DNA of 64,000 nt. Origin: Streptomyces rimosus. Lineage in GTDB: Bacteria; Actinomycetota; Actinomycetes; Streptomycetales; Streptomycetaceae. The DNA lies in NCBI RefSeq assembly GCF_008704655.1, contig NZ_CP023688.1, forward strand, positions 3,038,001-3,102,000, read 5' to 3'. The position numbers and the translations under genes are program-made. This document shows, in pieces, positions 1-64,000 of the stretch. How positions within the stretch are numbered: the first letter of the stretch is position 1; each line of letters starts with the position of its first letter. Below the pieces are notes generated by a model, which was given only the letters and a program-made list of their open reading frames with translations, had not been told where the DNA came from and searched no databases.

Positions 1-3000
1 GTCGGTTCGGAGACCGAGGAGGCGCGGCGGCAGGCCGCCGAGCTGACGCGTACCGCCGAGGCCCGGATGCAGGAGGCCGACCGCGCGCTGCGCGAGGCGC
101 GCGCCGAGGCCGAGAAGCTGGTCACCGAGGCGCAGGAGAGCGCCACCAAGCGGCTGTCGGCCGCCGAGTCGGACCAGGAGCAGCGGCTGCGGACCGCCAA
201 GGCGGAGATCGCGCGGCTGGTCGCCGAGGCCACGAAGGAGGCCGACGCGCTCAAGGCGGAGGCCGAGCAGCTGCGCGCGGACGCCCGTGCGGAGGCGGAG
301 CGGCTGGTCGCCGAAGCGCAGGAGGCCGCCAGGTCCAAGGCCGCCGAGGACTCGGCGGCGCAGCTCGCGAAGGCCGCGCGGACCGCCGAGGAGGTGCTGA
401 CCAAGGCGTCGGAGGAGGCCAAGGCCACCACCAGGGCCGCCGCCGAGGAGGCCGAGCGGGTCCGCCGGGAGGCCGAGGCGGAGGCGGACCGGCTGCGCGG
501 TGAGGCGCACGACACCGCCGAGCAGCTCAAGGGCGCCGCCAAGGACGACACCAAGGAGTACCGCGCCAAGACCGTCGAGCTCCAGGAGGAGGCGCGCCGG
601 CTGCGCGGCGAGGCCGAGCAGCTGCGGGCCGAGGCGGTCGACGAGGGCGACCGGATCCGGGCCGAGGCGCGCCGCGAGGCGGTCCAGCAGATCGAGGAGG
701 CGGCCGGCCGGGCCGAGGAGCTGCTGGCCAAGGCGAAGGCCGACGCCGAGGAGACCCGGGCGGGCGCCGGCGCGGAGAGCGAGCGGGTCCGTACCGAGGC
801 CATCGAGCGGGCCACGGCCCTGCGCAAGCAGGCCGAGGAGGTGCTGGAGCGCGCCCGCGAGGAGGCCGAGGAACTGCGCGGCGAGGGCGAGGAGGCCGCC
901 GCCGCGCTGAAGGCCGAGGCCGAGGAGGCCGCCCGGCAGCTGCGTGCGGAGGCCGAGGAGGCCGCCGCCGAGCGCCGTACCGAGGCGCAGGAGGAGCTGG
1001 ACCGGCTCCAGGCCGAGGCCGTGGAGAAGGTCACCGCCGCCGAGGAGGCGCTGCACGAAGCCCGCGCCGAGGCCGAGAAGCTGCGCCGGGAGGCGCAGGA
1101 GGAGGCCGCCAAGCTCAAGGCCGAGTCGGCGGAGCGGCTGCGCACCCTCCAGCAGCAGGCCGAGGAGGAGGCCGAGCGGCTGCGTTCGGAGGCGGCGACC
1201 GACGCGTCCGCCGCGCGCGCCGAGGGCGAGTCCGTGGCCGTACGGCTGCGCAGTGACGCCGCCGCCGAGGCGGAGCGCCTGAAGACCGAGGCCCAGGAGA
1301 CCGCGGACCGGGTGCGCGCGGAGGCTGCCGCCGCCGCGGAGCGTGCGGGCGCCGAGGCCGCCGAGGCGCTGGCCGCCGCCCAGGAGGAGGCGGCCCGCCG
1401 CCGCCGGGAGGCCGAGCAGCTGCTCGGCGAGGCCCGCGACGAGGCCCACCAGGAGCGCACCGCCGCGCGTGAGCAGAGCGAGGAGCTGCTCGCCTCGGCC
1501 CGTACGCGGGTCGCCGAGGCGCAGGAGGAGGCGGAGCGGCTGGTCGAGGAGGCCGAGCGGCGCGCCGCCGAGCTGGTCGCCGCGGCCGAGCAGACCGCCC
1601 AGCAGGTGCGGGACGCGGTCGCCGGGCTGCACGAGCAGGCCGAGGAGGAGATCGCCGGGCTGCGCTCGGCCGCCGAGCACGCCGCGGAGCGTACGCGCAC
1701 CGAGGCGCAGGAGGAGGCCGACCGGGTACGGTCCGACGCCTACGCGGAGCGCGAGCGCGCTTCCGAGGACGCGGCCCGCACCCGCCGTGAGGCGCAGGAG
1801 GAGGCCGAGGCCGCCAAGGCGCTCGCCGACCGCACGGTCGCCGAGGCCATCGCGGAGGCCGACCGGCTGCGCGCGGAGGCCGACAGCACGCTCGACGAGG
1901 CGCGCGAGGCGGCCGGCAAGGCCCGTACGGACGCCGCCGAGCAGGCCGACACGCTGATCGCGGAGGCCACCGCACAGGCCGAGAAGATGGTGGCGGACGC
2001 CTCCGCCAAGGCGCAGCAGCTGCGTACCGACGCGTCCGACGCGCTGGCCTCGGCCGAGCAGGACGCCAACCGGGCCCGCGCGGAGGCCCGCAACGACGCC
2101 AACCGGATGCGTTCGGACGCCGCCGAGCAGGTGGACCGGCTGCTCGCCGAGGCCCGCGCGGAGGCCGAGCGGATCGTCACCGAGGCGACCGAGCTGACCT
2201 CGTCGGCGCAGGACGACGCGGACCGCACGGTGCGCGAGGGCCAGGAGGCCGCCGAGCGGCTGCGCGCCGAGGGCGAGCAGCGCGCCGCCGAGCTGGTCGC
2301 GGAGGCGACCGCCGAGGCGGAGCGGCTGCGCGCGGAGGCCGCCGAGGCGCTGGAGACCGCGCGCCAGGAGGCGGAGCGGATCGGCGACGAGGCGCGCGAG
2401 GCGGCGAACAAGACCCGTTCGGACGCCGCCGAGCAGGCCGACCAGCTGATGTCCGAGGCCGGCAGCGAGGCCGAGCGGCTGCGCGCGGACGCCGCGGAGA
2501 CCGTGGCGGGCGCCGAGCGGGACGCGGACCGCACCCGGGCCGACGCCCGCGAGCAGGCCGACCGGATGATCGCCGAGGCCACCGCGGAGGCGGACCGGCT
2601 GCGCGCGGAGGCGGCGGAGACCGTCACCTCGGCGCAGGAGCACGCCACCCGTACGCGTGCCGAGTCCGAGCGGATCAAGGAGGAGGCCGAGGCGGAGGCC
2701 GACCGGCTGCGCACCGAGGCGCTGGAGGAGTCGGAGCAGACCGTCGACGCGGCCCGCAAGGACGCGGCGCAGCGCCGCGCGGACGCCGCCGAACAGGCCG
2801 ACCAGCTGATCGCCAAGGCGCAGGAGGAGGCGCTGAAGGCGGCGACCGCCGCCGAGGAGCAGGCCGACACGATGGTCGGCGCGGCCCGCAAGGAGGCCGA
2901 GCGGATCGTCGCGGAGGCCACCGCCGAAGGCAACGGGTTCGTCGAGAAGTCCCGTACGGACGCGGACACGCTGCTGAGCGAGGCCCGCGGGGACGCCACC

Positions 3001-3531
3001 GCGATAAGGGAGCGCGCCGAGGAGCTGCGTGCCCGTATCGAGAGCGAGGTCGAGGAGCTGCACGAGCGGGCCCGCCGGGAGTCCTCGGAGACGATGAAGA
3101 ACGCCGGGGAGCGGGTCGACAAGCTGATCGCGCAGGCCACCCAGCAGCAGGCGGAGGCCGAGGAGAAGGCCAAGCGCATGGTGTCGGACGCCAGCAGCGA
3201 GGCCAGCAAGGTCCGCATCGCCGCGGTGAAGAAGGCGGAGGGGCTGCTCAAGGAGGCCGAGCAGAAGAAGGCCGAGGCCGTACGGGAGTCGGAGCGGATG
3301 CGCGCCGAGGCCCGCGCGGAGGCGGAGCGGATCGTCGAGGAGGGCAAGCGCGAGCTGGAGGTGCTCGTGCGGCGCCGCAAGGACATCAACGCCGAGATCT
3401 CCCGTGTCCAGGACGTGCTGGAGGCGTTGGAATCTTTCGAGGCGCCGTCGAACGGTGGTGGCAAGGAAGGGGCGAAGGCCGCCGCGGGAGCGGGCGCAAC
3501 TCGTTCGAGTGGCAAGCAGTCTGAGGGGTAG
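1..3531 (+). CDS. scy: Polarisome coiled-coil protein Scy (5' end outside window)
   Basis: The frame is open from base 1, so the true start lies upstream; 1176 residues are visible, against roughly 1300 for the S. coelicolor protein as I recall it. Almost the whole length is Ala/Glu/Arg-rich heptad-type coiled coil built of recurring AEAERLRAEA-like blocks. It ends in a less helical Gly/Ser/Lys tail after a conserved segment (RRRKDINAEISRVQDVLEAL) that FilP also carries in shorter form. Scy is known to form scaffolds at hyphal tips that recruit DivIVA and FilP. The assignment rests on length, composition and filP lying 114 bp downstream. The highly repetitive coding DNA leaves long meaningless frames open on the other strand. 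Confidence 0.9.
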   Translation, partial: VGSETEEARRQAAELTRTAEARMQEADRALREARAEAEKLVTEAQESATKRLSAAESDQEQRLRTAKAEIARLVAEATKEADALKAEAEQLRADARAEAERLVAEAQEAARSKAAEDSAAQLAKAARTAEEVLTKASEEAKATTRAAAEEAERVRREAEAEADRLRGEAHDTAEQLKGAAKDDTKEYRAKTVELQEEARRLRGEAEQLRAEAVDEGDRIRAEARREAVQQIEEAAGRAEELLAKAKADAEETRAGAGAESERVRTEAIERATALRKQAEEVLERAREEAEELRGEGEEAAAALKAEAEEAARQLRAEAEEAAAERRTEAQEELDRLQAEAVEKVTAAEEALHEARAEAEKLRREAQEEAAKLKAESAERLRTLQQQAEEEAERLRSEAATDASAARAEGESVAVRLRSDAAAEAERLKTEAQETADRVRAEAAAAAERAGAEAAEALAAAQEEAARRRREAEQLLGEARDEAHQERTAAREQSEELLASARTRVAEAQEEAERLVEEAERRAAELVAAAEQTAQQVRDAVAGLHEQAEEEIAGLRSAAEHAAERTRTEAQEEADRVRSDAYAERERASEDAARTRREAQEEAEAAKALADRTVAEAIAEADRLRAEADSTLDEAREAAGKARTDAAEQADTLIAEATAQAEKMVADASAKAQQLRTDASDALASAEQDANRARAEARNDANRMRSDAAEQVDRLLAEARAEAERIVTEATELTSSAQDDADRTVREGQEAAERLRAEGEQRAAELVAEATAEAERLRAEAAEALETARQEAERIGDEAREAANKTRSDAAEQADQLMSEAGSEAERLRADAAETVAGAERDADRTRADAREQADRMIAEATAEADRLRAEAAETVTSAQEHATRTRAESERIKEEAEAEADRLRTEALEESEQTVDAARKDAAQRRADAAEQADQLIAKAQEEALKAATAAEEQADTMVGAARKEAERIVAEATAEGNGFVEKSRTDADTLLSEARGDATAIRERAEELRARIESEVEELHERARRESSETMKNAGERVDKLIAQATQQQAEAEEKAKRMVSDASSEASKVRIAAVKKAEGLLKEAEQKKAEAVRESERMRAEARAEAERIVEEGKRELEVLVRRRKDINAEISRVQDVLEALESFEAPSNGGGKEGAKAAAGAGATRSSGKQSEG

Positions 3532-3577
3532 CCACCCAAATGAGGGGCCATTCTCCACTTCAAACGCGCAATGACTC

Positions 3578-3605
3578 GATGACACGCCGTTGCGGCCCCT
3601 AGGAT
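3578..3605 (+). promoter_or_regulatory. Candidate filP promoter
   Basis: A TAGGAT -10 element (3600-3605) lies 16 bp after a GATGAC -35-like hexamer (3578-3583), in the scy-filP gap. It would give a leader of about 35 nt containing the AGGA ribosome site. Inferred by consensus only. Confidence 0.35.
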
Positions 3606-3645
3606 TCCCTTTATCACCTCACCGGTCTCTTTCGACAGGAACCCC

Positions 3646-4584
3646 ATGAGCGACACTTCCTCCCCCTACGGCTTCGAGCTCGTGCGGCGTGGGTACGACC
3701 GCGGTCAGGTGGACGACCGCATCTCGAAGCTGGTCGCCGACCGCGACAGCGCCCTGGCCCGCATCACCTCCCTGGAGAAGCGGATCGAGGAGCTGCACCT
3801 CGAAACGCAGAACGCCCAGGCCCAGGTCAACGACGCCGAACCGTCCTACGCGGGCCTCGGCGCGCGCGTGGAGAAGATCCTCCGGCTCGCGGAAGAAGAA
3901 GCGAAGGACCTGCGCGAGGAGGCCCGGCGGGCCGCCGAGCAGCACCGCGAACTGGCCGAGTCGGCCGCCCAGCAGGTACGCAACGACGCCGAGCAGTTCG
4001 CGTCGGAGCGCAAGGCCAAGGCCGAGGACGAGGGCGTCCGCATCGTCGAGAAGGCGCAGGGCGAGGCGACCGCGCTGCGTGCCGAGGCGCAGAAGGACGC
4101 GCAGTCCAAGCGGGAGGAGGCGGACGCCCTCTTCGAGGAGACCCGCGCCAAGGCCGCGCAGGCCGCCGCGGACTTCGAGACCAACCTCGCCAAGCGCCGC
4201 GAGCAGTCCGAGCGGGACCTGGCTTCGCGTCAGGCCAAGGCCGAGAAGCGGCTCGCGGAGATCGAGCACCGGGCCGAGCAGCTGCGGCTGGAGGCCGAGA
4301 AGCTGCGCACGGACGCCGAGCGCCGGGCCCGCCAGACGGTGGAGACGGCGCAGCGCCAGGCCGAGGACATCGTGGCCGACGCGAACGCCAAGGCGGACCG
4401 GATCCGCAGCGAGTCCGAGCGGGAGCTGGCGGCGCTGACCAACCGCCGGGACTCGATCAACGCCCAGCTGACGAACGTCCGCGAGATGCTCGCCACGCTG
4501 ACCGGCGCGGCGGTCGCCGCGGCCGGCACCCCGGCGGACGAGGAGCCCATCTCCCGCGGCGTCCCGGCGCAGCAGTCGCGCTGA
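3646..4584 (+). CDS. filP: Intermediate-filament-like cytoskeletal protein FilP
   Basis: 312 residues, the usual FilP length. A short N-terminal segment (about residues 7-35, YGFELVRRGYDRGQVDDRIS) resembles the DivIVA/Wag31 N-terminal motif. A long Glu/Ala/Arg coiled coil follows (about 45-290), with RRDSINAQLTNVREMLATL near the end, and then a short flexible tail. FilP assembles filaments behind the growing hyphal tip and stiffens the hypha, working with DivIVA and with Scy, which is encoded just upstream. The start has AGGA 9 nt before the ATG. A strong terminator closes the unit, and filP may also have its own promoter in the intergenic region. Confidence 0.93.
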   Translation: MSDTSSPYGFELVRRGYDRGQVDDRISKLVADRDSALARITSLEKRIEELHLETQNAQAQVNDAEPSYAGLGARVEKILRLAEEEAKDLREEARRAAEQHRELAESAAQQVRNDAEQFASERKAKAEDEGVRIVEKAQGEATALRAEAQKDAQSKREEADALFEETRAKAAQAAADFETNLAKRREQSERDLASRQAKAEKRLAEIEHRAEQLRLEAEKLRTDAERRARQTVETAQRQAEDIVADANAKADRIRSESERELAALTNRRDSINAQLTNVREMLATLTGAAVAAAGTPADEEPISRGVPAQQSR

Positions 4585-4680
4585 GGCGCCGTTTGCCGTT
4601 GTGACGCCGGTGCGGCCGGTGGGCTCCCGCAGCCCGCACCCGTGACGGCCGGTACCGCGCCCGACGGCGGCAGACGCGCT

Positions 4681-4729
4681 CCGCCCGCCCCGCCTCTCTT
4701 CGGAGGCCGGGCGGGCGGAATGCTTTTTT
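4681..4729 (+). terminator. Rho-independent terminator after filP
   Basis: CCGCCCGCCCCGCCTC pairs with the complementary arm ending GGGCGGGCGG across a TCTT loop, with one mismatch. TTTTTT follows at 4723-4728, which is unusual strength for Streptomyces. Confidence 0.85.
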
Positions 4730-4806
4730 CAACAGTGGTACGACCTGACAGGCGCCCTGCGGCTGGCGCCCGGTACGCCCGAGATGCGGGGTTCCTGGCC
4801 CCCGCT

Positions 4807-4820
4807 TAGCGTGCTGTACA
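4807..4820 (+). promoter_or_regulatory. Candidate leaderless promoter (-10 TAGCGT)
   Basis: TAGCGT at 4807-4812 ends 7 bp before ATG 4820, and no ribosome site is visible. This geometry suits transcription starting at the A of the start codon. The -35 region is not clear. Confidence 0.45.
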
Positions 4821-5887
4821 TGATCGAAGTCGAGGGGCTGACCAAGCGCTACGGCGACAAGCTCGCCGTGGACGGGCTGACCTTCACCGTACGGCCCGGG
4901 GTCGTCACCGGATTCCTCGGCCCGAACGGCGCCGGCAAGTCCACGACCATGCGGATGATGCTCGACCTGGACCATCCGACGTCGGGACGGGTCCGTATCG
5001 ACGGCCACCGCTACCGGCAGCTGTCCGATCCCCTGACCTCCCTCGGCGCCCTCCTCGACGCCAAGGCCGTGCACGGCGGCCGCAGCGCCTACCACCACCT
5101 GCTGTGCCTGGCGCAGAGCAACGGCATCCCGCGCGCCCGCGTGCACGAGGTGCTGGACACGGTGGGGCTGACCCCGGTGGCCAAGAAGCGCTCCAAAGGC
5201 TTCTCGCTGGGCATGGGCCAGCGCCTGGGCATCGCGGCGGCGCTGCTCGGCGATCCCCGCATCCTGATGTTCGACGAGCCGGTCAACGGCCTCGACCCCG
5301 AGGGCATCCACTGGATCCGCAACCTGATGAAGGGTCTGGCCGCCCAGGGCCGGACGGTGTTCGTTTCCTCGCACCTGATGAGCGAGATGGCGCTGACCGC
5401 CGAGCACCTGATCGTCATCGGCCAGGGCCGGCTGCTGGCGGACACCTCGATGTCCCGGTTCATCCAGGAGAACTCCCGCTCGTACGTACGGATGCGGTCG
5501 CCGGAGCGCGAGCGGCTGCTCGACGCGCTCCGGGAGGGCGGGTACGCGGCGGTGCCGGCCGGCGACGCGGTCGAGATCGACGGGGCGAGCGCCGCCGACC
5601 TGGGCGAGCTGGCCGCGCGGCACCGGCTCGTCCTCCACGAACTGAGCCCGCAGCAGGCGTCGCTGGAGGAGGCGTTCATGCAGCTGACCGCCGGGTCGGT
5701 GGAGTACCACGCGCATACGGCGGAGGCGCCGCGGGCCGCGGACGGCGGCGTACCACCGGGGGCGGCGCCGCCCGCGGAAGCCCCCGGAACACCAAGCACG
5801 CCGGGAACACCAGGAGCACCGGGGACGCCGGGCCCGCAGCCCGGCGGCTGGGGTGCCGGCTGGCGGAACAAGAAGCGAGGGGCGTGA
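4820..5887 (+). CDS. ABC transporter ATP-binding protein (pair 1)
   Basis: 355 residues. The N-terminal nucleotide-binding domain has Walker A GPNGAGKST, a signature degenerated to LGMGQ, and Walker B ILMFDEPVNGLD followed by VSSHLMSEM with the H-loop histidine. This is the subfamily paired with ABC-2 permeases. The last 50 residues or so are a Pro/Gly/Thr-rich disordered tail. I prefer ATG 4820 because homology begins at once (MIEVEGLTKRY); an in-frame ATG at 4784 would add 12 unrelated residues. The stop is 2 nt before the permease gene, so the two form one unit. The substrate is unknown. A second, very similar pair follows directly. Confidence 0.88.
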   Translation: MIEVEGLTKRYGDKLAVDGLTFTVRPGVVTGFLGPNGAGKSTTMRMMLDLDHPTSGRVRIDGHRYRQLSDPLTSLGALLDAKAVHGGRSAYHHLLCLAQSNGIPRARVHEVLDTVGLTPVAKKRSKGFSLGMGQRLGIAAALLGDPRILMFDEPVNGLDPEGIHWIRNLMKGLAAQGRTVFVSSHLMSEMALTAEHLIVIGQGRLLADTSMSRFIQENSRSYVRMRSPERERLLDALREGGYAAVPAGDAVEIDGASAADLGELAARHRLVLHELSPQQASLEEAFMQLTAGSVEYHAHTAEAPRAADGGVPPGAAPPAEAPGTPSTPGTPGAPGTPGPQPGGWGAGWRNKKRGA

Positions 5888-5889
5888 CG

Positions 5890-6663
5890 ATGGCGGCCGT
5901 CTCCCAGGTCCTGAGATCGGAATGGACCAAGATCCGCTCGGTGCGGTCCACGGTGTGGACGCTGGGTGTCGCCCTGGTCGTCACGGTCGCGCTGGGCGCG
6001 CTGATCTGCCTGCTCGCCTCGAACGACTTCGGCAGCACGGCGCCCCGCGACCGGGCCGGCTTCGACCCCGCCGGCACCAGCTTCGCCGGCATGGGCCTGG
6101 GCCAGCTGGCGATGATCGTCTTCGGGGTGCTGGTGGTCTCCAACGAGTACAGCACCGGCATGATCCGTACGTCGCTGGCCGCCGTACCGCAGCGCGGCGT
6201 CTTCCTCTTCTGCAAGATCACCGTGGCCGCCCTGCTCGCCCTGGCCGTCTCCTTCGTGACGGCCTTCCTCTCCTTCTTCGTCGGCCAGGCGATGCTGGGC
6301 GACCACGCGACGTCGCTCGGCGACCCGGGCGTGCTGCGCGCCGTGGTGGGCGCCGGGCTCTACATGACGGTGATCGGGGTGTTCGCGATGGGCGTGGCGA
6401 CGATGCTGCGCAGCCCCATGCTGGCGCTGGGCACCCTGATGCCGTTCTTCTTCCTGATCTCCAGCATCCTGGGCAACGTCTCGGCCACCCGGAAGATCGG
6501 CCGGTACCTCCCCGACCAGGCCGGCGCACGGATCATGCAGGTGGTGCCGCCGGCCGGGCAGGACGTGCCGTACGGGCCGTGGGGCGGGTTCGGCATCATG
6601 CTGGCGTGGACGGCCGCCGCGGTGCTGGGCGGGTACCTGCTGCTGAAGCGGCGCGACGCCTGA
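5890..6663 (+). CDS. ABC-2 family transporter permease (pair 1)
   Basis: 257 residues with about six hydrophobic segments, beginning near WTLGVALVVTVALGALICLL. The N-terminal LRSEWTKIRSVRSTVWTLG motif is shared with the second permease in this window. ATG 5890 is chosen because GAGGGG (5877-5882) lies 7 nt upstream; the overlapping GTG at 5884 would sit too close to it. The protein would form the membrane channel for the ATPase encoded just upstream. The exported or imported substrate cannot be told from sequence. Confidence 0.87.
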   Translation: MAAVSQVLRSEWTKIRSVRSTVWTLGVALVVTVALGALICLLASNDFGSTAPRDRAGFDPAGTSFAGMGLGQLAMIVFGVLVVSNEYSTGMIRTSLAAVPQRGVFLFCKITVAALLALAVSFVTAFLSFFVGQAMLGDHATSLGDPGVLRAVVGAGLYMTVIGVFAMGVATMLRSPMLALGTLMPFFFLISSILGNVSATRKIGRYLPDQAGARIMQVVPPAGQDVPYGPWGGFGIMLAWTAAAVLGGYLLLKRRDA

Positions 6664-6837
6664 GGGCAGCGTCCGGAACCGGGCCGCCCCTGAGGCCGGA
6701 CGCCGGGCCCCAGGCGTAACCCCTTGCGCCCCACCCGTCCGCGTTTTGACGGGAACCGTCAGCTGCCCGATAACCTCCTAACCCTTACGGGGGTACGAGA
6801 GCACCTCTGCCCCGAACCATCTTTCGAGGGGCGGAGA

Positions 6838-8100
6838 ATGATCGAGGCAGTCGGTCTGACGAAGCGCTACGGCGCCAAGACGGCCGTGCACAACCTGTCG
6901 TTCCAGGTGCGGCCGGGCACCGTCACGGGCTTCCTGGGGCCCAACGGCTCCGGCAAGTCGACGACGATGCGCATGATCCTGGGGCTGGACACCCCGACCT
7001 CCGGGCGCGTCACGATCGGCGGCATCCCGTTCCGCAAGGTGCCCAACGCCCCGCGCCACGTCGGCGCGCTCCTCGACGCCAAGGCGGTGCACGGCGGCCG
7101 CAGCGCCCGCCAGCACCTGCTCTCGCTCGCCCAGCTCTCCGGCATCCCGGCGCGCCGGGTCGACGAGGTGCTCGGGGTGGTCGGCCTCCAGGAGGTGGCC
7201 CGCAAGCGCTCCAACGGCTTCTCGCTCGGTATGGGCCAGCGCCTGGGCATCGCGGCGGCGCTGCTCGGCGACCCGCAGGTGCTGCTCTTCGACGAGCCGG
7301 TCAACGGCCTGGACCCGGAGGGCATCCTGTGGGTCCGCAACCTGATGAAGCAGCTGGCCGCCGAGGGCCGTACGGTCTTCGTCTCCTCGCACCTGATGAG
7401 CGAGATGGCGCTGACCGCCGAGCATCTGATCGTCATCGGCCGCGGCCAGCTGCTCGCGGACATGCCGGTCAAGGACTTCATCTCGGCCAACTCCGCCGAC
7501 TTCGCCCGGGTACGCACCCCGGACACCGAGCCGGAGCTGCGCGAGAAGCTCGGTTCAGTGCTCGGCGAGGCGGGCGCCCAGGTCGTGGCCGAGCCGGACG
7601 GCGCGCTGCGCGTCACCGGGCTGCCGCTGCCGCGCATCAGCGACCTCGCCCACGGCGCGGACATCCGCCTGTGGGAGCTGTCGCCGCACCAGGCGTCCCT
7701 GGAAGAGGCGTACATGCAGCTGACGCAGGGCGTCGTGGACTACCGCTCGACGACCGACCAGCGCGCCGGTCTCCAGCAGCAGGTGGCTGCTCCCGCGCCG
7801 CAGGGCCCCGGCATGCCGGGACAGCAGCCGCCGCAGGGGTACGCGCCGCAGCCGGGTCCGTACGGGCAGCCCGCCCACCCGGGGCAGCCGAACCCGTACG
7901 CGCAGGCGCCCGGCGGCGCTCCGGGCCAGGGGTACGGCTACCCGCCGGCGGCCGGGCCGGGCGCGCCGTACGGCCAGCCGAACCCGTACGCGCAGCCGCA
8001 GCCGGGCCCGCAGGCCGGTGCCCCGGCACCGATGCAGCCCGCCGCCCAGCCCGCCGCCCCCGCCGACATCTCCAAGCCGCACACCGAGGACGCCCGATGA
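6838..8100 (+). CDS. ABC transporter ATP-binding protein (pair 2)
   Basis: 420 residues. Walker A is GPNGSGKST, the signature again reads LGMGQ, and Walker B is VLLFDEPVNGLD, with a VSSHLMSEM H-loop. The domain is close to the first ATPase of the window and implies tandem duplication. After the domain (about residue 310 on) comes a 110-residue tail rich in Pro, Gln, Gly and Tyr, with repeated YGQPNPYAQ-type units, surely disordered. The start has GGAG directly before ATG 6838. The stop overlaps the next start (ATGA), so ATPase and permease are translationally coupled. Confidence 0.88.
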   Translation: MIEAVGLTKRYGAKTAVHNLSFQVRPGTVTGFLGPNGSGKSTTMRMILGLDTPTSGRVTIGGIPFRKVPNAPRHVGALLDAKAVHGGRSARQHLLSLAQLSGIPARRVDEVLGVVGLQEVARKRSNGFSLGMGQRLGIAAALLGDPQVLLFDEPVNGLDPEGILWVRNLMKQLAAEGRTVFVSSHLMSEMALTAEHLIVIGRGQLLADMPVKDFISANSADFARVRTPDTEPELREKLGSVLGEAGAQVVAEPDGALRVTGLPLPRISDLAHGADIRLWELSPHQASLEEAYMQLTQGVVDYRSTTDQRAGLQQQVAAPAPQGPGMPGQQPPQGYAPQPGPYGQPAHPGQPNPYAQAPGGAPGQGYGYPPAAGPGAPYGQPNPYAQPQPGPQAGAPAPMQPAAQPAAPADISKPHTEDAR

Positions 8101-9407
8101 CCAGCCCTCAGCAGCCGCAGCCTCAGCCGCAGCCTGAGCCGCACGACACCGCCGCCCCCGGCGCGGCCGCCCCGATGCCCCCGGCCGGGGCGCCCGAGCC
8201 GCCCGCGCAGCCCCCCGCCGAGCAGCCGGAGCCCCGGCCGCTGGCCGCGCACCCGCAGCCGGAACAGCCCCAGGCCCCGATGCCGCCGCAGGCCGGTCCC
8301 GCGCCGCAGGAGGGCGGCCCGGCGCGTGAGGCGGGCACGATGATGCTCCAGGCCCAGCAGCCGCCCGCCGCCGCGCCCGGCAAGGAGGCCGGGACGATGA
8401 TGCTCCAGGCCCAGGCGGCTCCGCAGGGTGCGCCGCTGCCCCCGCAGGGCGCGCCCAAGGACGCGGGCACCATGACGCTCCAAGCGCAGCAGCCGCCCGC
8501 CGCTCCCCCGCAGCAGCCGCCGTACCAGCCGCAGCAGGCCGCGCACCAGCAAGCCCCGCAGCCGCCCCAGCAGCAGATCCCGGCCGCCTGGCAGGCCGCC
8601 GGCCCCGGCGGCGGCGCACCGGCCTACGTCTCGCCGATCCCGGTCCGCCGTACGAACCTGGGCCACGCCCTCGCCTCCGAGTGGACGAAGATCCGGTCGG
8701 TGCGCTCCACGATGTGGACGCTGGGCGTGATGATCGTGCTGAACGTGGGCATCGGGCTGATGATCGCGCTGCTGCTGTCGGACCCGTACCGGACGGCCGA
8801 CCCGCTCCTCGGCTCCGCCTGGCTCGGCCTGCTGCTCGGGACGCTGTGCGTGATCCCGCTCGGCGTGCTGGTGATCTCCTCGGAGTACGGCACGGGCATG
8901 ATCCGTACGACGTTCACCGCCTGCCCCAGCCGGGGCCGGGTGCTGACCGCCAAGGCGATCGTGCTGTTCGGGCTGACGTTCGTGATCACCACGCTCTCCA
9001 CCACCCTGGTCGCGGTGGTGCACGCCGGGATGCTCAACGGCCCGGCGCCCACCGGTGACCAGTGGCTGCGCGCCACGATCGGCTCCGGTCTGTACGTGGC
9101 CGTACTGAGCCTGCTGGCCCTGGGCGCCGGCGCGCTGCTGCGGCACTCGGCCGGCGCGATCAGCGCGATGCTGGGCCTGGTCCTGCTGCCCATGCTGCTG
9201 GCCGTGTTCATGATGACCTCGGAGAGCCTGCGGCCGGTCGCGAAGGCCATGATCGAGTACTCGATCCCCAACAGCCTCGGCGCGCTCTACGACCAGCCGT
9301 TCCTGGGCAGCGGCCCGTCCGGCTGGCAGCCGCTGCTGATCCTCGTGGGCGTCACCGCCGTCGTCCTCGGCGGCGCGTACGCGGCGCTGGAGAAGCGCGA
9401 CGTATAA
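8097..9407 (+). CDS. ABC-2 family permease with long disordered N-terminus (pair 2)
   Basis: 436 residues. The first 180 or so are Pro/Gln/Ala-rich and contain three copies of an AGTMMLQAQ-type decapeptide. The rest is an ABC-2 permease starting with ASEWTKIRSVRSTMWTLG and about six membrane segments (WTLGVMIVLNVGIGLMIALL onward). It is coupled to the upstream ATPase by an ATGA overlap. The N-terminal region should be cytoplasmic if the topology is standard. Its repeated Thr-containing motif is what separates this permease from its sister encoded 2 kb upstream, which lacks any such extension. Substrate unknown. Confidence 0.85.
   Translation: MTSPQQPQPQPQPEPHDTAAPGAAAPMPPAGAPEPPAQPPAEQPEPRPLAAHPQPEQPQAPMPPQAGPAPQEGGPAREAGTMMLQAQQPPAAAPGKEAGTMMLQAQAAPQGAPLPPQGAPKDAGTMTLQAQQPPAAPPQQPPYQPQQAAHQQAPQPPQQQIPAAWQAAGPGGGAPAYVSPIPVRRTNLGHALASEWTKIRSVRSTMWTLGVMIVLNVGIGLMIALLLSDPYRTADPLLGSAWLGLLLGTLCVIPLGVLVISSEYGTGMIRTTFTACPSRGRVLTAKAIVLFGLTFVITTLSTTLVAVVHAGMLNGPAPTGDQWLRATIGSGLYVAVLSLLALGAGALLRHSAGAISAMLGLVLLPMLLAVFMMTSESLRPVAKAMIEYSIPNSLGALYDQPFLGSGPSGWQPLLILVGVTAVVLGGAYAALEKRDV
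8328..8490 (+). repeat. Three in-frame repeats encoding (E/D)AGTMxLQAQ
   Basis: Copies begin near 8328, 8385 and 8460. The encoded units are EAGTMMLQAQ, EAGTMMLQAQ and DAGTMTLQAQ, separated by Pro/Gln/Ala spacers of 9 and 15 residues. The motif is far better conserved than its spacers, which suggests selection on the protein motif. Confidence 0.8.
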
Positions 9408-9408
9408 G

Positions 9409-9726
9409 TCAATACCTCGGCGCATTACGGGACCGCTGGAGCCTCGCGCTCCGGCGGTCCCGTGCGTTCCAGCACGCCTTGTGCCAGTGTCTGCGGTCGT
9501 CCACGTCGCCCTCCCGCGGCCAGGCGACGACGTGCGGCACCCCCGGCGGGATCTCCTGGTCGCAGCCCGGGCAGCGGTAGTGCTTGGCCGCACCGCCACC
9601 CCCCAGGTGCCGTACGACCCAGTCCTCGCCGCGCCATTCCTCGGTACGTTCGAGACCGTAGCGGCCTGCGCCCGAGTGGTCGGCTGGCTTCTCACCGCCG
9701 CGGGGACGGTTTCGACGCGGGGACAC
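9409..9726 (-). CDS. Small Cys/His protein, conserved in Streptomyces, probable zinc binding
   Basis: 105 residues from GTG 9726. That start is chosen because GAGG lies 6 nt upstream and a basic segment (SPRRNRPRGG) follows; a longer frame up to 9819 lacks a ribosome site. The C-terminal half carries HYRCPGCDQEIPPGVPHVV followed by HWHKACW. The CxxC, His and Cys spacing suits one structural zinc and is reminiscent of HNH-like zinc knuckles, but I see no catalytic HNH motif. Function unknown. It is convergent with the upstream permease gene, and the hairpin at 9427-9463 lies inside its 3' end. Confidence 0.75.
   Translation of the reverse strand: MSPRRNRPRGGEKPADHSGAGRYGLERTEEWRGEDWVVRHLGGGGAAKHYRCPGCDQEIPPGVPHVVAWPREGDVDDRRHWHKACWNARDRRSARLQRSRNAPRY
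9427..9463. terminator. Hairpin between convergent genes
   Basis: ACGGGACCGCTGGAG and CTCCGGCGGTCCCGT pair with one mismatch over a 7-nt loop, 20 bp after the permease stop. It overlaps the 3' coding end of the minus-strand gene and can serve as the permease terminator. Confidence 0.6.
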
Positions 9727-9914
9727 TGGGCACCTCGGGAAATCTACGGGGTCACGGGCCGTCACCACCCTACGCGGATCGGTCATGGGGTCCGCCGCCC
9801 ACCACAATCCTGCGATCATCGGGAAACTTCGCCCCAGGCCGTGCCCTTGGCACGTGTCACCCGTTGTTGCCTGTTAGGGGGATGTCGCGTCGGCTGCGAG
9901 GAGGCAGAAGAGCG

Positions 9915-10943
9915 ATGCGCGTTGGGGCATTCATCCTGGCCGCTCAGTTTCCCGGCCAGGGACAGGGGGAGGCACTGCACCGCGCGGTGCGGTCCGCCGA
10001 GGTCGCCGAGGAGGCCGGGCTGGACGCGGTCTGGCTGGCCGAGCACCACTTCATGCCGTACGGGGTCTGCCCGTCGGCGACGACACTGGCCGCGCTGCTG
10101 CTGGGACGTACGCACAGAATCGGCGTCGGCACCTCCGTCAGCGTGCTGCCGACCCAGCACCCGGTCGCCCTCGGGGAGCAGGCGGCGCTGCTGCATCTGA
10201 TCTCCGGCGGCCGGTTCACCCTCGGGGTGGGCCGCGGCGGTCCCTGGGTGGACCTGGAGGTCTTCGGCACCGGCCTGGACGCCTACGAGAAGCACTTCCC
10301 CGAGTCGCTGGACCTGCTGCTGCGCTGGCTGCGCGAGCCGCGGGTCGGCGCCGCGGGGGAACGTCACTCCTTCCGCGAGGTCGCGGTCGTGCCGCGGGCC
10401 TGCGAGTCGCTGGAGATGCCGGCCGGTCCGCCGGTCGTCCTCGCCTGCACCTCGGCCGGGTCGGTGCGGCTGGCCGCCGAGCGCGGGCTGCCGATGCTGC
10501 TGGGGATGCACTGCGGCGACGAGGAGAAGGCCGAGATGGTCGCGCTGTGGCGCCGCCTGTCGCTGGCGGCCGGGCGGGACCCGGCCGACGTCGCGGCGGC
10601 GGAGCACGTCTCGGCGGGCGTGGTGCAGGTCGGCGACACCCGTCAGGGCGCGGCCGAGGTGCTCACCAAGGCCATGCCGGGCTGGCTGCGGCGCGGCCTC
10701 GCGGCCCATGAGACGGTCGACGGCCGCTACCGCGCCATGCGCGACCCGCTGGCGTACACGGAACTGCTCTGCGATCTGCACCCGGTGGGGCCGCCGCGGC
10801 TGTGTGCCGACCGGCTGGCGGCCTCGGCCGCGCGGACGGGCATCCGGCGCTTCGCGCTGCTCGTGGAGGGCTCCGGCGATCTGGCGGCCACGGAGGAGAA
10901 CGTCCGGCGGCTGGGCGCCGAGGTCCTGCCGCTGCTCCGCTGA
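9915..10943 (+). CDS. LLM-class (luciferase-like) flavin-dependent oxidoreductase
   Basis: 342 residues with a bacterial luciferase-like TIM barrel: VGAFILAAQFPGQGQGEAL at the N-terminus, EEAGLDAVWLAEHHF (the family's typical AEHH segment, residues about 40-50), and SGGRFTLGVGRGGPW in the flavin-binding part. Members oxidise or monooxygenate small molecules with FMN or F420; the substrate cannot be inferred here. ATG 9915 follows a GAGGAGG site at 10 nt. The gene stands alone, divergent from the small Cys/His gene and convergent with the SCO5389-type gene, so it is probably monocistronic. Confidence 0.85.
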   Translation: MRVGAFILAAQFPGQGQGEALHRAVRSAEVAEEAGLDAVWLAEHHFMPYGVCPSATTLAALLLGRTHRIGVGTSVSVLPTQHPVALGEQAALLHLISGGRFTLGVGRGGPWVDLEVFGTGLDAYEKHFPESLDLLLRWLREPRVGAAGERHSFREVAVVPRACESLEMPAGPPVVLACTSAGSVRLAAERGLPMLLGMHCGDEEKAEMVALWRRLSLAAGRDPADVAAAEHVSAGVVQVGDTRQGAAEVLTKAMPGWLRRGLAAHETVDGRYRAMRDPLAYTELLCDLHPVGPPRLCADRLAASAARTGIRRFALLVEGSGDLAATEENVRRLGAEVLPLLR

Positions 10944-10959
10944 GACGGGCGCCCGCGGG

Positions 10960-11021
10960 GGTACGGCGGCCCGCGCGGCCCGTCCGGTGACACCGGGCCG
11001 GGTGGCCGCGGGCCGCGTACC
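10960..11021. terminator. Hairpin between convergent genes
   Basis: GGTACGGCGGCCCGCG (10960-10975) pairs with CGCGGGCCGCGTACC (11007-11021) with a single bulge. It lies in the 238-bp gap between the oxidoreductase and the convergent SCO5389-type gene and could serve both. Confidence 0.55.
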
Positions 11022-11181
11022 GCCTGGCGCGATGGCGCCGGTCTCCGGGCCGGTGACCGGAGGGCGCCCGGGGAGGGGCCGTCAACGCAGCGTGGCGGTC
11101 CCGGAGTTGGCCGACGCTGCCGCCGGCGCGGCGGCGACGCGCGGTGCCGCGTCCCGTGTGCGCAGCGGCAGCGTCACCTGG

Positions 11182-11574
11182 TCAGCAGTCGCGCAGCTCG
11201 GGCGACTGGTTCAGCAACTGGCCTCGGATGGAGGTGAACTTGGCCAGCCTGTCGTCCACCGCCGGGTCGAGCGGGAAGACCGCGACCCGGTGACAGTTCT
11301 GGAATGCCAGGCGCACACCGAAGTGGCGCTCCAGGGACCCGCGTATCGCGTCACTCGCCAGCGCACGCAGCAGCTGACCGCGCGCCTGCTCGTCCGGCGG
11401 CGGCGTCTGGTTGTCGGCGAACTGGCCGCCGTCCACCTTCAGCCGGACCACCAGCGAGCTGATCATCTCCCATGCGTACGGCAGGGAGGCCCGGACGCAG
11501 TCGACAAATTCCGCTTCGTCGACCTCGCCTCGCTCGGCCTGTTCGAGGAGGGCCGGTGAGACGTCGAGCGACAT
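11182..11574 (-). CDS. SCO5389 family protein
   Basis: 130 residues. I recognise it as the Streptomyces-conserved SCO5389 family from its start ([20 protein letters not shown]) and its end ([14 protein letters not shown]). No catalytic motif or membrane segment is visible. The protein is soluble and mixed alpha/beta in appearance, with one conserved FQNCHR cysteine. It is divergent from nucS by 214 bp, an arrangement kept in S. coelicolor as I recall it. AGGAGAAC lies just before the ATG. The function is not known to me. Confidence 0.85.
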
Positions 11575-11774
11575 GAGGTTCTCCTCTCGCGGCCCCGCCG
11601 GAGCGGGGCCTCAGGGATCGGACGGGAGGCTCGCGACGGAGCGTGTCCGTATCACGACCCCCCGCTTCAACGTTAGGCCGCTCCTCCGGCCCGCACCAGG
11701 AGATTGCAGAGACAACCGGCCACCGGGGAACGGGATGGTTCAGGGGCGAATCGCGTCCGCGGCCCCCGGTCGAG

Positions 11775-11789
11775 TAGCGTGGCGCACCA
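11775..11789 (+). promoter_or_regulatory. Candidate leaderless promoter of nucS
   Basis: TAGCGT (11775-11780) is followed after 8 bp by ATG 11789, and no ribosome site is present. This is the same arrangement as at 4807-4820. Confidence 0.5.
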
Positions 11790-12448
11790 TGCGTCTCGTC
11801 ATCGCCCGTTGCTCCGTGGACTACGCGGGCCGGCTCAGTGCCCACCTCCCGTCGGCCCCCCGCCTCATCCTCGTCAAGGCGGACGGTTCGGTCTCCATCC
11901 ATGCGGACGACCGCGCCTACAAACCCCTGAACTGGATGTCCCCGCCGTGCACCCTCAAGGAGGGCGACGGGGTGTGGACGGTGGAGAACAAGGGCGGCGA
12001 GAAGCTCATCATCACCCTGGAAGAGGTGATGCACGACTCGTCCCACGAGCTGGGTGTGGACCCGGGCCTCATCAAGGACGGGGTGGAAGCGCACCTCCAG
12101 GAACTGCTCGCCGACCGGATCGAGACGCTCGGCGAGGGCTATTCGCTCATCCGCCGCGAATACCCCACCGCCATCGGCCCGGTGGACATCCTGTGCCGGG
12201 ACGCGGACGGCGGGACGGTCGCCGTGGAGATCAAGCGGCGCGGTGAGATCGACGGTGTCGAGCAGCTCACCCGCTATCTCGAACTGCTCAACCGCGACCC
12301 GCATCTGTCCCCGGTCAAGGGCGTGTTCGCGGCCCAGGAGATCAAGCCGCAGGCCCGGGTGCTGGCCACCGACCGCGGCATCGGCTGCGTCGTGCTGGAC
12401 TACAACGCGCTGCGCGGCATCGAGGACGACAAGCTGCGCCTGTTCTGA
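11789..12448 (+). CDS. nucS: Mismatch-specific endonuclease NucS (EndoMS)
   Basis: 219 residues, full family length. The N-terminal DNA-binding domain begins [20 protein letters not shown]. The C-terminal RecB-like nuclease domain shows [17 protein letters not shown] and QLTRYLELL, that is the D...ExK metal-binding triad. The extreme C-terminus DDKLRLF resembles the sliding-clamp-binding tail of the family. NucS performs mismatch repair in actinobacteria that lack MutS/MutL, cutting both strands at mismatches. The gene is monocistronic with a strong hairpin downstream and an apparently leaderless start. Confidence 0.96.
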
Positions 12449-12491
12449 GCGCGCCCGTACCGAGCGCCTTCTCCGAGCGCCGGTACGGATG

Positions 12492-12552
12492 ACGACGGCC
12501 CGGTACGGGAACGCCCGCCACGGTGGCGGACGGTCGCGTACCGGGCCGTCGT
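12492..12552. terminator. Bidirectional terminator, perfect 16-bp inverted repeat
   Basis: ACGACGGCCCGGTACG (12492-12507) and CGTACCGGGCCGTCGT (12537-12552) are exact reverse complements. The loop itself holds a second hairpin (CCGCCAC/GTGGCGG). It sits between convergent nucS and the membrane ATPase gene. Confidence 0.8.
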
Positions 12553-12559
12553 GCTGTGC

Positions 12560-15076
12560 TCAGCCGCCGTTCGTACCGCCGGTGGAGCCCCCGCCGGTCG
12601 TCGGGGCGTCCCCGCCGGTCGTGCCGCCGCCGGTCGTGCCGGAGCCGGTGGTGGTCGCCGAGGCGCTGCCGGTGCCGCCGGTGCTGCCCGAGGAGCCCGT
12701 GGGCTCTTGGCTCGTCGGCTTGTCGGTCGGCGTCGGCTTGTCCGTCGGCTTGTCGGTGGGCTTGTCCGTGGGTTTGTCGGTCGGCTTGTCGGTGGGCTTG
12801 TGCGTGGGCCTGCCGGTCGGGCTGGTGCCGCCGTCCGTCGGCCGCGTCGTCGGGTCGGTCGGGCGGGTGCTGCCGCCGGTCGGTCCGCCGGTCGTCGGGT
12901 CGGTGGCACCCCCGGTCGGGCCGGTGCTCGGCTGCGCGCTGGTGCCCGGTGTGCGGGGCGACGCCGAGCGGTGGCCGGTGACCGTGCCGGGGCGGCCGCC
13001 GTGTCCGGTCCGGGTGCGGTCGGCGCCCGGCTGGTCGGCGGGCAGGCCGTCGTCGCTCTGCCCCGGCTGGGCGGACTGCTCGGTGGTGACCTTGTTGCCC
13101 GTACCGTCGTCGGACCCGGAGACCGCGCCCAGCGTGACGACGGTGCCCAGGACGGCGACGAGCAGCGCTCCGGCGCCCGCGGCGACCAGGTTGCGCCGGG
13201 CGCCGAGCACCAGGGCCTTGCGGCCCTTGGCGGGGCCGCGGCCCGTGCCCTTGCCGGAGGCCACGCTGCGGGTGACGACGGTGGGTGCCGTCGCGTCGAC
13301 GGCCGGGGCGGCGGCGAGGCCGGCGGGCACCCCGCCGGGCGGCGAGGCCGACTCCTCCGTCCGCGCGTCCGGGATCTCCTCACCGGCCGGGGCGGCCGTC
13401 CCGGCGGGCGGGGTGAACGTGCCGGAGCGGTCCGCGACCAGGGCCAGCGCGCGTCGTCCGGCGACCGCGCCGCGCCGGTCGGAGAGCACGCCGCGCAGCC
13501 CTATCGACGCCTCCAGCTCGGCCCGCGCCCGGTCCAGGTTGCCGGTGCACAGCGCGAGGACGCCCAGCTCGTGGTGGAAGTACGCCTCCTCGGCCACCTC
13601 CCCGGCGATCCGGGCGGCCTCGGCGCCGTGCCGCAGGCTGCGCTCCCAGGCGCTCCAGTGCAGGGCGGCGGCGAAGGCCGGGGCGGCCGTACGGGCCAGG
13701 AGCACGGCGGCGCTGGGGTGGCCGCCGTCCCGGCTGCCGGTCAGCACGCCCATCGCGGCCAGGATCGCGTCGGACTCGGCGGCGGCCCGCTCCGGGGTGA
13801 CCGAGGGGTGCCCGGCCCACCAGGCGTAGTGCTGGGCGGCGGTCAGCGCCCGCTCCCCCGCGTCGTCGGCGTACCCGGCGTCCGTCAGCTGGTCCTGTAC
13901 GGTCGCGGCGAGCCGGTAGTGGCCCCCGGCCGGGGTGATCAGCCCGCAGCCCAGCAGATCGCCGAGGGCGGCGTCCGCGTGGGTGTCCTGGGCGAGCGCG
14001 GGCAGGTGCGCCTGGTGGGGCAGCTCGCCGCCCAGCGCGACCGCGAAGCGCAGCGTCTCGCGCGCGGCCTCGCCCAGCCCGGCGGCGATCAGCGGCGCGG
14101 GCGAGGCGGCCTCGGCGACGGTCGGCAGTGGCCGCTCGTCGCCCGCGGATGCGTCGTCGGACGGCTCGCCGTACGCGTCGGAAGTGCCCGCACGCTGCCG
14201 CAGCAGCGCGCCGGCCTGCACGAAGCGCAGCGGCAGCCCCTCGGACTCGAACCACAGGTCGGCGGCCCACGCGGCCTCTTCGTCGGTGAGCGGGCGGCCG
14301 ACGGCGCCCTCCAGCAGCTCCCGGCAGGCGTCGCGGCTGATGCCGCCGAGGAAGACCTCTTCGAGGTGGGAGCCGGGCGAGGGGGCGGCGACGTCGGGGG
14401 TGGCGGCGAGCAGGAAGGCGCACTCGGGCGTGGCGCCCAGCAGCTCGTCCAGCGCGGCGCCGCCGAATTCGAGGTCGTCCAGGACGACGATCGCACCGAT
14501 CTCGCCGAGCAGGCGCAGCAGCTCGCCGCGGTCGGGGCGGTGCAGCGGGGCCCGGTGGACGGCGGCGAACAGCTCGTACATCACGTCGGTGGGCGTGCGG
14601 CGGTAGCCGGACAGGCGCACCACGCCGTCCGGCGCCACGCCGTCGCAGGCGGTGGCGACGGCGTCCAGCAGCCGGGTGCGGCCCGAGCCGGAGGGGCCGG
14701 TGACGCGTACGGATCTGCCGCGGGACAGCAGCCGCACCAGTCTGTCGGTCTCCTCGGCGCGCTCCAGCAGCGCGGCGGGGCGGCCGGCGGCGACCGGGAC
14801 GGCGGGCGGGGCCGCGGCGCGCGCCAGTTCGGCGCGCTCCTCGGGGCCGTGCTTTCCGGGGACGGCGGGCTGCTCGCCGGGCGGGCAGGGTTCGATCTCG
14901 CTGCCGTCGACCGGGTTGACGGTGAGGAGGTAGGGGCCCGATACGAGCTGTACGGTGCGGGCGAGGCCGCCGGAGGCGGCGCCGGGGCCGGGGCCGCCGT
15001 GCGCGGGCGCCGGCGTCGTCGCAGGGGCGTCCTGCTCGTCGTACTCCTCAGGTCCCCGGTTCGTGTTCGGGTCCAT
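12560..15076 (-). CDS. Membrane-anchored P-loop ATPase with PTDK-repeat tail
   Basis: 838 residues. A disordered N-terminus and a segment with TVQLVSGPYLLTVNPVDGSE precede a P-loop domain with Walker A GPSGSGRT (127-134) and Walker B IVVLDD (about 195-200), then a helical region that looks like the winged-helix and TPR-like part of STAND/LuxR-type ATPases. A single membrane segment (RRNLVAAGAGALLVAVLGTVV) follows near residue 625. The last 200 residues are Pro/Thr/Gly/Lys-rich with tandem PTDK, presumably outside the cell and able to span the wall. An inside sensor ATPase coupled to a wall-spanning tail is inferred from topology. The function is unknown. Confidence 0.82.
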   Translation of the reverse strand: MDPNTNRGPEEYDEQDAPATTPAPAHGGPGPGAASGGLARTVQLVSGPYLLTVNPVDGSEIEPCPPGEQPAVPGKHGPEERAELARAAAPPAVPVAAGRPAALLERAEETDRLVRLLSRGRSVRVTGPSGSGRTRLLDAVATACDGVAPDGVVRLSGYRRTPTDVMYELFAAVHRAPLHRPDRGELLRLLGEIGAIVVLDDLEFGGAALDELLGATPECAFLLAATPDVAAPSPGSHLEEVFLGGISRDACRELLEGAVGRPLTDEEAAWAADLWFESEGLPLRFVQAGALLRQRAGTSDAYGEPSDDASAGDERPLPTVAEAASPAPLIAAGLGEAARETLRFAVALGGELPHQAHLPALAQDTHADAALGDLLGCGLITPAGGHYRLAATVQDQLTDAGYADDAGERALTAAQHYAWWAGHPSVTPERAAAESDAILAAMGVLTGSRDGGHPSAAVLLARTAAPAFAAALHWSAWERSLRHGAEAARIAGEVAEEAYFHHELGVLALCTGNLDRARAELEASIGLRGVLSDRRGAVAGRRALALVADRSGTFTPPAGTAAPAGEEIPDARTEESASPPGGVPAGLAAAPAVDATAPTVVTRSVASGKGTGRGPAKGRKALVLGARRNLVAAGAGALLVAVLGTVVTLGAVSGSDDGTGNKVTTEQSAQPGQSDDGLPADQPGADRTRTGHGGRPGTVTGHRSASPRTPGTSAQPSTGPTGGATDPTTGGPTGGSTRPTDPTTRPTDGGTSPTGRPTHKPTDKPTDKPTDKPTDKPTDKPTPTDKPTSQEPTGSSGSTGGTGSASATTTGSGTTGGGTTGGDAPTTGGGSTGGTNGG
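12709..12815 (-). repeat. Tandem 12-bp repeats encoding PTDK
   Basis: Read on the minus strand, about seven to eight copies of CCGACNGACAAG-type units encode the PTDK run of the membrane ATPase. The repeat is in frame, so copy number could vary without disrupting the gene. Confidence 0.85.
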
Positions 15077-15297
15077 GGTGAAATGCCCCCCAGATGCGCT
15101 TGGCGTGCCGTCCGGCCGATTGTGTCCCGGCCGTCCGCACTCCCCCAGCCTCCGGCCGGGGGACTCCCCCGGCCGCCGCTTCTGGTCCGGTGCCCGCCGC
15201 GCGGCGTAACCGGACGGCGGAAAACCGAACCTTAGACCTTGGCCCAGTATCTACGAAGCGCCGGGGTCCGTTCCTGCCCGGAACGTCACAGTGTTGT

Positions 15298-15335
15298 GAG
15301 AATCCTTCGGTATGCGGCTTTGATCTTGGATTCTC
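15298..15335. promoter_or_regulatory. Inverted repeat upstream of the membrane ATPase gene
   Basis: GAGAATCC (15298-15305) and GGATTCTC (15328-15335) are perfect complements 22 bp apart, in the 295-bp gap that must hold the ATPase promoter. Operator or leader hairpin; no further evidence. Confidence 0.3.
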
Positions 15336-15371
15336 GCGGCGGTACGCGCCCGCGTGCGCCGGCCGGGGCCC

Positions 15372-15695
15372 TCAGACCCGCGGCAGGCTCTCGGCCTCGA
15401 TGCCGCCCTCGATGGCGAGGATGCGGTGCAGGCGGGTGGCGACCAGGAGCCGCTGCATCTGGGGCGGTACGCCGCGCAGCACCAGCCGGCGGTTGGCCCG
15501 CCCGGCGCGGCGGTGCGCGCCCATGATGACGCCGAGGCCGGTGGCGTCCCAGGAATCCAGGCCGGTCAGATCGAGCACCAGGTCGCCCTGGCCGGAGTCG
15601 ACGGCGGTGTGCAGGACGGTACGGGCGTCCGCCGCGCTGCGGACGTCGAGGCGGCCCCCGACGACCAGCTCGGCGTGGTCGCCCCTGATGTGCAT
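15372..15695 (-). CDS. STAS-domain anti-sigma-factor antagonist
   Basis: 107 residues from the ATG at 15695, chosen over an upstream in-frame start because GGGGAG lies 5 nt before it. The single STAS domain shows VVGGRLDVRSAADARTVL, then DLVLDLTGLDSWDATGLGVIMG, which holds the phosphorylatable serine site of the family (here DSWDATG, with Thr or Ser available), and a C-terminal LRGVPPQMQRLL helix. Such proteins bind anti-sigma kinases and so release a sigma factor. No kinase or sigma gene is adjacent. Its partner must be encoded elsewhere. Confidence 0.85.
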   Translation of the reverse strand: MHIRGDHAELVVGGRLDVRSAADARTVLHTAVDSGQGDLVLDLTGLDSWDATGLGVIMGAHRRAGRANRRLVLRGVPPQMQRLLVATRLHRILAIEGGIEAESLPRV

Positions 15696-15793
15696 ATGTG
15701 CTCCCCGGGTGATGAGTGCTCGATCGTTACGACTACAGAACTGACTGCCTCTCATGCGGCGAAGTTGCCGCCTGTAAGCGAACCGATACCGAA

Positions 15794-15811
15794 TTCACCC
15801 TGGGGGGTGAA
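15794..15811. promoter_or_regulatory. Perfect inverted repeat upstream of the STAS gene
   Basis: TTCACCC-TGGG-GGGTGAA, 7-bp arms and a 4-bp centre, lies about 100 bp upstream of the STAS start codon. It could be an operator or a terminator-like hairpin. Only the symmetry is seen. Confidence 0.35.
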
Positions 15812-15965
15812 GGGCGCCGGGCCCGTGCGGGTGACGCGCCGGGTGCCGTGCCGGTGCCGCCGCGGCCGGCCGGCGGACCGGCCGTCGTGCCGCGGCGGTA
15901 CCGGGCCCGGCGCCTGACGCGGCGTCAGTGCGGTGCCGCGGGGCCCGGAGCCGTCCGATGCGGTA

Positions 15966-16814
15966 TCAGTGCTCGTAGAAGCCTTGCCCGCTCTTGCGGC
16001 CGATATCGCCGGCGTCCACCATCCGCCGCATGATCTCCGGCGGCGCGAACTTCTCGTCCTGCGACTCGGTGTAGATGTTGTCGGTGGCGTGCAGCAGGAT
16101 GTCCACGCCGGTCAGGTCGGCGGTGGCCAGCGGGCCCATGGCGTGCCCGAAGCCCAGCTTGCAGGCGGTGTCGATGTCCTCGGCGGAGGCCACCCCGGAC
16201 TCGTACAGCTTCGCCGCCTCGACGACCAGCGCCGAGATCAGCCGGGTGGTCACGAAGCCGGCCACGTCGCGGTTGACGACGATGCAGGTCTTGCCGACCG
16301 ACTCGGCGAACGCGCGGGCGGTGGCGAGGGTTTCGTCGCTGGTCTTGTAGCCGCGCACCAGCTCGCACAGCTGCATCATCGGCACCGGCGAGAAGAAGTG
16401 GGTGCCGACCACCCGCTCGGGGCGCCCGGTGGCCGCCGCGATCTTGGTGATCGGAATGGCGGAGGTGTTGGAGGCGAGCACCGCCTCGTCCTTGACCAGC
16501 TTGTCCAGGCTCTGGAAGATCTCCCGCTTGACGTCGATCCGCTCGAAGACGGCCTCGACGACGATGTCCGCGTCGGCGGCCGCGTCCAGGTCGGTCGTGG
16601 TGGTGATCCGGCCCAGCGCCCGCTCCGCGTCCTCCGCGGCCAGCTTGCCCTTGCCCACGAACTTCTCGTACGACTTCTCGATGCCGCTGCGGCCGCGGGC
16701 CAGCGCCCCGTCCGTCACGTCGCGGAGGACGACCTCCCAGCCCGCCTGGGCCGAGACCTGCGCGATGCCGGACCCCATCAGTCCGGCCCCGATGACGGCG
16801 AGCTTCTTTGCCAC
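15966..16814 (-). CDS. 3-hydroxybutyryl-CoA / 3-hydroxyacyl-CoA dehydrogenase
   Basis: 282 residues, the normal size of the single-domain-pair enzyme. The N-terminal Rossmann fold has KLAVIGAGLMGSGIAQ. SNTSAIPI and RVVGTHFFSPVPMMQLCELV hold the catalytic Ser/His region, and NRDVAGFVTTRLI opens the C-terminal helical domain, with DLTGVDILL near the end. It oxidises or reduces 3-hydroxyacyl-CoA with NAD(P) in butanoate or fatty-acid metabolism, and in Streptomyces it can feed precursor supply. The start is GTG 16814 with GGGGA 6 nt upstream. The gene stands alone on this strand with 126 bp to the TetR gene. Confidence 0.93.
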   Translation of the reverse strand: MAKKLAVIGAGLMGSGIAQVSAQAGWEVVLRDVTDGALARGRSGIEKSYEKFVGKGKLAAEDAERALGRITTTTDLDAAADADIVVEAVFERIDVKREIFQSLDKLVKDEAVLASNTSAIPITKIAAATGRPERVVGTHFFSPVPMMQLCELVRGYKTSDETLATARAFAESVGKTCIVVNRDVAGFVTTRLISALVVEAAKLYESGVASAEDIDTACKLGFGHAMGPLATADLTGVDILLHATDNIYTESQDEKFAPPEIMRRMVDAGDIGRKSGQGFYEH

Positions 16815-16940
16815 TGGCTGTCCCCTAACACGCTGTACATCTGACGGCTCTCGGCAGTGACGTTAGCGCCCGTCGGCGATCGATAGGAGGGTTAGAGATG
16901 CGCGTCACGTCTCAGATGACGGACATCACACCACCCGTGC

Positions 16941-17582
16941 TCATCCGCCCGCGCGCACGGCATAGTTGAGGACCTTTCCGCCGAGCGCGTCTTCAAGGTC
17001 GTCCAGCAGGGCGAGGGCCTCGCGTGACACCTCGTCGGGTGCGCGCCCGGTCATCATCTCGCGGCCGATGTAGCCCATGAGCGTGCTGTGCACCCAGTTG
17101 AGCTGACCGGCCACCATGAGCGGCAGCCAGTCGTCCGCCGCCGCGCCGGCCTCCTGGCGCAGGGTCTCCTCCAGCCGGGTGAGCTGTTCCTGCTGGAGGT
17201 GCCACAGGCGGGCCTTGAGGGTGGCGGAGCCTTCGATGACCCGCATGAAGCGGTCGTAGCCCTGGACCAGGCCGACGGTGGGCGAGACCGCCTCCACCTG
17301 CTCGCGCAGTTCGCGCAGGACGGCGGCGGCGGCCGACTCCCCGGCGCCCCGGCCGCGCACGAAGCGCGCGAGGCGGTCCACCAGCCCGGCGCTGCGGTCC
17401 AGGAAGAGGTCCTCCTTGGCCGGGAAGTAGTTGTAGACGGTGTTGACGGAGACGTCGCAGACCTCGGCGATCTCCGCGACGGTCACCGCGTCGAAGCCGC
17501 GCTCCAGGAACAGGCCGGTGGCCATGTCCGAGATGCGCTGGCGCGTCTGCCGCTTCTTCCGCTCCCTGAGCCCCTCAGCCAT
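16941..17582 (-). CDS. TetR-family transcriptional regulator
   Basis: 213 residues. The N-terminal helix-turn-helix is clear: RQRISDMATGLFLERGFDAVTVAEIA, then VSVNTVYNYFPAKEDLFLD (residues about 15-65). The C-terminal half is an all-helical ligand-binding domain without recognisable specificity. It is divergently transcribed from a DrrAB-like ABC exporter with about 80 bp between starts, the classic layout of a local repressor that senses the exported compound. I take ATG 17582 as the start; a GGAGG stretch lies about 14 nt upstream, a longer spacing than usual. Confidence 0.9.
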   Translation of the reverse strand: MAEGLRERKKRQTRQRISDMATGLFLERGFDAVTVAEIAEVCDVSVNTVYNYFPAKEDLFLDRSAGLVDRLARFVRGRGAGESAAAAVLRELREQVEAVSPTVGLVQGYDRFMRVIEGSATLKARLWHLQQEQLTRLEETLRQEAGAAADDWLPLMVAGQLNWVHSTLMGYIGREMMTGRAPDEVSREALALLDDLEDALGGKVLNYAVRAGG

Positions 17583-17610
17583 GTCCGCATCGTACGCCTC
17601 CTTGGGTATC

Positions 17611-17638
17611 GTTGAATTTTGGGGGCGTTGCAATTTTT
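17611..17638. promoter_or_regulatory. AT-rich direct repeats in tetR/ABC divergent promoter
   Basis: GTTGAATTTT (17611-17620) and GTTGCAATTTTT (17627-17638) are near-copies 16 bp apart, in an island that is strikingly AT-rich for this genome. Candidate operator of the TetR protein by position; TetR sites are usually palindromic, so this is tentative. Confidence 0.4.
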
Positions 17639-17663
17639 CAGTCTCTCTGTTTTTCTTTCCGGC

Positions 17664-18446
17664 ATGGCAGTCATCAGCGCGTCCGGCCTCGCCCGGGCCT
17701 TCACCACCCAGCGCGGCACCGTCGAAGCGGTACGCGGCATCGACCTCACCGCCGAACGCGGCGAGATCCTCGGCCTGCTCGGCCCGAACGGCGCCGGGAA
17801 GACCACCACCCTGCGGATGCTCACCACGCTCCTCGCGCCCACCGGCGGCACCGCGACGGTGGCCGGCTGCGACCTCGCCCGCGACCCGGCCGGGGTGCGG
17901 CGCGCCACCGGCTACGTGGCCCAGTCCGGCGGCGTCGACCCGAACGTCTCCGTACGGGAGGAACTGGTCACCCAGGGGCGGCTGTACCGCCTGCCGAAGG
18001 CCGAGGCGGCGGCCCGCGCCGGGGAACTGGCCGACGCGCTCGGCCTCGACGGGCTGCTGGACCGCAAGTGCGCGGCGATGTCCGGCGGGCAGCGGCGGCG
18101 CCTGGACATCGCGATGGGGCTGGTGCACCGGCCGGCGGTGCTCTTCCTGGACGAGCCGACGACCGGTCTCGATCCCGGCAGCCGGGCCGATCTGTGGGAG
18201 CTGGTCCGGCGGCTGCGTACGGACTTCGGCACCACGGTCGTCCTGACCACCCACTACCTCGACGAGGCGGACGCGCTGGCGGACCGCGTCGTGGTCGTGG
18301 ACCAGGGCGTGGTGGCCGCCGAGGGCACCCCGCACGCGCTCAAGTCCGCGTACGCCGGTTCGCCCGACGCGTCCCTCCAGGACGCCTTCCTGGCGATCAC
18401 CGGGCGCGACCCCGCCCCCGCGGACACCGCCCCCGTCGCCGTCTGA
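17664..18446 (+). CDS. DrrA-like ABC exporter ATPase
   Basis: 260 residues. Walker A is GPNGAGKTT, the signature MSGGQRRRLDIA, and Walker B VLFLDEPTTGLD, with TTHYLDEADALADR as switch and following helix, all typical of the DrrA daunorubicin-resistance family. ATG 17664 is selected because homology starts there (MAVISASGLARAFTTQRGTV); an upstream in-frame ATG at 17619 would place the divergent promoter inside the gene. With the downstream permease it should export a hydrophobic small molecule, under the control of the divergent TetR. Confidence 0.9.
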   Translation: MAVISASGLARAFTTQRGTVEAVRGIDLTAERGEILGLLGPNGAGKTTTLRMLTTLLAPTGGTATVAGCDLARDPAGVRRATGYVAQSGGVDPNVSVREELVTQGRLYRLPKAEAAARAGELADALGLDGLLDRKCAAMSGGQRRRLDIAMGLVHRPAVLFLDEPTTGLDPGSRADLWELVRRLRTDFGTTVVLTTHYLDEADALADRVVVVDQGVVAAEGTPHALKSAYAGSPDASLQDAFLAITGRDPAPADTAPVAV

Positions 18447-18487
18447 CCGCCCGCCCCCGTCACCGCACCGCCCACAGGAGTCCCCGT

Positions 18488-19243
18488 ATGTCCTCCGCCC
18501 TGTCCGACACGGCCCTGATCTTCGGGCGCTACGCCCGGCAGACCCTGCGCTCCAAACTCCAGATGTTCTTCGGCGTGCTGATGCCGCTGCTGTACCTGTT
18601 CTTCTTCGGCCCGCTGCTGACCGACCTGCCGCTGACCTCCGAGGGCAGCTCCTGGCAGGTCCTGGTGCCCGGTCTGCTGCTCCAACTCGCACTGTTCGGC
18701 GGCGCGTTCTGCGGGTTCGGCATCATCGTCGAGAAGCAGTACGGCGTGCTGGAGCGGATGCGGGTGACGCCCGTCAGCCGCCTCGCGCTGCTGCTGGGGC
18801 GGGTGCTGCGGGACGCGGCGCTGTTCACCTTCCAGGCGGTGCTGCTGGTGCTGGCGGCGGTGGTGATGGGGCTGCGGGCGCCGCTGGGCGGCATTCTCAT
18901 CGGGTTCGCCTTCGTCGCCGTGACGACCGTCGCGCTGTCCTCGTTCTCGTACGCGCTGGCCCTGAAGGTCACCTCGCCGCAGGAGTTCGGGCCGGTCGTC
19001 AACGCCGCCACCATGCCCACGATGCTGCTGTCCGGTCTGATGCTGCCGATGGCCCTGGCGCCCGGCTGGCTGGACGCGCTCTCGCACGTGATGCCGCTGC
19101 GCTACCTCGTGGACGGCGTCCGGGCGGCCTACGTGGGCGACTACACCGCGGCGAGCGTGCTGTACGGCGCGCTGGTCGCGGCCGGGCTCGCCGTACTGGC
19201 CGCGGCCGTGTGCGCCCGCGCCTTCCGCAGGGCGGCCGCGTAG
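18488..19243 (+). CDS. DrrB-like ABC-2 exporter permease
   Basis: 251 residues with six predicted membrane segments: LQMFFGVLMPLLYLFFFG, LLLQLALFGGAFCGFGIIV and others follow in order. The ABC-2 signature region lies around GVLERMRVTPVSRLALLLGR, and the end segment has AATMPTMLLSGLMLPM. ATG 18488 follows AGGAG at 7 nt. It lies 41 bp after the ATPase gene in the same operon and forms the membrane channel of that exporter. Its TAG stop doubles as the start of a -10-like element for the next gene. Confidence 0.88.
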   Translation: MSSALSDTALIFGRYARQTLRSKLQMFFGVLMPLLYLFFFGPLLTDLPLTSEGSSWQVLVPGLLLQLALFGGAFCGFGIIVEKQYGVLERMRVTPVSRLALLLGRVLRDAALFTFQAVLLVLAAVVMGLRAPLGGILIGFAFVAVTTVALSSFSYALALKVTSPQEFGPVVNAATMPTMLLSGLMLPMALAPGWLDALSHVMPLRYLVDGVRAAYVGDYTAASVLYGALVAAGLAVLAAAVCARAFRRAAA

Positions 19244-19254
19244 GCTCGCCCGTA
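19241..19254 (+). promoter_or_regulatory. Candidate leaderless promoter of the cobalamin adenosyltransferase gene
   Basis: TAGGCT (19241-19246), whose first three bases are the stop codon of the permease gene, ends 7 bp before ATG 19254. No ribosome site is visible. Confidence 0.45.
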
Positions 19255-19826
19255 TGGTCAATCTGACGCGCATCTACACCCGTACCGGCGACAAGGGCAC
19301 CACCGCCCTCGGCGACATGAGCCGGACCGCCAAGACCGACACGCGGATCGCGGCCTACGCGGACGCCAACGAGGCCAACGCGGCGATCGGCGTGGCCATC
19401 GCGCTCGGCTCGCTGCCGGAGGACGTCGTCAAGGTGCTCGTCCGGGTGCAGAACGACCTCTTCGACGTGGGCGCCGACCTGTCGACGCCGGTGGTGGAGA
19501 ACCCGGAGTTCCCGCCGCTGCGCGTCGAGCAGTCCTACGTCGACAAGCTGGAGGCGGACTGCGACCACTACCTGGAGGGCCTGGAGAAGCTGCGCAGCTT
19601 CATCCTGCCCGGCGGCACGGCGGGCGCCGCGCTGCTGCACCAGGCGTGCACGGTCGTACGCCGTGCCGAGCGCTCCACCTGGGCGGCGCTGGAGATGCAC
19701 GGCGACACCATGAACCACCTCACCGCCACCTACCTCAACCGCCTCTCCGACATCCTGTTCATCCTGGCCCGCACGGCCAACAAGGAGCTGGGCGACGTGC
19801 TGTGGGTGCCGGGCGGCGAGCGCTAG
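19254..19826 (+). CDS. PduO-type cob(I)alamin adenosyltransferase
   Basis: 190 residues, the usual length. The N-terminal ATP-binding motif is YTRTGDKGTTALGD, followed by NEANAAIGVA, LPGGT and VVRRAERST (the conserved RRxER motif), and NRLSDILFILAR at the C-terminus. The enzyme transfers the adenosyl group of ATP to cob(I)alamin to make coenzyme B12. No other cobalamin gene and no cobalamin riboswitch is adjacent. The reading frame ends 6 bp before the convergent membrane-protein gene. Confidence 0.94.
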   Translation: MVNLTRIYTRTGDKGTTALGDMSRTAKTDTRIAAYADANEANAAIGVAIALGSLPEDVVKVLVRVQNDLFDVGADLSTPVVENPEFPPLRVEQSYVDKLEADCDHYLEGLEKLRSFILPGGTAGAALLHQACTVVRRAERSTWAALEMHGDTMNHLTATYLNRLSDILFILARTANKELGDVLWVPGGER

Positions 19827-19832
19827 CCAATC

Positions 19833-20435
19833 TCACCAGCCGGACTTCCGGCCGGCCCCGGTGTGGTCGCGGTCGTCCGTGCCGCCCTGGGGCAGGTCCG
19901 CCGCCGGCGCCTGCTTCGGCCAGATCGTGTAGCTCGTCGCGATCACCAGGTTGATGCCGATGACGAAGAGCATCTTGGTCTGCCAGCCGCGCAGCGAGGT
20001 GGTCTGCGCGGGGTCGCCCACGTACCGGACCGCGGCCTCCAGCAGGCCCATCGCGATGAGCGCGGCGAGGATCCAGCGGGCCGCCGACTGCCATTCGAAG
20101 ACCGTACGGGCCCGGCCATACTTCGGCGCGGGCACCGGCGGCGGGCCGCCCGCGAAACGGTGGGCGAAGCGGACGTCCACCCACTTGATGGTGCGGTGCC
20201 CCAGCGCGACCGAGAAGCCGATGTAGGCGGCGGCCAGTCCGTGCTTCCAGTCGGGCTCGGCGCCGTTCTTCAGGTCGACGGCGGTGACGACCAGCAGGAC
20301 CAGCTCCAGCAGCGGCTCCAGCAGCAGCACGGCGACGCCGGTACGCGGCATCTTCGCCAGGTAGCGCAGGGCCAGTCCGCCGGCCAGCAGTATCCAGAAG
20401 CCGACCTCGCAGACGACGATCAGCACAGCGATCAC
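19833..20435 (-). CDS. Conserved integral membrane protein
   Basis: 200 residues from GTG 20435, chosen because GGGGAG lies 4 nt upstream. Five hydrophobic segments are seen: VIAVLIVVCEVGFWILLAGG at the very N-terminus, one around VLLLEPLLELVLLVVTAVDL, one near AAYIGFSVALGH, one at WILAALIAMGLLEAAVRYV and one at MLFVIGINLVIATSYTIW. The C-terminal 25 residues are polar. No enzyme motif is recognised. It is divergent from the histidine kinase gene, and two copies of a repeated palindromic element lie between them, so it may be a target of that two-component system. Confidence 0.8.
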   Translation of the reverse strand: MIAVLIVVCEVGFWILLAGGLALRYLAKMPRTGVAVLLLEPLLELVLLVVTAVDLKNGAEPDWKHGLAAAYIGFSVALGHRTIKWVDVRFAHRFAGGPPPVPAPKYGRARTVFEWQSAARWILAALIAMGLLEAAVRYVGDPAQTTSLRGWQTKMLFVIGINLVIATSYTIWPKQAPAADLPQGGTDDRDHTGAGRKSGW

Positions 20436-20514
20436 GGGACTCCCCTTCTTTCCTGTCCCTTCCAGGCTCGCCCCGGAATCCGGCCGTGCCCTCGTCGCCC
20501 ATGACGATCCGCCG

Positions 20515-20569
20515 CTGCATCTTTCGATGTCCCGCGACGGCCCGGAACTGCATCCTTCGATGTACCGCG
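20515..20569. promoter_or_regulatory. Two direct repeats, each with a CATC-N4-GATG palindrome
   Basis: CTGCATCTTTCGATGTCCCG (from 20515) and CTGCATCCTTCGATGTACCG (from 20548) are 33 bp apart, three helical turns. Each contains CATC(T/C)TTCGATG. They sit between the divergent membrane protein and the histidine kinase, a likely operator for the encoded response regulator. Confidence 0.55.
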
Positions 20570-20632
20570 CGGGGCGCGCGGTTCGGCCGGGGCGTGGAGG
20601 CGGCGGGCCGCGCGGCCGTGTTTGATGGTGGG

Positions 20633-21895
20633 GTGACCGCACGACCCCGCCTGGCCCTGCCCCGCCCGCACCGCGACGACCTGCGCATCGCCGTCTGCGG
20701 GCTGCTCGGCGGGCTGCTGGTGTGGGCGCTGGGGCTGCGCAACAACACACCGCTGGTGGACCTGCCCGAATGGCTGGTCCTGCTGGCGCTGACCGCCATG
20801 TCCGCCGCCGAGCTGCTGCGCCGCAGCGCGCCGCGCACCGCGCTGGCCACGGCGACCGCCGCGCTCGCGCTGGACGTGTGCAGCGGCGGGCTGATCATCA
20901 CGATCCTGATGTTCACTGACGTCATCTACGCCGCGGTGTTGTACGGATCGCCCGCCACCGCCCGGCGGGTCCCGGTCATCAGCATCCTGCTCACCGTCGC
21001 CGCCACCATCGTCCCGGTGGCGGTGCTGCGCGACCCGCGGGCCCTGCTGCTCGGCATCGGCGTCGGCGTGATCACGACCGCGCCCGCCTGGACCGGTGTC
21101 ATCATCCGCGAGCACCGCAACGCCGCGCGGGCCGCCCGGCTGGAGGCCGAACAGACCGCCCTGCTGGCCGAGATGGACCGTACGCAAGCGGTCGTCGCCG
21201 AACGCGCGCGGATGGCGCGCGAGTTGCACGACATGGTCGCCAACCACCTGTCGGCCATCGCGATCCACTCCACGGCCGCGCAGTCCATAGACGACCCGGC
21301 CGCCACCCGTGAGGCGCTCGGCGTCATCCGCGAGAACAGCGTGCAGGGCCTGGCCGAGATGCGGCGCCTGATCGGACTGCTGCGGGACGCGAAGGACCCC
21401 GGCGCGACGGCCGAGGCGCAGGCCACGCCGACCCTGGACGGACTGGACGCATTGCTGCGGCAGGCGCGCACCAACGGGGCGAGCAGCGGCCTGACATTCA
21501 CCCTCCAGGATGACCGACAAGACGGCCGGCAGGACGACCGTGAGGACCCCCGGGCGGACGGCGGCGCCGCGCGGCTGCCCGCGCCGGTGGAGCTCGCCGC
21601 GTACCGCATCGTGCAGGAGTCGCTGACCAACGCCCTCAAGCACGCGGCGCCCGGCGAGGTGGCGGTCCGCATCGCGTACGCTCCTGGCGGCCCGCTCATC
21701 GTCAGCGTGACCAGCCCCTTCGGTGACCGCCCCGGCCCGCGCGCGCCCGGCTCCGGCGCGGGGCTGGTCGGCATGCGGGAGCGGATCGCGCTGCTCGACG
21801 GAGATTTCGAGGCCGGCCCCGAGGGCCTGGGAGACCGCAAGACATGGCGGGTACGGGCCACGCTCCCGGTCCGCGAGGAGGAAGAGGAACGATGA
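20633..21895 (+). CDS. NarL-type two-component sensor histidine kinase
   Basis: 420 residues from GTG 20633. The N-terminal 130 residues hold about four to five membrane segments (for example WLVLLALTAMSAAELL, ALDVCSGGLIITILMFT and VISILLTVAATIVPVAVL). The HisKA_3 dimerisation helix has the phosphoacceptor in RMARELHDMVANHLSAIAIH. The ATPase domain begins AYRIVQESLTNALKHA and ends with GAGLVGMRERIALLDG. An odd acidic insert of Asp/Arg/Gln (DDRQDGRQDDREDPRADGG) sits before the ATPase domain. The stop overlaps the regulator start (ATGA). The signal is unknown. Confidence 0.9.
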   Translation: MTARPRLALPRPHRDDLRIAVCGLLGGLLVWALGLRNNTPLVDLPEWLVLLALTAMSAAELLRRSAPRTALATATAALALDVCSGGLIITILMFTDVIYAAVLYGSPATARRVPVISILLTVAATIVPVAVLRDPRALLLGIGVGVITTAPAWTGVIIREHRNAARAARLEAEQTALLAEMDRTQAVVAERARMARELHDMVANHLSAIAIHSTAAQSIDDPAATREALGVIRENSVQGLAEMRRLIGLLRDAKDPGATAEAQATPTLDGLDALLRQARTNGASSGLTFTLQDDRQDGRQDDREDPRADGGAARLPAPVELAAYRIVQESLTNALKHAAPGEVAVRIAYAPGGPLIVSVTSPFGDRPGPRAPGSGAGLVGMRERIALLDGDFEAGPEGLGDRKTWRVRATLPVREEEEER

Positions 21896-22578
21896 CAGCT
21901 GCCACCGGCCGCCCGGTCCGGGTGCTGATCGCCGAGGACCAGTCCGCCGTACGGGCCGGGCTGGTGCTGATCCTGCGCTCGGCCGCCGACATCGAGGTGG
22001 CCGGGGAGGCCGCGGACGGCGAGGAGGCGGTGCGGCTGGCCCGCGAGCTGCGCCCCGACGTGGTGCTGATGGACGTACAGATGCCCAAGCTGGACGGGGT
22101 GTCGGCCACTCGCGCGATCGTCGCCGAGGAGCTGGCCGACGTGCTGGTGCTGACCACGTTCGACCTGGACGAGTACGTCTTCGGGGCGCTCCGCGCGGGC
22201 GCCGCCGGCTTCCTGCTCAAGGACACCGAGGCGGCGGCGCTGGTGGACGCGGTGCGCACGGTGGCCGCCGGGGAGGGTCTGATCGCGCCGGCCGTCACCC
22301 GGCGGCTGATCGCGGAGTTCGCCAGCCCCCGGGCGGCACGCCGCCCCGCCGACGCCGAGGCGCCGGACCCGGCCGTGCTGGACACCCTGACCCGGCGCGA
22401 GCGTGAGGTGCTGGGCTGCCTGGGCAGGGGGATGTCGAACGCCGACATCGCGGCCCGGCTGGAGGTGGCGGAGGCGACCGTCAAGACGCACGTCAGCCGG
22501 CTGCTGGGCAAGCTGGAGCTGCGCAGCCGGGTGCAGGCGGCGGTGCTGGCGCAGGAGTTGGGTGTGGGCGGCGACTGA
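21892..22578 (+). CDS. NarL/LuxR-family response regulator
   Basis: 228 residues. The receiver domain shows RVLIAEDQSAVRAGL, VVLMDVQMPKLDG with the phosphoacceptor Asp in LMDVQM, and GFLLKDTE with the conserved Lys. The C-terminal LuxR-type helix-turn-helix has LTRREREVLGCLGRGMSNADIA and VKTHVSRLLGKL. It is translationally coupled to the kinase gene. The paired repeats upstream of the kinase are the best candidate for its binding site and imply autoregulation. A 110-bp stretch separates it from the chitinase promoter, which has its own control. Confidence 0.92.
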   Translation: MTAATGRPVRVLIAEDQSAVRAGLVLILRSAADIEVAGEAADGEEAVRLARELRPDVVLMDVQMPKLDGVSATRAIVAEELADVLVLTTFDLDEYVFGALRAGAAGFLLKDTEAAALVDAVRTVAAGEGLIAPAVTRRLIAEFASPRAARRPADAEAPDPAVLDTLTRREREVLGCLGRGMSNADIAARLEVAEATVKTHVSRLLGKLELRSRVQAAVLAQELGVGGD

Positions 22579-22631
22579 CCGGGCGTGCCGTCGCCGCGCG
22601 TACGGGCGTGGCGGAGGCCGCCCACCACTTT

Positions 22632-22672
22632 GGTCCAGACCTCTTGACCGTAGGTCTGGACCTTTTTACGCT
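22632..22672 (+). promoter_or_regulatory. Chitinase promoter with paired DasR-type sites
   Basis: TTGACC (22644-22649), a 17-bp spacer and TACGCT (22667-22672) form a good promoter. GGTCCAGACCT (22632-22642) lies just upstream of the -35, and its exact reverse complement AGGTCTGGACC (22652-22662) lies inside the spacer. This is the 12-bp element known from Streptomyces chitinase promoters, where DasR binds and N-acetylglucosamine derivatives relieve repression. Confidence 0.85.
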
Positions 22673-22763
22673 CCCTTCACATCTTTGCGGTGAGCGCGCC
22701 CCACAGCGCTCACCGGGCGGCGCAGGTTCCCCCACCTTCCCACCCCCTTACCTGGGAGCATCC

Positions 22764-24896
22764 GTGACACCCGGAACCCTGACACGCACCACCCACGCCC
22801 GTCGAAGAGCCCTCGCGGCCCTCACCGCACTCCTGCTGCCCGTGGCCGCGCTGATCGGCCTGGCCGGCGCCACCCCGGCGCACGCCGCCGAATCGGCGAC
22901 CGCCACGTACACCAAGGTCTCCGACTGGGGCACCGGCTTCCAGGGGCAGTGGACGGTCAAGAACACCGGCGACACCAGCATCAACGGCTGGACCGTCGAG
23001 TGGGACTTCCCCTCCGGCACCTCCGTCGGCTCCGCCTGGGACGCCCGGGTCAGCGGCTCGGGCACCCACTGGAAGGCCCAGAACGCCAACTGGAACGGCA
23101 CCATCGCTCCCGGCGCCTCGGTCAGCTTCGGCTTCACCGGCGCCGGCAGCGGCGGCGGCGACGTGAGCGGCTGCAAGCTCAACGGCGGCTCCTGCGACGG
23201 CGCGCAGCCCGGTGACACCCCGCCGTCCGCGCCCGGCAAGCCGGTGGCCGGCAGCGTCACCGACACCTCCGTACGGCTGACCTGGACCGCCGCGACGGAC
23301 GACAAGGGCGTCAAGAACTACGACATCCTGCGCGACGGCACCAAGGTCGCCACCGTCGAGAAGCTCGCGTACACCGACACGGGCCTGACGAAGGACACCT
23401 CGTACACCTACACCGTCGTCGCCCGCGACACCGCGGACCAGACCGGCCCCGCCAGCGAACCGCTCACCGTGCGCACCACCGGCGGCGGACAGCCCGGCGA
23501 CAACCCTCCGTCCGCGCCCGGCAAGCCGGTGGCGAGCGACGTCACCGACACGTCCGTACGGCTGGCGTGGACCGCGGCCACCGACGACAAGGGCGTCAAG
23601 AACTACGACGTGCTGCGCGACGGCACGAAGGTCGCCACCGTCGAGAAGCTGGCCTACACCGACTCCGGCCTGACCAAGGGCACCGACTACACCTACACCG
23701 TCGTCGCCCGCGACACCGCCGACCAGACCGGCCCCGCCAGCGCCGCCACGACCGTGCGCACCACCGGTGGCGGCCAGCAGCCCGTGGACGCGGTCAAGCT
23801 GGGCTACTTCACCGAGTGGGGCGTCTACGACCGCAACTACCACGTGAAGAACCTGGTCACCTCGGGTTCCGCGAGCAAGCTGACGCACATCAACTACGCG
23901 TTCGGCAACGTCCAGGGCGGCCGGTGCACCGTCGGTGACGCCTACGCGGCCACCGACAAGGCGTACACCGCCGACCAGAGCGTGGACGGCGTCGCCGACA
24001 CCTGGGACCAGCCGCTGCGCGGCAACTTCAACCAGCTCAAGAAGCTCAAGGCGAAGTACCCGAACATCAAGATCCTGTGGTCCTTCGGCGGCTGGACCTG
24101 GTCCGGCGGCTTCACCGACGCCGTCAAGAACCCGGCCGCCTTCGCCGACTCCTGCTACCAGCTGGTCAACGACGCGCGCTGGGCCGGCCTCTTCGACGGC
24201 ATCGACCTGGACTGGGAGTACCCCAACGCCTGCGGCCTGACCTGCGACACCAGCGGCCCGGCGGCCTTCAGCACCATGATGAAGGCGATGCGCGACAAGT
24301 TCGGCAAGCAGCTGGTCACCGCCGCGATCACGGCCGACGGCTCGGACGGCGGCAAGATCGACGCGGCGGACTACGGCGGCGGCTCGCAGTACGCCGACTG
24401 GTACAACGTCATGACGTACGACTTCTTCGGCGCCTGGGACAAGACCGGGCCCACCGCCCCCCACTCGCCGCTGACGTCCTACCCCGGCATCCCGAAGCAG
24501 GGCTTCAACACCGACGCGGCCCTGCAGAAGCTCAAGGCCAAGGGCGTGCCCGCGAAGAAGCTGCTGATCGGCATCGGCTTCTACGGACGCGGCTGGACCG
24601 GCGTCACCCAGGACGCCCCCGGCGGCACCGCCACCGGCCCGGCCCCCGGCAAGTACGAGGCGGGCATCGAGGACTACAAGATCCTCAAGGCGAGCTGTCC
24701 GTCCACCGGCACCGTCGCCGGCACCGCGTACGCCCGGTGCGGCAGCAACTGGTGGAGCTATGACACGCCCGCCACGATCAACGGCAAGATGAGCTACGCC
24801 AAGCAGCAGGGCCTGGGCGGCGCGTTCTTCTGGGAGTTCAGCGGTGACACGGCCGACGGCGAACTGATGACCGCGATCGACAGCGGCCTGAAGTAA
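22764..24896 (+). CDS. chiC: Secreted family 18 chitinase with CBM2 and two FnIII domains
   Basis: 710 residues from GTG 22764, with GGGAG 5 nt upstream. Domains in order: a Sec signal peptide with RRR, a Leu/Ala core and a likely cut after AHA at residue 41; a CBM2-type carbohydrate-binding module (about 42-146, with Trp pairs such as NGWTVEWDF); two nearly identical fibronectin III repeats (about 150-240 and 245-335); and a GH18 catalytic domain (about 338-710) with DGIDLDWEYP, whose glutamate near residue 485 is the acid catalyst. It degrades chitin outside the cell. It resembles S. coelicolor ChiC but carries one FnIII more than I recall for that protein. Control is by the DasR-type sites upstream. 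Confidence 0.93.
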   Translation: MTPGTLTRTTHARRRALAALTALLLPVAALIGLAGATPAHAAESATATYTKVSDWGTGFQGQWTVKNTGDTSINGWTVEWDFPSGTSVGSAWDARVSGSGTHWKAQNANWNGTIAPGASVSFGFTGAGSGGGDVSGCKLNGGSCDGAQPGDTPPSAPGKPVAGSVTDTSVRLTWTAATDDKGVKNYDILRDGTKVATVEKLAYTDTGLTKDTSYTYTVVARDTADQTGPASEPLTVRTTGGGQPGDNPPSAPGKPVASDVTDTSVRLAWTAATDDKGVKNYDVLRDGTKVATVEKLAYTDSGLTKGTDYTYTVVARDTADQTGPASAATTVRTTGGGQQPVDAVKLGYFTEWGVYDRNYHVKNLVTSGSASKLTHINYAFGNVQGGRCTVGDAYAATDKAYTADQSVDGVADTWDQPLRGNFNQLKKLKAKYPNIKILWSFGGWTWSGGFTDAVKNPAAFADSCYQLVNDARWAGLFDGIDLDWEYPNACGLTCDTSGPAAFSTMMKAMRDKFGKQLVTAAITADGSDGGKIDAADYGGGSQYADWYNVMTYDFFGAWDKTGPTAPHSPLTSYPGIPKQGFNTDAALQKLKAKGVPAKKLLIGIGFYGRGWTGVTQDAPGGTATGPAPGKYEAGIEDYKILKASCPSTGTVAGTAYARCGSNWWSYDTPATINGKMSYAKQQGLGGAFFWEFSGDTADGELMTAIDSGLK

Positions 24897-24916
24897 CCCG
24901 GCCACACCCCCGGACC

Positions 24917-24952
24917 GGCCGGGGAGGCGGCGTCGCCCCCGCCTTCCCGGCC
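24917..24952 (+). terminator. Terminator after chitinase gene
   Basis: GGCCGGGGAGGCGG and CCGCCTTCCCGGCC pair with one mismatch over an 8-nt loop, 20 bp after the stop. Confidence 0.7.
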
Positions 24953-24972
24953 TTCGGCCCGCGGGGAACGGT

Positions 24973-25422
24973 TTACGCCACGTTGACTCTCTGTCCGGGA
25001 GGCGCCGCCTCCAGCCAAGCCAGGAAGCCCGTCAGCGCGTCCTCGCTCATCGCCAGCTCCAGCCTCGTACCGCGGTGGCGGCAGGCGAGCACGACGGAGT
25101 CGGAGAGCAGGGCGAGTTCCTCCTCGCCCTGGGGGGTGCGGCGCTGGAGGACCTCGATGGAGAAGCGTTCCAGGACGCGGCGGGGACGGGGCGCGTACGA
25201 GAAGACGCGGAACCACTCGACCCGGTCACCGTTGTAGCGCGCGACACCGTAGATCCAGCCCTTGCCGCTGGGCTCGGCCTCTTCCTCGGGCACGTTCCAG
25301 CGCAGACTGCAGTCGAACGTGCCGCCGGAGCGCTGGATGAGCCGTCGCCGTAGTCCGAAGACGAAGAGCCCCAGCAGCACCAGCACGACGACCGCGCCGC
25401 TCACAAGCAGAGCGAGGACCAT
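24973..25422 (-). CDS. DUF2550 membrane-anchored protein
   Basis: 149 residues. One N-terminal membrane segment (MVLALLVSGAVVVLVLLGLF) is followed by RRRLIQRSGGTFDCSLRW, the hallmark opening of the DUF2550 family, and a soluble domain containing KGWIYGVARYNGDRVEWFRVFS. The family is confined to actinobacteria and sits beside the ATP synthase operon in many of them, as here (150 bp after atpC on the same strand). A strong terminator between the two argues for separate transcription. No biochemical role is known to me. Confidence 0.88.
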   Translation of the reverse strand: MVLALLVSGAVVVLVLLGLFVFGLRRRLIQRSGGTFDCSLRWNVPEEEAEPSGKGWIYGVARYNGDRVEWFRVFSYAPRPRRVLERFSIEVLQRRTPQGEEELALLSDSVVLACRHRGTRLELAMSEDALTGFLAWLEAAPPGQRVNVA

Positions 25423-25498
25423 CCGAACCGACCTCCTCGCCTCGATGGGTCACCCCCGGCGCCGGTCGGGCGCAGGGGAACAAATCGCACCTGCATTG

Positions 25499-25548
25499 CC
25501 TCAGCCGCGGGCCGCCCTGGAGAATTCCAGCGCAGCCCGCGGCTGAGG
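25499..25548 (-). terminator. ATP synthase operon terminator
   Basis: A perfect 14-bp inverted repeat: CCTCAGCCGCGGGC (25499-25512) with GCCCGCGGCTGAGG (25535-25548). The loop holds a further short hairpin (CTGGA/TCCAG). It begins 25 bp downstream of the atpC stop. Confidence 0.85.
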
Positions 25549-25572
25549 GACGTGCCTCGTCGGTGGTGGGCC

Positions 25573-25956
25573 TCAGTGGACGCCCGCCACCGCGCGCAGC
25601 CGGACATCGGCGCGGCGCTCGGCGGCCGCGTCGGCCTCCGACTTCGCCCGCTCCAAGGCCCGCTCCGCGCGCTGGACATCGATCTCGTCCGACAGCTCGG
25701 CGATCTCCGCGAGCAGAGACAGCTTGTTGTCGGCGAACGAGATGAAGCCGCCGTGCACGGCGGCGACGACGGTGCCGTCCCCGTCCTCGCCGGTCGTACG
25801 AATCGTCACCGGGCCGGACTCCAGCACGCCGAGCAGCGGCTGGTGCCCCGGCATGACGCCGATGTCGCCCGACGAGGTGCGCGCGACGACCAGGCTGGCC
25901 TCGCCCGACCAGACCTGACGGTCGGCGGCGACCAACTCGACGTGCAGCTCAGCCAC
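25573..25956 (-). CDS. atpC: F1Fo ATP synthase epsilon subunit
   Basis: 127 residues from GTG 25956, preceded by GAGGAG at 5 nt. The N-terminal beta-sandwich is evident (AELHVELVAADRQVWSGEA, SGDIGVMPGHQPLLGVLESG, AAVHGGFISFADNKLSLLAE), followed by the helical hairpin (RAERALERAKSEADAAAE). Epsilon couples rotation of the central stalk to catalysis and can inhibit hydrolysis. It is the last gene of the operon, about 110 bp after atpD, followed by the terminator. Confidence 0.97.
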   Translation of the reverse strand: MAELHVELVAADRQVWSGEASLVVARTSSGDIGVMPGHQPLLGVLESGPVTIRTTGEDGDGTVVAAVHGGFISFADNKLSLLAEIAELSDEIDVQRAERALERAKSEADAAAERRADVRLRAVAGVH

Positions 25957-26064
25957 GATGGCTCCTCGGGTCTCCACCTGCCGGGTGCGGCAGATGTTGG
26001 GTCAAATACTAGTGGTCGTGACGACCGGGGGCGGCCAGGGCCGCCCCCGGAACGCGGCCGGGCC

Positions 26065-28433
<2,369 letters not shown>

Positions 28434-28453
28434 GGATCAGGTCCCTTCCGTCG

Positions 28454-30046
<1,593 letters not shown>

Positions 30047-30196
30047 CTGGGTTCCCTGCTCTCCTTGTTGGGCCCGTCGTCGTTTACGGGGGTCATGCAC
30101 GTCCCCCGCCGCAGGCAGGGGCGGTTGCCCCCGTGATGTCACTGCGTCCACGGCCCAACTCGGGCCGCCGTACTACTTCTTGAGTTGGTGGGTGGG

Positions 30197-31012
30197 TCAG
30201 CCGGCCATCCGCCGGGACGCCTCTTCGAGGCGCGCCGCGATGCTGCCGTTGATGACCTCGTCGCCGATCCGGACCTGGACGCCGCCGAGGACCTCGGGGT
30301 CCACGTCGAGGTTCAGGTGGACCTGCCGTCCGTACACCGCCGCCAGTGCCGCGCCGAGGCGCTGCCGCTGCGTGTCGCTGAGCGGGACCGCGGAGGTGAC
30401 CACCGCGACCATCCGGTCCCGGCGCGCCGCGGCCAGCTTGGACAGGGCGTCCAGCCCCGCCTCCAGGCTACGGCCCCGCGGCTGTGCGACAAGCCGGACC
30501 ACGATCCGCTCGGTGACCGGGTTGACCCGGCCGCCCAGCAGCGAGCGCAGCAGCTCGGCCTTGGCCGGGCCCTGTGCGGTGCGGTCGGTCAGCGCCGCGC
30601 GCAGCTCGTGCGACGAGGCGACGATCCGGCCGAACCGGAACAGCTCGTCCTCGACGTCGTCGAGGGCGCCCGCCCGCTGCGCCGCGACGAGGTCGGCGGA
30701 GTACGCCAGTTCCTCGGTCGCGTCCGCCAGGTCGCGCGAGCGCGACCAGCGGGAGCGGACCATGCCGGAGAGCAGGTCGACGGTCTCCCCGCCGACCTGA
30801 CCGCCCAGCAGACGCCCGGCCAGCCCGGCCTTGGCCTCGCCGGCCTGCGCCGGGTCGGTGAGGACCCGACGCAGCGACACCTCGCGGTCGAGCAGAGCGG
30901 TGACGGCAGCCAGCTCCTCGGCGAGCTTCGCCGCGTCGACGGAGGTGTTGTCCGTCAGCGCGTCGAGCTGCTCGCGTGCGGAGGCCAGTGCCTCGCGGCT
31001 CGCTCCATTCAT
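30197..31012 (-). CDS. atpH: F1Fo ATP synthase delta subunit
   Basis: 271 residues, long for bacterial delta (about 180 in E. coli) but normal for Streptomyces, whose delta has an N-terminal extension. The C-terminal OSCP-like part shows AVVTSAVPLSDTQRQRLGAAL and HLNLDVDPEVLGGVQVRIGDEV. It links the peripheral stalk to the F1 head. The ATG overlaps the atpF stop (ATGA), so the two are translationally coupled. In mycobacteria b and delta are fused; here they are separate, which fits Streptomyces. Confidence 0.95.
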   Translation of the reverse strand: MNGASREALASAREQLDALTDNTSVDAAKLAEELAAVTALLDREVSLRRVLTDPAQAGEAKAGLAGRLLGGQVGGETVDLLSGMVRSRWSRSRDLADATEELAYSADLVAAQRAGALDDVEDELFRFGRIVASSHELRAALTDRTAQGPAKAELLRSLLGGRVNPVTERIVVRLVAQPRGRSLEAGLDALSKLAAARRDRMVAVVTSAVPLSDTQRQRLGAALAAVYGRQVHLNLDVDPEVLGGVQVRIGDEVINGSIAARLEEASRRMAG

Positions 31013-31575
31013 CGGCCGGCCTCTGCCTTCGTCGAGTCCGACGCCGCCTTGGCCTCGAGCTCGTCGAGGAAGCGGTCGATGGTCCGGCTCTGGCGGGCGT
31101 GGTCCTCCAGGGACTCGCCGACCAGCTTGCCCGCCAGCTCCGTGGCCAGCTTGCCCACGTCCTGGCGCAGCGACTGCGCGGCCTGCTTGCGGTCCGCCTC
31201 GATCTGGGCGTGGCCGGCCGCGATGATCTCCTCGCGCTGCCGCTGGCCCTCGGCACGCATCTCGGCGATCAGCGTCGCTCCCTGCTCCTGCGCCTCCTGG
31301 CGCAGCCGGGCGGCCTCGTGGCGCGCGTCGGCGAGCTGGGACCGGTAGTCCTCCAGGACCTGCTGGGCTTCGGCCTGTGCGGCCTCCGCCTTCTCGATAC
31401 CGCCTTCGATCTTCGCGCGGCGCTCTTCCAGAACCTTGTTGATGTTCGGGAGGAGCTTCTTGGCGAGGAAGCCGAAGACGATGAAGAAAGCGACCAGGCC
31501 GATGACCAGCTCTGGAATCGGCGGGACGAGGGGGTTCTCAGGAACCTCCGCCGCCATGTTCACCAGGGCGCTCAC
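31009..31575 (-). CDS. atpF: F1Fo ATP synthase b subunit
   Basis: 188 residues. One membrane segment (LVIGLVAFFIVFGFLAKKLL) is followed by a long charged helix that starts NKVLEERRAKIEGGIEKAEA and continues to the C-terminus, the peripheral stalk. The start is taken as GTG 31575 with a weak AGG upstream; ATG six codons in (MAAEVPENP) is an alternative. It overlaps atpH by 4 nt and lies 44 bp after atpE. Confidence 0.95.
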   Translation of the reverse strand: MSALVNMAAEVPENPLVPPIPELVIGLVAFFIVFGFLAKKLLPNINKVLEERRAKIEGGIEKAEAAQAEAQQVLEDYRSQLADARHEAARLRQEAQEQGATLIAEMRAEGQRQREEIIAAGHAQIEADRKQAAQSLRQDVGKLATELAGKLVGESLEDHARQSRTIDRFLDELEAKAASDSTKAEAGR

Positions 31576-31619
31576 ATCAATGCCTTCCGTCTAAGTGGCG
31601 TCGTCGGTGCGTTCCGTGA

Positions 31620-31940
<321 letters not shown>

Positions 31941-32753
31941 TCAGTGGTGCTCGGCGAGCGCGCCCTGGATGTAGTTACAGGCCAGGAGCACGAAGATGTA
32001 CGCCTGAATGGCCTGGATGAAGAGCTCGAAGGCCGTCATCACGATGGTCATGAGGAACGAGACGCCCGCGTAGGCGATGCCGATGCCGTTCAGCAGGTAC
32101 CAGCTGGCGACGGTGAACATCAGGATGAGCATGTGGCCCGCGAACATGTTCGCGAACAGCCGGACCGCATGCGTGAAGGGCCGGATGATCAGGTGCTGCA
32201 GCAGCTCCAGGAACATGATCAGCGGGAGGACCCAGCCGAGCGACTTGTCGTAGCCGGTGAGGTTCTTCAGACCGCCGACGAAGCCCTGGCGCTTGAACGT
32301 CAGCACGAGCCAGGTGATGTAGACCACCAGGGCCAGACCCATGGGGAACGCGATGACCGATGTCACCGGGAACTGGGCGACCGGAATGATCGACCAGAGG
32401 TTCATGATCCACACGAAGAAGAACAGCGCGACCATGAAGGGGACGAACTTCTCGCCCTCCTTCTTGCCGAGCGCGTCGTAGACGAGCCCGCGGCGCACGA
32501 AGTCGTAACCCGCCTCACCGATCATCTGCAGCTTGCCGGGCACCACCTTGGCGCGGCCGAAGGCGGCCCAGAAGAACGCCACGATGATCACCGTGCTGAG
32601 CAGGGCCAGCAGCATCGGCTTGTTGAACTCGTAGCCACCGATGGTGAAAAGGGGCTCGAAGACGAACGAATGAAGGCCCGGGGCCTCGAAGCCACACCCC
32701 GGGATGAAGAGGTGGCACTCCGTGTCGAGGGCGAGCATCGTTTCAGCACTCAC
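31941..32753 (-). CDS. atpB: F1Fo ATP synthase a subunit
   Basis: 270 residues. I place the start at GTG 32753 because AGGAG lies 6 nt upstream and homologues begin close to it; a longer frame to 32819 has no ribosome site. Five or six membrane helices are visible. The essential half-channel arginine lies in FTHAVRLFANMFAGH, and the C-terminal helix has FELFIQAIQAYIFVLL. The protein carries protons to and from the c-ring. Its N-terminus holds a Cys pair (CHLFIPGCGF). A 264-bp gap to atpI is notable inside an operon. Confidence 0.96.
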   Translation of the reverse strand: MSAETMLALDTECHLFIPGCGFEAPGLHSFVFEPLFTIGGYEFNKPMLLALLSTVIIVAFFWAAFGRAKVVPGKLQMIGEAGYDFVRRGLVYDALGKKEGEKFVPFMVALFFFVWIMNLWSIIPVAQFPVTSVIAFPMGLALVVYITWLVLTFKRQGFVGGLKNLTGYDKSLGWVLPLIMFLELLQHLIIRPFTHAVRLFANMFAGHMLILMFTVASWYLLNGIGIAYAGVSFLMTIVMTAFELFIQAIQAYIFVLLACNYIQGALAEHH

Positions 32754-33017
32754 CGCGAGCTCCTTCAGCGTGGCGCATGGGTACGGCAACCTCGTTGTGT
32801 CGGCGCGGCATTGAGCCACGGTGCGGCACTGGACTGGTCTTACGGATTGGGGGGCGGCTGATCGGCGCGGGGCCGGTCCGGATCACAGGCGTGGGCCGTG
32901 CGCGCAACCGGTCCCCTGACTCGGGACCTGGAAGCTCGGCCGCCTGCGCCGACTGCGCCGCAGTTGGCACCGGACGATAGCAGGCTCTCGCATGGGCTTT
33001 TATTCCGGCCCTACGGG

Positions 33018-33455
33018 TCACGTCCGCGACCCCGCGGTTTCCGCCTTCTTGGACTCGGCGGATTCGGGATTCACGTAGAGAATCCTTGCCTTCATATAGC
33101 TGCGGGCCTGGAAGGCGATCCACACCAGGACCGTCGCGAGCAAGGTGAAGGCGAACGCCCTGACGTTGAAGAGCGTGGTGTCCTTGAACGCGATCATGAA
33201 GATCGCGACCGCCAGGATCTGCACGGCGTACAGCAGCAGCCCCATCATCTGGAACAGATCCGGCAGCCGCTTGGCGGTCTGCTGGAGAATCACCAGGCCG
33301 GACCCCATCAGCAGCAGCACCAGCACCGTGCCGATGGCAGCACCGATCGCGCCCTGCCCGCCCGCGACCACAGCGCTGATCACGACACCGACGGCGCCGG
33401 TGGCAAGCGAGGGCACGGAGACATTGGCAAGTAGGCGGGCGTCAGTGGACTGCAT
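33018..33455 (-). CDS. atpI: ATP synthase assembly protein AtpI
   Basis: 145 residues with four membrane segments, including GAIGAAIGTVLVLLLMGSGL and QILAVAIFMIAFKDTTLF, then FAFTLLATVLVWIAFQ and a charged tail. Position as first gene of the atp operon plus this topology identifies AtpI, which assists assembly of the c-ring and possibly Mg or Ca transport. Sequence conservation in this family is low, so the name rests largely on context. The Rex-like operator lies about 120 bp upstream. Confidence 0.88.
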   Translation of the reverse strand: MQSTDARLLANVSVPSLATGAVGVVISAVVAGGQGAIGAAIGTVLVLLLMGSGLVILQQTAKRLPDLFQMMGLLLYAVQILAVAIFMIAFKDTTLFNVRAFAFTLLATVLVWIAFQARSYMKARILYVNPESAESKKAETAGSRT

Positions 33456-33576
33456 GGCGGCGCTCCGTCAGGAAAAAGGGGGTGTTGTCGTCAGGGACGA
33501 GCGTAGACCCGGCCTGAGGGAGAACCTGAGGCCGAAAGACCGTCGCACTCCGGTCCTTCGGCTCTGTTGCCGGGTT

Positions 33577-33594
33577 TCGTGAACGGTATCACAA
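33577..33594 (-). promoter_or_regulatory. Rex-like redox operator at the atp operon promoter
   Basis: On the minus strand TTGTGATACCGTTCACGA matches 12 of the 14 defined positions of the Rex consensus TTGTGAANNNNTTCACAA. A -10-like TACCGT (33588 to 33583) lies inside it, so Rex binding would block the polymerase. The DNA around it (33570-33720) is AT-rich. Rex senses the NADH/NAD ratio. Confidence 0.55.
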
Positions 33595-33746
33595 ACTATT
33601 TGATGAGGTCTTTACCTGCTCGGTGTGCTACCCGTCACACGTGAGCGGTAATCCGCGCGTTGGAGCGAGACACCGCGCCGTTCTGTCTGCTATGGGACAC
33701 GTTTGGGGTAATTTTCGAACGTCGCTCTTAGGGGCGAGAACGCGTC

Positions 33747-35111
33747 TCAGCGATGACTTCCGGCCTTGCGGCGGTCCGTGAAGCGCGACCGGTCACCGAT
33801 CGCGGTGGCCCCGTTGATGCCCGCCGGCACCGGCTGCCGCTCCCGTTCCGGAGCCCCCTGCGACGCCCGTTCCCCGGCCTCGCCGATCGCCGCGCTCTCC
33901 TCCGCCGCGGCGGCCACGGCCGCCGCCTGCACCGTGCGCCGGTACCGCGGCGGCACCATCCACTCCATCCAGCGCGGCGCCCGCGGCGTGAACCGCGGCA
34001 GCAGCAGGAGTACCAGCCCGATCGCGCTCAGCAGCACGATGCCCATCACGACCCACACGCTCGCGTTGTTGACCGAATACGCCACCGCGCCGAAGGCGAT
34101 CAGCGCCGACCAGAAGTACATGATCAGGACGGCCCTGCTGTGCGAGTGGCCGATCTCCAGCAGGCGGTGGTGCAGGTGGCCGCGGTCCGCGGCGAACGGC
34201 GACTGGCCCTTCCACGTACGGCGCACGATCGCCAGCACCAGGTCGGCGACCGGCACCGCGATGACCGTCAGCGGCAGCAGCAGCGGGATGTAGACCGGCA
34301 CCATCGCATGGGTGGCCTCGCGGACACCGCCCGCCTTCAGGTTGAGCAGGTCCGGGTCCACCTGGCCGGTCACCGAGACCGCGCCGGCCGCCATGACCAG
34401 GCCGATCAGCATCGACCCCGAGTCGCCCATGAAGATCCGCGCCGGGTGCATGTTGTGCGGCAGGAAGCCCAGGCACATGCCCATCAGGACGACGGAGAAC
34501 AGCGTCGCGGGCGCGGCGGCCTCGATGCCGTACCCGAACCACATCCGGTACGCGTACATGAAGAAGGCCGCGGCGGCGATGCACACCATGCCCGAGGCCA
34601 GCCCGTCCAGGCCGTCCACGAAATTCACGGCGTTGATGGTGATGACGACCAGAGCGACCGTCAAAAGCGTGCCCTGCCAAGGGCTCAGCGAGACCGTGCC
34701 GATGCCCGGCACCGGAATCCACAGGATCGTCAGGCCCTGAAGGACCATCACACCGGCGGCGATCATCTGACCGCCCAGCTTGACGAGCGCGTCCACGCCC
34801 CACTTGTCGTCCAGCACGCCCAGCACCCAGATCAGCGCCGCGCCCGACAGCAGCGCGCGCGGCTCGTTGGAATGCTCGAAGACCGACTTGAGGTTGGTGA
34901 GGTGGGCGGCGACCAGCAGACCCGCGCACAGCCCGCCGAACATGGCGATACCGCCGAGGCGCGGGGTGGGTTCGCGGTGCACGTCGCGCGCACGGATCTC
35001 CGGCATCGCACCGGCGGCGATGGCGAATTTCCGTACCGGCCCGGTCAGCAGGTAAGTGACCGCGGCCGTGACGCACAGCGTCAGCAGGTATTCACGCACG
35101 GGCTGCCCCAT
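33747..35111 (-). CDS. WecA/MraY-family undecaprenyl-phosphate sugar-1-phosphate transferase
   Basis: 454 residues with about eleven membrane segments. Family motifs are clear: EPTPRLGGIAMFGGL near residue 50, LDDKWG, the catalytic-site sequence NFVDGLDGLASG, and FMGDSGSMLIGL, followed by DRGHLHHRL, the HxHHR-like cytoplasmic loop of the WecA/TagO branch. It attaches a sugar phosphate (GlcNAc-1-P in well-studied members) to undecaprenyl phosphate, the first step of wall glycopolymer synthesis. The C-terminal 55 residues are polar and disordered. GTG 35099 is an alternative start four codons in. The LCP protein encoded 6 kb away could act on the same polymers. Confidence 0.9.
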   Translation of the reverse strand: MGQPVREYLLTLCVTAAVTYLLTGPVRKFAIAAGAMPEIRARDVHREPTPRLGGIAMFGGLCAGLLVAAHLTNLKSVFEHSNEPRALLSGAALIWVLGVLDDKWGVDALVKLGGQMIAAGVMVLQGLTILWIPVPGIGTVSLSPWQGTLLTVALVVITINAVNFVDGLDGLASGMVCIAAAAFFMYAYRMWFGYGIEAAAPATLFSVVLMGMCLGFLPHNMHPARIFMGDSGSMLIGLVMAAGAVSVTGQVDPDLLNLKAGGVREATHAMVPVYIPLLLPLTVIAVPVADLVLAIVRRTWKGQSPFAADRGHLHHRLLEIGHSHSRAVLIMYFWSALIAFGAVAYSVNNASVWVVMGIVLLSAIGLVLLLLPRFTPRAPRWMEWMVPPRYRRTVQAAAVAAAAEESAAIGEAGERASQGAPERERQPVPAGINGATAIGDRSRFTDRRKAGSHR

Positions 35112-35211
35112 TGGTATCGCTGGCCATCACAGCCACACACCATATGCGTGTCCGCCCCCTCTCCGTGCACGTAGGGGAAGACATTGCCGTTGCCCGGATG
35201 GTTGCAGGGGG

Positions 35212-36549
35212 CTAGGTGAGATCGGGATAAGGAGGGAAGCGCCGGACCAATGCCGCGGTCTTCGCGCGGGCTGTCGGGTCCTCCCGGACGGCCGCCGCGA
35301 TCAGCGCGCCGACGTACGCGGCCTCCTCCTCGCCCATGCCCTGGGTGGTCAGCGCGGCGGCCCCCAGCCGCAGGCCGGGACGGCGGCCGGACGGGTCGTC
35401 CGGGCACGGCAGGGCGCAGGTGTCCAGCACGATGCCCGCCGCCGCGCAACGCCCTCTGGCAGTACGGGCGTCCACGCCCAGCGGCGCCGGGTCGGCGGTG
35501 ATCAGGTGGGTGTCCGTACCGCCGGTGGTGACCGGCAGCCCCTCCTCGGCCAGTACGGCGGCCAGCGCCCGCGCGTTGGCGACCACCTGCCGGGTGTAGG
35601 CGGCGAACGCGTCGGTGGCGGCCTCGGCGAAGGCGACGGCCTTGGCGGCGACCGCGTTCATCTGGGCGCCGCCCTGCGTGAAGGGGAAGACGGCCCGGTC
35701 GATGCGCTCGGCCAGCTCGGCGCCGCACAGGATCATGCCGCCGCGGGGGCCGCGCAGCACCTTGTGGGTGGTCGCGCACACCACGTCCGCGTACGGGACC
35801 GGGTTGGGCGCCATGCCCCCCGCGACCAGCCCGATGGGGTGTGCCGCGTCCGCGATGAGGTACGCGCCCACCTCGTCGGCGATCTCGCGGAAGGCGGCGT
35901 AGTCCAGGTGCCGCGGGTAGCAGATCGAGCCGCAGACGATGGCCTTCGGCCGGTGGGTGCGGGCCAGCTCCCGTACCTCGTCGTAGTCCAGCAGCCCGGT
36001 GTCCGGGTCGACCCCGTAGCCCGCGAAGTCGAACCAGCGGCCGGAGAAGTTGGCCGGCGAGCCGTGGGTGAGGTGCCCGCCGTGCGGCAGCGCCATGGCC
36101 AGGACGGCATCGCCGGGGCGCAGCAGGGCGGCGTAGGCGGCCAGCACGGCGGACGAGCCGGAGTGGGACTGCACATTGGCGTGCTCGGCGCCGAACAGCG
36201 CCTTGGCGCGCTCCACGGCGAGCCGCTCGGCGAGGTCCACGACCTCGCAGCCGCCGTGGTGCCGGGCGCCCGGATACCCCTCGGCGTACTTGTTGGCGAG
36301 CGGGGAGCCGAGGGCGGCCAGAACGGCCCGGGAGGCGAAGTTCTCGGCGGCGACGAGCTGCAGCCCGTCGTCCTGCCGGGCCACCTCCGCCAGCAGCACC
36401 CCCGCGACCTCGGGGTCCTGGTCCAGCAGCCCGGCGAAGTCGGGCGTCCAGGGCGGCGGCGGATCGCCGGTCTCCCCCGCCCCGCGCCCGGCGGCCGTCC
36501 GCCGGGCAGCCGTGGTCTCGCTCCGGGATGACGCGGTGGTGGCGGGCAT
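35212..36549 (-). CDS. glyA: Serine hydroxymethyltransferase
   Basis: 445 residues. The PLP lysine lies in CATTHKVLRGPRGGM. Substrate-binding segments include LVAAENFASRAVLAALGSPL, ANKYAEGYPGARHHGG and NVQSHSGSSAVLAAY. The enzyme converts serine and tetrahydrofolate to glycine and 5,10-methylene-THF. The first 40 residues are a Ser/Ala/Arg/Pro-rich extension not needed for the fold, so an internal start is possible, though the ATG has GGAG upstream. Streptomyces usually carry more than one glyA; this is the copy between the wecA-type gene and tsaC. Confidence 0.95.
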   Translation of the reverse strand: MPATTASSRSETTAARRTAAGRGAGETGDPPPPWTPDFAGLLDQDPEVAGVLLAEVARQDDGLQLVAAENFASRAVLAALGSPLANKYAEGYPGARHHGGCEVVDLAERLAVERAKALFGAEHANVQSHSGSSAVLAAYAALLRPGDAVLAMALPHGGHLTHGSPANFSGRWFDFAGYGVDPDTGLLDYDEVRELARTHRPKAIVCGSICYPRHLDYAAFREIADEVGAYLIADAAHPIGLVAGGMAPNPVPYADVVCATTHKVLRGPRGGMILCGAELAERIDRAVFPFTQGGAQMNAVAAKAVAFAEAATDAFAAYTRQVVANARALAAVLAEEGLPVTTGGTDTHLITADPAPLGVDARTARGRCAAAGIVLDTCALPCPDDPSGRRPGLRLGAAALTTQGMGEEEAAYVGALIAAAVREDPTARAKTAALVRRFPPYPDLT

Positions 36550-36947
36550 GGCGTGCTCCGGGCCTCGTACGGGAACGTGCTCCCAATGTAGGCGCGGGGG
36601 GCCGGATGAGCGCGGTGGAGGGCGTGGGGGGCGGCAGTGGGGTTACGGGGTGGGGGGCCGGTGGCGGGGTTACGGCCCGGTACGGGCGGGCGGGGGCTCG
36701 GGCGGGGCGGGCGGGTGAGGGGCTCGGGCCGGGCCGGTCGCGCTCCTCCTGGAGACGAATCGAACGAGATCATCCCCCCGGCGGGGGCTTACCCAGGGGT
36801 GACGCGAGCGAAGCGTCCGAACCGACGGCGGGCCACGCCCCGCCTCCCCGCACCCCGGCCCCGCACTCCCGCAACGCCCCAGAAGCGCCCCCTCAGCGCC
36901 CCTCCAAGCCACCAGGAGCGACTCCCACGCCCCGGACGGCCTCCGGG
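36550..36947. other. 398-bp gap with G-rich imperfect repeat
   Basis: No gene. From about 36624 two copies of a 25-bp G-rich unit (GTGGGGGGC...GGGGTTACGG) lie side by side, within a G-run tract to about 36720 that could fold as G-quadruplex. CCCCCGGCGGGGG near 36775 is a small perfect hairpin. The glyA promoter should lie at the right-to-left start of this gap, but I cannot point to it. Confidence 0.5.
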
Positions 36948-37610
36948 TCAGGCCCGCGCCGGAACTCCCGTCAGCGCCGTCACCACGGGGTCCAGCGCCT
37001 GGTTGATCTCGTCGCCGATGGAGCGGAAGAACGTGATGGGCGCGCCGTACGGGTCGTAGACCTCGTCCGCCTCCGGGTTCGGCGCCAGCAGCCAGCCGCG
37101 CAGCGCGGCGGCGGCGCCGACCAGGGCGCGGGCGCGTTCGACCAGGCCGCCGCCGGGCAGCGCCGGGTCGGGCTCGGGCAGCGTCGCCGGGTCTATGGCC
37201 CGTACGAGCCGGTTGAACTCCTTGAGCGTGAAGGTGCGCAGCCCGGCCGAATGGCCCATGGAGATGACCTGCGCGCGGTGGTCGCGGGTGGCGGTCAGGA
37301 CCAGGTCGGCGCGGATGACGTGCTCGTCCAGCAGCTCGCGGCCGGTGAAATCGGCCGGATCCGCTCCGTAGTCGGCCAAAACCGTGGCGGCGTGGGTCTC
37401 CATGGGCGCGCCCTCGTGGCCCCAGGTGCCGGCGCTCTCCACGATCAGGCCGCCGCGGTCCGCGCCCAGGCGCAGGTCGAGGGCGTGCCGGTGCAGCCGC
37501 TCGGTGATCGGCGAGCGGCAGACGTTGCCGGTGCTGACGTGGAGGATGCGGAAGGTGCGGTAGGTGTCCTCGCCGGGTCCCGCTATGCCACGCCCGAGGG
37601 GCGCAATCAA
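36948..37610 (-). CDS. Low-molecular-weight phosphatase-like protein lacking the nucleophilic Cys
   Basis: 220 residues. The fold is that of LMW protein-tyrosine phosphatases and related arsenate reductases: RILHVSTGNVCRSPITERLH at the N-terminus and DPYG near the end in place of the usual acid DP motif. In active enzymes the P-loop reads CxGNxCRS with the first Cys as nucleophile; here that position is Ser (codon AGC, complement of 37533-37535), so the standard reaction should fail. The start is TTG 37610, supported by GAGG 7 nt upstream; it overlaps the tsaC stop. Possibly a binding-only pseudophosphatase. Confidence 0.88.
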   Translation of the reverse strand: MIAPLGRGIAGPGEDTYRTFRILHVSTGNVCRSPITERLHRHALDLRLGADRGGLIVESAGTWGHEGAPMETHAATVLADYGADPADFTGRELLDEHVIRADLVLTATRDHRAQVISMGHSAGLRTFTLKEFNRLVRAIDPATLPEPDPALPGGGLVERARALVGAAAALRGWLLAPNPEADEVYDPYGAPITFFRSIGDEINQALDPVVTALTGVPARA

Positions 37611-38254
37611 TTCGCCACCTCAAGCCCAGGGGCCACCTTGCGCAGCTCCTCCGCGCTGATCGCGCCCGCGCGGAGCAGCAGCGGCGTGGGGCCGGTGACG
37701 TCGACGATCGAGGACGGTACGGCGGCGGGGGTCGGACCGCCGTCCAGGTAGACGGAGACGGAGTCGCCGAGCATCTCCTGGGCCGCGTCGCAGTCCTGCG
37801 GGGACGGGTGGCCGGTCAGGTTGGCGCTGGAGACGGCCATCGGGCCGAACTCGGTCAGCAGCTCGATGGCGACCGGGTGCAGCGGCATACGGACCGCGAC
37901 CGTGCCGCGGGTCTCCCCCAGGTCCCAGGTCAGCGACGGCTGGTGGGTGGCGACCAGGGTCAGCGCGCCGGGCCAGAAGGCGTCGACCAGCTCCCATGCC
38001 TGCTCGGAGAAGTCCGTGACGAGGCCGTGCAGGGTGTTCGGGGAGCCGACGAGCACCGGCGAGGGCATGCCGCGCCCGCGGCCCTTGGCCTCCAGCAGGT
38101 CACCGACGGCCTGGGCACTGAACGCGTCCGCGCCGATGCCGTAGACGGTGTCGGTCGGCAGCACGACCAGCTCGCCGCGACGGACGGCCGATGCGGCCTC
38201 GCGCAGACCGGTCGCGCGGTCGGTCGCGTCGCTGCAGTCGTAACGCCGTGCCAT
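37607..38254 (-). CDS. tsaC: Threonylcarbamoyl-AMP synthase (TsaC/Sua5/YwlC)
   Basis: 215 residues. The YrdC/Sua5 domain is complete: ELVVLPTDTVYGIGADAF, AKGRGRGMPSPVLVGS (the KR.P binding region), FWPGALTLVA, TVAVRMPLHPVAIELL and PMAVSSANLTGHPSPQDC. The enzyme makes L-threonylcarbamoyl-AMP from threonine, bicarbonate and ATP for the t6A modification of tRNAs that read ANN codons. GGAGG lies 8 nt before ATG 38254. It overlaps the phosphatase-like gene by 4 nt and follows prmC by 53 bp, so the three probably form one operon. Confidence 0.95.
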   Translation of the reverse strand: MARRYDCSDATDRATGLREAASAVRRGELVVLPTDTVYGIGADAFSAQAVGDLLEAKGRGRGMPSPVLVGSPNTLHGLVTDFSEQAWELVDAFWPGALTLVATHQPSLTWDLGETRGTVAVRMPLHPVAIELLTEFGPMAVSSANLTGHPSPQDCDAAQEMLGDSVSVYLDGGPTPAAVPSSIVDVTGPTPLLLRAGAISAEELRKVAPGLEVAN

Positions 38255-38307
38255 TTAACGGACCTCCTCGTGCGGAACGTACAGATGACTCGTGGGGACC
38301 GGGCTCG

Positions 38308-39210
38308 TCATGGCATCGCCCTGCGCGCGGTGGCGAAGCGGGGCCGGTTGTTCAGGTCGGGGTGGTCGGCCGCGTCGGCCCAGCCCCGCTCCTCGGTGAA
38401 GATCCACGGAACCTGGCCGCCCTGGGTGTCGGCGTGCTCGATGACCACGACGCCGCCGGGCCGCAGCAGGCGGTGCGCGGTCCGCTCGATGCCGCGGATG
38501 GTGTCCAGGCCGTCCTGGCCCGAGAACAGCGCGAGCTCGGGGTCGTGGTCGCGCGCCTCGGGTGCGACGTACTCCCACTCGGTCAGCGGGATGTACGGCG
38601 GGTTCGAGATGACCAGGTCGACCTGGCCGTCCAGCTCGGGGAGCGCGGTCAGCGCGTCGCCCTGCTGGAGAACGACGCGGGACCCCTCGACGTTCTTGCG
38701 CGCCCACTGCATGGCCTCGTCGGACAGCTCCACGGCGTGCACGCGCGAGCGCGGCACCTCCTGCGCCAGGGCGAGCGCGATGGCTCCGGAGCCGGTGCAC
38801 AGGTCCACGATGAGCGGTTCGACGACGTCCATGGCCCGTACGGCGTCTATCGCCCAGCCGACGACCGACTCGGTCTCCGGGCGGGGTACGAAGACGCCGG
38901 GGCCGACGTGCAGCTCCAGGTAGCGGAAGAAGGCGCGCCCGGTGATGTGCTGGAGCGGCTCGCGGGCCTCGCGGCGCGCGACGGCCTCCCAGTAGCGGGC
39001 GTCGAAGTCCGCGTCGGCGACCCGGTGCAGTTCGCCGCGTTTGACGCCGTGGACGTGCGCGGCGAGTTCCTCGGCGTCGAAGCGCGGTGAGGGCACGCCG
39101 GCGTCGGCCAGCCGCTGGGTGGCCTGCGCCACCTCGGCGAGCAGCACGGTGCGGGGGCTGGGCCCGCGGCGGGGCCGCTGGGGGTCGTGACCCCCGGAAG
39201 GCGACGGCAC
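38308..39210 (-). CDS. prmC: Release factor glutamine methyltransferase PrmC (HemK)
   Basis: 300 residues from GTG 39210, which has GGAGGA 5 nt upstream. The N-terminal helical domain contains RLADAGVPSPRFDAEELAAH. The Rossmann methyltransferase domain has VDLCTGSGAIALALAQ for SAM and DLVISNPPYIP, the NPPY motif that binds the target glutamine. It methylates the GGQ glutamine of RF1 and RF2, and its substrate RF1 is encoded immediately upstream (prfA), a common arrangement. The first 20 residues are Pro/Arg-rich and absent from some homologues, but the ribosome site supports this start. Confidence 0.95.
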   Translation of the reverse strand: MPSPSGGHDPQRPRRGPSPRTVLLAEVAQATQRLADAGVPSPRFDAEELAAHVHGVKRGELHRVADADFDARYWEAVARREAREPLQHITGRAFFRYLELHVGPGVFVPRPETESVVGWAIDAVRAMDVVEPLIVDLCTGSGAIALALAQEVPRSRVHAVELSDEAMQWARKNVEGSRVVLQQGDALTALPELDGQVDLVISNPPYIPLTEWEYVAPEARDHDPELALFSGQDGLDTIRGIERTAHRLLRPGGVVVIEHADTQGGQVPWIFTEERGWADAADHPDLNNRPRFATARRAMP

Positions 39211-39248
39211 GCTGTTCCTCCGGCTCGTTCTACGGGCGTTCTACGGGC

Positions 39249-40328
39249 TTACTGGGCGGCGGCCAGCTTGGCGGCCGAGTCGGCGTCCACGCACGCCTGG
39301 ATGACCGGGTCGAGCTCGCCGTCGAGGACCTGGTCAAGGTTGTACGCCTTGAAGCCGACCCGGTGGTCCGAAATGCGGTTTTCCGGGAAGTTGTACGTCC
39401 GAATGCGCTCGGAGCGGTCGACGGTGCGCACCTGGCTGCGCCGGGCGTCCGACGCCTCCTTCTCGGCCTCCTCCTGGGCGGCGGCCAGCAGCCGCGAGCG
39501 CAGGATGCGCAGGGCCTGCTCCTTGTTCTGGAGCTGGCTCTTCTCGTTCTGGCAGGAGACGACGATGCCGGTGGGCAGGTGGGTGATGCGCACGGCGGAG
39601 TCGGTGGTGTTGACCGACTGGCCGCCGGGGCCCGAGGAGCGGTAGACGTCGATGCGCAGGTCGTTCGGGCCGATCTCGACCTCGACCTCCTCGGCCTCGG
39701 GCGTGACGAGCACACCGGCCGCCGAGGTGTGGATGCGGCCCTGGGACTCGGTGGCGGGCACCCGCTGGACGCGGTGCACCCCGCCCTCGTACTTCAGGCG
39801 GGCCCATACGCCCTGGCCGGGCTCGGTGGCCCCGTTGCCGCCCTTGGTCTTCACGGCGACCTGGACGTCCTTGTAGCCGCCGAGGTCGGACTCGTTGGCG
39901 TCGAGGATCTCGGTCTTCCAGCCGACGCGCTCGGCGTAGCGCAGGTACATGCGCAGCAGGTCGCCGGCGAACAGCGCGGACTCCTCGCCGCCCTCGCCCG
40001 CCTTGACCTCCAGGATGACGTCCTTGTCGTCGCTGGGGTCGCGCGGGACGAGCAGCAGCCGCAGCTTCTCGGTCAGCTCCTCGCGGCGCGCTTCGAGGTC
40101 CTTGACCTCGTCGGCGAAGTCCGGGTCGTCGGCGGCCAGTTCGCGGGCCGTCTCGATGTCGTCGCCGGTCTGCTTCCAGGCGCGGTACGTCGTGATGATC
40201 GGGGTCAGTTCGAAATAGCGCTTGTTGAGCCGCTTGGCCTCGCGCTGGTCGGCGTGGACCGCGGGGTCGGCCAGCCGCTTCTCAAGATCGGCGTGCTCGC
40301 CGATCAGTTCCTCGACCGCCTCGAACAT
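39249..40328 (-). CDS. prfA: Peptide chain release factor 1
   Basis: 359 residues, normal size. It has the GGQ catalytic motif in [18 protein letters not shown], the RF1-type codon-recognition tripeptide in [18 protein letters not shown], and the N-terminal coiled domain starting [21 protein letters not shown]1 releases peptides at UAA and UAG. The gene lies 38 bp before prmC on the same strand, and a terminator separates it from rpmE upstream. Confidence 0.98.
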
Positions 40329-40451
40329 CGTGGGGGTTCCTCACCTGGCTGTGTCTTCCGGGTTGTCCCGGGGGTCCCGGTTGCCGGCACCTGTGCGGCC
40401 GGTGGCCGCGGCCACGGATCTCCGGCGGGGTCCGTGGCCCGGACGACAAAA

Positions 40452-40495
40452 CGCCGGTCCGGCCGCCCCTCGACAGGGGCGAGACGGAACCGGCG
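40452..40495 (-). terminator. Terminator between rpmE and prfA
   Basis: CGCCGGT and ACCGGCG form the outer stem, and CGCCCC/GGGGCG an inner stem. On the minus strand TTTTGT follows. It ends rpmE transcription at least in part, so prfA may rely on readthrough or its own promoter. Confidence 0.75.
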
Positions 40496-40507
40496 CCTTG
40501 CGGGACG

Positions 40508-40732
40508 CTACTTCTTGGCGGAGCCGGCGGCCTTGCCGAAGCGGGCCTCGAAGCGGGCCACGCGGCCACCGGTGTCGAGGATCTTCTGCTTGCCCGTGTA
40601 GAACGGGTGGCACTCGGAGCAGATGTCGGCACGGATGGTGCCGCCGGCAACGGTGCTACGGGTGGTGAACGACGCGCCACAGGTGCAGCTGACCTGGGTC
40701 TCGACGTACTCCGGGTGAATGTCGCGCTTCAA
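40508..40732 (-). CDS. rpmE: 50S ribosomal protein L31, zinc-binding type
   Basis: 74 residues. The zinc-binding (C+) form is shown by SCTCGASF and [15 protein letters not shown], that is two Cys-x-Cys/CxxC pairs. The start codon is TTG at 40732, supported by AGGAG 6 nt upstream and by the exact family N-terminus MKRDIHPEY. In Streptomyces this zinc-bearing L31 is replaced by a Cys-free paralogue under zinc shortage. A SigR-type promoter about 100 bp upstream links it to thiol-oxidative stress. Confidence 0.97.
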
Positions 40733-40834
40733 GGGAATCTCCTAGGTTCGGGAGGGCTCCGGGTCGTGGCGCTGATTGCGTCACGTGAACCGGGACCGAC
40801 GGTCCAGTCTGCCAGGACGGGCCGCATCTCCCAA

Positions 40835-40861
40835 AACCGGGGTGGTCCGGGAAGTATTCCC
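40835..40861 (-). promoter_or_regulatory. SigR-type promoter of rpmE
   Basis: Minus-strand GGGAAT (40861 to 40856), exactly 18 bp, then GTT (40837 to 40835): this fits the SigR consensus GGAAT-N18-GTT. The start of transcription would fall near 40826, a leader of about 95 nt. rpmE is a known SigR-regulated gene in S. coelicolor as I recall it. Confidence 0.7.
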
Positions 40862-40928
40862 GGGGGTTTGCGGGGGGTGCGGAAGGCCGCCGGTACGGCG
40901 TCCCGGCGGCCCTGGGGAATCGATTCGG

Positions 40929-42056
40929 CTACTTTACGTAGCTGGCGGTTCCGCCCTTGTCACCCGCGGAATCCTTGATCGCGTCCTTGGGGATGTCCTG
41001 GTCCTGGCGCAGCGCGTCCCAGACCTGCCGGGACTGCTTGTCCAGCGGCAGCACCCGGGACGGGTCCTTCTTGTCGTACGTCACCGGCAGGGTGACCATG
41101 TCGATGCTGTCCGACCCGATGCCGCCCATCTCCTTGGCCAGGCCCATCAGCGCGTTGACCGAGTTCAGGTCGGTGTCGGTGGTGATGGCCTTGGTGGCGG
41201 TGTCGGCGATGCCGTAGAGCTTCGTCGGGTTCGACAGCAGCCCGATGTTCTTGACCTGGTTCATCAGGGCCTTGATGAACGTCTGCTGGAGCTGGATGCG
41301 GCCCAGGTCGCTGCCGTCGCCGCCGGGCACGCCGTGCCGGGTACGGACGAGGCCGAGCGCGTTCTCGCCGTTGAGGGTGTGCTTGCCGGGCTCCAGGTCC
41401 AGGTGGCTCTTCTTGTCGTGGATGGGCTTGGTGGTGGTGATGTCCACGCCGCCCAGCGCGTCGATGAGCTTCTTGAAGCCGGTGAAGTCGACCTCGACGA
41501 AGTGGTCCATGCGGATGCCGCTCATCGACTCGACGGTCTTGACCGCGCAGGCCGGGCCGCCGACCTCGAAGGCGGTGTTGAACATGGCCCGGCGCTGGCC
41601 CGGTACGTTCTTGCCGTTCTTGGTCGTGCAGTCGGGGCGCTGGACCAGGGTGTCGCGCGGGATGCTGACGACGCTGGCCTTCTTGTGGCCCTTGAAGATG
41701 TGCACGATCATCGCGGTGTCGGAGCGGGCGTTGCCCTCGTCCGTACCGTACGAGCCGTTCGCGCCCGCCCGGGAGTCCGATCCCATCACGAGGATGTCCA
41801 TCGACCCGTCGTCGTTGTCCTTCGGCCGGTCCTTGCCCAGGGCGGCGTTGATGTCGACGCCCTTCAGGTTGCCGTTGAGCTTGAAGTAGACGTACCCCAG
41901 TCCGGCGCCGCCCAGCAGCACGCAGCTGACCAGCGCGCATATGGTGATCGTCAGGACGCGGCGGCGCCGGGTCGGCCCCTTGCGCCGGCGGCCCGTGGCA
42001 CGTATGCCGCGGGAGCGGCTCTTGGCCGGGTTCGCGGCCCTGCTGTCGTCCGCCAT
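40929..42056 (-). CDS. LytR-CpsA-Psr (LCP) family cell-wall glycopolymer transferase
   Basis: 375 residues from ATG 42056, with GAGGAG just upstream; no support exists for the longer frame to 42344. A basic cytoplasmic start (RRRKGPTRRRR) is followed by a membrane helix (VLTITICALVSCVLLGGAGLG) and an extracytoplasmic LCP domain. The domain shows MDILVMGSDSRAG, ARSDTAMIVHIFKGHKKASVV, SIPRDTLV and NALGLVRTRHG, the conserved Asp and Arg residues that bind the polyprenyl diphosphate. Members move wall polymers from undecaprenyl carriers onto peptidoglycan. The wecA-type gene nearby would act at the first step of such a pathway. Confidence 0.92.
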   Translation of the reverse strand: MADDSRAANPAKSRSRGIRATGRRRKGPTRRRRVLTITICALVSCVLLGGAGLGYVYFKLNGNLKGVDINAALGKDRPKDNDDGSMDILVMGSDSRAGANGSYGTDEGNARSDTAMIVHIFKGHKKASVVSIPRDTLVQRPDCTTKNGKNVPGQRRAMFNTAFEVGGPACAVKTVESMSGIRMDHFVEVDFTGFKKLIDALGGVDITTTKPIHDKKSHLDLEPGKHTLNGENALGLVRTRHGVPGGDGSDLGRIQLQQTFIKALMNQVKNIGLLSNPTKLYGIADTATKAITTDTDLNSVNALMGLAKEMGGIGSDSIDMVTLPVTYDKKDPSRVLPLDKQSRQVWDALRQDQDIPKDAIKDSAGDKGGTASYVK

Positions 42057-42206
42057 CTGCTCCTCAGTCCTCGTTCGCTCGGCTGCCCCTCGCCGCCACT
42101 GCTGGGCCACGGTTTGTTGCGCCTTGAAAGACGGGGGGCTGCCCGGAAGGGTTGCACAACGGGATTGAGCGCCATTCTTAGAAACCGCCCGGCCCCCGAG
42201 CGGCGA

Positions 42207-42220
42207 AAAAGTCGACTTTT
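42207..42220. promoter_or_regulatory. Perfect palindrome AAAAGTCGACTTTT upstream of lcp
   Basis: AAAAGTCGACTTTT is its own reverse complement and is AT-rich against a GC-rich background, about 150 bp upstream of the lcp start. It is a candidate operator; no known regulator is recognised. Confidence 0.4.
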
Positions 42221-42329
42221 GCCCGGTGACCAGGACTTTCGTCCGGGACCGGAATGCGGAACGGCGGCTTCCGCCGGGGATGTCCGTGTGCGCAAGGCAA
42301 CAATCTGCGGGATTCCCGGCCCAGCACGA

Positions 42330-42363
42330 AGCCCTCCCGGTCACCGATGTGACCAGGAGGGCT
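42330..42363 (-). terminator. Terminator after rho
   Basis: AGCCCTCCCGGTCAC and GTGACCAGGAGGGCT pair with one mismatch over a 4-nt loop, 70 bp downstream of the rho stop. No T-run follows. Confidence 0.65.
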
Positions 42364-42432
42364 CAGCCGTGCGGCCACGGCCGCGTCCGGCGCCCGTACG
42401 GGCGCCGGCGGGCCGTTCTCAGGAGACCGGCG

Positions 42433-44481
42433 TCAGTCGTTGCCGTTGCCGTTGCCCATGCCGGGCGTCGTCTTCTGGATCTGGAGCAGGAACTCCGCGT
42501 TGGACTTCGTCTGCTTCATCTTGTCCAGCAGCAGCTCGATGGCCTGCTGCTGGTCCAGGGCGTGCAGCACCCGGCGCAGCTTCCAGACGACGGCCAGCTC
42601 GTCGCTGCCCATCAGGATCTCTTCCTTGCGGGTGCTGGACGCGTCCACGTCCACCGCCGGGAAGATGCGCTTGTCCGAGAGCTTCCGGTCGAGCTTGAGC
42701 TCCATGTTGCCGGTGCCCTTGAACTCCTCGAAGATCACCTCGTCCATCCGCGAGCCGGTCTCGACCAGCGCGGTGGCCAGGATGGTCAGCGAGCCGCCGT
42801 CCTCGATGTTGCGCGCCGCACCGAAGAACTTCTTCGGCGGGTAGAGCGCGGTCGAGTCGACACCACCGGACAGGATGCGTCCGGAGGCGGGGGCCGCGAG
42901 GTTGTACGCACGGCCCAGGCGGGTGATCGAGTCCAGCAGGACGACCACGTCGTGGCCCAGCTCCACCAGGCGCTTGGCGCGCTCGATGGCGAGCTCCGCG
43001 ACGGTGGTGTGGTCCTCGGCCGGGCGGTCGAAGGTCGAGGAGATGACCTCGCCCTTGACCGACCGCTGCATGTCGGTGACCTCTTCCGGACGCTCGTCGA
43101 CCAGGACGACCATCAGGTGGCACTCGGGGCTGTTGCGGGTGATCGAGTTGGCGATCGCCTGCATGATCATGGTCTTGCCGGTCTTCGGCGGGGCCACGAT
43201 CAGACCGCGCTGGCCCTTGCCGATCGGCGCGACCAGGTCGATGATGCGCGGCGTCAGCGCGCCGGGCTCACCTTCCAGGCGCAGCCGCTCCTGCGGGTAA
43301 AGGGGCGTCAGCTTGCCGAACTCCGGTCGCCCGCGGCCCTGTTCGGGCGCGACGCTGTTGACGGTGTCCAGGCGCACCAGCGCGTTGAACTTCTCGCGCC
43401 GCTCGCCCTCGCGGGGCTGGCGGACCGCGCCGGTGACGTGGTCGCCCTTGCGCAGGCCGTTCTTGCGGACCTGGGCGAGCGAGACGTACACGTCGTTCGG
43501 TCCCGGCAGGTAGCCGGAGGTCCGGATGAACGCGTAGTTGTCGAGGATGTCGAGGATGCCCGCGACGGGGATCAGCACGTCGTCCTCGGAGACCTGCGGC
43601 TCGTTGCCGAAGTCGTCCCGGCCGCGACGGCCCCGGCGGTCCCGGTAGCGGCCGCGGCGGCCGCGGCGGCCGCCCTCGAAGTCGTCCCCGTCCTCGTCGG
43701 CCCGGCGGTTGTCACGGTTGTCGCGGCCGTCGCGGTTGTCGCGGTTGTCGCGCTGGCGGTTGCCGCCGCCCTGCTGGTCGCCGCCGTCGTTGTTCTTGTT
43801 GCGGCGGTCGCGCTGGCCGCGCTCGCCGCGGCCCTGGCGGTCGCCCTTCTGGCCGCGGTCCTGACGGTCCCCGCGGTCCTGGCGGTCGCCCTTGCCCTGG
43901 CGGCCCTCGGCGCTGTCGGCGGCGGCCTCGGCCTTGCCGTCCTCGCGCTGCGCCGCCCGGGTGTCGGCCTTCGCCTCGGCCTTGGCCTCGGTCTTCGCCT
44001 CGCCGGCGCCCTCGGGGCTGCCCGCGGCGGCGGTGGCGCGGCGCCGGCGGCGCTCGCCGGTGGGCTCCTCGCCGGTCTGGCCCGGGATGTCGATCTGCTG
44101 CTGCCCGGCGGCCTGGTCGGCGGCCTTCTCGGCCGCCTTGTCCGCGGCCTTGGCGGCGCCGTCCTCGCCCGTACGGGCCTTGGAGGTCGTCCGGCGCTTG
44201 GGCTTGGTCTCGGTCTCTGCGGGCGCGTCGCCCTTGGCGGAGGCGGCGCCGGCGCCCTGGGCCTGCTTCTCCTTGATGACCTCGATCAGCTGGCTCTTGC
44301 GCATCCGCGCGGTGCCCTTGATACCGAGGCTGGAGGCGACCTGCTGCAGCTCTGCCAGGACCATGCCGTCCAGGCCGGTGCCGGAACGGCGGCGCCGCGC
44401 AGGCGCGGCGGGAGCGTCCGTGGCGGGCGCGGTGGCACTGCCATCGGTGCGTACGCCCATCAGATCGGTGGTGTCGCTCAC
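42433..44481 (-). CDS. rho: Transcription termination factor Rho with long Arg/Asp/Gly-rich insert
   Basis: 682 residues, against about 420 in E. coli. The N-terminal helical Rho_N domain (LAELQQVASSLGIKGTARMR, about 42-75) is followed by some 200 residues of low-complexity Arg/Asp/Gln/Gly/Asn sequence (for example RDNRDNRDGRDNRDNR), the actinobacterial insertion. Then come the RNA-binding cold-shock-like domain (VAGILDILDNYAFIRTSGYL) and the hexameric ATPase, with P-loop APPKTGKT, EVTDMQRS and VVVLLDSITRLGRAYN. Rho ends untranslated transcripts. The gene is monocistronic, with a terminator after it and a 361-bp leader/promoter region before it. Confidence 0.97.
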   Translation of the reverse strand: MSDTTDLMGVRTDGSATAPATDAPAAPARRRRSGTGLDGMVLAELQQVASSLGIKGTARMRKSQLIEVIKEKQAQGAGAASAKGDAPAETETKPKRRTTSKARTGEDGAAKAADKAAEKAADQAAGQQQIDIPGQTGEEPTGERRRRRATAAAGSPEGAGEAKTEAKAEAKADTRAAQREDGKAEAAADSAEGRQGKGDRQDRGDRQDRGQKGDRQGRGERGQRDRRNKNNDGGDQQGGGNRQRDNRDNRDGRDNRDNRRADEDGDDFEGGRRGRRGRYRDRRGRRGRDDFGNEPQVSEDDVLIPVAGILDILDNYAFIRTSGYLPGPNDVYVSLAQVRKNGLRKGDHVTGAVRQPREGERREKFNALVRLDTVNSVAPEQGRGRPEFGKLTPLYPQERLRLEGEPGALTPRIIDLVAPIGKGQRGLIVAPPKTGKTMIMQAIANSITRNSPECHLMVVLVDERPEEVTDMQRSVKGEVISSTFDRPAEDHTTVAELAIERAKRLVELGHDVVVLLDSITRLGRAYNLAAPASGRILSGGVDSTALYPPKKFFGAARNIEDGGSLTILATALVETGSRMDEVIFEEFKGTGNMELKLDRKLSDKRIFPAVDVDASSTRKEEILMGSDELAVVWKLRRVLHALDQQQAIELLLDKMKQTKSNAEFLLQIQKTTPGMGNGNGND

Positions 44482-44842
44482 GAAGGGTCCTTCCCTGGAG
44501 CGGGCGTCGGCCTGTCTGGCTCGGCGACCGGTTGTGCTGTCCGGCTGCGGTCCCGTACTCGCGGACCTGGCCGGGGCGGTGGTCCCGCCTAAACGGCGGA
44601 GAGATCAGTGCGTGGTTCCGGCGCGAAGAGATGTCTGTGACTCATGTCCGTCACGCCGATTCCGGAGCGTGCTCGCTTCTGCTCAGGCAACTGCTCCAAG
44701 CAGTTTGGGAAGCTCCCGGAAGAAAGGTGGTCCCGGAAGGGGACACGGAGTACCGCGCCGCAGAGGCGTCACGTACTCACTTGAGGTTAACACTACCGGA
44801 TCCAACAAACATTCCCCCTCTCGAAGACCGGCAATCGGACGA
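44482..44842. other. 361-bp rho leader and promoter region
   Basis: No gene. On the minus strand GGGAAT (44816 to 44811), 19 bp, then GTT resembles a SigR promoter with one extra spacer base. A TAGTGT -10-like element (44795 to 44790) overlaps it. Either would give a leader of about 300 nt before rho, long enough for autoregulation by Rho as known in other bacteria. Both promoter calls are weak. Confidence 0.4.
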
Positions 44843-45760
44843 TCACCCGGCGAGCGGCAGCACCGAGGCGCCCACCGCGTCGAGGGCCAGCCGGTTGGCC
44901 GCCCACCCCTCGCCCGCCAGGCCGGCGACCTTGTCGGCCGCGTCCTCCTGGACCAGCGCGAGCACCGTGGGGCCCGCGCCGGAGATGACTGCAGGGACGC
45001 CGTCCGCCCGCAGTCGGTTCACCAGGGCCGCGCTCTCGGGCATCGCGGGAGCACGGTACTCCTGGTGAAGTCGGTCCTCGGTCGCGGCCAGCAGCAGCTC
45101 GGGGCGCCTGGTCAGGGCCTCGACGAGCAGTGCGGCGCGGCCGGCGTTGGCCGCGGCGTCCACGTGCGGGACGGTACGCGGCAGCAGGCCCCGCGCGGTC
45201 TCGGTGAGCACCGGGCGGCCCGGTACGAAGACCACCGGAACGATGGAATCGGCGGGATCCATCCTGATCGCCCGCGCGGTCCCGGTCTCCGTCCAGGCCA
45301 GGGTGAAACCGCCGAGCAGGCACGCGGCGACATTGTCCGGATGGCCCTCGATCTCGGTCGCCAGCTCCAGCAGCGCCGCGTCGTCGAGCTTCTGCTCGGC
45401 GCCTATGGTCACGGCGCGGGCGGCCATGATGCCGGCGCAGATCGCGGCGGAGGAGGAGCCCAGGCCGCGGCCGTGCGGGATGCGGTTGGCGCACACGATC
45501 TCCAGGCCGCGCGGCTGCCCGCCGAGCAGGTCGAAGGCGGTGCGCAGGGACCGTACGAGCAGGTGGCTCTCGTCGCGCGGCAGGGTTTCGGCGCCCTCGC
45601 CCGCGATGTCGACGTGCAGGCCGGAATCGGCCACCCGCACCACGACGTCGTCGTACAGCCCGAGGGCGAGCCCCAGGGCGTCGAAGCCGGGACCGAGATT
45701 GGCGCTGGTCGCGGGGGTGCGCACCCGGACGGCGGCGGCGCGGAACGCTGGACCGGCCAT
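44843..45760 (-). CDS. thrB: Homoserine kinase
   Basis: 305 residues. GHMP-kinase signatures: VRTPATSANLGPGFDALGLAL at the N-terminus, the ATP loop NRIPHGRGLGSSSAAICAG, and a C-terminal SGAGPTVLALV motif. The enzyme phosphorylates homoserine, giving the substrate of ThrC, encoded upstream. ATG 45760 follows AAGGAGAG at 10 nt. It is separated from thrC by 382 bp with strong hairpins, so unlike thrC it probably has its own promoter. Confidence 0.96.
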   Translation of the reverse strand: MAGPAFRAAAVRVRTPATSANLGPGFDALGLALGLYDDVVVRVADSGLHVDIAGEGAETLPRDESHLLVRSLRTAFDLLGGQPRGLEIVCANRIPHGRGLGSSSAAICAGIMAARAVTIGAEQKLDDAALLELATEIEGHPDNVAACLLGGFTLAWTETGTARAIRMDPADSIVPVVFVPGRPVLTETARGLLPRTVPHVDAAANAGRAALLVEALTRRPELLLAATEDRLHQEYRAPAMPESAALVNRLRADGVPAVISGAGPTVLALVQEDAADKVAGLAGEGWAANRLALDAVGASVLPLAG

Positions 45761-46142
45761 CGCTCGATGACTCTCCTTGATGTGATGCTGCGGCACTGCC
45801 CCGGAGCGCCGCGGCACCAGGGTGATGCCCGGCCGGCTCTTGGGGACCGTTCTGACCTGCCCTGCACACCACTGCGACATGCCGTGGGGAGGGGAGTTGG
45901 CTGCCAGCCTATCGAAGGAAGGTTCTGTGGCGACATAGGGCGCACAGGAGGCGCACGATGCGTGTCGCACGCCGCCCGCGGCTCCGAGCCGCATTTGCAG
46001 CCTTTGCAGGGTTTGCTCGATCCGGTACGCCGGGCCCTCTCGGGCCCGGTGACCGGGGGCGCGCGCCGTCGCGCGCGCCCGGGTGGGCACCCGGCCGTAC
46101 CCGTACGGGCGGGCCGGGTGCGCCGTGCCCCGAGGGGGCGCG
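45761..46142 (-). other. 382-bp gap between thrC and thrB
   Basis: No gene. The half next to thrC holds several strong hairpins (listed as the terminator). The half next to thrB, around 45870-45960, should contain the thrB promoter, but no convincing -35/-10 pair stands out. Confidence 0.5.
46031..46120 (-). terminator. Cluster of hairpins after thrC
   Basis: Three stacked inverted repeats: CACCCGGCC with GGCCGGGTG (46088-46120), GGGCGCGCG with CGCGCGCCC (46057-46080), and a GGGCCC pair (46032-46047). The first starts 23 bp after the thrC stop. Confidence 0.7.
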
Positions 46143-47219
46143 TTACGCCAGACCGAGGCGCTCGGCCGCGGCGTCCGCGTCGACCGGGACGGTGACCGGC
46201 TGCGGGGCGCCCGCGACGGCCCAGTCCGGGTCCTTGAGGCCGTTGCCGGTGACCGTGCAGACGATGCGCTGGCCCGGGTCGACCTTGCCCTCGTCGGCGG
46301 CCTTGAGCAGACCGGCCACCGAGGCGGCCGAGGCGGGCTCCACGAAGACGCCCTCCTGGGAGGCCAGCAGCCGGTAGGCGGCCAGGATCTGACGGTCGGT
46401 CACTTCGTCGATGAAGCCGCCGGACTCGTCCCGGGCGCGCTCGGCGAACTGCCAGGAGGCGGGGTTGCCGATGCGGATGGCGGTCGCGATCGTGTGCGGA
46501 TCCTTGACGACTTCGCCACGTACGATCGGCGCGCTGCCGGACGCCTGGAAGCCCCACATGCGCGGGGTGCGCGAGGCGATGCCGTCGGCGGCGTACTCCT
46601 GGTACCCCTTCCAGTACGCGGTGATGTTGCCCGCGTTGCCGACCGGCAGCACATGGATGTCCGGCGCGTCGTCCAGCATGTCCACGATCTCGAAGGCGGC
46701 GGTCTTCTGGCCCTCGATCCGTACCGGGTTGACGGAGTTCACAAGTGCGACAGGGTACTTCTCCGAGAGGCCCCGGGCCAGCGTCAGACAGTCGTCGAAA
46801 TTGCCGTCGACCTGGAGGATCTTCGCGCCGTGCACCAGCGCCTGGCCCATCTTGCCCAGCGCGATCTTGCCCTGCGGGACGAGAACGGCGCAGACCATTC
46901 CGGCCCGTACGGCGTACGCGGCCGCCGAGGCGGAGGTGTTGCCGGTCGAGGCACAGATGACGGCCTTGGCGCCCTCCTCCTTGGCGCGGGTGATGGCCAT
47001 CGTCATGCCGCGGTCCTTGAAGGAGCCGGTGGGGTTGGCACCCTCCACCTTGAGATGCACCTCACAGCCCGTGCGCTCGGAGAGCACCTGGGCGGGCACC
47101 AGCGGCGTACCGCCCTCACGCAGCGTGACGACCTCGGTCGACGCCCCGACCGGCAGCCGGTCGCGGTACTCCTCGATGATTCCGCGCCACTGACGGCTAG
47201 CGGTGGAAATGGCAGACAT
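46143..47219 (-). CDS. thrC: Threonine synthase
   Basis: 358 residues, the short bacterial form. The PLP lysine lies in [20 protein letters not shown], followed by [20 protein letters not shown] (phosphate-binding Gly/Asn region) and [16 protein letters not shown]. The C-terminal [13 protein letters not shown] is the usual cofactor-ring contact. It converts O-phosphohomoserine to threonine. It starts 8 bp after hom on the same strand, so hom and thrC share a transcript. Confidence 0.97.
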
Positions 47220-47227
47220 GGGTTCCT

Positions 47228-48556
47228 TTACTCCCCTTCGACCCGCATGATGCTGGCGACGCCCCGGACGGTGTCCAGTTCGCGCAGCGCGTCGACGGTC
47301 GACGACAGGGCGGCGTCGGCCGCCCGGTGCGTGACGACGACGAGGGACGCCTCTCCCCCGTTCGCGGTCTCCCCGGAGCGGGCGGCACCCCCGTCCTTGC
47401 TCTGCTGGCGCACGGTGTCGATGGACACGCCGTGCTCGGCGAAGACCGTGGCCACCTGGGCCAGGACACCGGGCTTGTCGGCCACGTCCAGGCTGATGTG
47501 GTAGCGGGTGACCACGTCGCCCATCGGCCCGACCGGCAGCTGTGTGTACGCGGACTCGCCGGGCCCGGTGGTTTCGGCCAGCTTGTTGCGGCAGACCGCC
47601 ACCAGGTCGCCGAGGACCGCGGAGGCGGTCGGCGAGCCGCCCGCGCCCGGCCCGTAGAACATCAGCTGCCCGGCGGCCTCCGCCTCGACGAAGACCGCGT
47701 TGTACGCCTCGCGCACGGAGGCCAGCGGATGCGACAGCGGAATCATGGCGGGGTGCACGCGTGCCGTCACCGAGGCGCCGTCGGCGGCCCGCTCGCAGAT
47801 CGCCAGCAGCTTGACCGTGCAGCCCATCCGCTTGGCGGAGGCGATGTCGGAGGCGGTGACCTCGGTCAGCCCCTCGCGGTGCACATCGTCGATGGTCACC
47901 CGGGTGTGGAAGGCGATACCGGCCAGGATGGCGGCCTTGGCGGCGGCGTCGAAGCCCTCGACGTCCGCGGTCGGGTCGGCCTCCGCGTACCCCAGCGCCG
48001 TGGCCTCGTCCAGCGCCTCGGAGTATCCGGCGCCGGTGCTGTCCATCTTGTCGAGGATGAAATTGGTCGTCCCGTTGACGATGCCGAGCACCCGGTTGAC
48101 CTTGTCGCCGGCCAGCGACTCGCGCAGCGGCCGGACCAGCGGGATCGCGCCGGCCACCGCGGCCTCGTAATAGAGGTCCGCGCCGTTGGCCTCGGCCGCG
48201 GCGTGCAGCGCCGCGCCGTCCGCCGCGACCAGCGCCTTGTTGGCCGAGACCACGCTGGCGCCGTGCTCGAAAGCCGTGGTGATGAGGCCGCGGGCGGGCT
48301 CGATGCCACCGATCACCTCGACGACCACGTCGATGTCACCGCGTTTGACCAGCGCTTTCGCGTCGGTGGTGATCAGCTCGGCGGGCACTCCCGCGCGTAC
48401 CCGGTCCGGACGGCGAACGGCGATTCCGGCCAGCTCGACCGGCGCACCGATGCGGGCCGTGAGGTCGTCGGCGTGCGTCGTCATGATGCGCGCCACCTCT
48501 GAGCCGACCACTCCACAGCCCAGCAGCGCCACCTTCAGCGGACGCGTACGCATCAT
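47228..48556 (-). CDS. hom: Homoserine dehydrogenase
   Basis: 442 residues. The NAD(P)-binding fold starts [18 protein letters not shown]. The catalytic domain has [23 protein letters not shown] and [20 protein letters not shown] (catalytic Asp/Lys region). A C-terminal ACT domain ([20 protein letters not shown]) senses threonine. It reduces aspartate semialdehyde to homoserine at the branch toward threonine and methionine. Two ATGs stand in tandem at the start, with AGAGG upstream. No aspartokinase domain is fused. Confidence 0.97.
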
Positions 48557-48602
48557 TCGACCTCTTTCGCTTTCCTTCTCGGTAATGCACCAGTCTCACG
48601 CA

Positions 48603-48631
48603 CCGGACCGGGTTTTCCGGCCCCGGTCCGG
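48603..48631 (-). terminator. Perfect 10-bp hairpin between lysA and hom
   Basis: CCGGACCGGG and CCCGGTCCGG flank a 9-nt loop. It lies 100 bp after the lysA stop and 47 bp before the hom start. Terminator for lysA or leader structure of hom; there is no T-run. Confidence 0.5.
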
Positions 48632-48732
48632 ATGCCGAGACATTCGTTCCACCCATTGTCGGTCACTCGGCCGGTACGGCCGACACCGCCCGTACGCGCG
48701 GTCCGCCGCGCCCCGGGCGCCCGGCGACCGTC

Positions 48733-50124
48733 CTACCCGACGTCGAGGCGCAGCAGGTCCTCCTCCGTCTCGCGCCGGACGATGACCCGCCCCGCGCCGT
48801 CACGCACCGCGACCACCGGCGGCCGCAGCGCGTGGTTGTAGTTGCTCGCCATCGACCGGCAGTACGCGCCGGTCGCGGGCACCGCGAGCAGGTCGCCGGG
48901 CGCCACGTCGGCGGGCAGGAACGCGTCCCGTACGACGATGTCGCCGCTCTCGCAGTGCTTGCCGACCACACGGGACAGCATCGGCGGCGCGTCCGAGGCC
49001 CGCGAGGCCAGCGCCACGCTGTACTCGGCGTCGTAGAGGGCCGTACGGATGTTGTCGGACATACCGCCGTCGACGGAGACGTAGGTACGCAGCCCGTCCA
49101 GCTCCTTGACCGTGCCGACCTCGTACAGGGTGAACGCGGTGGGGCCGACGATGGCGCGGCCCGGCTCCACGGACAGCCGCGGCACGGCCAGCCCGGCCGC
49201 CGCGCACTCCCGCGTCACGATGTCCCCGAGCGCCTTCGCGATCTCGTGCGGCTCGCGCGGATCGTCGTCCGAGGTGTAGGCGATCCCGAGCCCGCCGCCC
49301 AGGTCGATCTCCGGCAGCTCCACTCCGTGCTCGTCCCGTACCTCGGTCAGCAGCTGCACCACGCGCCGCGCCGACACCTCGAAGCCGGCCATGTCGAAGA
49401 TCTGCGACCCGATGTGCGAGTGGATGCCGGTCAGCTCCAGCCCGTCCAGCTTCAGCACCCGCCGTACGGCCTCCGCGGCCTGCCCGCCGGCCAGCGCGAT
49501 CCCGAACTTCTGGTCCTCGTGCGCGGTCGCGATGAACTCGTGGGTGTGCGCCTCCACGCCCACCGTCACCCGGATCTGCACCCGCTGCCGCTTGCCCAGC
49601 CGGTCCGCGATGTGCGCGACCCGCACGATCTCCTGGAACGAATCCAGCACGATCCGCCCGACCCCGGCCTCCACGGCCCGGGTGATCTCATCGACGCTCT
49701 TGTTGTTGCCGTGCAGCGCGATCCGCTCGGCAGGCATCCCCGCCGCGAGCGCGGTGGCCAGCTCGCCGCCACTGCACACATCGAGATTCATGCCTTCCTC
49801 CGCCAGCCACCTCACCACGGCCCGCGAAAGAAACGCCTTACCGGCGTAGAAGACGTCCGCCCCCTCTCCGAAGGCGTCCTTCCAGGCCCGGCACCGCCCC
49901 CGGAAATCCTCCTCGTCCAGGAAGTACGCGGGCGTCCCGAACTCCTCGGCGAGCGCGGCGACATCGGCCCCGCCGACGGTGATCACACCGTCCTCGTTCC
50001 GGCGGACCGTACGGGCCCACACACGGGAATCGATGCTGTTCAGATCGGCGGGCGGAGCGGAGTAGTGCCCCTCGGGCAGGACGTCGCCGTGGCGGGGGCC
50101 TGCGGGATGTGCGGAACGGCTCAT
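48733..50124 (-). CDS. lysA: Diaminopimelate decarboxylase
   Basis: 463 residues from ATG 50124; the much longer open frame upstream is spurious. The PLP lysine is in [22 protein letters not shown]-type substrate residues appear as [17 protein letters not shown], with HIGSQIFD, the Gly-rich [10 protein letters not shown] and the C-terminal [10 protein letters not shown] (catalytic Cys of the partner subunit) also present. It makes lysine from meso-diaminopimelate. It lies between nrtL and hom on the same strand with gaps of 142 and 176 bp, so co-transcription is possible but not forced. Confidence 0.96.
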
Positions 50125-50266
50125 GGCGTGGGAATTCCCCTCGGAAGTGCTGCGACCTGGTCGGTACGTCGACCGGCGGGCCGGCTGCCGGACGTCCTTG
50201 TCGGGCAACGGCCGCCGGTCTCCGGCTGCCTTGGTTCGGGCTTGCCTGCCAGTGTTCGGACCAGGT

Positions 50267-51289
50267 CTAAAGACGATCGGGCGTGGAGATGCCGAGCAGG
50301 TGAAGGCCGTTGGCGAGCACCGTTCCGGCGGCTTCGGCGAGAGCCAGCCGGCCACGGTGCACGGCCGAGGGTTTCTCCTCACCGACAGGCAGCGGCGGAC
50401 ACACGTCGTGACATCGCAGCCAGGCGTCGGCGGTGACCTCCAGATGCCGCGCGACCCGGTCGGGCGCCCGGTGCCGGGCGGCGGCCTCGATGGTGGCGGG
50501 ATACTCGGCGATGGCGGCGAAAAGCTCGCGGAGGGCCTGGCCCTGAGCCTCCGTCTCCCCCACTTCCCGTATGTCTGCGGGCTCGGCATCGAACCCCAGC
50601 TCACGGGCGTTACGCGTCATGGCACACGTACGGGCGTACGCGTACTGCACCCGGAAACGGGCATTGCTCTCCCGCTGCACGGGCCGGTCGGGAAGGCGTA
50701 CGGCGTCACCTTGAGCGGTATGGAGCAGGACCCAGCGAGCCTCATCGGCGCCGAGACGGGCGACCAGGAGCGGCCATGCCTCGACGACCTCCCTTGTGCG
50801 GACCGTTTCCCCACCCGGCTTAGTCGCCACGCCCCCCGCAGGGAGAATCTTCTCCAGCGCCTCGGCCGTCACAGCAGCGCGCACCCCTGCACCTTCCACC
50901 GCCGCGCGGAATTCCACCCGCCCCCGGCCGCCGGCATTCCCGTACGCCGGTCCCTGCGCCAGCACACTCCGTACGAGCCCGGCCCGAGCCCCACCCGTCA
51001 ACGTCACATTCAAAAACCCGGCCCCGGCAATGTCCACACGGGCGACCCCGGGCACCCCCACCAACCGCTTACGCAGCATTCCGGCCACCTCAAGCGGCGA
51101 CCGCCCGGCCTGCTTGGCCATCTGCATCGCAACACCACAAGCGAAATCAACCCCGCCGTCGGCGCTCCTGCTGTCTCCACCCGGCACACGCACCACAACC
51201 CGCTCCGGCACGGTCACGGAGAGTTCCCCGTCCTCAACAGCACCACGCACGGAACAGATCACGGCGCGGGAGAACTCAGCGGGGGTCAC
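50267..51289 (-). CDS. nrtL: ArgS-related anticodon-binding protein NrtL
   Basis: 340 residues. It keeps the N-terminal additional domain of arginyl-tRNA synthetase ([20 protein letters not shown], about 50-100) and the C-terminal DALR anticodon-binding helices ([20 protein letters not shown]; the end [20 protein letters not shown]). The whole catalytic domain with HIGH and KMSK is missing. It cannot charge tRNA by itself; a tRNA-binding or regulatory role is inferred. GTG 51289 is preferred because homology starts there and a leaderless -10 sits in front. It is upstream of lysA, and a tRNA-Arg gene lies 1.4 kb away. Confidence 0.85.
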
Positions 51290-51301
51290 GCCCCCAGCGT
51301 A
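51289..51301 (-). promoter_or_regulatory. Candidate leaderless promoter of nrtL
   Basis: Minus-strand TACGCT (51301 to 51296) ends 6 bp before GTG 51289, with no ribosome site between. Confidence 0.45.
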
Positions 51302-51936
51302 TGGGAAACACCACCCTCGACCGCCAACCGGTTTCATCCATCGGACGTGGGGGGCTTGGGGGGTGGGGGTGCTTTGGGTGCTGGGGGGAGGGGGTAGGGC
51401 GTGGGGCGCGGGGGGTGGGGATCACCGGGCGGGGCGTGGGGCGCAGGTATGGGGTCGACGCACAGGGTGTGGTGGGCGCCGGGGGGCGTGGGGATGACCG
51501 GGCAGGGCGCGGGGGCGTAGGTGGGGGGCGCCGCGCAGGGTCGCAGGTATGCGGGCGAGGGGTGTGGGGGCCGCCGGGTAGGGCGTGGGGATCACCGGGC
51601 AGGGCATCGGGCGCAGGCGCGGGGGTCGGCCGTGCAGGGTGTGGGGGCCGCCGGGCGAAGCCGTACCGGTCGCCGGACGCCTGAAGCGGGCCGACGAGCG
51701 GGCCAGGTTCTACCGGTTCACCGAACACCTACGGGGCGCCGACCACCGGGCCAGGCGGCACCGGCCGCCGGACGCCCAAGGCGGGCCGACCACCGGGCAA
51801 GGCCGCACCGACCTATGCCCCACCCGGCACCCGCCCCAAACCCACCCGACTCATCCCCCTTACCGCCCTCCACCACCCACCCCGAAACACTCCCCCGCTG
51901 CCTCTCACCCACCCGCCGCACTCCCCTTACTGCCCC
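51290..51936. repeat. 647-bp gene-free stretch of decayed G-rich repeats
   Basis: GGGGATSACCGGGCRGGGC recurs at 51417, 51490 and 51587. A CGCAGGTATG unit recurs at 51443 and 51542, and GTGTGGGGGCCGCCGGG at about 51562 and 51639. The plus strand is G-rich to about 51670 and then turns C-rich. The first 90 bases (from about 51345) hold many runs of three or more G and could form quadruplexes. No protein-like frame is credible. Confidence 0.65.
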
Positions 51937-52473
51937 TCATCCAGCCGGCCGCACCGCGGCCTCCGGCCCCCCTTCGACATCTCCCACCTTTCCCGCCTCC
52001 CCCATCTCCCCAACCTCCCCCTCGGGCCGTCCAGCCTCACCCCCAGCCGCCCCCTCGCCCTCCATCTCCCCCGCCGACCCCTCCACCCCGTCACACCTTC
52101 CACGGCTCATCAGCCGCCGCACCATACGCACCAGATCCATCGGCTCGAACGGCTTGGCCAGAAACGCGTCCACCCCCACCGCCTGCCCGCTCTCCACCTC
52201 CGCCTGCGTACAGGCACTCACGATGGCGACGGGTATCCCCCGCGTCCGCGGATCGGCCCGCAGCCGAGCCGCCGTCTGCAGCCCGTCGAGCCGGGGCATC
52301 ACCACATCGAGCGTCACCACATCCGGAGCGACCCGATGCACGATCTCCAGGCACTCGGCACCATCGGCCGCGGTCACGACCTCGAAGCCCTCAAGCTCCA
52401 GGTTGACCCTGATCAACTGCCGGATGACCTTGTTGTCGTCGACGACAAGGACCCGGCCGGACAAGCCAGGCAC
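51937..52473 (-). CDS. Response regulator, receiver domain with acidic tail
   Basis: 178 residues. The CheY-like receiver occupies residues 1-125: RVLVVDDNKVIRQLI, VVTLDVVMPRLDG with the phosphoacceptor Asp, AIVSACTQ with the switch residue, and DAFLAKPFEPMDLV with the Lys. There is no DNA-binding domain. The last 50 residues are Glu/Gly/Ala-rich and disordered, so it acts by protein contact or phosphotransfer. No kinase gene is adjacent. The start is GTG 52473. AAGG sits only 1 nt before it, too close for normal use, and a -10 at the right distance favours a leaderless transcript. Confidence 0.88.
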   Translation of the reverse strand: MPGLSGRVLVVDDNKVIRQLIRVNLELEGFEVVTAADGAECLEIVHRVAPDVVTLDVVMPRLDGLQTAARLRADPRTRGIPVAIVSACTQAEVESGQAVGVDAFLAKPFEPMDLVRMVRRLMSRGRCDGVEGSAGEMEGEGAAGGEAGRPEGEVGEMGEAGKVGDVEGGPEAAVRPAG

Positions 52474-52485
52474 ACCTTGAGACTA
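52473..52485 (-). promoter_or_regulatory. Candidate leaderless promoter of the response regulator
   Basis: Minus-strand TAGTCT (52485 to 52480) ends 6 bp before GTG 52473. Confidence 0.4.
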
Positions 52486-52616
52486 GGCGCGCGCCTCCGG
52501 CTGCGTCCGGGTTTTCCCCACTTCCGCCCCGTCCGAGGGACCTTCCCCCGACCCCCACTCACCCCACCCCCACATGCGCTACTCCAACCCGTTCATGAAC
52601 ACCCCTCCGAAGCTGG

Positions 52617-52622
52617 TAGTGT
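52617..52622 (+). promoter_or_regulatory. Candidate -10 element of the tRNA-Arg gene
   Basis: TAGTGT lies 31 bp before the mature tRNA start, and ATGAAC, 16 bp further upstream, is a weak -35. Confidence 0.4.
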
Positions 52623-52653
52623 TCTACCCGTCGCCGCGAACAACGGCCGACAC

Positions 52654-52725
52654 GCCCCCGTAGCTCAGGGGATAGAGCAACGGCCTCCGGAGCCGTGTGC
52701 GCAGGTTCGAATCCTGCCGGGGGCA
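52654..52725 (+). tRNA. tRNA-Arg (anticodon CCG)
   Basis: A full cloverleaf can be drawn: acceptor GCCCCCG/CGGGGGC, D stem GCTC/GAGC, anticodon stem ACGGC/GCCGT with loop CTCCGGA (anticodon CCG), and T stem GCAGG/CCTGC with loop TTCGAAT. CCA is not encoded. It decodes CGG. A terminator follows, and the low-GC accessory stretch begins directly downstream. Confidence 0.96.
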
Positions 52726-52743
52726 CCTTGTACGAGGTGCCTA

Positions 52744-52783
52744 AAGACCCCATCATCAGCGGAGAAGCTGAGGGTGGGGTCTT
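52744..52783 (+). terminator. Terminator after tRNA-Arg
   Basis: AAGACCCC (52744-52751) pairs with GGGGTCTT (52776-52783), and the inner bases AT..GGGT extend the stem partly. The last arm supplies a short T stretch. Confidence 0.65.
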
Positions 52784-52971
52784 AGTCCATGCGTGGAACA
52801 TGTCACGCCGCAGGACGTACTGGCGGCGGTGCGCTGCAGTTTCCTGCGTCTCTACCTAGCGTGCGGAGAGCAGCGGTGCTAGGACATGCCGACTCAACGC
52901 CCTTCGGGATTGGCTTCAACCGTCTTCCGCGTCGACGCCGGCCCCAGACCCCGCAGTCGAGGGCCCGAAGG

Positions 52972-53760
52972 TTACTCTCCATCAGGACTGATGTGTTCGG
53001 CAACGGCGCTTATCTCCTTAACCAAGCTTTCGCCGGCCGTGATCGCACCCTGAAAGACGGGAGCAGCTTGGTTGAATACCACACATGCCGCGATCAGTCC
53101 CAGGAATGCCTTCTTCCAGCGACTGGCGTTGCCAGGTTCCACGTTCACCAACGTCGCCCCGGCCTGAGTCAGCGACCCAATCACGGCACTTGCTTCTTCA
53201 GCCACTCTGGCCGTCCCGAACAGGTCGGAGTTTTCAATGAGCCAGATCAAATGGCGGATTTGAGACACCAACGCATCCCGGACAGGTCCGTTTATTTCTG
53301 AGTCTTCCATTGCGGTGAGCAGGTCGACCCACTCATTGCACTGCCGGGACATCTCCTCGAGGTTAGTAGCCCTCGGCGCCGCTCCCGACCCCACGAGGTG
53401 CCCCGAGATCAGATCAGCTGCGGATTCGAGATGATCCAACTTGTCCTCATTGAACATGATGGCAGGCGCGCGAGTGCCATCGTTCCAGTTATGGAGGGGC
53501 TGCATTACCGCCCCCCACCAATCCGCCACATGACGTTCGTAGCGTAGGCGCGACCTCTCGGGCAGAGAACTTATCTGCCGGATCGTCATTTGCAGAAGGA
53601 CAGTAACCTCTGCGTGGCGTCGTACGAAGTCACCGCTGTTCCATTCGGCATCTAGCACTTTGCACCAAGCGGCGCCAAGCGACGACTCACCTGAGTTCCG
53701 AACACTTTGCAAAAGGGTGTGCAGGCGGTGTGCTGCCGTGTTCTCATTGGAAATACTCAT
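52972..53760 (-). CDS. Unrecognised protein with hydrophobic C-terminal segment
   Basis: 262 residues, no family recognised. The first 200 are soluble and helical in character. Near residue 215 WKKAFLGLIAACVVFNQAAP begins a hydrophobic stretch, and AITAGESLVKEISAVAEHIS follows, so a membrane-associating tail is possible. Codon use is far less GC-biased than in the core genes, and the gene lies next to a tRNA: signs of transfer. It is divergent from the DUF262 gene by 188 bp. A TAGCGT -10 (53781 to 53776) and GGTGGGG before the ATG could serve it. Association with the DUF262 gene is inferred from position only. Confidence 0.7.
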   Translation of the reverse strand: MSISNENTAAHRLHTLLQSVRNSGESSLGAAWCKVLDAEWNSGDFVRRHAEVTVLLQMTIRQISSLPERSRLRYERHVADWWGAVMQPLHNWNDGTRAPAIMFNEDKLDHLESAADLISGHLVGSGAAPRATNLEEMSRQCNEWVDLLTAMEDSEINGPVRDALVSQIRHLIWLIENSDLFGTARVAEEASAVIGSLTQAGATLVNVEPGNASRWKKAFLGLIAACVVFNQAAPVFQGAITAGESLVKEISAVAEHISPDGE

Positions 53761-53886
53761 ACCCCACCACTCGTCACGCTACTCCGTACCAGAACTGACG
53801 TCTGAAGGTACCAGCCGCGCCGGCTTCGACACCCGCCCAGGTCGGACAGAGCTACCGAGCCTGCGCCTCGTCGTGCCCTCGACCGC

Positions 53887-53916
53887 AAGACACCTACTGG
53901 AAGCCGACGGTAGGAT
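53887..53916 (+). promoter_or_regulatory. Candidate promoter of the DUF262 gene
   Basis: AAGACA (53887-53892), 18 bp, TAGGAT (53911-53916). It would give a short leader containing GGAGG, 8 nt before ATG 53949. Confidence 0.45.
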
Positions 53917-53948
53917 CAACCTCCCCTAGGGCGACGGAGGTTCTTCGG

Positions 53949-55706
53949 ATGGCCATCATCAAACAGGCTCAGCGTCAGACTCTCGGGCAGCTGATCGGTG
54001 CCAACAATCCCGTGGTGACAGTGCCTGATGACAGTCAACGCCAGTACGCCTGGACGAAGAAGGAGGTTGACGTTTTCTGGTCCGACATTGAGAAGTTCAA
54101 GGAAGGCCGAGAAAACGGGCGGGAGTCGTCGTCTGAGTACTTCATCGGTCCCATAGTTACGATCACGGCAGACTCGGTGCAGGCCCGCTCGCTGCTTGAT
54201 GGTCAGCAACGGCTGACCACATCGACCATCCTGATCGCCGCCATCCGAGACATTCTTTGGGGAATGAGATCTGCGGAAGGGGTATCGAGCGCTAACAACA
54301 TCCAGCGGGATTATATTGCCCGAAAGTCTGGCCGCAAGGACCCCATGGAATACTTCCTGGTCCTATCGTTGTTTGATCGCGACTTCTTCCGAGACAACAT
54401 ACAGGACTGGAGCGAGATTACAGGGGAATGCCCTAGGCTTGAAAAGCCTACGCGTCCTTCACATAAACTCATCTTGGACGCCTACAGCAATTTTCGTCAG
54501 AAAATCACCAATCGCCTACGAGCGCACCCCGACGCCGAAGCGCGTTTGGATTACCTAGACTCGTTGCGGGAATGCTTGATCAATGGTCTGGTGTTCGTGG
54601 AGATCCAGACACCCTCATCTAGCGACGCAAACGAGGTGTTCGAAACAATCAACTCGAGAGGGAAAGACCTTTCCACTGTAGACCTTGTTCGCAACTTCCT
54701 GATGGAGAAAAGCATAAGCGATCACGAGAAGTCGCGGGTGAATGATGCCTGGCGATCACTTCTCGATGGGTTCGACCGGCGCGAGGAGATCGAAAAATTT
54801 CTGCGTCATTTCTGGGTCTCGAAGCATGGCGACGTCAAGTCACATAGTCTATATTCAATCATCAGGAAGAACCTGAGCGATCGCTTCGACGAGCGGCCCC
54901 AGCAATATGGAGTTGGGGCATTTTCCGCCGACCTGGAGGGGGCAGCAGGGCGGTACGCCGAACTCATCACGGGCAACACCGGCGACAGCAACTTCGACGC
55001 CTCGCTCGGCGAGGTAAAGGCTATGAACGCCGACGCCCTTTATCCGCTACTACTCTCCGCCTCCGGGTATCACAAGTACGCCGACCTGCAGACCCTTCTT
55101 GATGCCTCCATCAGCTACTACGTGCGCTGGACAGTAGTGGGGCGACGCGAGTCGACTCTACTGGAGGAGAACCTATTTAGCATAGCCAAGGAAATGTCTA
55201 AGGGTGGCACGATTGAAGAGGCGGTACAGAAAATCCTGGGGTGGATTCCGGACGATGAGACGTTCGCGGCAGATTTCAGAGATGCCGTAGCACCGAAGCA
55301 GTCACAAGCTCGCTACCTCCTTGCCAAGATTGAGCAGCATTTGCGACTTGAGGCCGAGGTGCACGAAGAGGTAGTTCTAGGCGACGGTAAAGTGTATGTC
55401 GAAAACATCTACCCCCAAAAGCCCGCAGGAGAGTTGCGCCTAGAAGACCACGACACATGGGTCAGCCGACTGGGCAATCTCACTCTTCTGGCCGGTAAGA
55501 AGAATCAGACTATATCCTCGCGTTCATTGCCGGAGAAGAAGCATCTCTACTCCGGCTCGGCTTTGCTGGTTTCGTCCCGCACGAATGTCGAGGACTTGTG
55601 GGACGAGGAAAGTAACAGGTGGCGCGTTGAAGGCATCGAGGCACGTCAACAGCTGATGGCGAAGATCGCACTCAACGTCTGGCCGAGTGGCGCCCGTTGG
55701 GCGTGA
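53949..55706 (+). CDS. DUF262/DUF1524 protein, GmrSD-type restriction-like
   Basis: 585 residues. The N-terminal ParB-like DUF262 domain has VPDDSQRQYAWTKKEVDVFW, then SLLDGQQRLTTSTILIAAIR and VFETINSRGKDLSTVDLVRN, the standard GmrS motifs. The C-terminal part matches DUF1524 (GmrD, His-Me/HNH): LGNLTLLAGKKNQTISSRSL and KKHLYSGS are intact, but the expected xEHIxPQ reads VENIYPQ, Asn (AAC) where the catalytic His belongs. GmrSD enzymes are NTP-dependent type IV nucleases against modified phage DNA. Low-GC codon use and position after a tRNA suggest a transferred defence gene; the Asn may have inactivated it. Confidence 0.85.
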   Translation: MAIIKQAQRQTLGQLIGANNPVVTVPDDSQRQYAWTKKEVDVFWSDIEKFKEGRENGRESSSEYFIGPIVTITADSVQARSLLDGQQRLTTSTILIAAIRDILWGMRSAEGVSSANNIQRDYIARKSGRKDPMEYFLVLSLFDRDFFRDNIQDWSEITGECPRLEKPTRPSHKLILDAYSNFRQKITNRLRAHPDAEARLDYLDSLRECLINGLVFVEIQTPSSSDANEVFETINSRGKDLSTVDLVRNFLMEKSISDHEKSRVNDAWRSLLDGFDRREEIEKFLRHFWVSKHGDVKSHSLYSIIRKNLSDRFDERPQQYGVGAFSADLEGAAGRYAELITGNTGDSNFDASLGEVKAMNADALYPLLLSASGYHKYADLQTLLDASISYYVRWTVVGRRESTLLEENLFSIAKEMSKGGTIEEAVQKILGWIPDDETFAADFRDAVAPKQSQARYLLAKIEQHLRLEAEVHEEVVLGDGKVYVENIYPQKPAGELRLEDHDTWVSRLGNLTLLAGKKNQTISSRSLPEKKHLYSGSALLVSSRTNVEDLWDEESNRWRVEGIEARQQLMAKIALNVWPSGARWA

Positions 55707-55744
55707 AGGCATCAAGTGCACGGACACGCTACTCCTCGTCCACG

Positions 55745-55849
55745 CTACGTCACGGGTGCACTGCCATGCGCTGGAATCCTGATGGCCAGGTCGCGCGATA
55801 GATCATGCTTGGTGATGCGTGCTGAGGCGCCATAGAGTGTGATACTCAC
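55745..55849 (-). CDS. Possible 34-residue small ORF
   Basis: GTG 55849 to TAG 55745 encodes a peptide beginning VSITLYGASARITKHDLSRD. GAGGG lies 4 nt upstream but inside the 3' arm of a perfect hairpin. The opening resembles the T(V/I)TVYGAS start of small Streptomyces proteins as I recall them, but the rest diverges, so this may be a decayed copy. Very uncertain. Confidence 0.2.
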   Translation of the reverse strand: MSITLYGASARITKHDLSRDLAIRIPAHGSAPVT

Positions 55850-55851
55850 CG

Positions 55852-55891
55852 ATCCCTCTGACCAGGTGTTCGCGCATCAGGTCAGAGGGAT
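55852..55891. repeat. Perfect 12-bp inverted repeat
   Basis: ATCCCTCTGACC (55852-55863) and GGTCAGAGGGAT (55880-55891) are exact complements with a 16-nt loop. On the minus strand the second arm contains the ribosome site of the possible small ORF. Confidence 0.75.
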
Positions 55892-56013
55892 GCCACGATG
55901 GCCAACTAGGTGCCACTGAACAATATTGAGTCCCCCGAGCTCGATTCGAGATGCTCCCTGGGCAATCATGCGAGCGCCCAAACACAGAGTGGCAGAGGTG
56001 GCTTCGACATCAG

Positions 56014-56490
56014 TCACCCCCTGGTGGGCACCCGGTCCGACGCCGGCCAGACATACGGCAGCCCTGACGGAACATCCGGAAAATACGTCCGATAATGCTC
56101 CGGATCCTTGGTCACCAGCGCTGACTGATGGCTCCGATGGAACTCCGCCTCCCCCAGCCAATTGGGCAATTCCCCGGCGTCCGAGAGCTCCGTGTACGAG
56201 CGGATGGAGGCCCGTGGGCGGTATGAGGCGAAGTCCGTGGCCAGTGTGGTGGCGCAGGTGTCCCGGCGTCCCGCCTCCGTCCACTGCCGGCACATTTCCA
56301 GGCCGTAGCGGACGAGTGCCTCCTCGTAGCCCTGCCACATGCGGACGGCCGGGTGGTGGCGCCAGCCGTAGTCCGGGACGGTGAGGCCGCGGAGGACCTG
56401 GAGGGTTTCCACCCGTTGCTTGCCCAGGCGGCGGACGTCGAGGACGGCGGCGGAGGCCGCGAAGTCGGGGTACGGAAGGAAGGTCTGCAT
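56014..56490 (-). CDS. MSMEG_6728 family protein (pyrimidine-dimer glycosylase-like)
   Basis: 158 residues. I recognise the MSMEG_6728-type family from MQTFLPYPDFAASAAVLDVRRLGKQRVETLQVLRGL and HPAVRMWQGYEEALVRYGLEM; the end reads YRTYFPDVPSGLPYVWP. The family is related to phage T4 endonuclease V-type pyrimidine dimer glycosylases, and the N-terminal MQTF..., Arg-Lys-Gln and Tyr positions are consistent, but activity is not shown. High-GC codon use marks it as ordinary genome content. The long frames running through it on the same strand are shadows. Confidence 0.82.
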   Translation of the reverse strand: MQTFLPYPDFAASAAVLDVRRLGKQRVETLQVLRGLTVPDYGWRHHPAVRMWQGYEEALVRYGLEMCRQWTEAGRRDTCATTLATDFASYRPRASIRSYTELSDAGELPNWLGEAEFHRSHQSALVTKDPEHYRTYFPDVPSGLPYVWPASDRVPTRG

Positions 56491-56533
56491 GGGGACAGGT
56501 GTATGTCCTCGCGGCTGCCTTCCGTGGGATCGG

Positions 56534-56576
56534 CGGGGCCCGCTACGTCATCCGGGCGAGGGCGTAGCGGGCCCCG
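56534..56576. terminator. Terminator after the NRPS gene, perfect 14-bp inverted repeat
   Basis: CGGGGCCCGCTACG (56534-56547) and CGTAGCGGGCCCCG (56563-56576) are exact complements with a 15-nt loop, 50 bp downstream of the NRPS stop and upstream of the MSMEG_6728 start. Confidence 0.75.
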
Positions 56577-56620
56577 TGCTTCCGACCGTTCGAGCGGGCC
56601 CCGTTCTTCCGGCCGTTCCA
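56567..56620. repeat. 27-bp tandem duplication
   Basis: Two copies of a unit starting GCGGGCCCCGT, at 56567 and 56594, match at 24 of 27 positions. The first overlaps the terminator arm. Confidence 0.7.
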
Positions 56621-56625
56621 GCTGT

Positions 56626-64000
<7,375 letters not shown>

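Follow-up and report, generated by a model that had tools for sequence, protein, structure and literature searches.

Proteins of the GmrSD family are defined by motifs that include DGQQR, (I/L/V)(E/D)H(I/L/V)xPQ, L(G/A)NLxLLxxxN and NxxFxxKK, and in the defining study the histidine of the second motif is proposed as the general base, with the adjoining acidic residue and a later asparagine as metal ligands (PMC4619093). BrxU, of the BrxU/GmrSD type IV restriction enzymes (PDB 7P9K), carries an Asp-His pair in which the histidine is essential: its H475A variant, altered in the DHIYP motif, neither cleaves DNA nor confers phage resistance, yet its ATPase activity is that of the wild type and ATP still drives the dimer-to-monomer shift (PMC8565348). 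DndI, of the IscS-DndBCDE-DndI system (PDB 9JFL), and SspE (PDB 7DRS, 7DRI) sense phosphorothioate (PT) marks through Tyr25 and Tyr30, respectively, and the DndI N541A variant shows lowered nicking and no phage defence (PMC11662687). SspE, which is longer (771 residues in 7DRS) than the enzyme described here, is PT-dependent through that tyrosine (PMC11662687) and has an HNH nickase (PMC9646914). In the literature search, made by title or the start of the abstract and covering few subscription papers, no GmrSD protein lacking the histidine was found.

The window, meaning the whole stretch of 64,000 nucleotides of Streptomyces rimosus DNA that was analysed, contains an enzyme gene of this kind in which the motif histidine is replaced by asparagine, with a partner gene of no known family lying divergently beside it. 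Our overall best reading, on which we are evenly balanced, is an accessory two-gene NTPase module, probably anti-phage, that does not rely on normal HNH cleavage.

Architecture and motifs of the enzyme

The enzyme gene begins with ATG, contains no internal stop and encodes 585 residues. Its Pfam matches to GmrSD_N (1.5e-31) and GmrSD_C (2.1e-18) both pass the curated cut-offs, giving the fused DUF262 and DUF1524 arrangement of the GmrSD type. The features of the gene are as follows, with fractions referring to rows of the 64-protein tree presented below.

53949..55706, plus strand: fused DUF262-DUF1524 (GmrSD/DndI-like) protein, 585 aa, HNH general-base His replaced by Asn486
54033..54035, plus strand: Ser29, aligned with the site of the PT-sensing tyrosine (DndI Y25, SspE Y30)
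54198..54212, plus strand: DGQQR NTP-hydrolysis motif, D84-R88, intact here and in 35/35 His-less rows
55389..55391, plus strand: Lys481, Lys or Arg in 35/35 His-less and 2/29 His-bearing rows
55398..55418, plus strand: VENIYPQ replacing xEHIxPQ, with E485 (metal ligand by homology) retained and N486 in place of His
55470..55505, plus strand: LGNLTLLxxxxN, second nuclease motif, with N510 in 64/64 and N519 in 62/64 rows

The preliminary description had claimed a DUF262-DUF1524 protein with a named set of motifs, and every one of them was found, namely QRQYAW, DGQQRLTT, ETINSRGKDLS, VENIYPQ and LGNLTLL, followed by Asn519, K530, Y534 and S537. Its claim of an asparagine one base away from the HNH histidine also stands, the codon of residue 486 being AAC at 55404-55406. 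Set against the published family motifs, DGQQR is present, the (I/L/V)(E/D)H(I/L/V)xPQ motif departs at the histidine and retains its remaining residues, and L(G/A)NLxLLxxxN is present as LGNLTLLAGKKN, with the asparagine one residue beyond the published spacing. This asparagine, N519, aligns with the family asparagine in 56 of the 57 distant rows among the matches listed, and with N541 of DndI. The NxxFxxKK motif is not found as such, position 524 being Ser and the Phe position, 527, being Leu, with Lys530 retained.

The best PADLOC profile of the enzyme is the candidate family HEC-06 of PADLOC-DB (E=2.1e-102, full length), which is defined by sequence and was compared by profile alone, a comparison that is silent on the histidine and the partner. 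A second, distant DUF262 match occurs in the same genome (G000:C1:2154360-2155034) within an 852-aa open frame, at 29% identity and over query residues 7-252 only.

Relation to phosphorothioate-dependent systems

The predicted structure agrees with DndI and SspE in overall fold, matching 9JFL and 7DRI by Foldseek and VIA, and differs from them at individual sites. At the position preceding QR in the DUF262 domain, Ser29 stands where DndI has Tyr25 and SspE has Tyr30, and Asn486 where DndI has His508 (numbering from the alignment). The residue-29 site is Ser in 61 of the 64 tree rows and Val in the other 3, and Tyr in 35 of the 57 distant rows listed. A search for DndC gave no match in the window's own genome, the control having matched in 5 of 14 genomes. 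With serine in place of the sensor tyrosine and DndC not found, PT sensing by the enzyme is unlikely.

Three distant Streptomyces relatives (L046-L048, about 28-34% identity) adjoin Dnd-type genes. The neighbours at L048, the one locus on which family names were scanned, score as Dnd/Pbe genes; its DndC/D/E-type neighbour clusters recur at L046 and L047, and a PbeA-type gene occurs in L047 and L048 only, suggesting that these loci may represent DndI-type systems in Streptomyces. The divergent partner was not found beside any of the three by profile search.

Distribution of the histidine among relatives

The search with the enzyme found 542 proteins, and the 120 highest-ranking ones were aligned. 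The tree was built from 64 of the first 66 listed proteins (P0003-P0068), excluding the fragments P0039 and P0065 as well as the motif column, and P0003, one residue apart (V475G), represents the window enzyme in it. The histidine is absent from 35 of the 64 rows, where Asn (25), Tyr (4), Ser (3) or Gln (3) takes its place, and present in 29, three outgroup rows among them. The fragments P0039, P0065 and P0069 likewise lack it, and so does every full-length homologue of at least 71% identity among the best 120 of 542. Among the matches listed, 55 of 57 more distant proteins (P0066-P0122) retain it, the two exceptions being P0119 and the fragment P0069 (58% identity to the query over the covered part), and distant copies in other Streptomyces genomes have it in 23 of 23 cases. 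Enzyme homologues were also found in Kitasatospora and Microbispora (P0053, P0059). Retention in 55 of 57 distant listed relatives, set against loss in 35 of 64 tree rows, suggests that the loss occurs more than by chance.

Asn486 is no accident of one strain, and the enzyme belongs to a conserved His-less group. Alignment with DUF1524 homologues, the check proposed in the preliminary description, places Asn recurrently in a conserved group (25 of the 35 His-less rows), and an asparagine confined to this strain, which that description would have taken as pointing to simple inactivation, is at odds with these counts. Simple inactivation in one strain is ruled out by the clade-wide loss, P0003 having Asn486 as well. 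The tree requires two changes between His and its absence, and nine residue changes at the site. The AU test does not reject the grouping of all His-less rows in one clade (p=0.093); independent losses are therefore not established, and one loss, two losses, or one loss with one regain would all be compatible with the tree.

Constraint and erosion of the HNH domain

All 35 His-less rows are 574-594 aa long and keep DGQQR, QRQ[Y/F][A/S]W and FETINSRG. An acidic residue (E/D) occupies position 485 and Asn position 510 in 64 of 64 rows, and the exceptions at N519 are P0021 (Lys) and P0027 (Asp), both His-less. The third-motif Asn524 is kept in 8 of the 27 rows of the main His-less group (lost in 19) versus 23 of 26 His-bearing rows, and the second His-less group keeps it throughout (8 of 8 rows). 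Measured against the middle region, the HNH region evolves at 7.50/5.50 = 1.36 and 2.71/1.12 = 2.42 in the His-less groups and at 2.78/2.36 = 1.18 and 0.78/0.76 = 1.04 in the two His groups; relative to the N-terminal region, the values are 3.41 and 5.72 versus 2.22 and 3.77, a less clean contrast. From the faster HNH/middle rate and the loss of Asn524 in the main His-less group, the HNH site looks partly relaxed, not abandoned.

NG86 dN/dS values for the enzyme were 0.020-0.085 in 4 of 18 pair-by-region comparisons among the window, L031, L032 and L033, the other 14 being saturated in dS, as was the pair L035/L036 in all 3 comparisons; values obtained at a dS of 2-3 are unreliable. An enzyme that is full length and probably constrained is supported by these alignments, although dS is saturated in most comparisons. 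Decay as a pseudogene is unsupported: DGQQR and a near-complete length are seen in every one of the 35 His-less rows, and the computable dN/dS is low.

Position 481 also distinguishes the groups. The two His-bearing rows with Lys or Arg at this site are P0045 and P0068, and the His-less fragments have it in 3 of 3 cases. Few evolutionary events lie behind these counts, so the association serves as a lead and carries no statistical weight. Placed beside a dead site, a positively charged residue might help the protein to bind DNA or change the chemistry. Lys481 was set aside as a replacement catalyst, for it marks the group, but through few evolutionary events and with two His-bearing rows sharing it.

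Consequences for DNA cleavage

Characterised nucleases give a range of outcomes when this histidine is missing. HpyAV H295A is described as retaining about 1% activity, with none detectable in extracts for H295N, H295K, H295D and H295E (PMC2816704), I-PpoI H98A as keeping residual activity through another histidine and other routes (PMC11325842), and PacI as using tyrosine for its general base (PMC4081073). Judged by analogy with these enzymes, the cleavage activity of the window enzyme has probably been lost or become very weak. A dead or strongly impaired nuclease is favoured on three grounds: the site is occupied by four different residues, BrxU needs the equivalent histidine, and HpyAV H295N shows no detectable cleavage. 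Rows with Asn, Ser or Gln are most likely dead or very weak nucleases, and the four Tyr rows could differ from them in activity. Of the options left by the preliminary description (a dead nuclease, use of another residue or metal geometry, or a binding or decoy role), the first is thus favoured, in its dead or strongly impaired form, and sequence cannot fully separate the three. The Lys/Arg481 signature, the serine at the PT-sensing site and the divergent partner gene had all escaped the preliminary description.

The leading alternative, which we consider unlikely, is that the protein still cuts DNA by means of another general base (a conserved neighbour such as His501, the new Lys481, or bulk solvent), at a lower rate or with altered requirements for pH or metal. 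The His-less residual activity of I-PpoI and HpyAV and the tyrosine of PacI offer precedents, and the metal ligands E/D485 and N519 are retained together with the structural N510; this retention, however, fits a working or weakly working site equally well as a dead one. His501 is invariant in the close clade (61/61 rows), but it is equally invariant in the His-bearing close relatives, which means that it is not a replacement that arose with the loss. Lys or Arg at 481 does accompany the loss of histidine, whereas the site itself has been filled by four different residues, with turnover inside the clade, and the third-motif asparagine is eroding in the main His-less group. The reported inactivity of HpyAV H295N and H295K in extracts, and of BrxU H475A, also speaks against continued cutting.

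The divergent partner gene

The partner gene is read away from the enzyme gene, and its features are listed here.

52972..53760, minus strand: partner gene, 262 aa, all-helical model, without known family, accompanying the enzyme in the Streptomyces loci and genomes that were analysed
53053..53109, minus strand: C-terminal hydrophobic helix of the partner, residues 218-236, mean hydropathy 1.87, candidate membrane segment or bundle core
53761..53948: intergenic region of 188 bp between the two divergent start codons

No sigma-70-like promoter match was found in 52700-56100. The partner model is all helical with a mean pLDDT of 81.8, residues 232-262 being mostly below 50, and the hydrophobic C-terminal helix recurs at a mean hydropathy of at least 1.6 in 38 of 42 partner proteins. 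Partner homologues form 41 clusters among the matches listed, and those with an organism name are all from Streptomyces. One of them, P0125, is a 185-aa version with 99% identity, whose shorter length may come from the choice of start codon or from truncation in a sister strain. The window partner gave no Pfam or NCBIfam match at thresholds of 0.1 and 1. Across 38 homologues, Pfam matches were only scattered, a single member giving the best at E 0.016. Against PHROGs, the window copy reached E 0.041 and the divergent P0161 reached 0.0068, in weak matches to entries of unknown function, and a search against PDB sequences gave nothing better than E 0.095.

The linkage of the two genes and their divergent layout are direct observations. 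The partner lies divergently beside the enzyme, with an intact reading frame, in 12 of 12 distinct Streptomyces loci, six of them His-less (the window, L031, L032, L033, L035 and L036) and six His-bearing (L034, L037, L038, L039, L041 and L042). At cut-offs of E<=1e-100 for the close-clade enzyme and E<=1e-8 for the partner, applied to the same draw of 392 genomes of the genus, both genes occur in the same 6 genomes. Pairwise identities of partner and enzyme co-vary across the 12 loci (r=0.96, Mantel p=0.0001), which may reflect no more than common inheritance of one locus. Partner dN/dS was 0.075-0.196 in 6 of 15 His-less pairs and 0.073-0.291 in 12 of 15 His-bearing pairs, the rest being saturated, with the same unreliability at a dS of 2-3. 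Beside the Nonomuraea enzymes (L040, L079), the profile search for the partner returned nothing significant. The partner accompanies His-bearing enzymes too; it therefore did not arise as a replacement for the nuclease, and its presence is independent of the loss of histidine.

This linkage bears on a second alternative, quite unlikely in our estimation, in which the enzyme is a binding or decoy protein that, by means of NTP and the positive charge at its dead site, occupies incoming DNA or blocks phage processes, with no effector and with the partner as an accessory or regulator. The DUF262 and DUF1524 halves are kept whole, a new positive residue adjoins the dead site, SspE binds DNA under GTP control (PMC9646914), and DndI has its activities coupled to the hydrolysis of ATP and to PT marks (PMC11662687). 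By itself, however, a decoy leaves the partner linkage unexplained. Very unlikely is a third alternative, in which the partner restrains the nuclease of His-bearing ancestors, and the His-less clade descends from them in a tamed or decaying state: the partner is divergently encoded as a separate unit, and DndI without phosphorothioation is described as staying nuclease-active and damaging cellular DNA (PMC11662687), yet a pure inhibitor would be free to decay after the nuclease died, whereas all 6 His-less loci have an intact partner, with the low dN/dS given above in the 6 of 15 His-less pairs whose dS could be computed.

Genomic site and neighbours

The pair lies in a stretch of about 3 kb in which GC content, in 500-base windows starting at 52751-55751, is 0.51-0.61, compared with 0.64-0.76 on either side, in agreement with the low-GC DNA claimed for it. 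The tRNA gene next to this stretch is the following.

52654..52727, plus strand: tRNA-Arg(CCG), with a variable site beside it

The placement of the enzyme gene beside a tRNA is correct in part; the tRNA ends at 52727, and the enzyme gene lies 1.2 kb off with the partner gene in between. An empty-site comparison was made with three (L070-L072) of six relatives with an nrtL-type match. In two of these three (L070, L072), synteny with the window passes through the tRNA and then ends; in L071 it ends ahead of the tRNA, which was not found there. Synteny ending just past the tRNA in two of the three relatives indicates that the pair sits at a variable site. No convincing tRNA attachment repeat was found within the window.

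The enzyme occurs in 6 of 392 genomes of the genus and in 4 of 394 genomes of an overlapping family draw, and the locus is an accessory module. No relatives of the enzyme were found in viral contigs. Among plasmid records, the best match is NZ_LT559118.1 from Nonomuraea, the others among the 20 matches listed being at or below about 30% identity. That record (L079) is 11.85 Mb long, chromosome-sized yet filed as a plasmid, and bears a His-bearing homologue of the enzyme.

A protein with PLD, ResIII and DUF3427 domains lies near or adjoins the pair in 8 of 12 loci, a count based on mechanical gene calls. Three examples of the full PLD-ResIII-Helicase_C-DUF3427 architecture are given.

L031:11802-15038
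L036:5752-8940
L042:11988-15128

The copy on L031 matches a PADLOC profile for a type IV restriction enzyme. The protein is found in 116 of 392 genomes of the genus, including 4 of the six pair-bearing genomes; many of these genome matches were reported with one stop inside the matched stretch. In the window's genome there is no full-length match, only two partial matches to the helicase region (best E 8.2e-8). As a constant third gene it was rejected: present at 8 of 12 loci, common in the genus and absent at full length here, it is a neighbour and not a required part. Its frequency in the genus leaves the neighbourhood as weak support for a defence role.

Downstream of the pair lies a homologue of Pyr_excise, a pyrimidine dimer DNA glycosylase (56014-56490, minus strand), which was found in 2 of 20 relatives besides its own genome, with no tRNA in the stretches examined around those two copies. 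Further along, a 2438-aa open frame (56626-63942, minus strand) runs nearly to the window edge and by eye looks like a non-ribosomal peptide synthetase.

Proposed mechanism and significance

The preliminary description had named the enzyme a phage-defence candidate, which is upheld as plausible for a defence gene in foreign-looking DNA. We regard an anti-phage role of the locus as somewhat favoured. In the accessory two-gene module that we prefer, the enzyme keeps its NTPase motif, metal ligands and structural asparagine, and cleavage would be abolished or very weak with the clade's general-base histidine gone. The enzyme would most likely bind DNA or another phage cue, hydrolyse NTP and switch conformation. 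The output would then pass via the helical partner and not through normal HNH cutting, which is the weakest step, and the partner is only tentatively assigned as the output of the system. One possible history is that the partner supplied a second output, whereupon the cutting step became dispensable in some lineages. In its most specific form, which we consider doubtful, a pseudo-restriction enzyme with its NTPase and metal site kept would act as an NTP-driven sensor, and the helical, possibly membrane-anchored partner as the effector. If this sensor and effector reading is true, this lineage has converted a restriction enzyme into a switch for signalling or abortive infection.

In the studied relatives BrxU, SspE and DndI, the NTPase half gates or precedes HNH cutting, and cutting is required for defence. 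The comparison of sequences suggests that the two-gene system described here may be independent of normal cutting. A lineage that lacks the catalytic histidine yet retains its fold, its NTPase motif and a linked partner is a natural separation-of-function set, in which His-bearing and His-less versions of one two-gene locus are found within one genus. Such a set lets one ask whether proteins of this kind defend without cutting, and what role the partner has.
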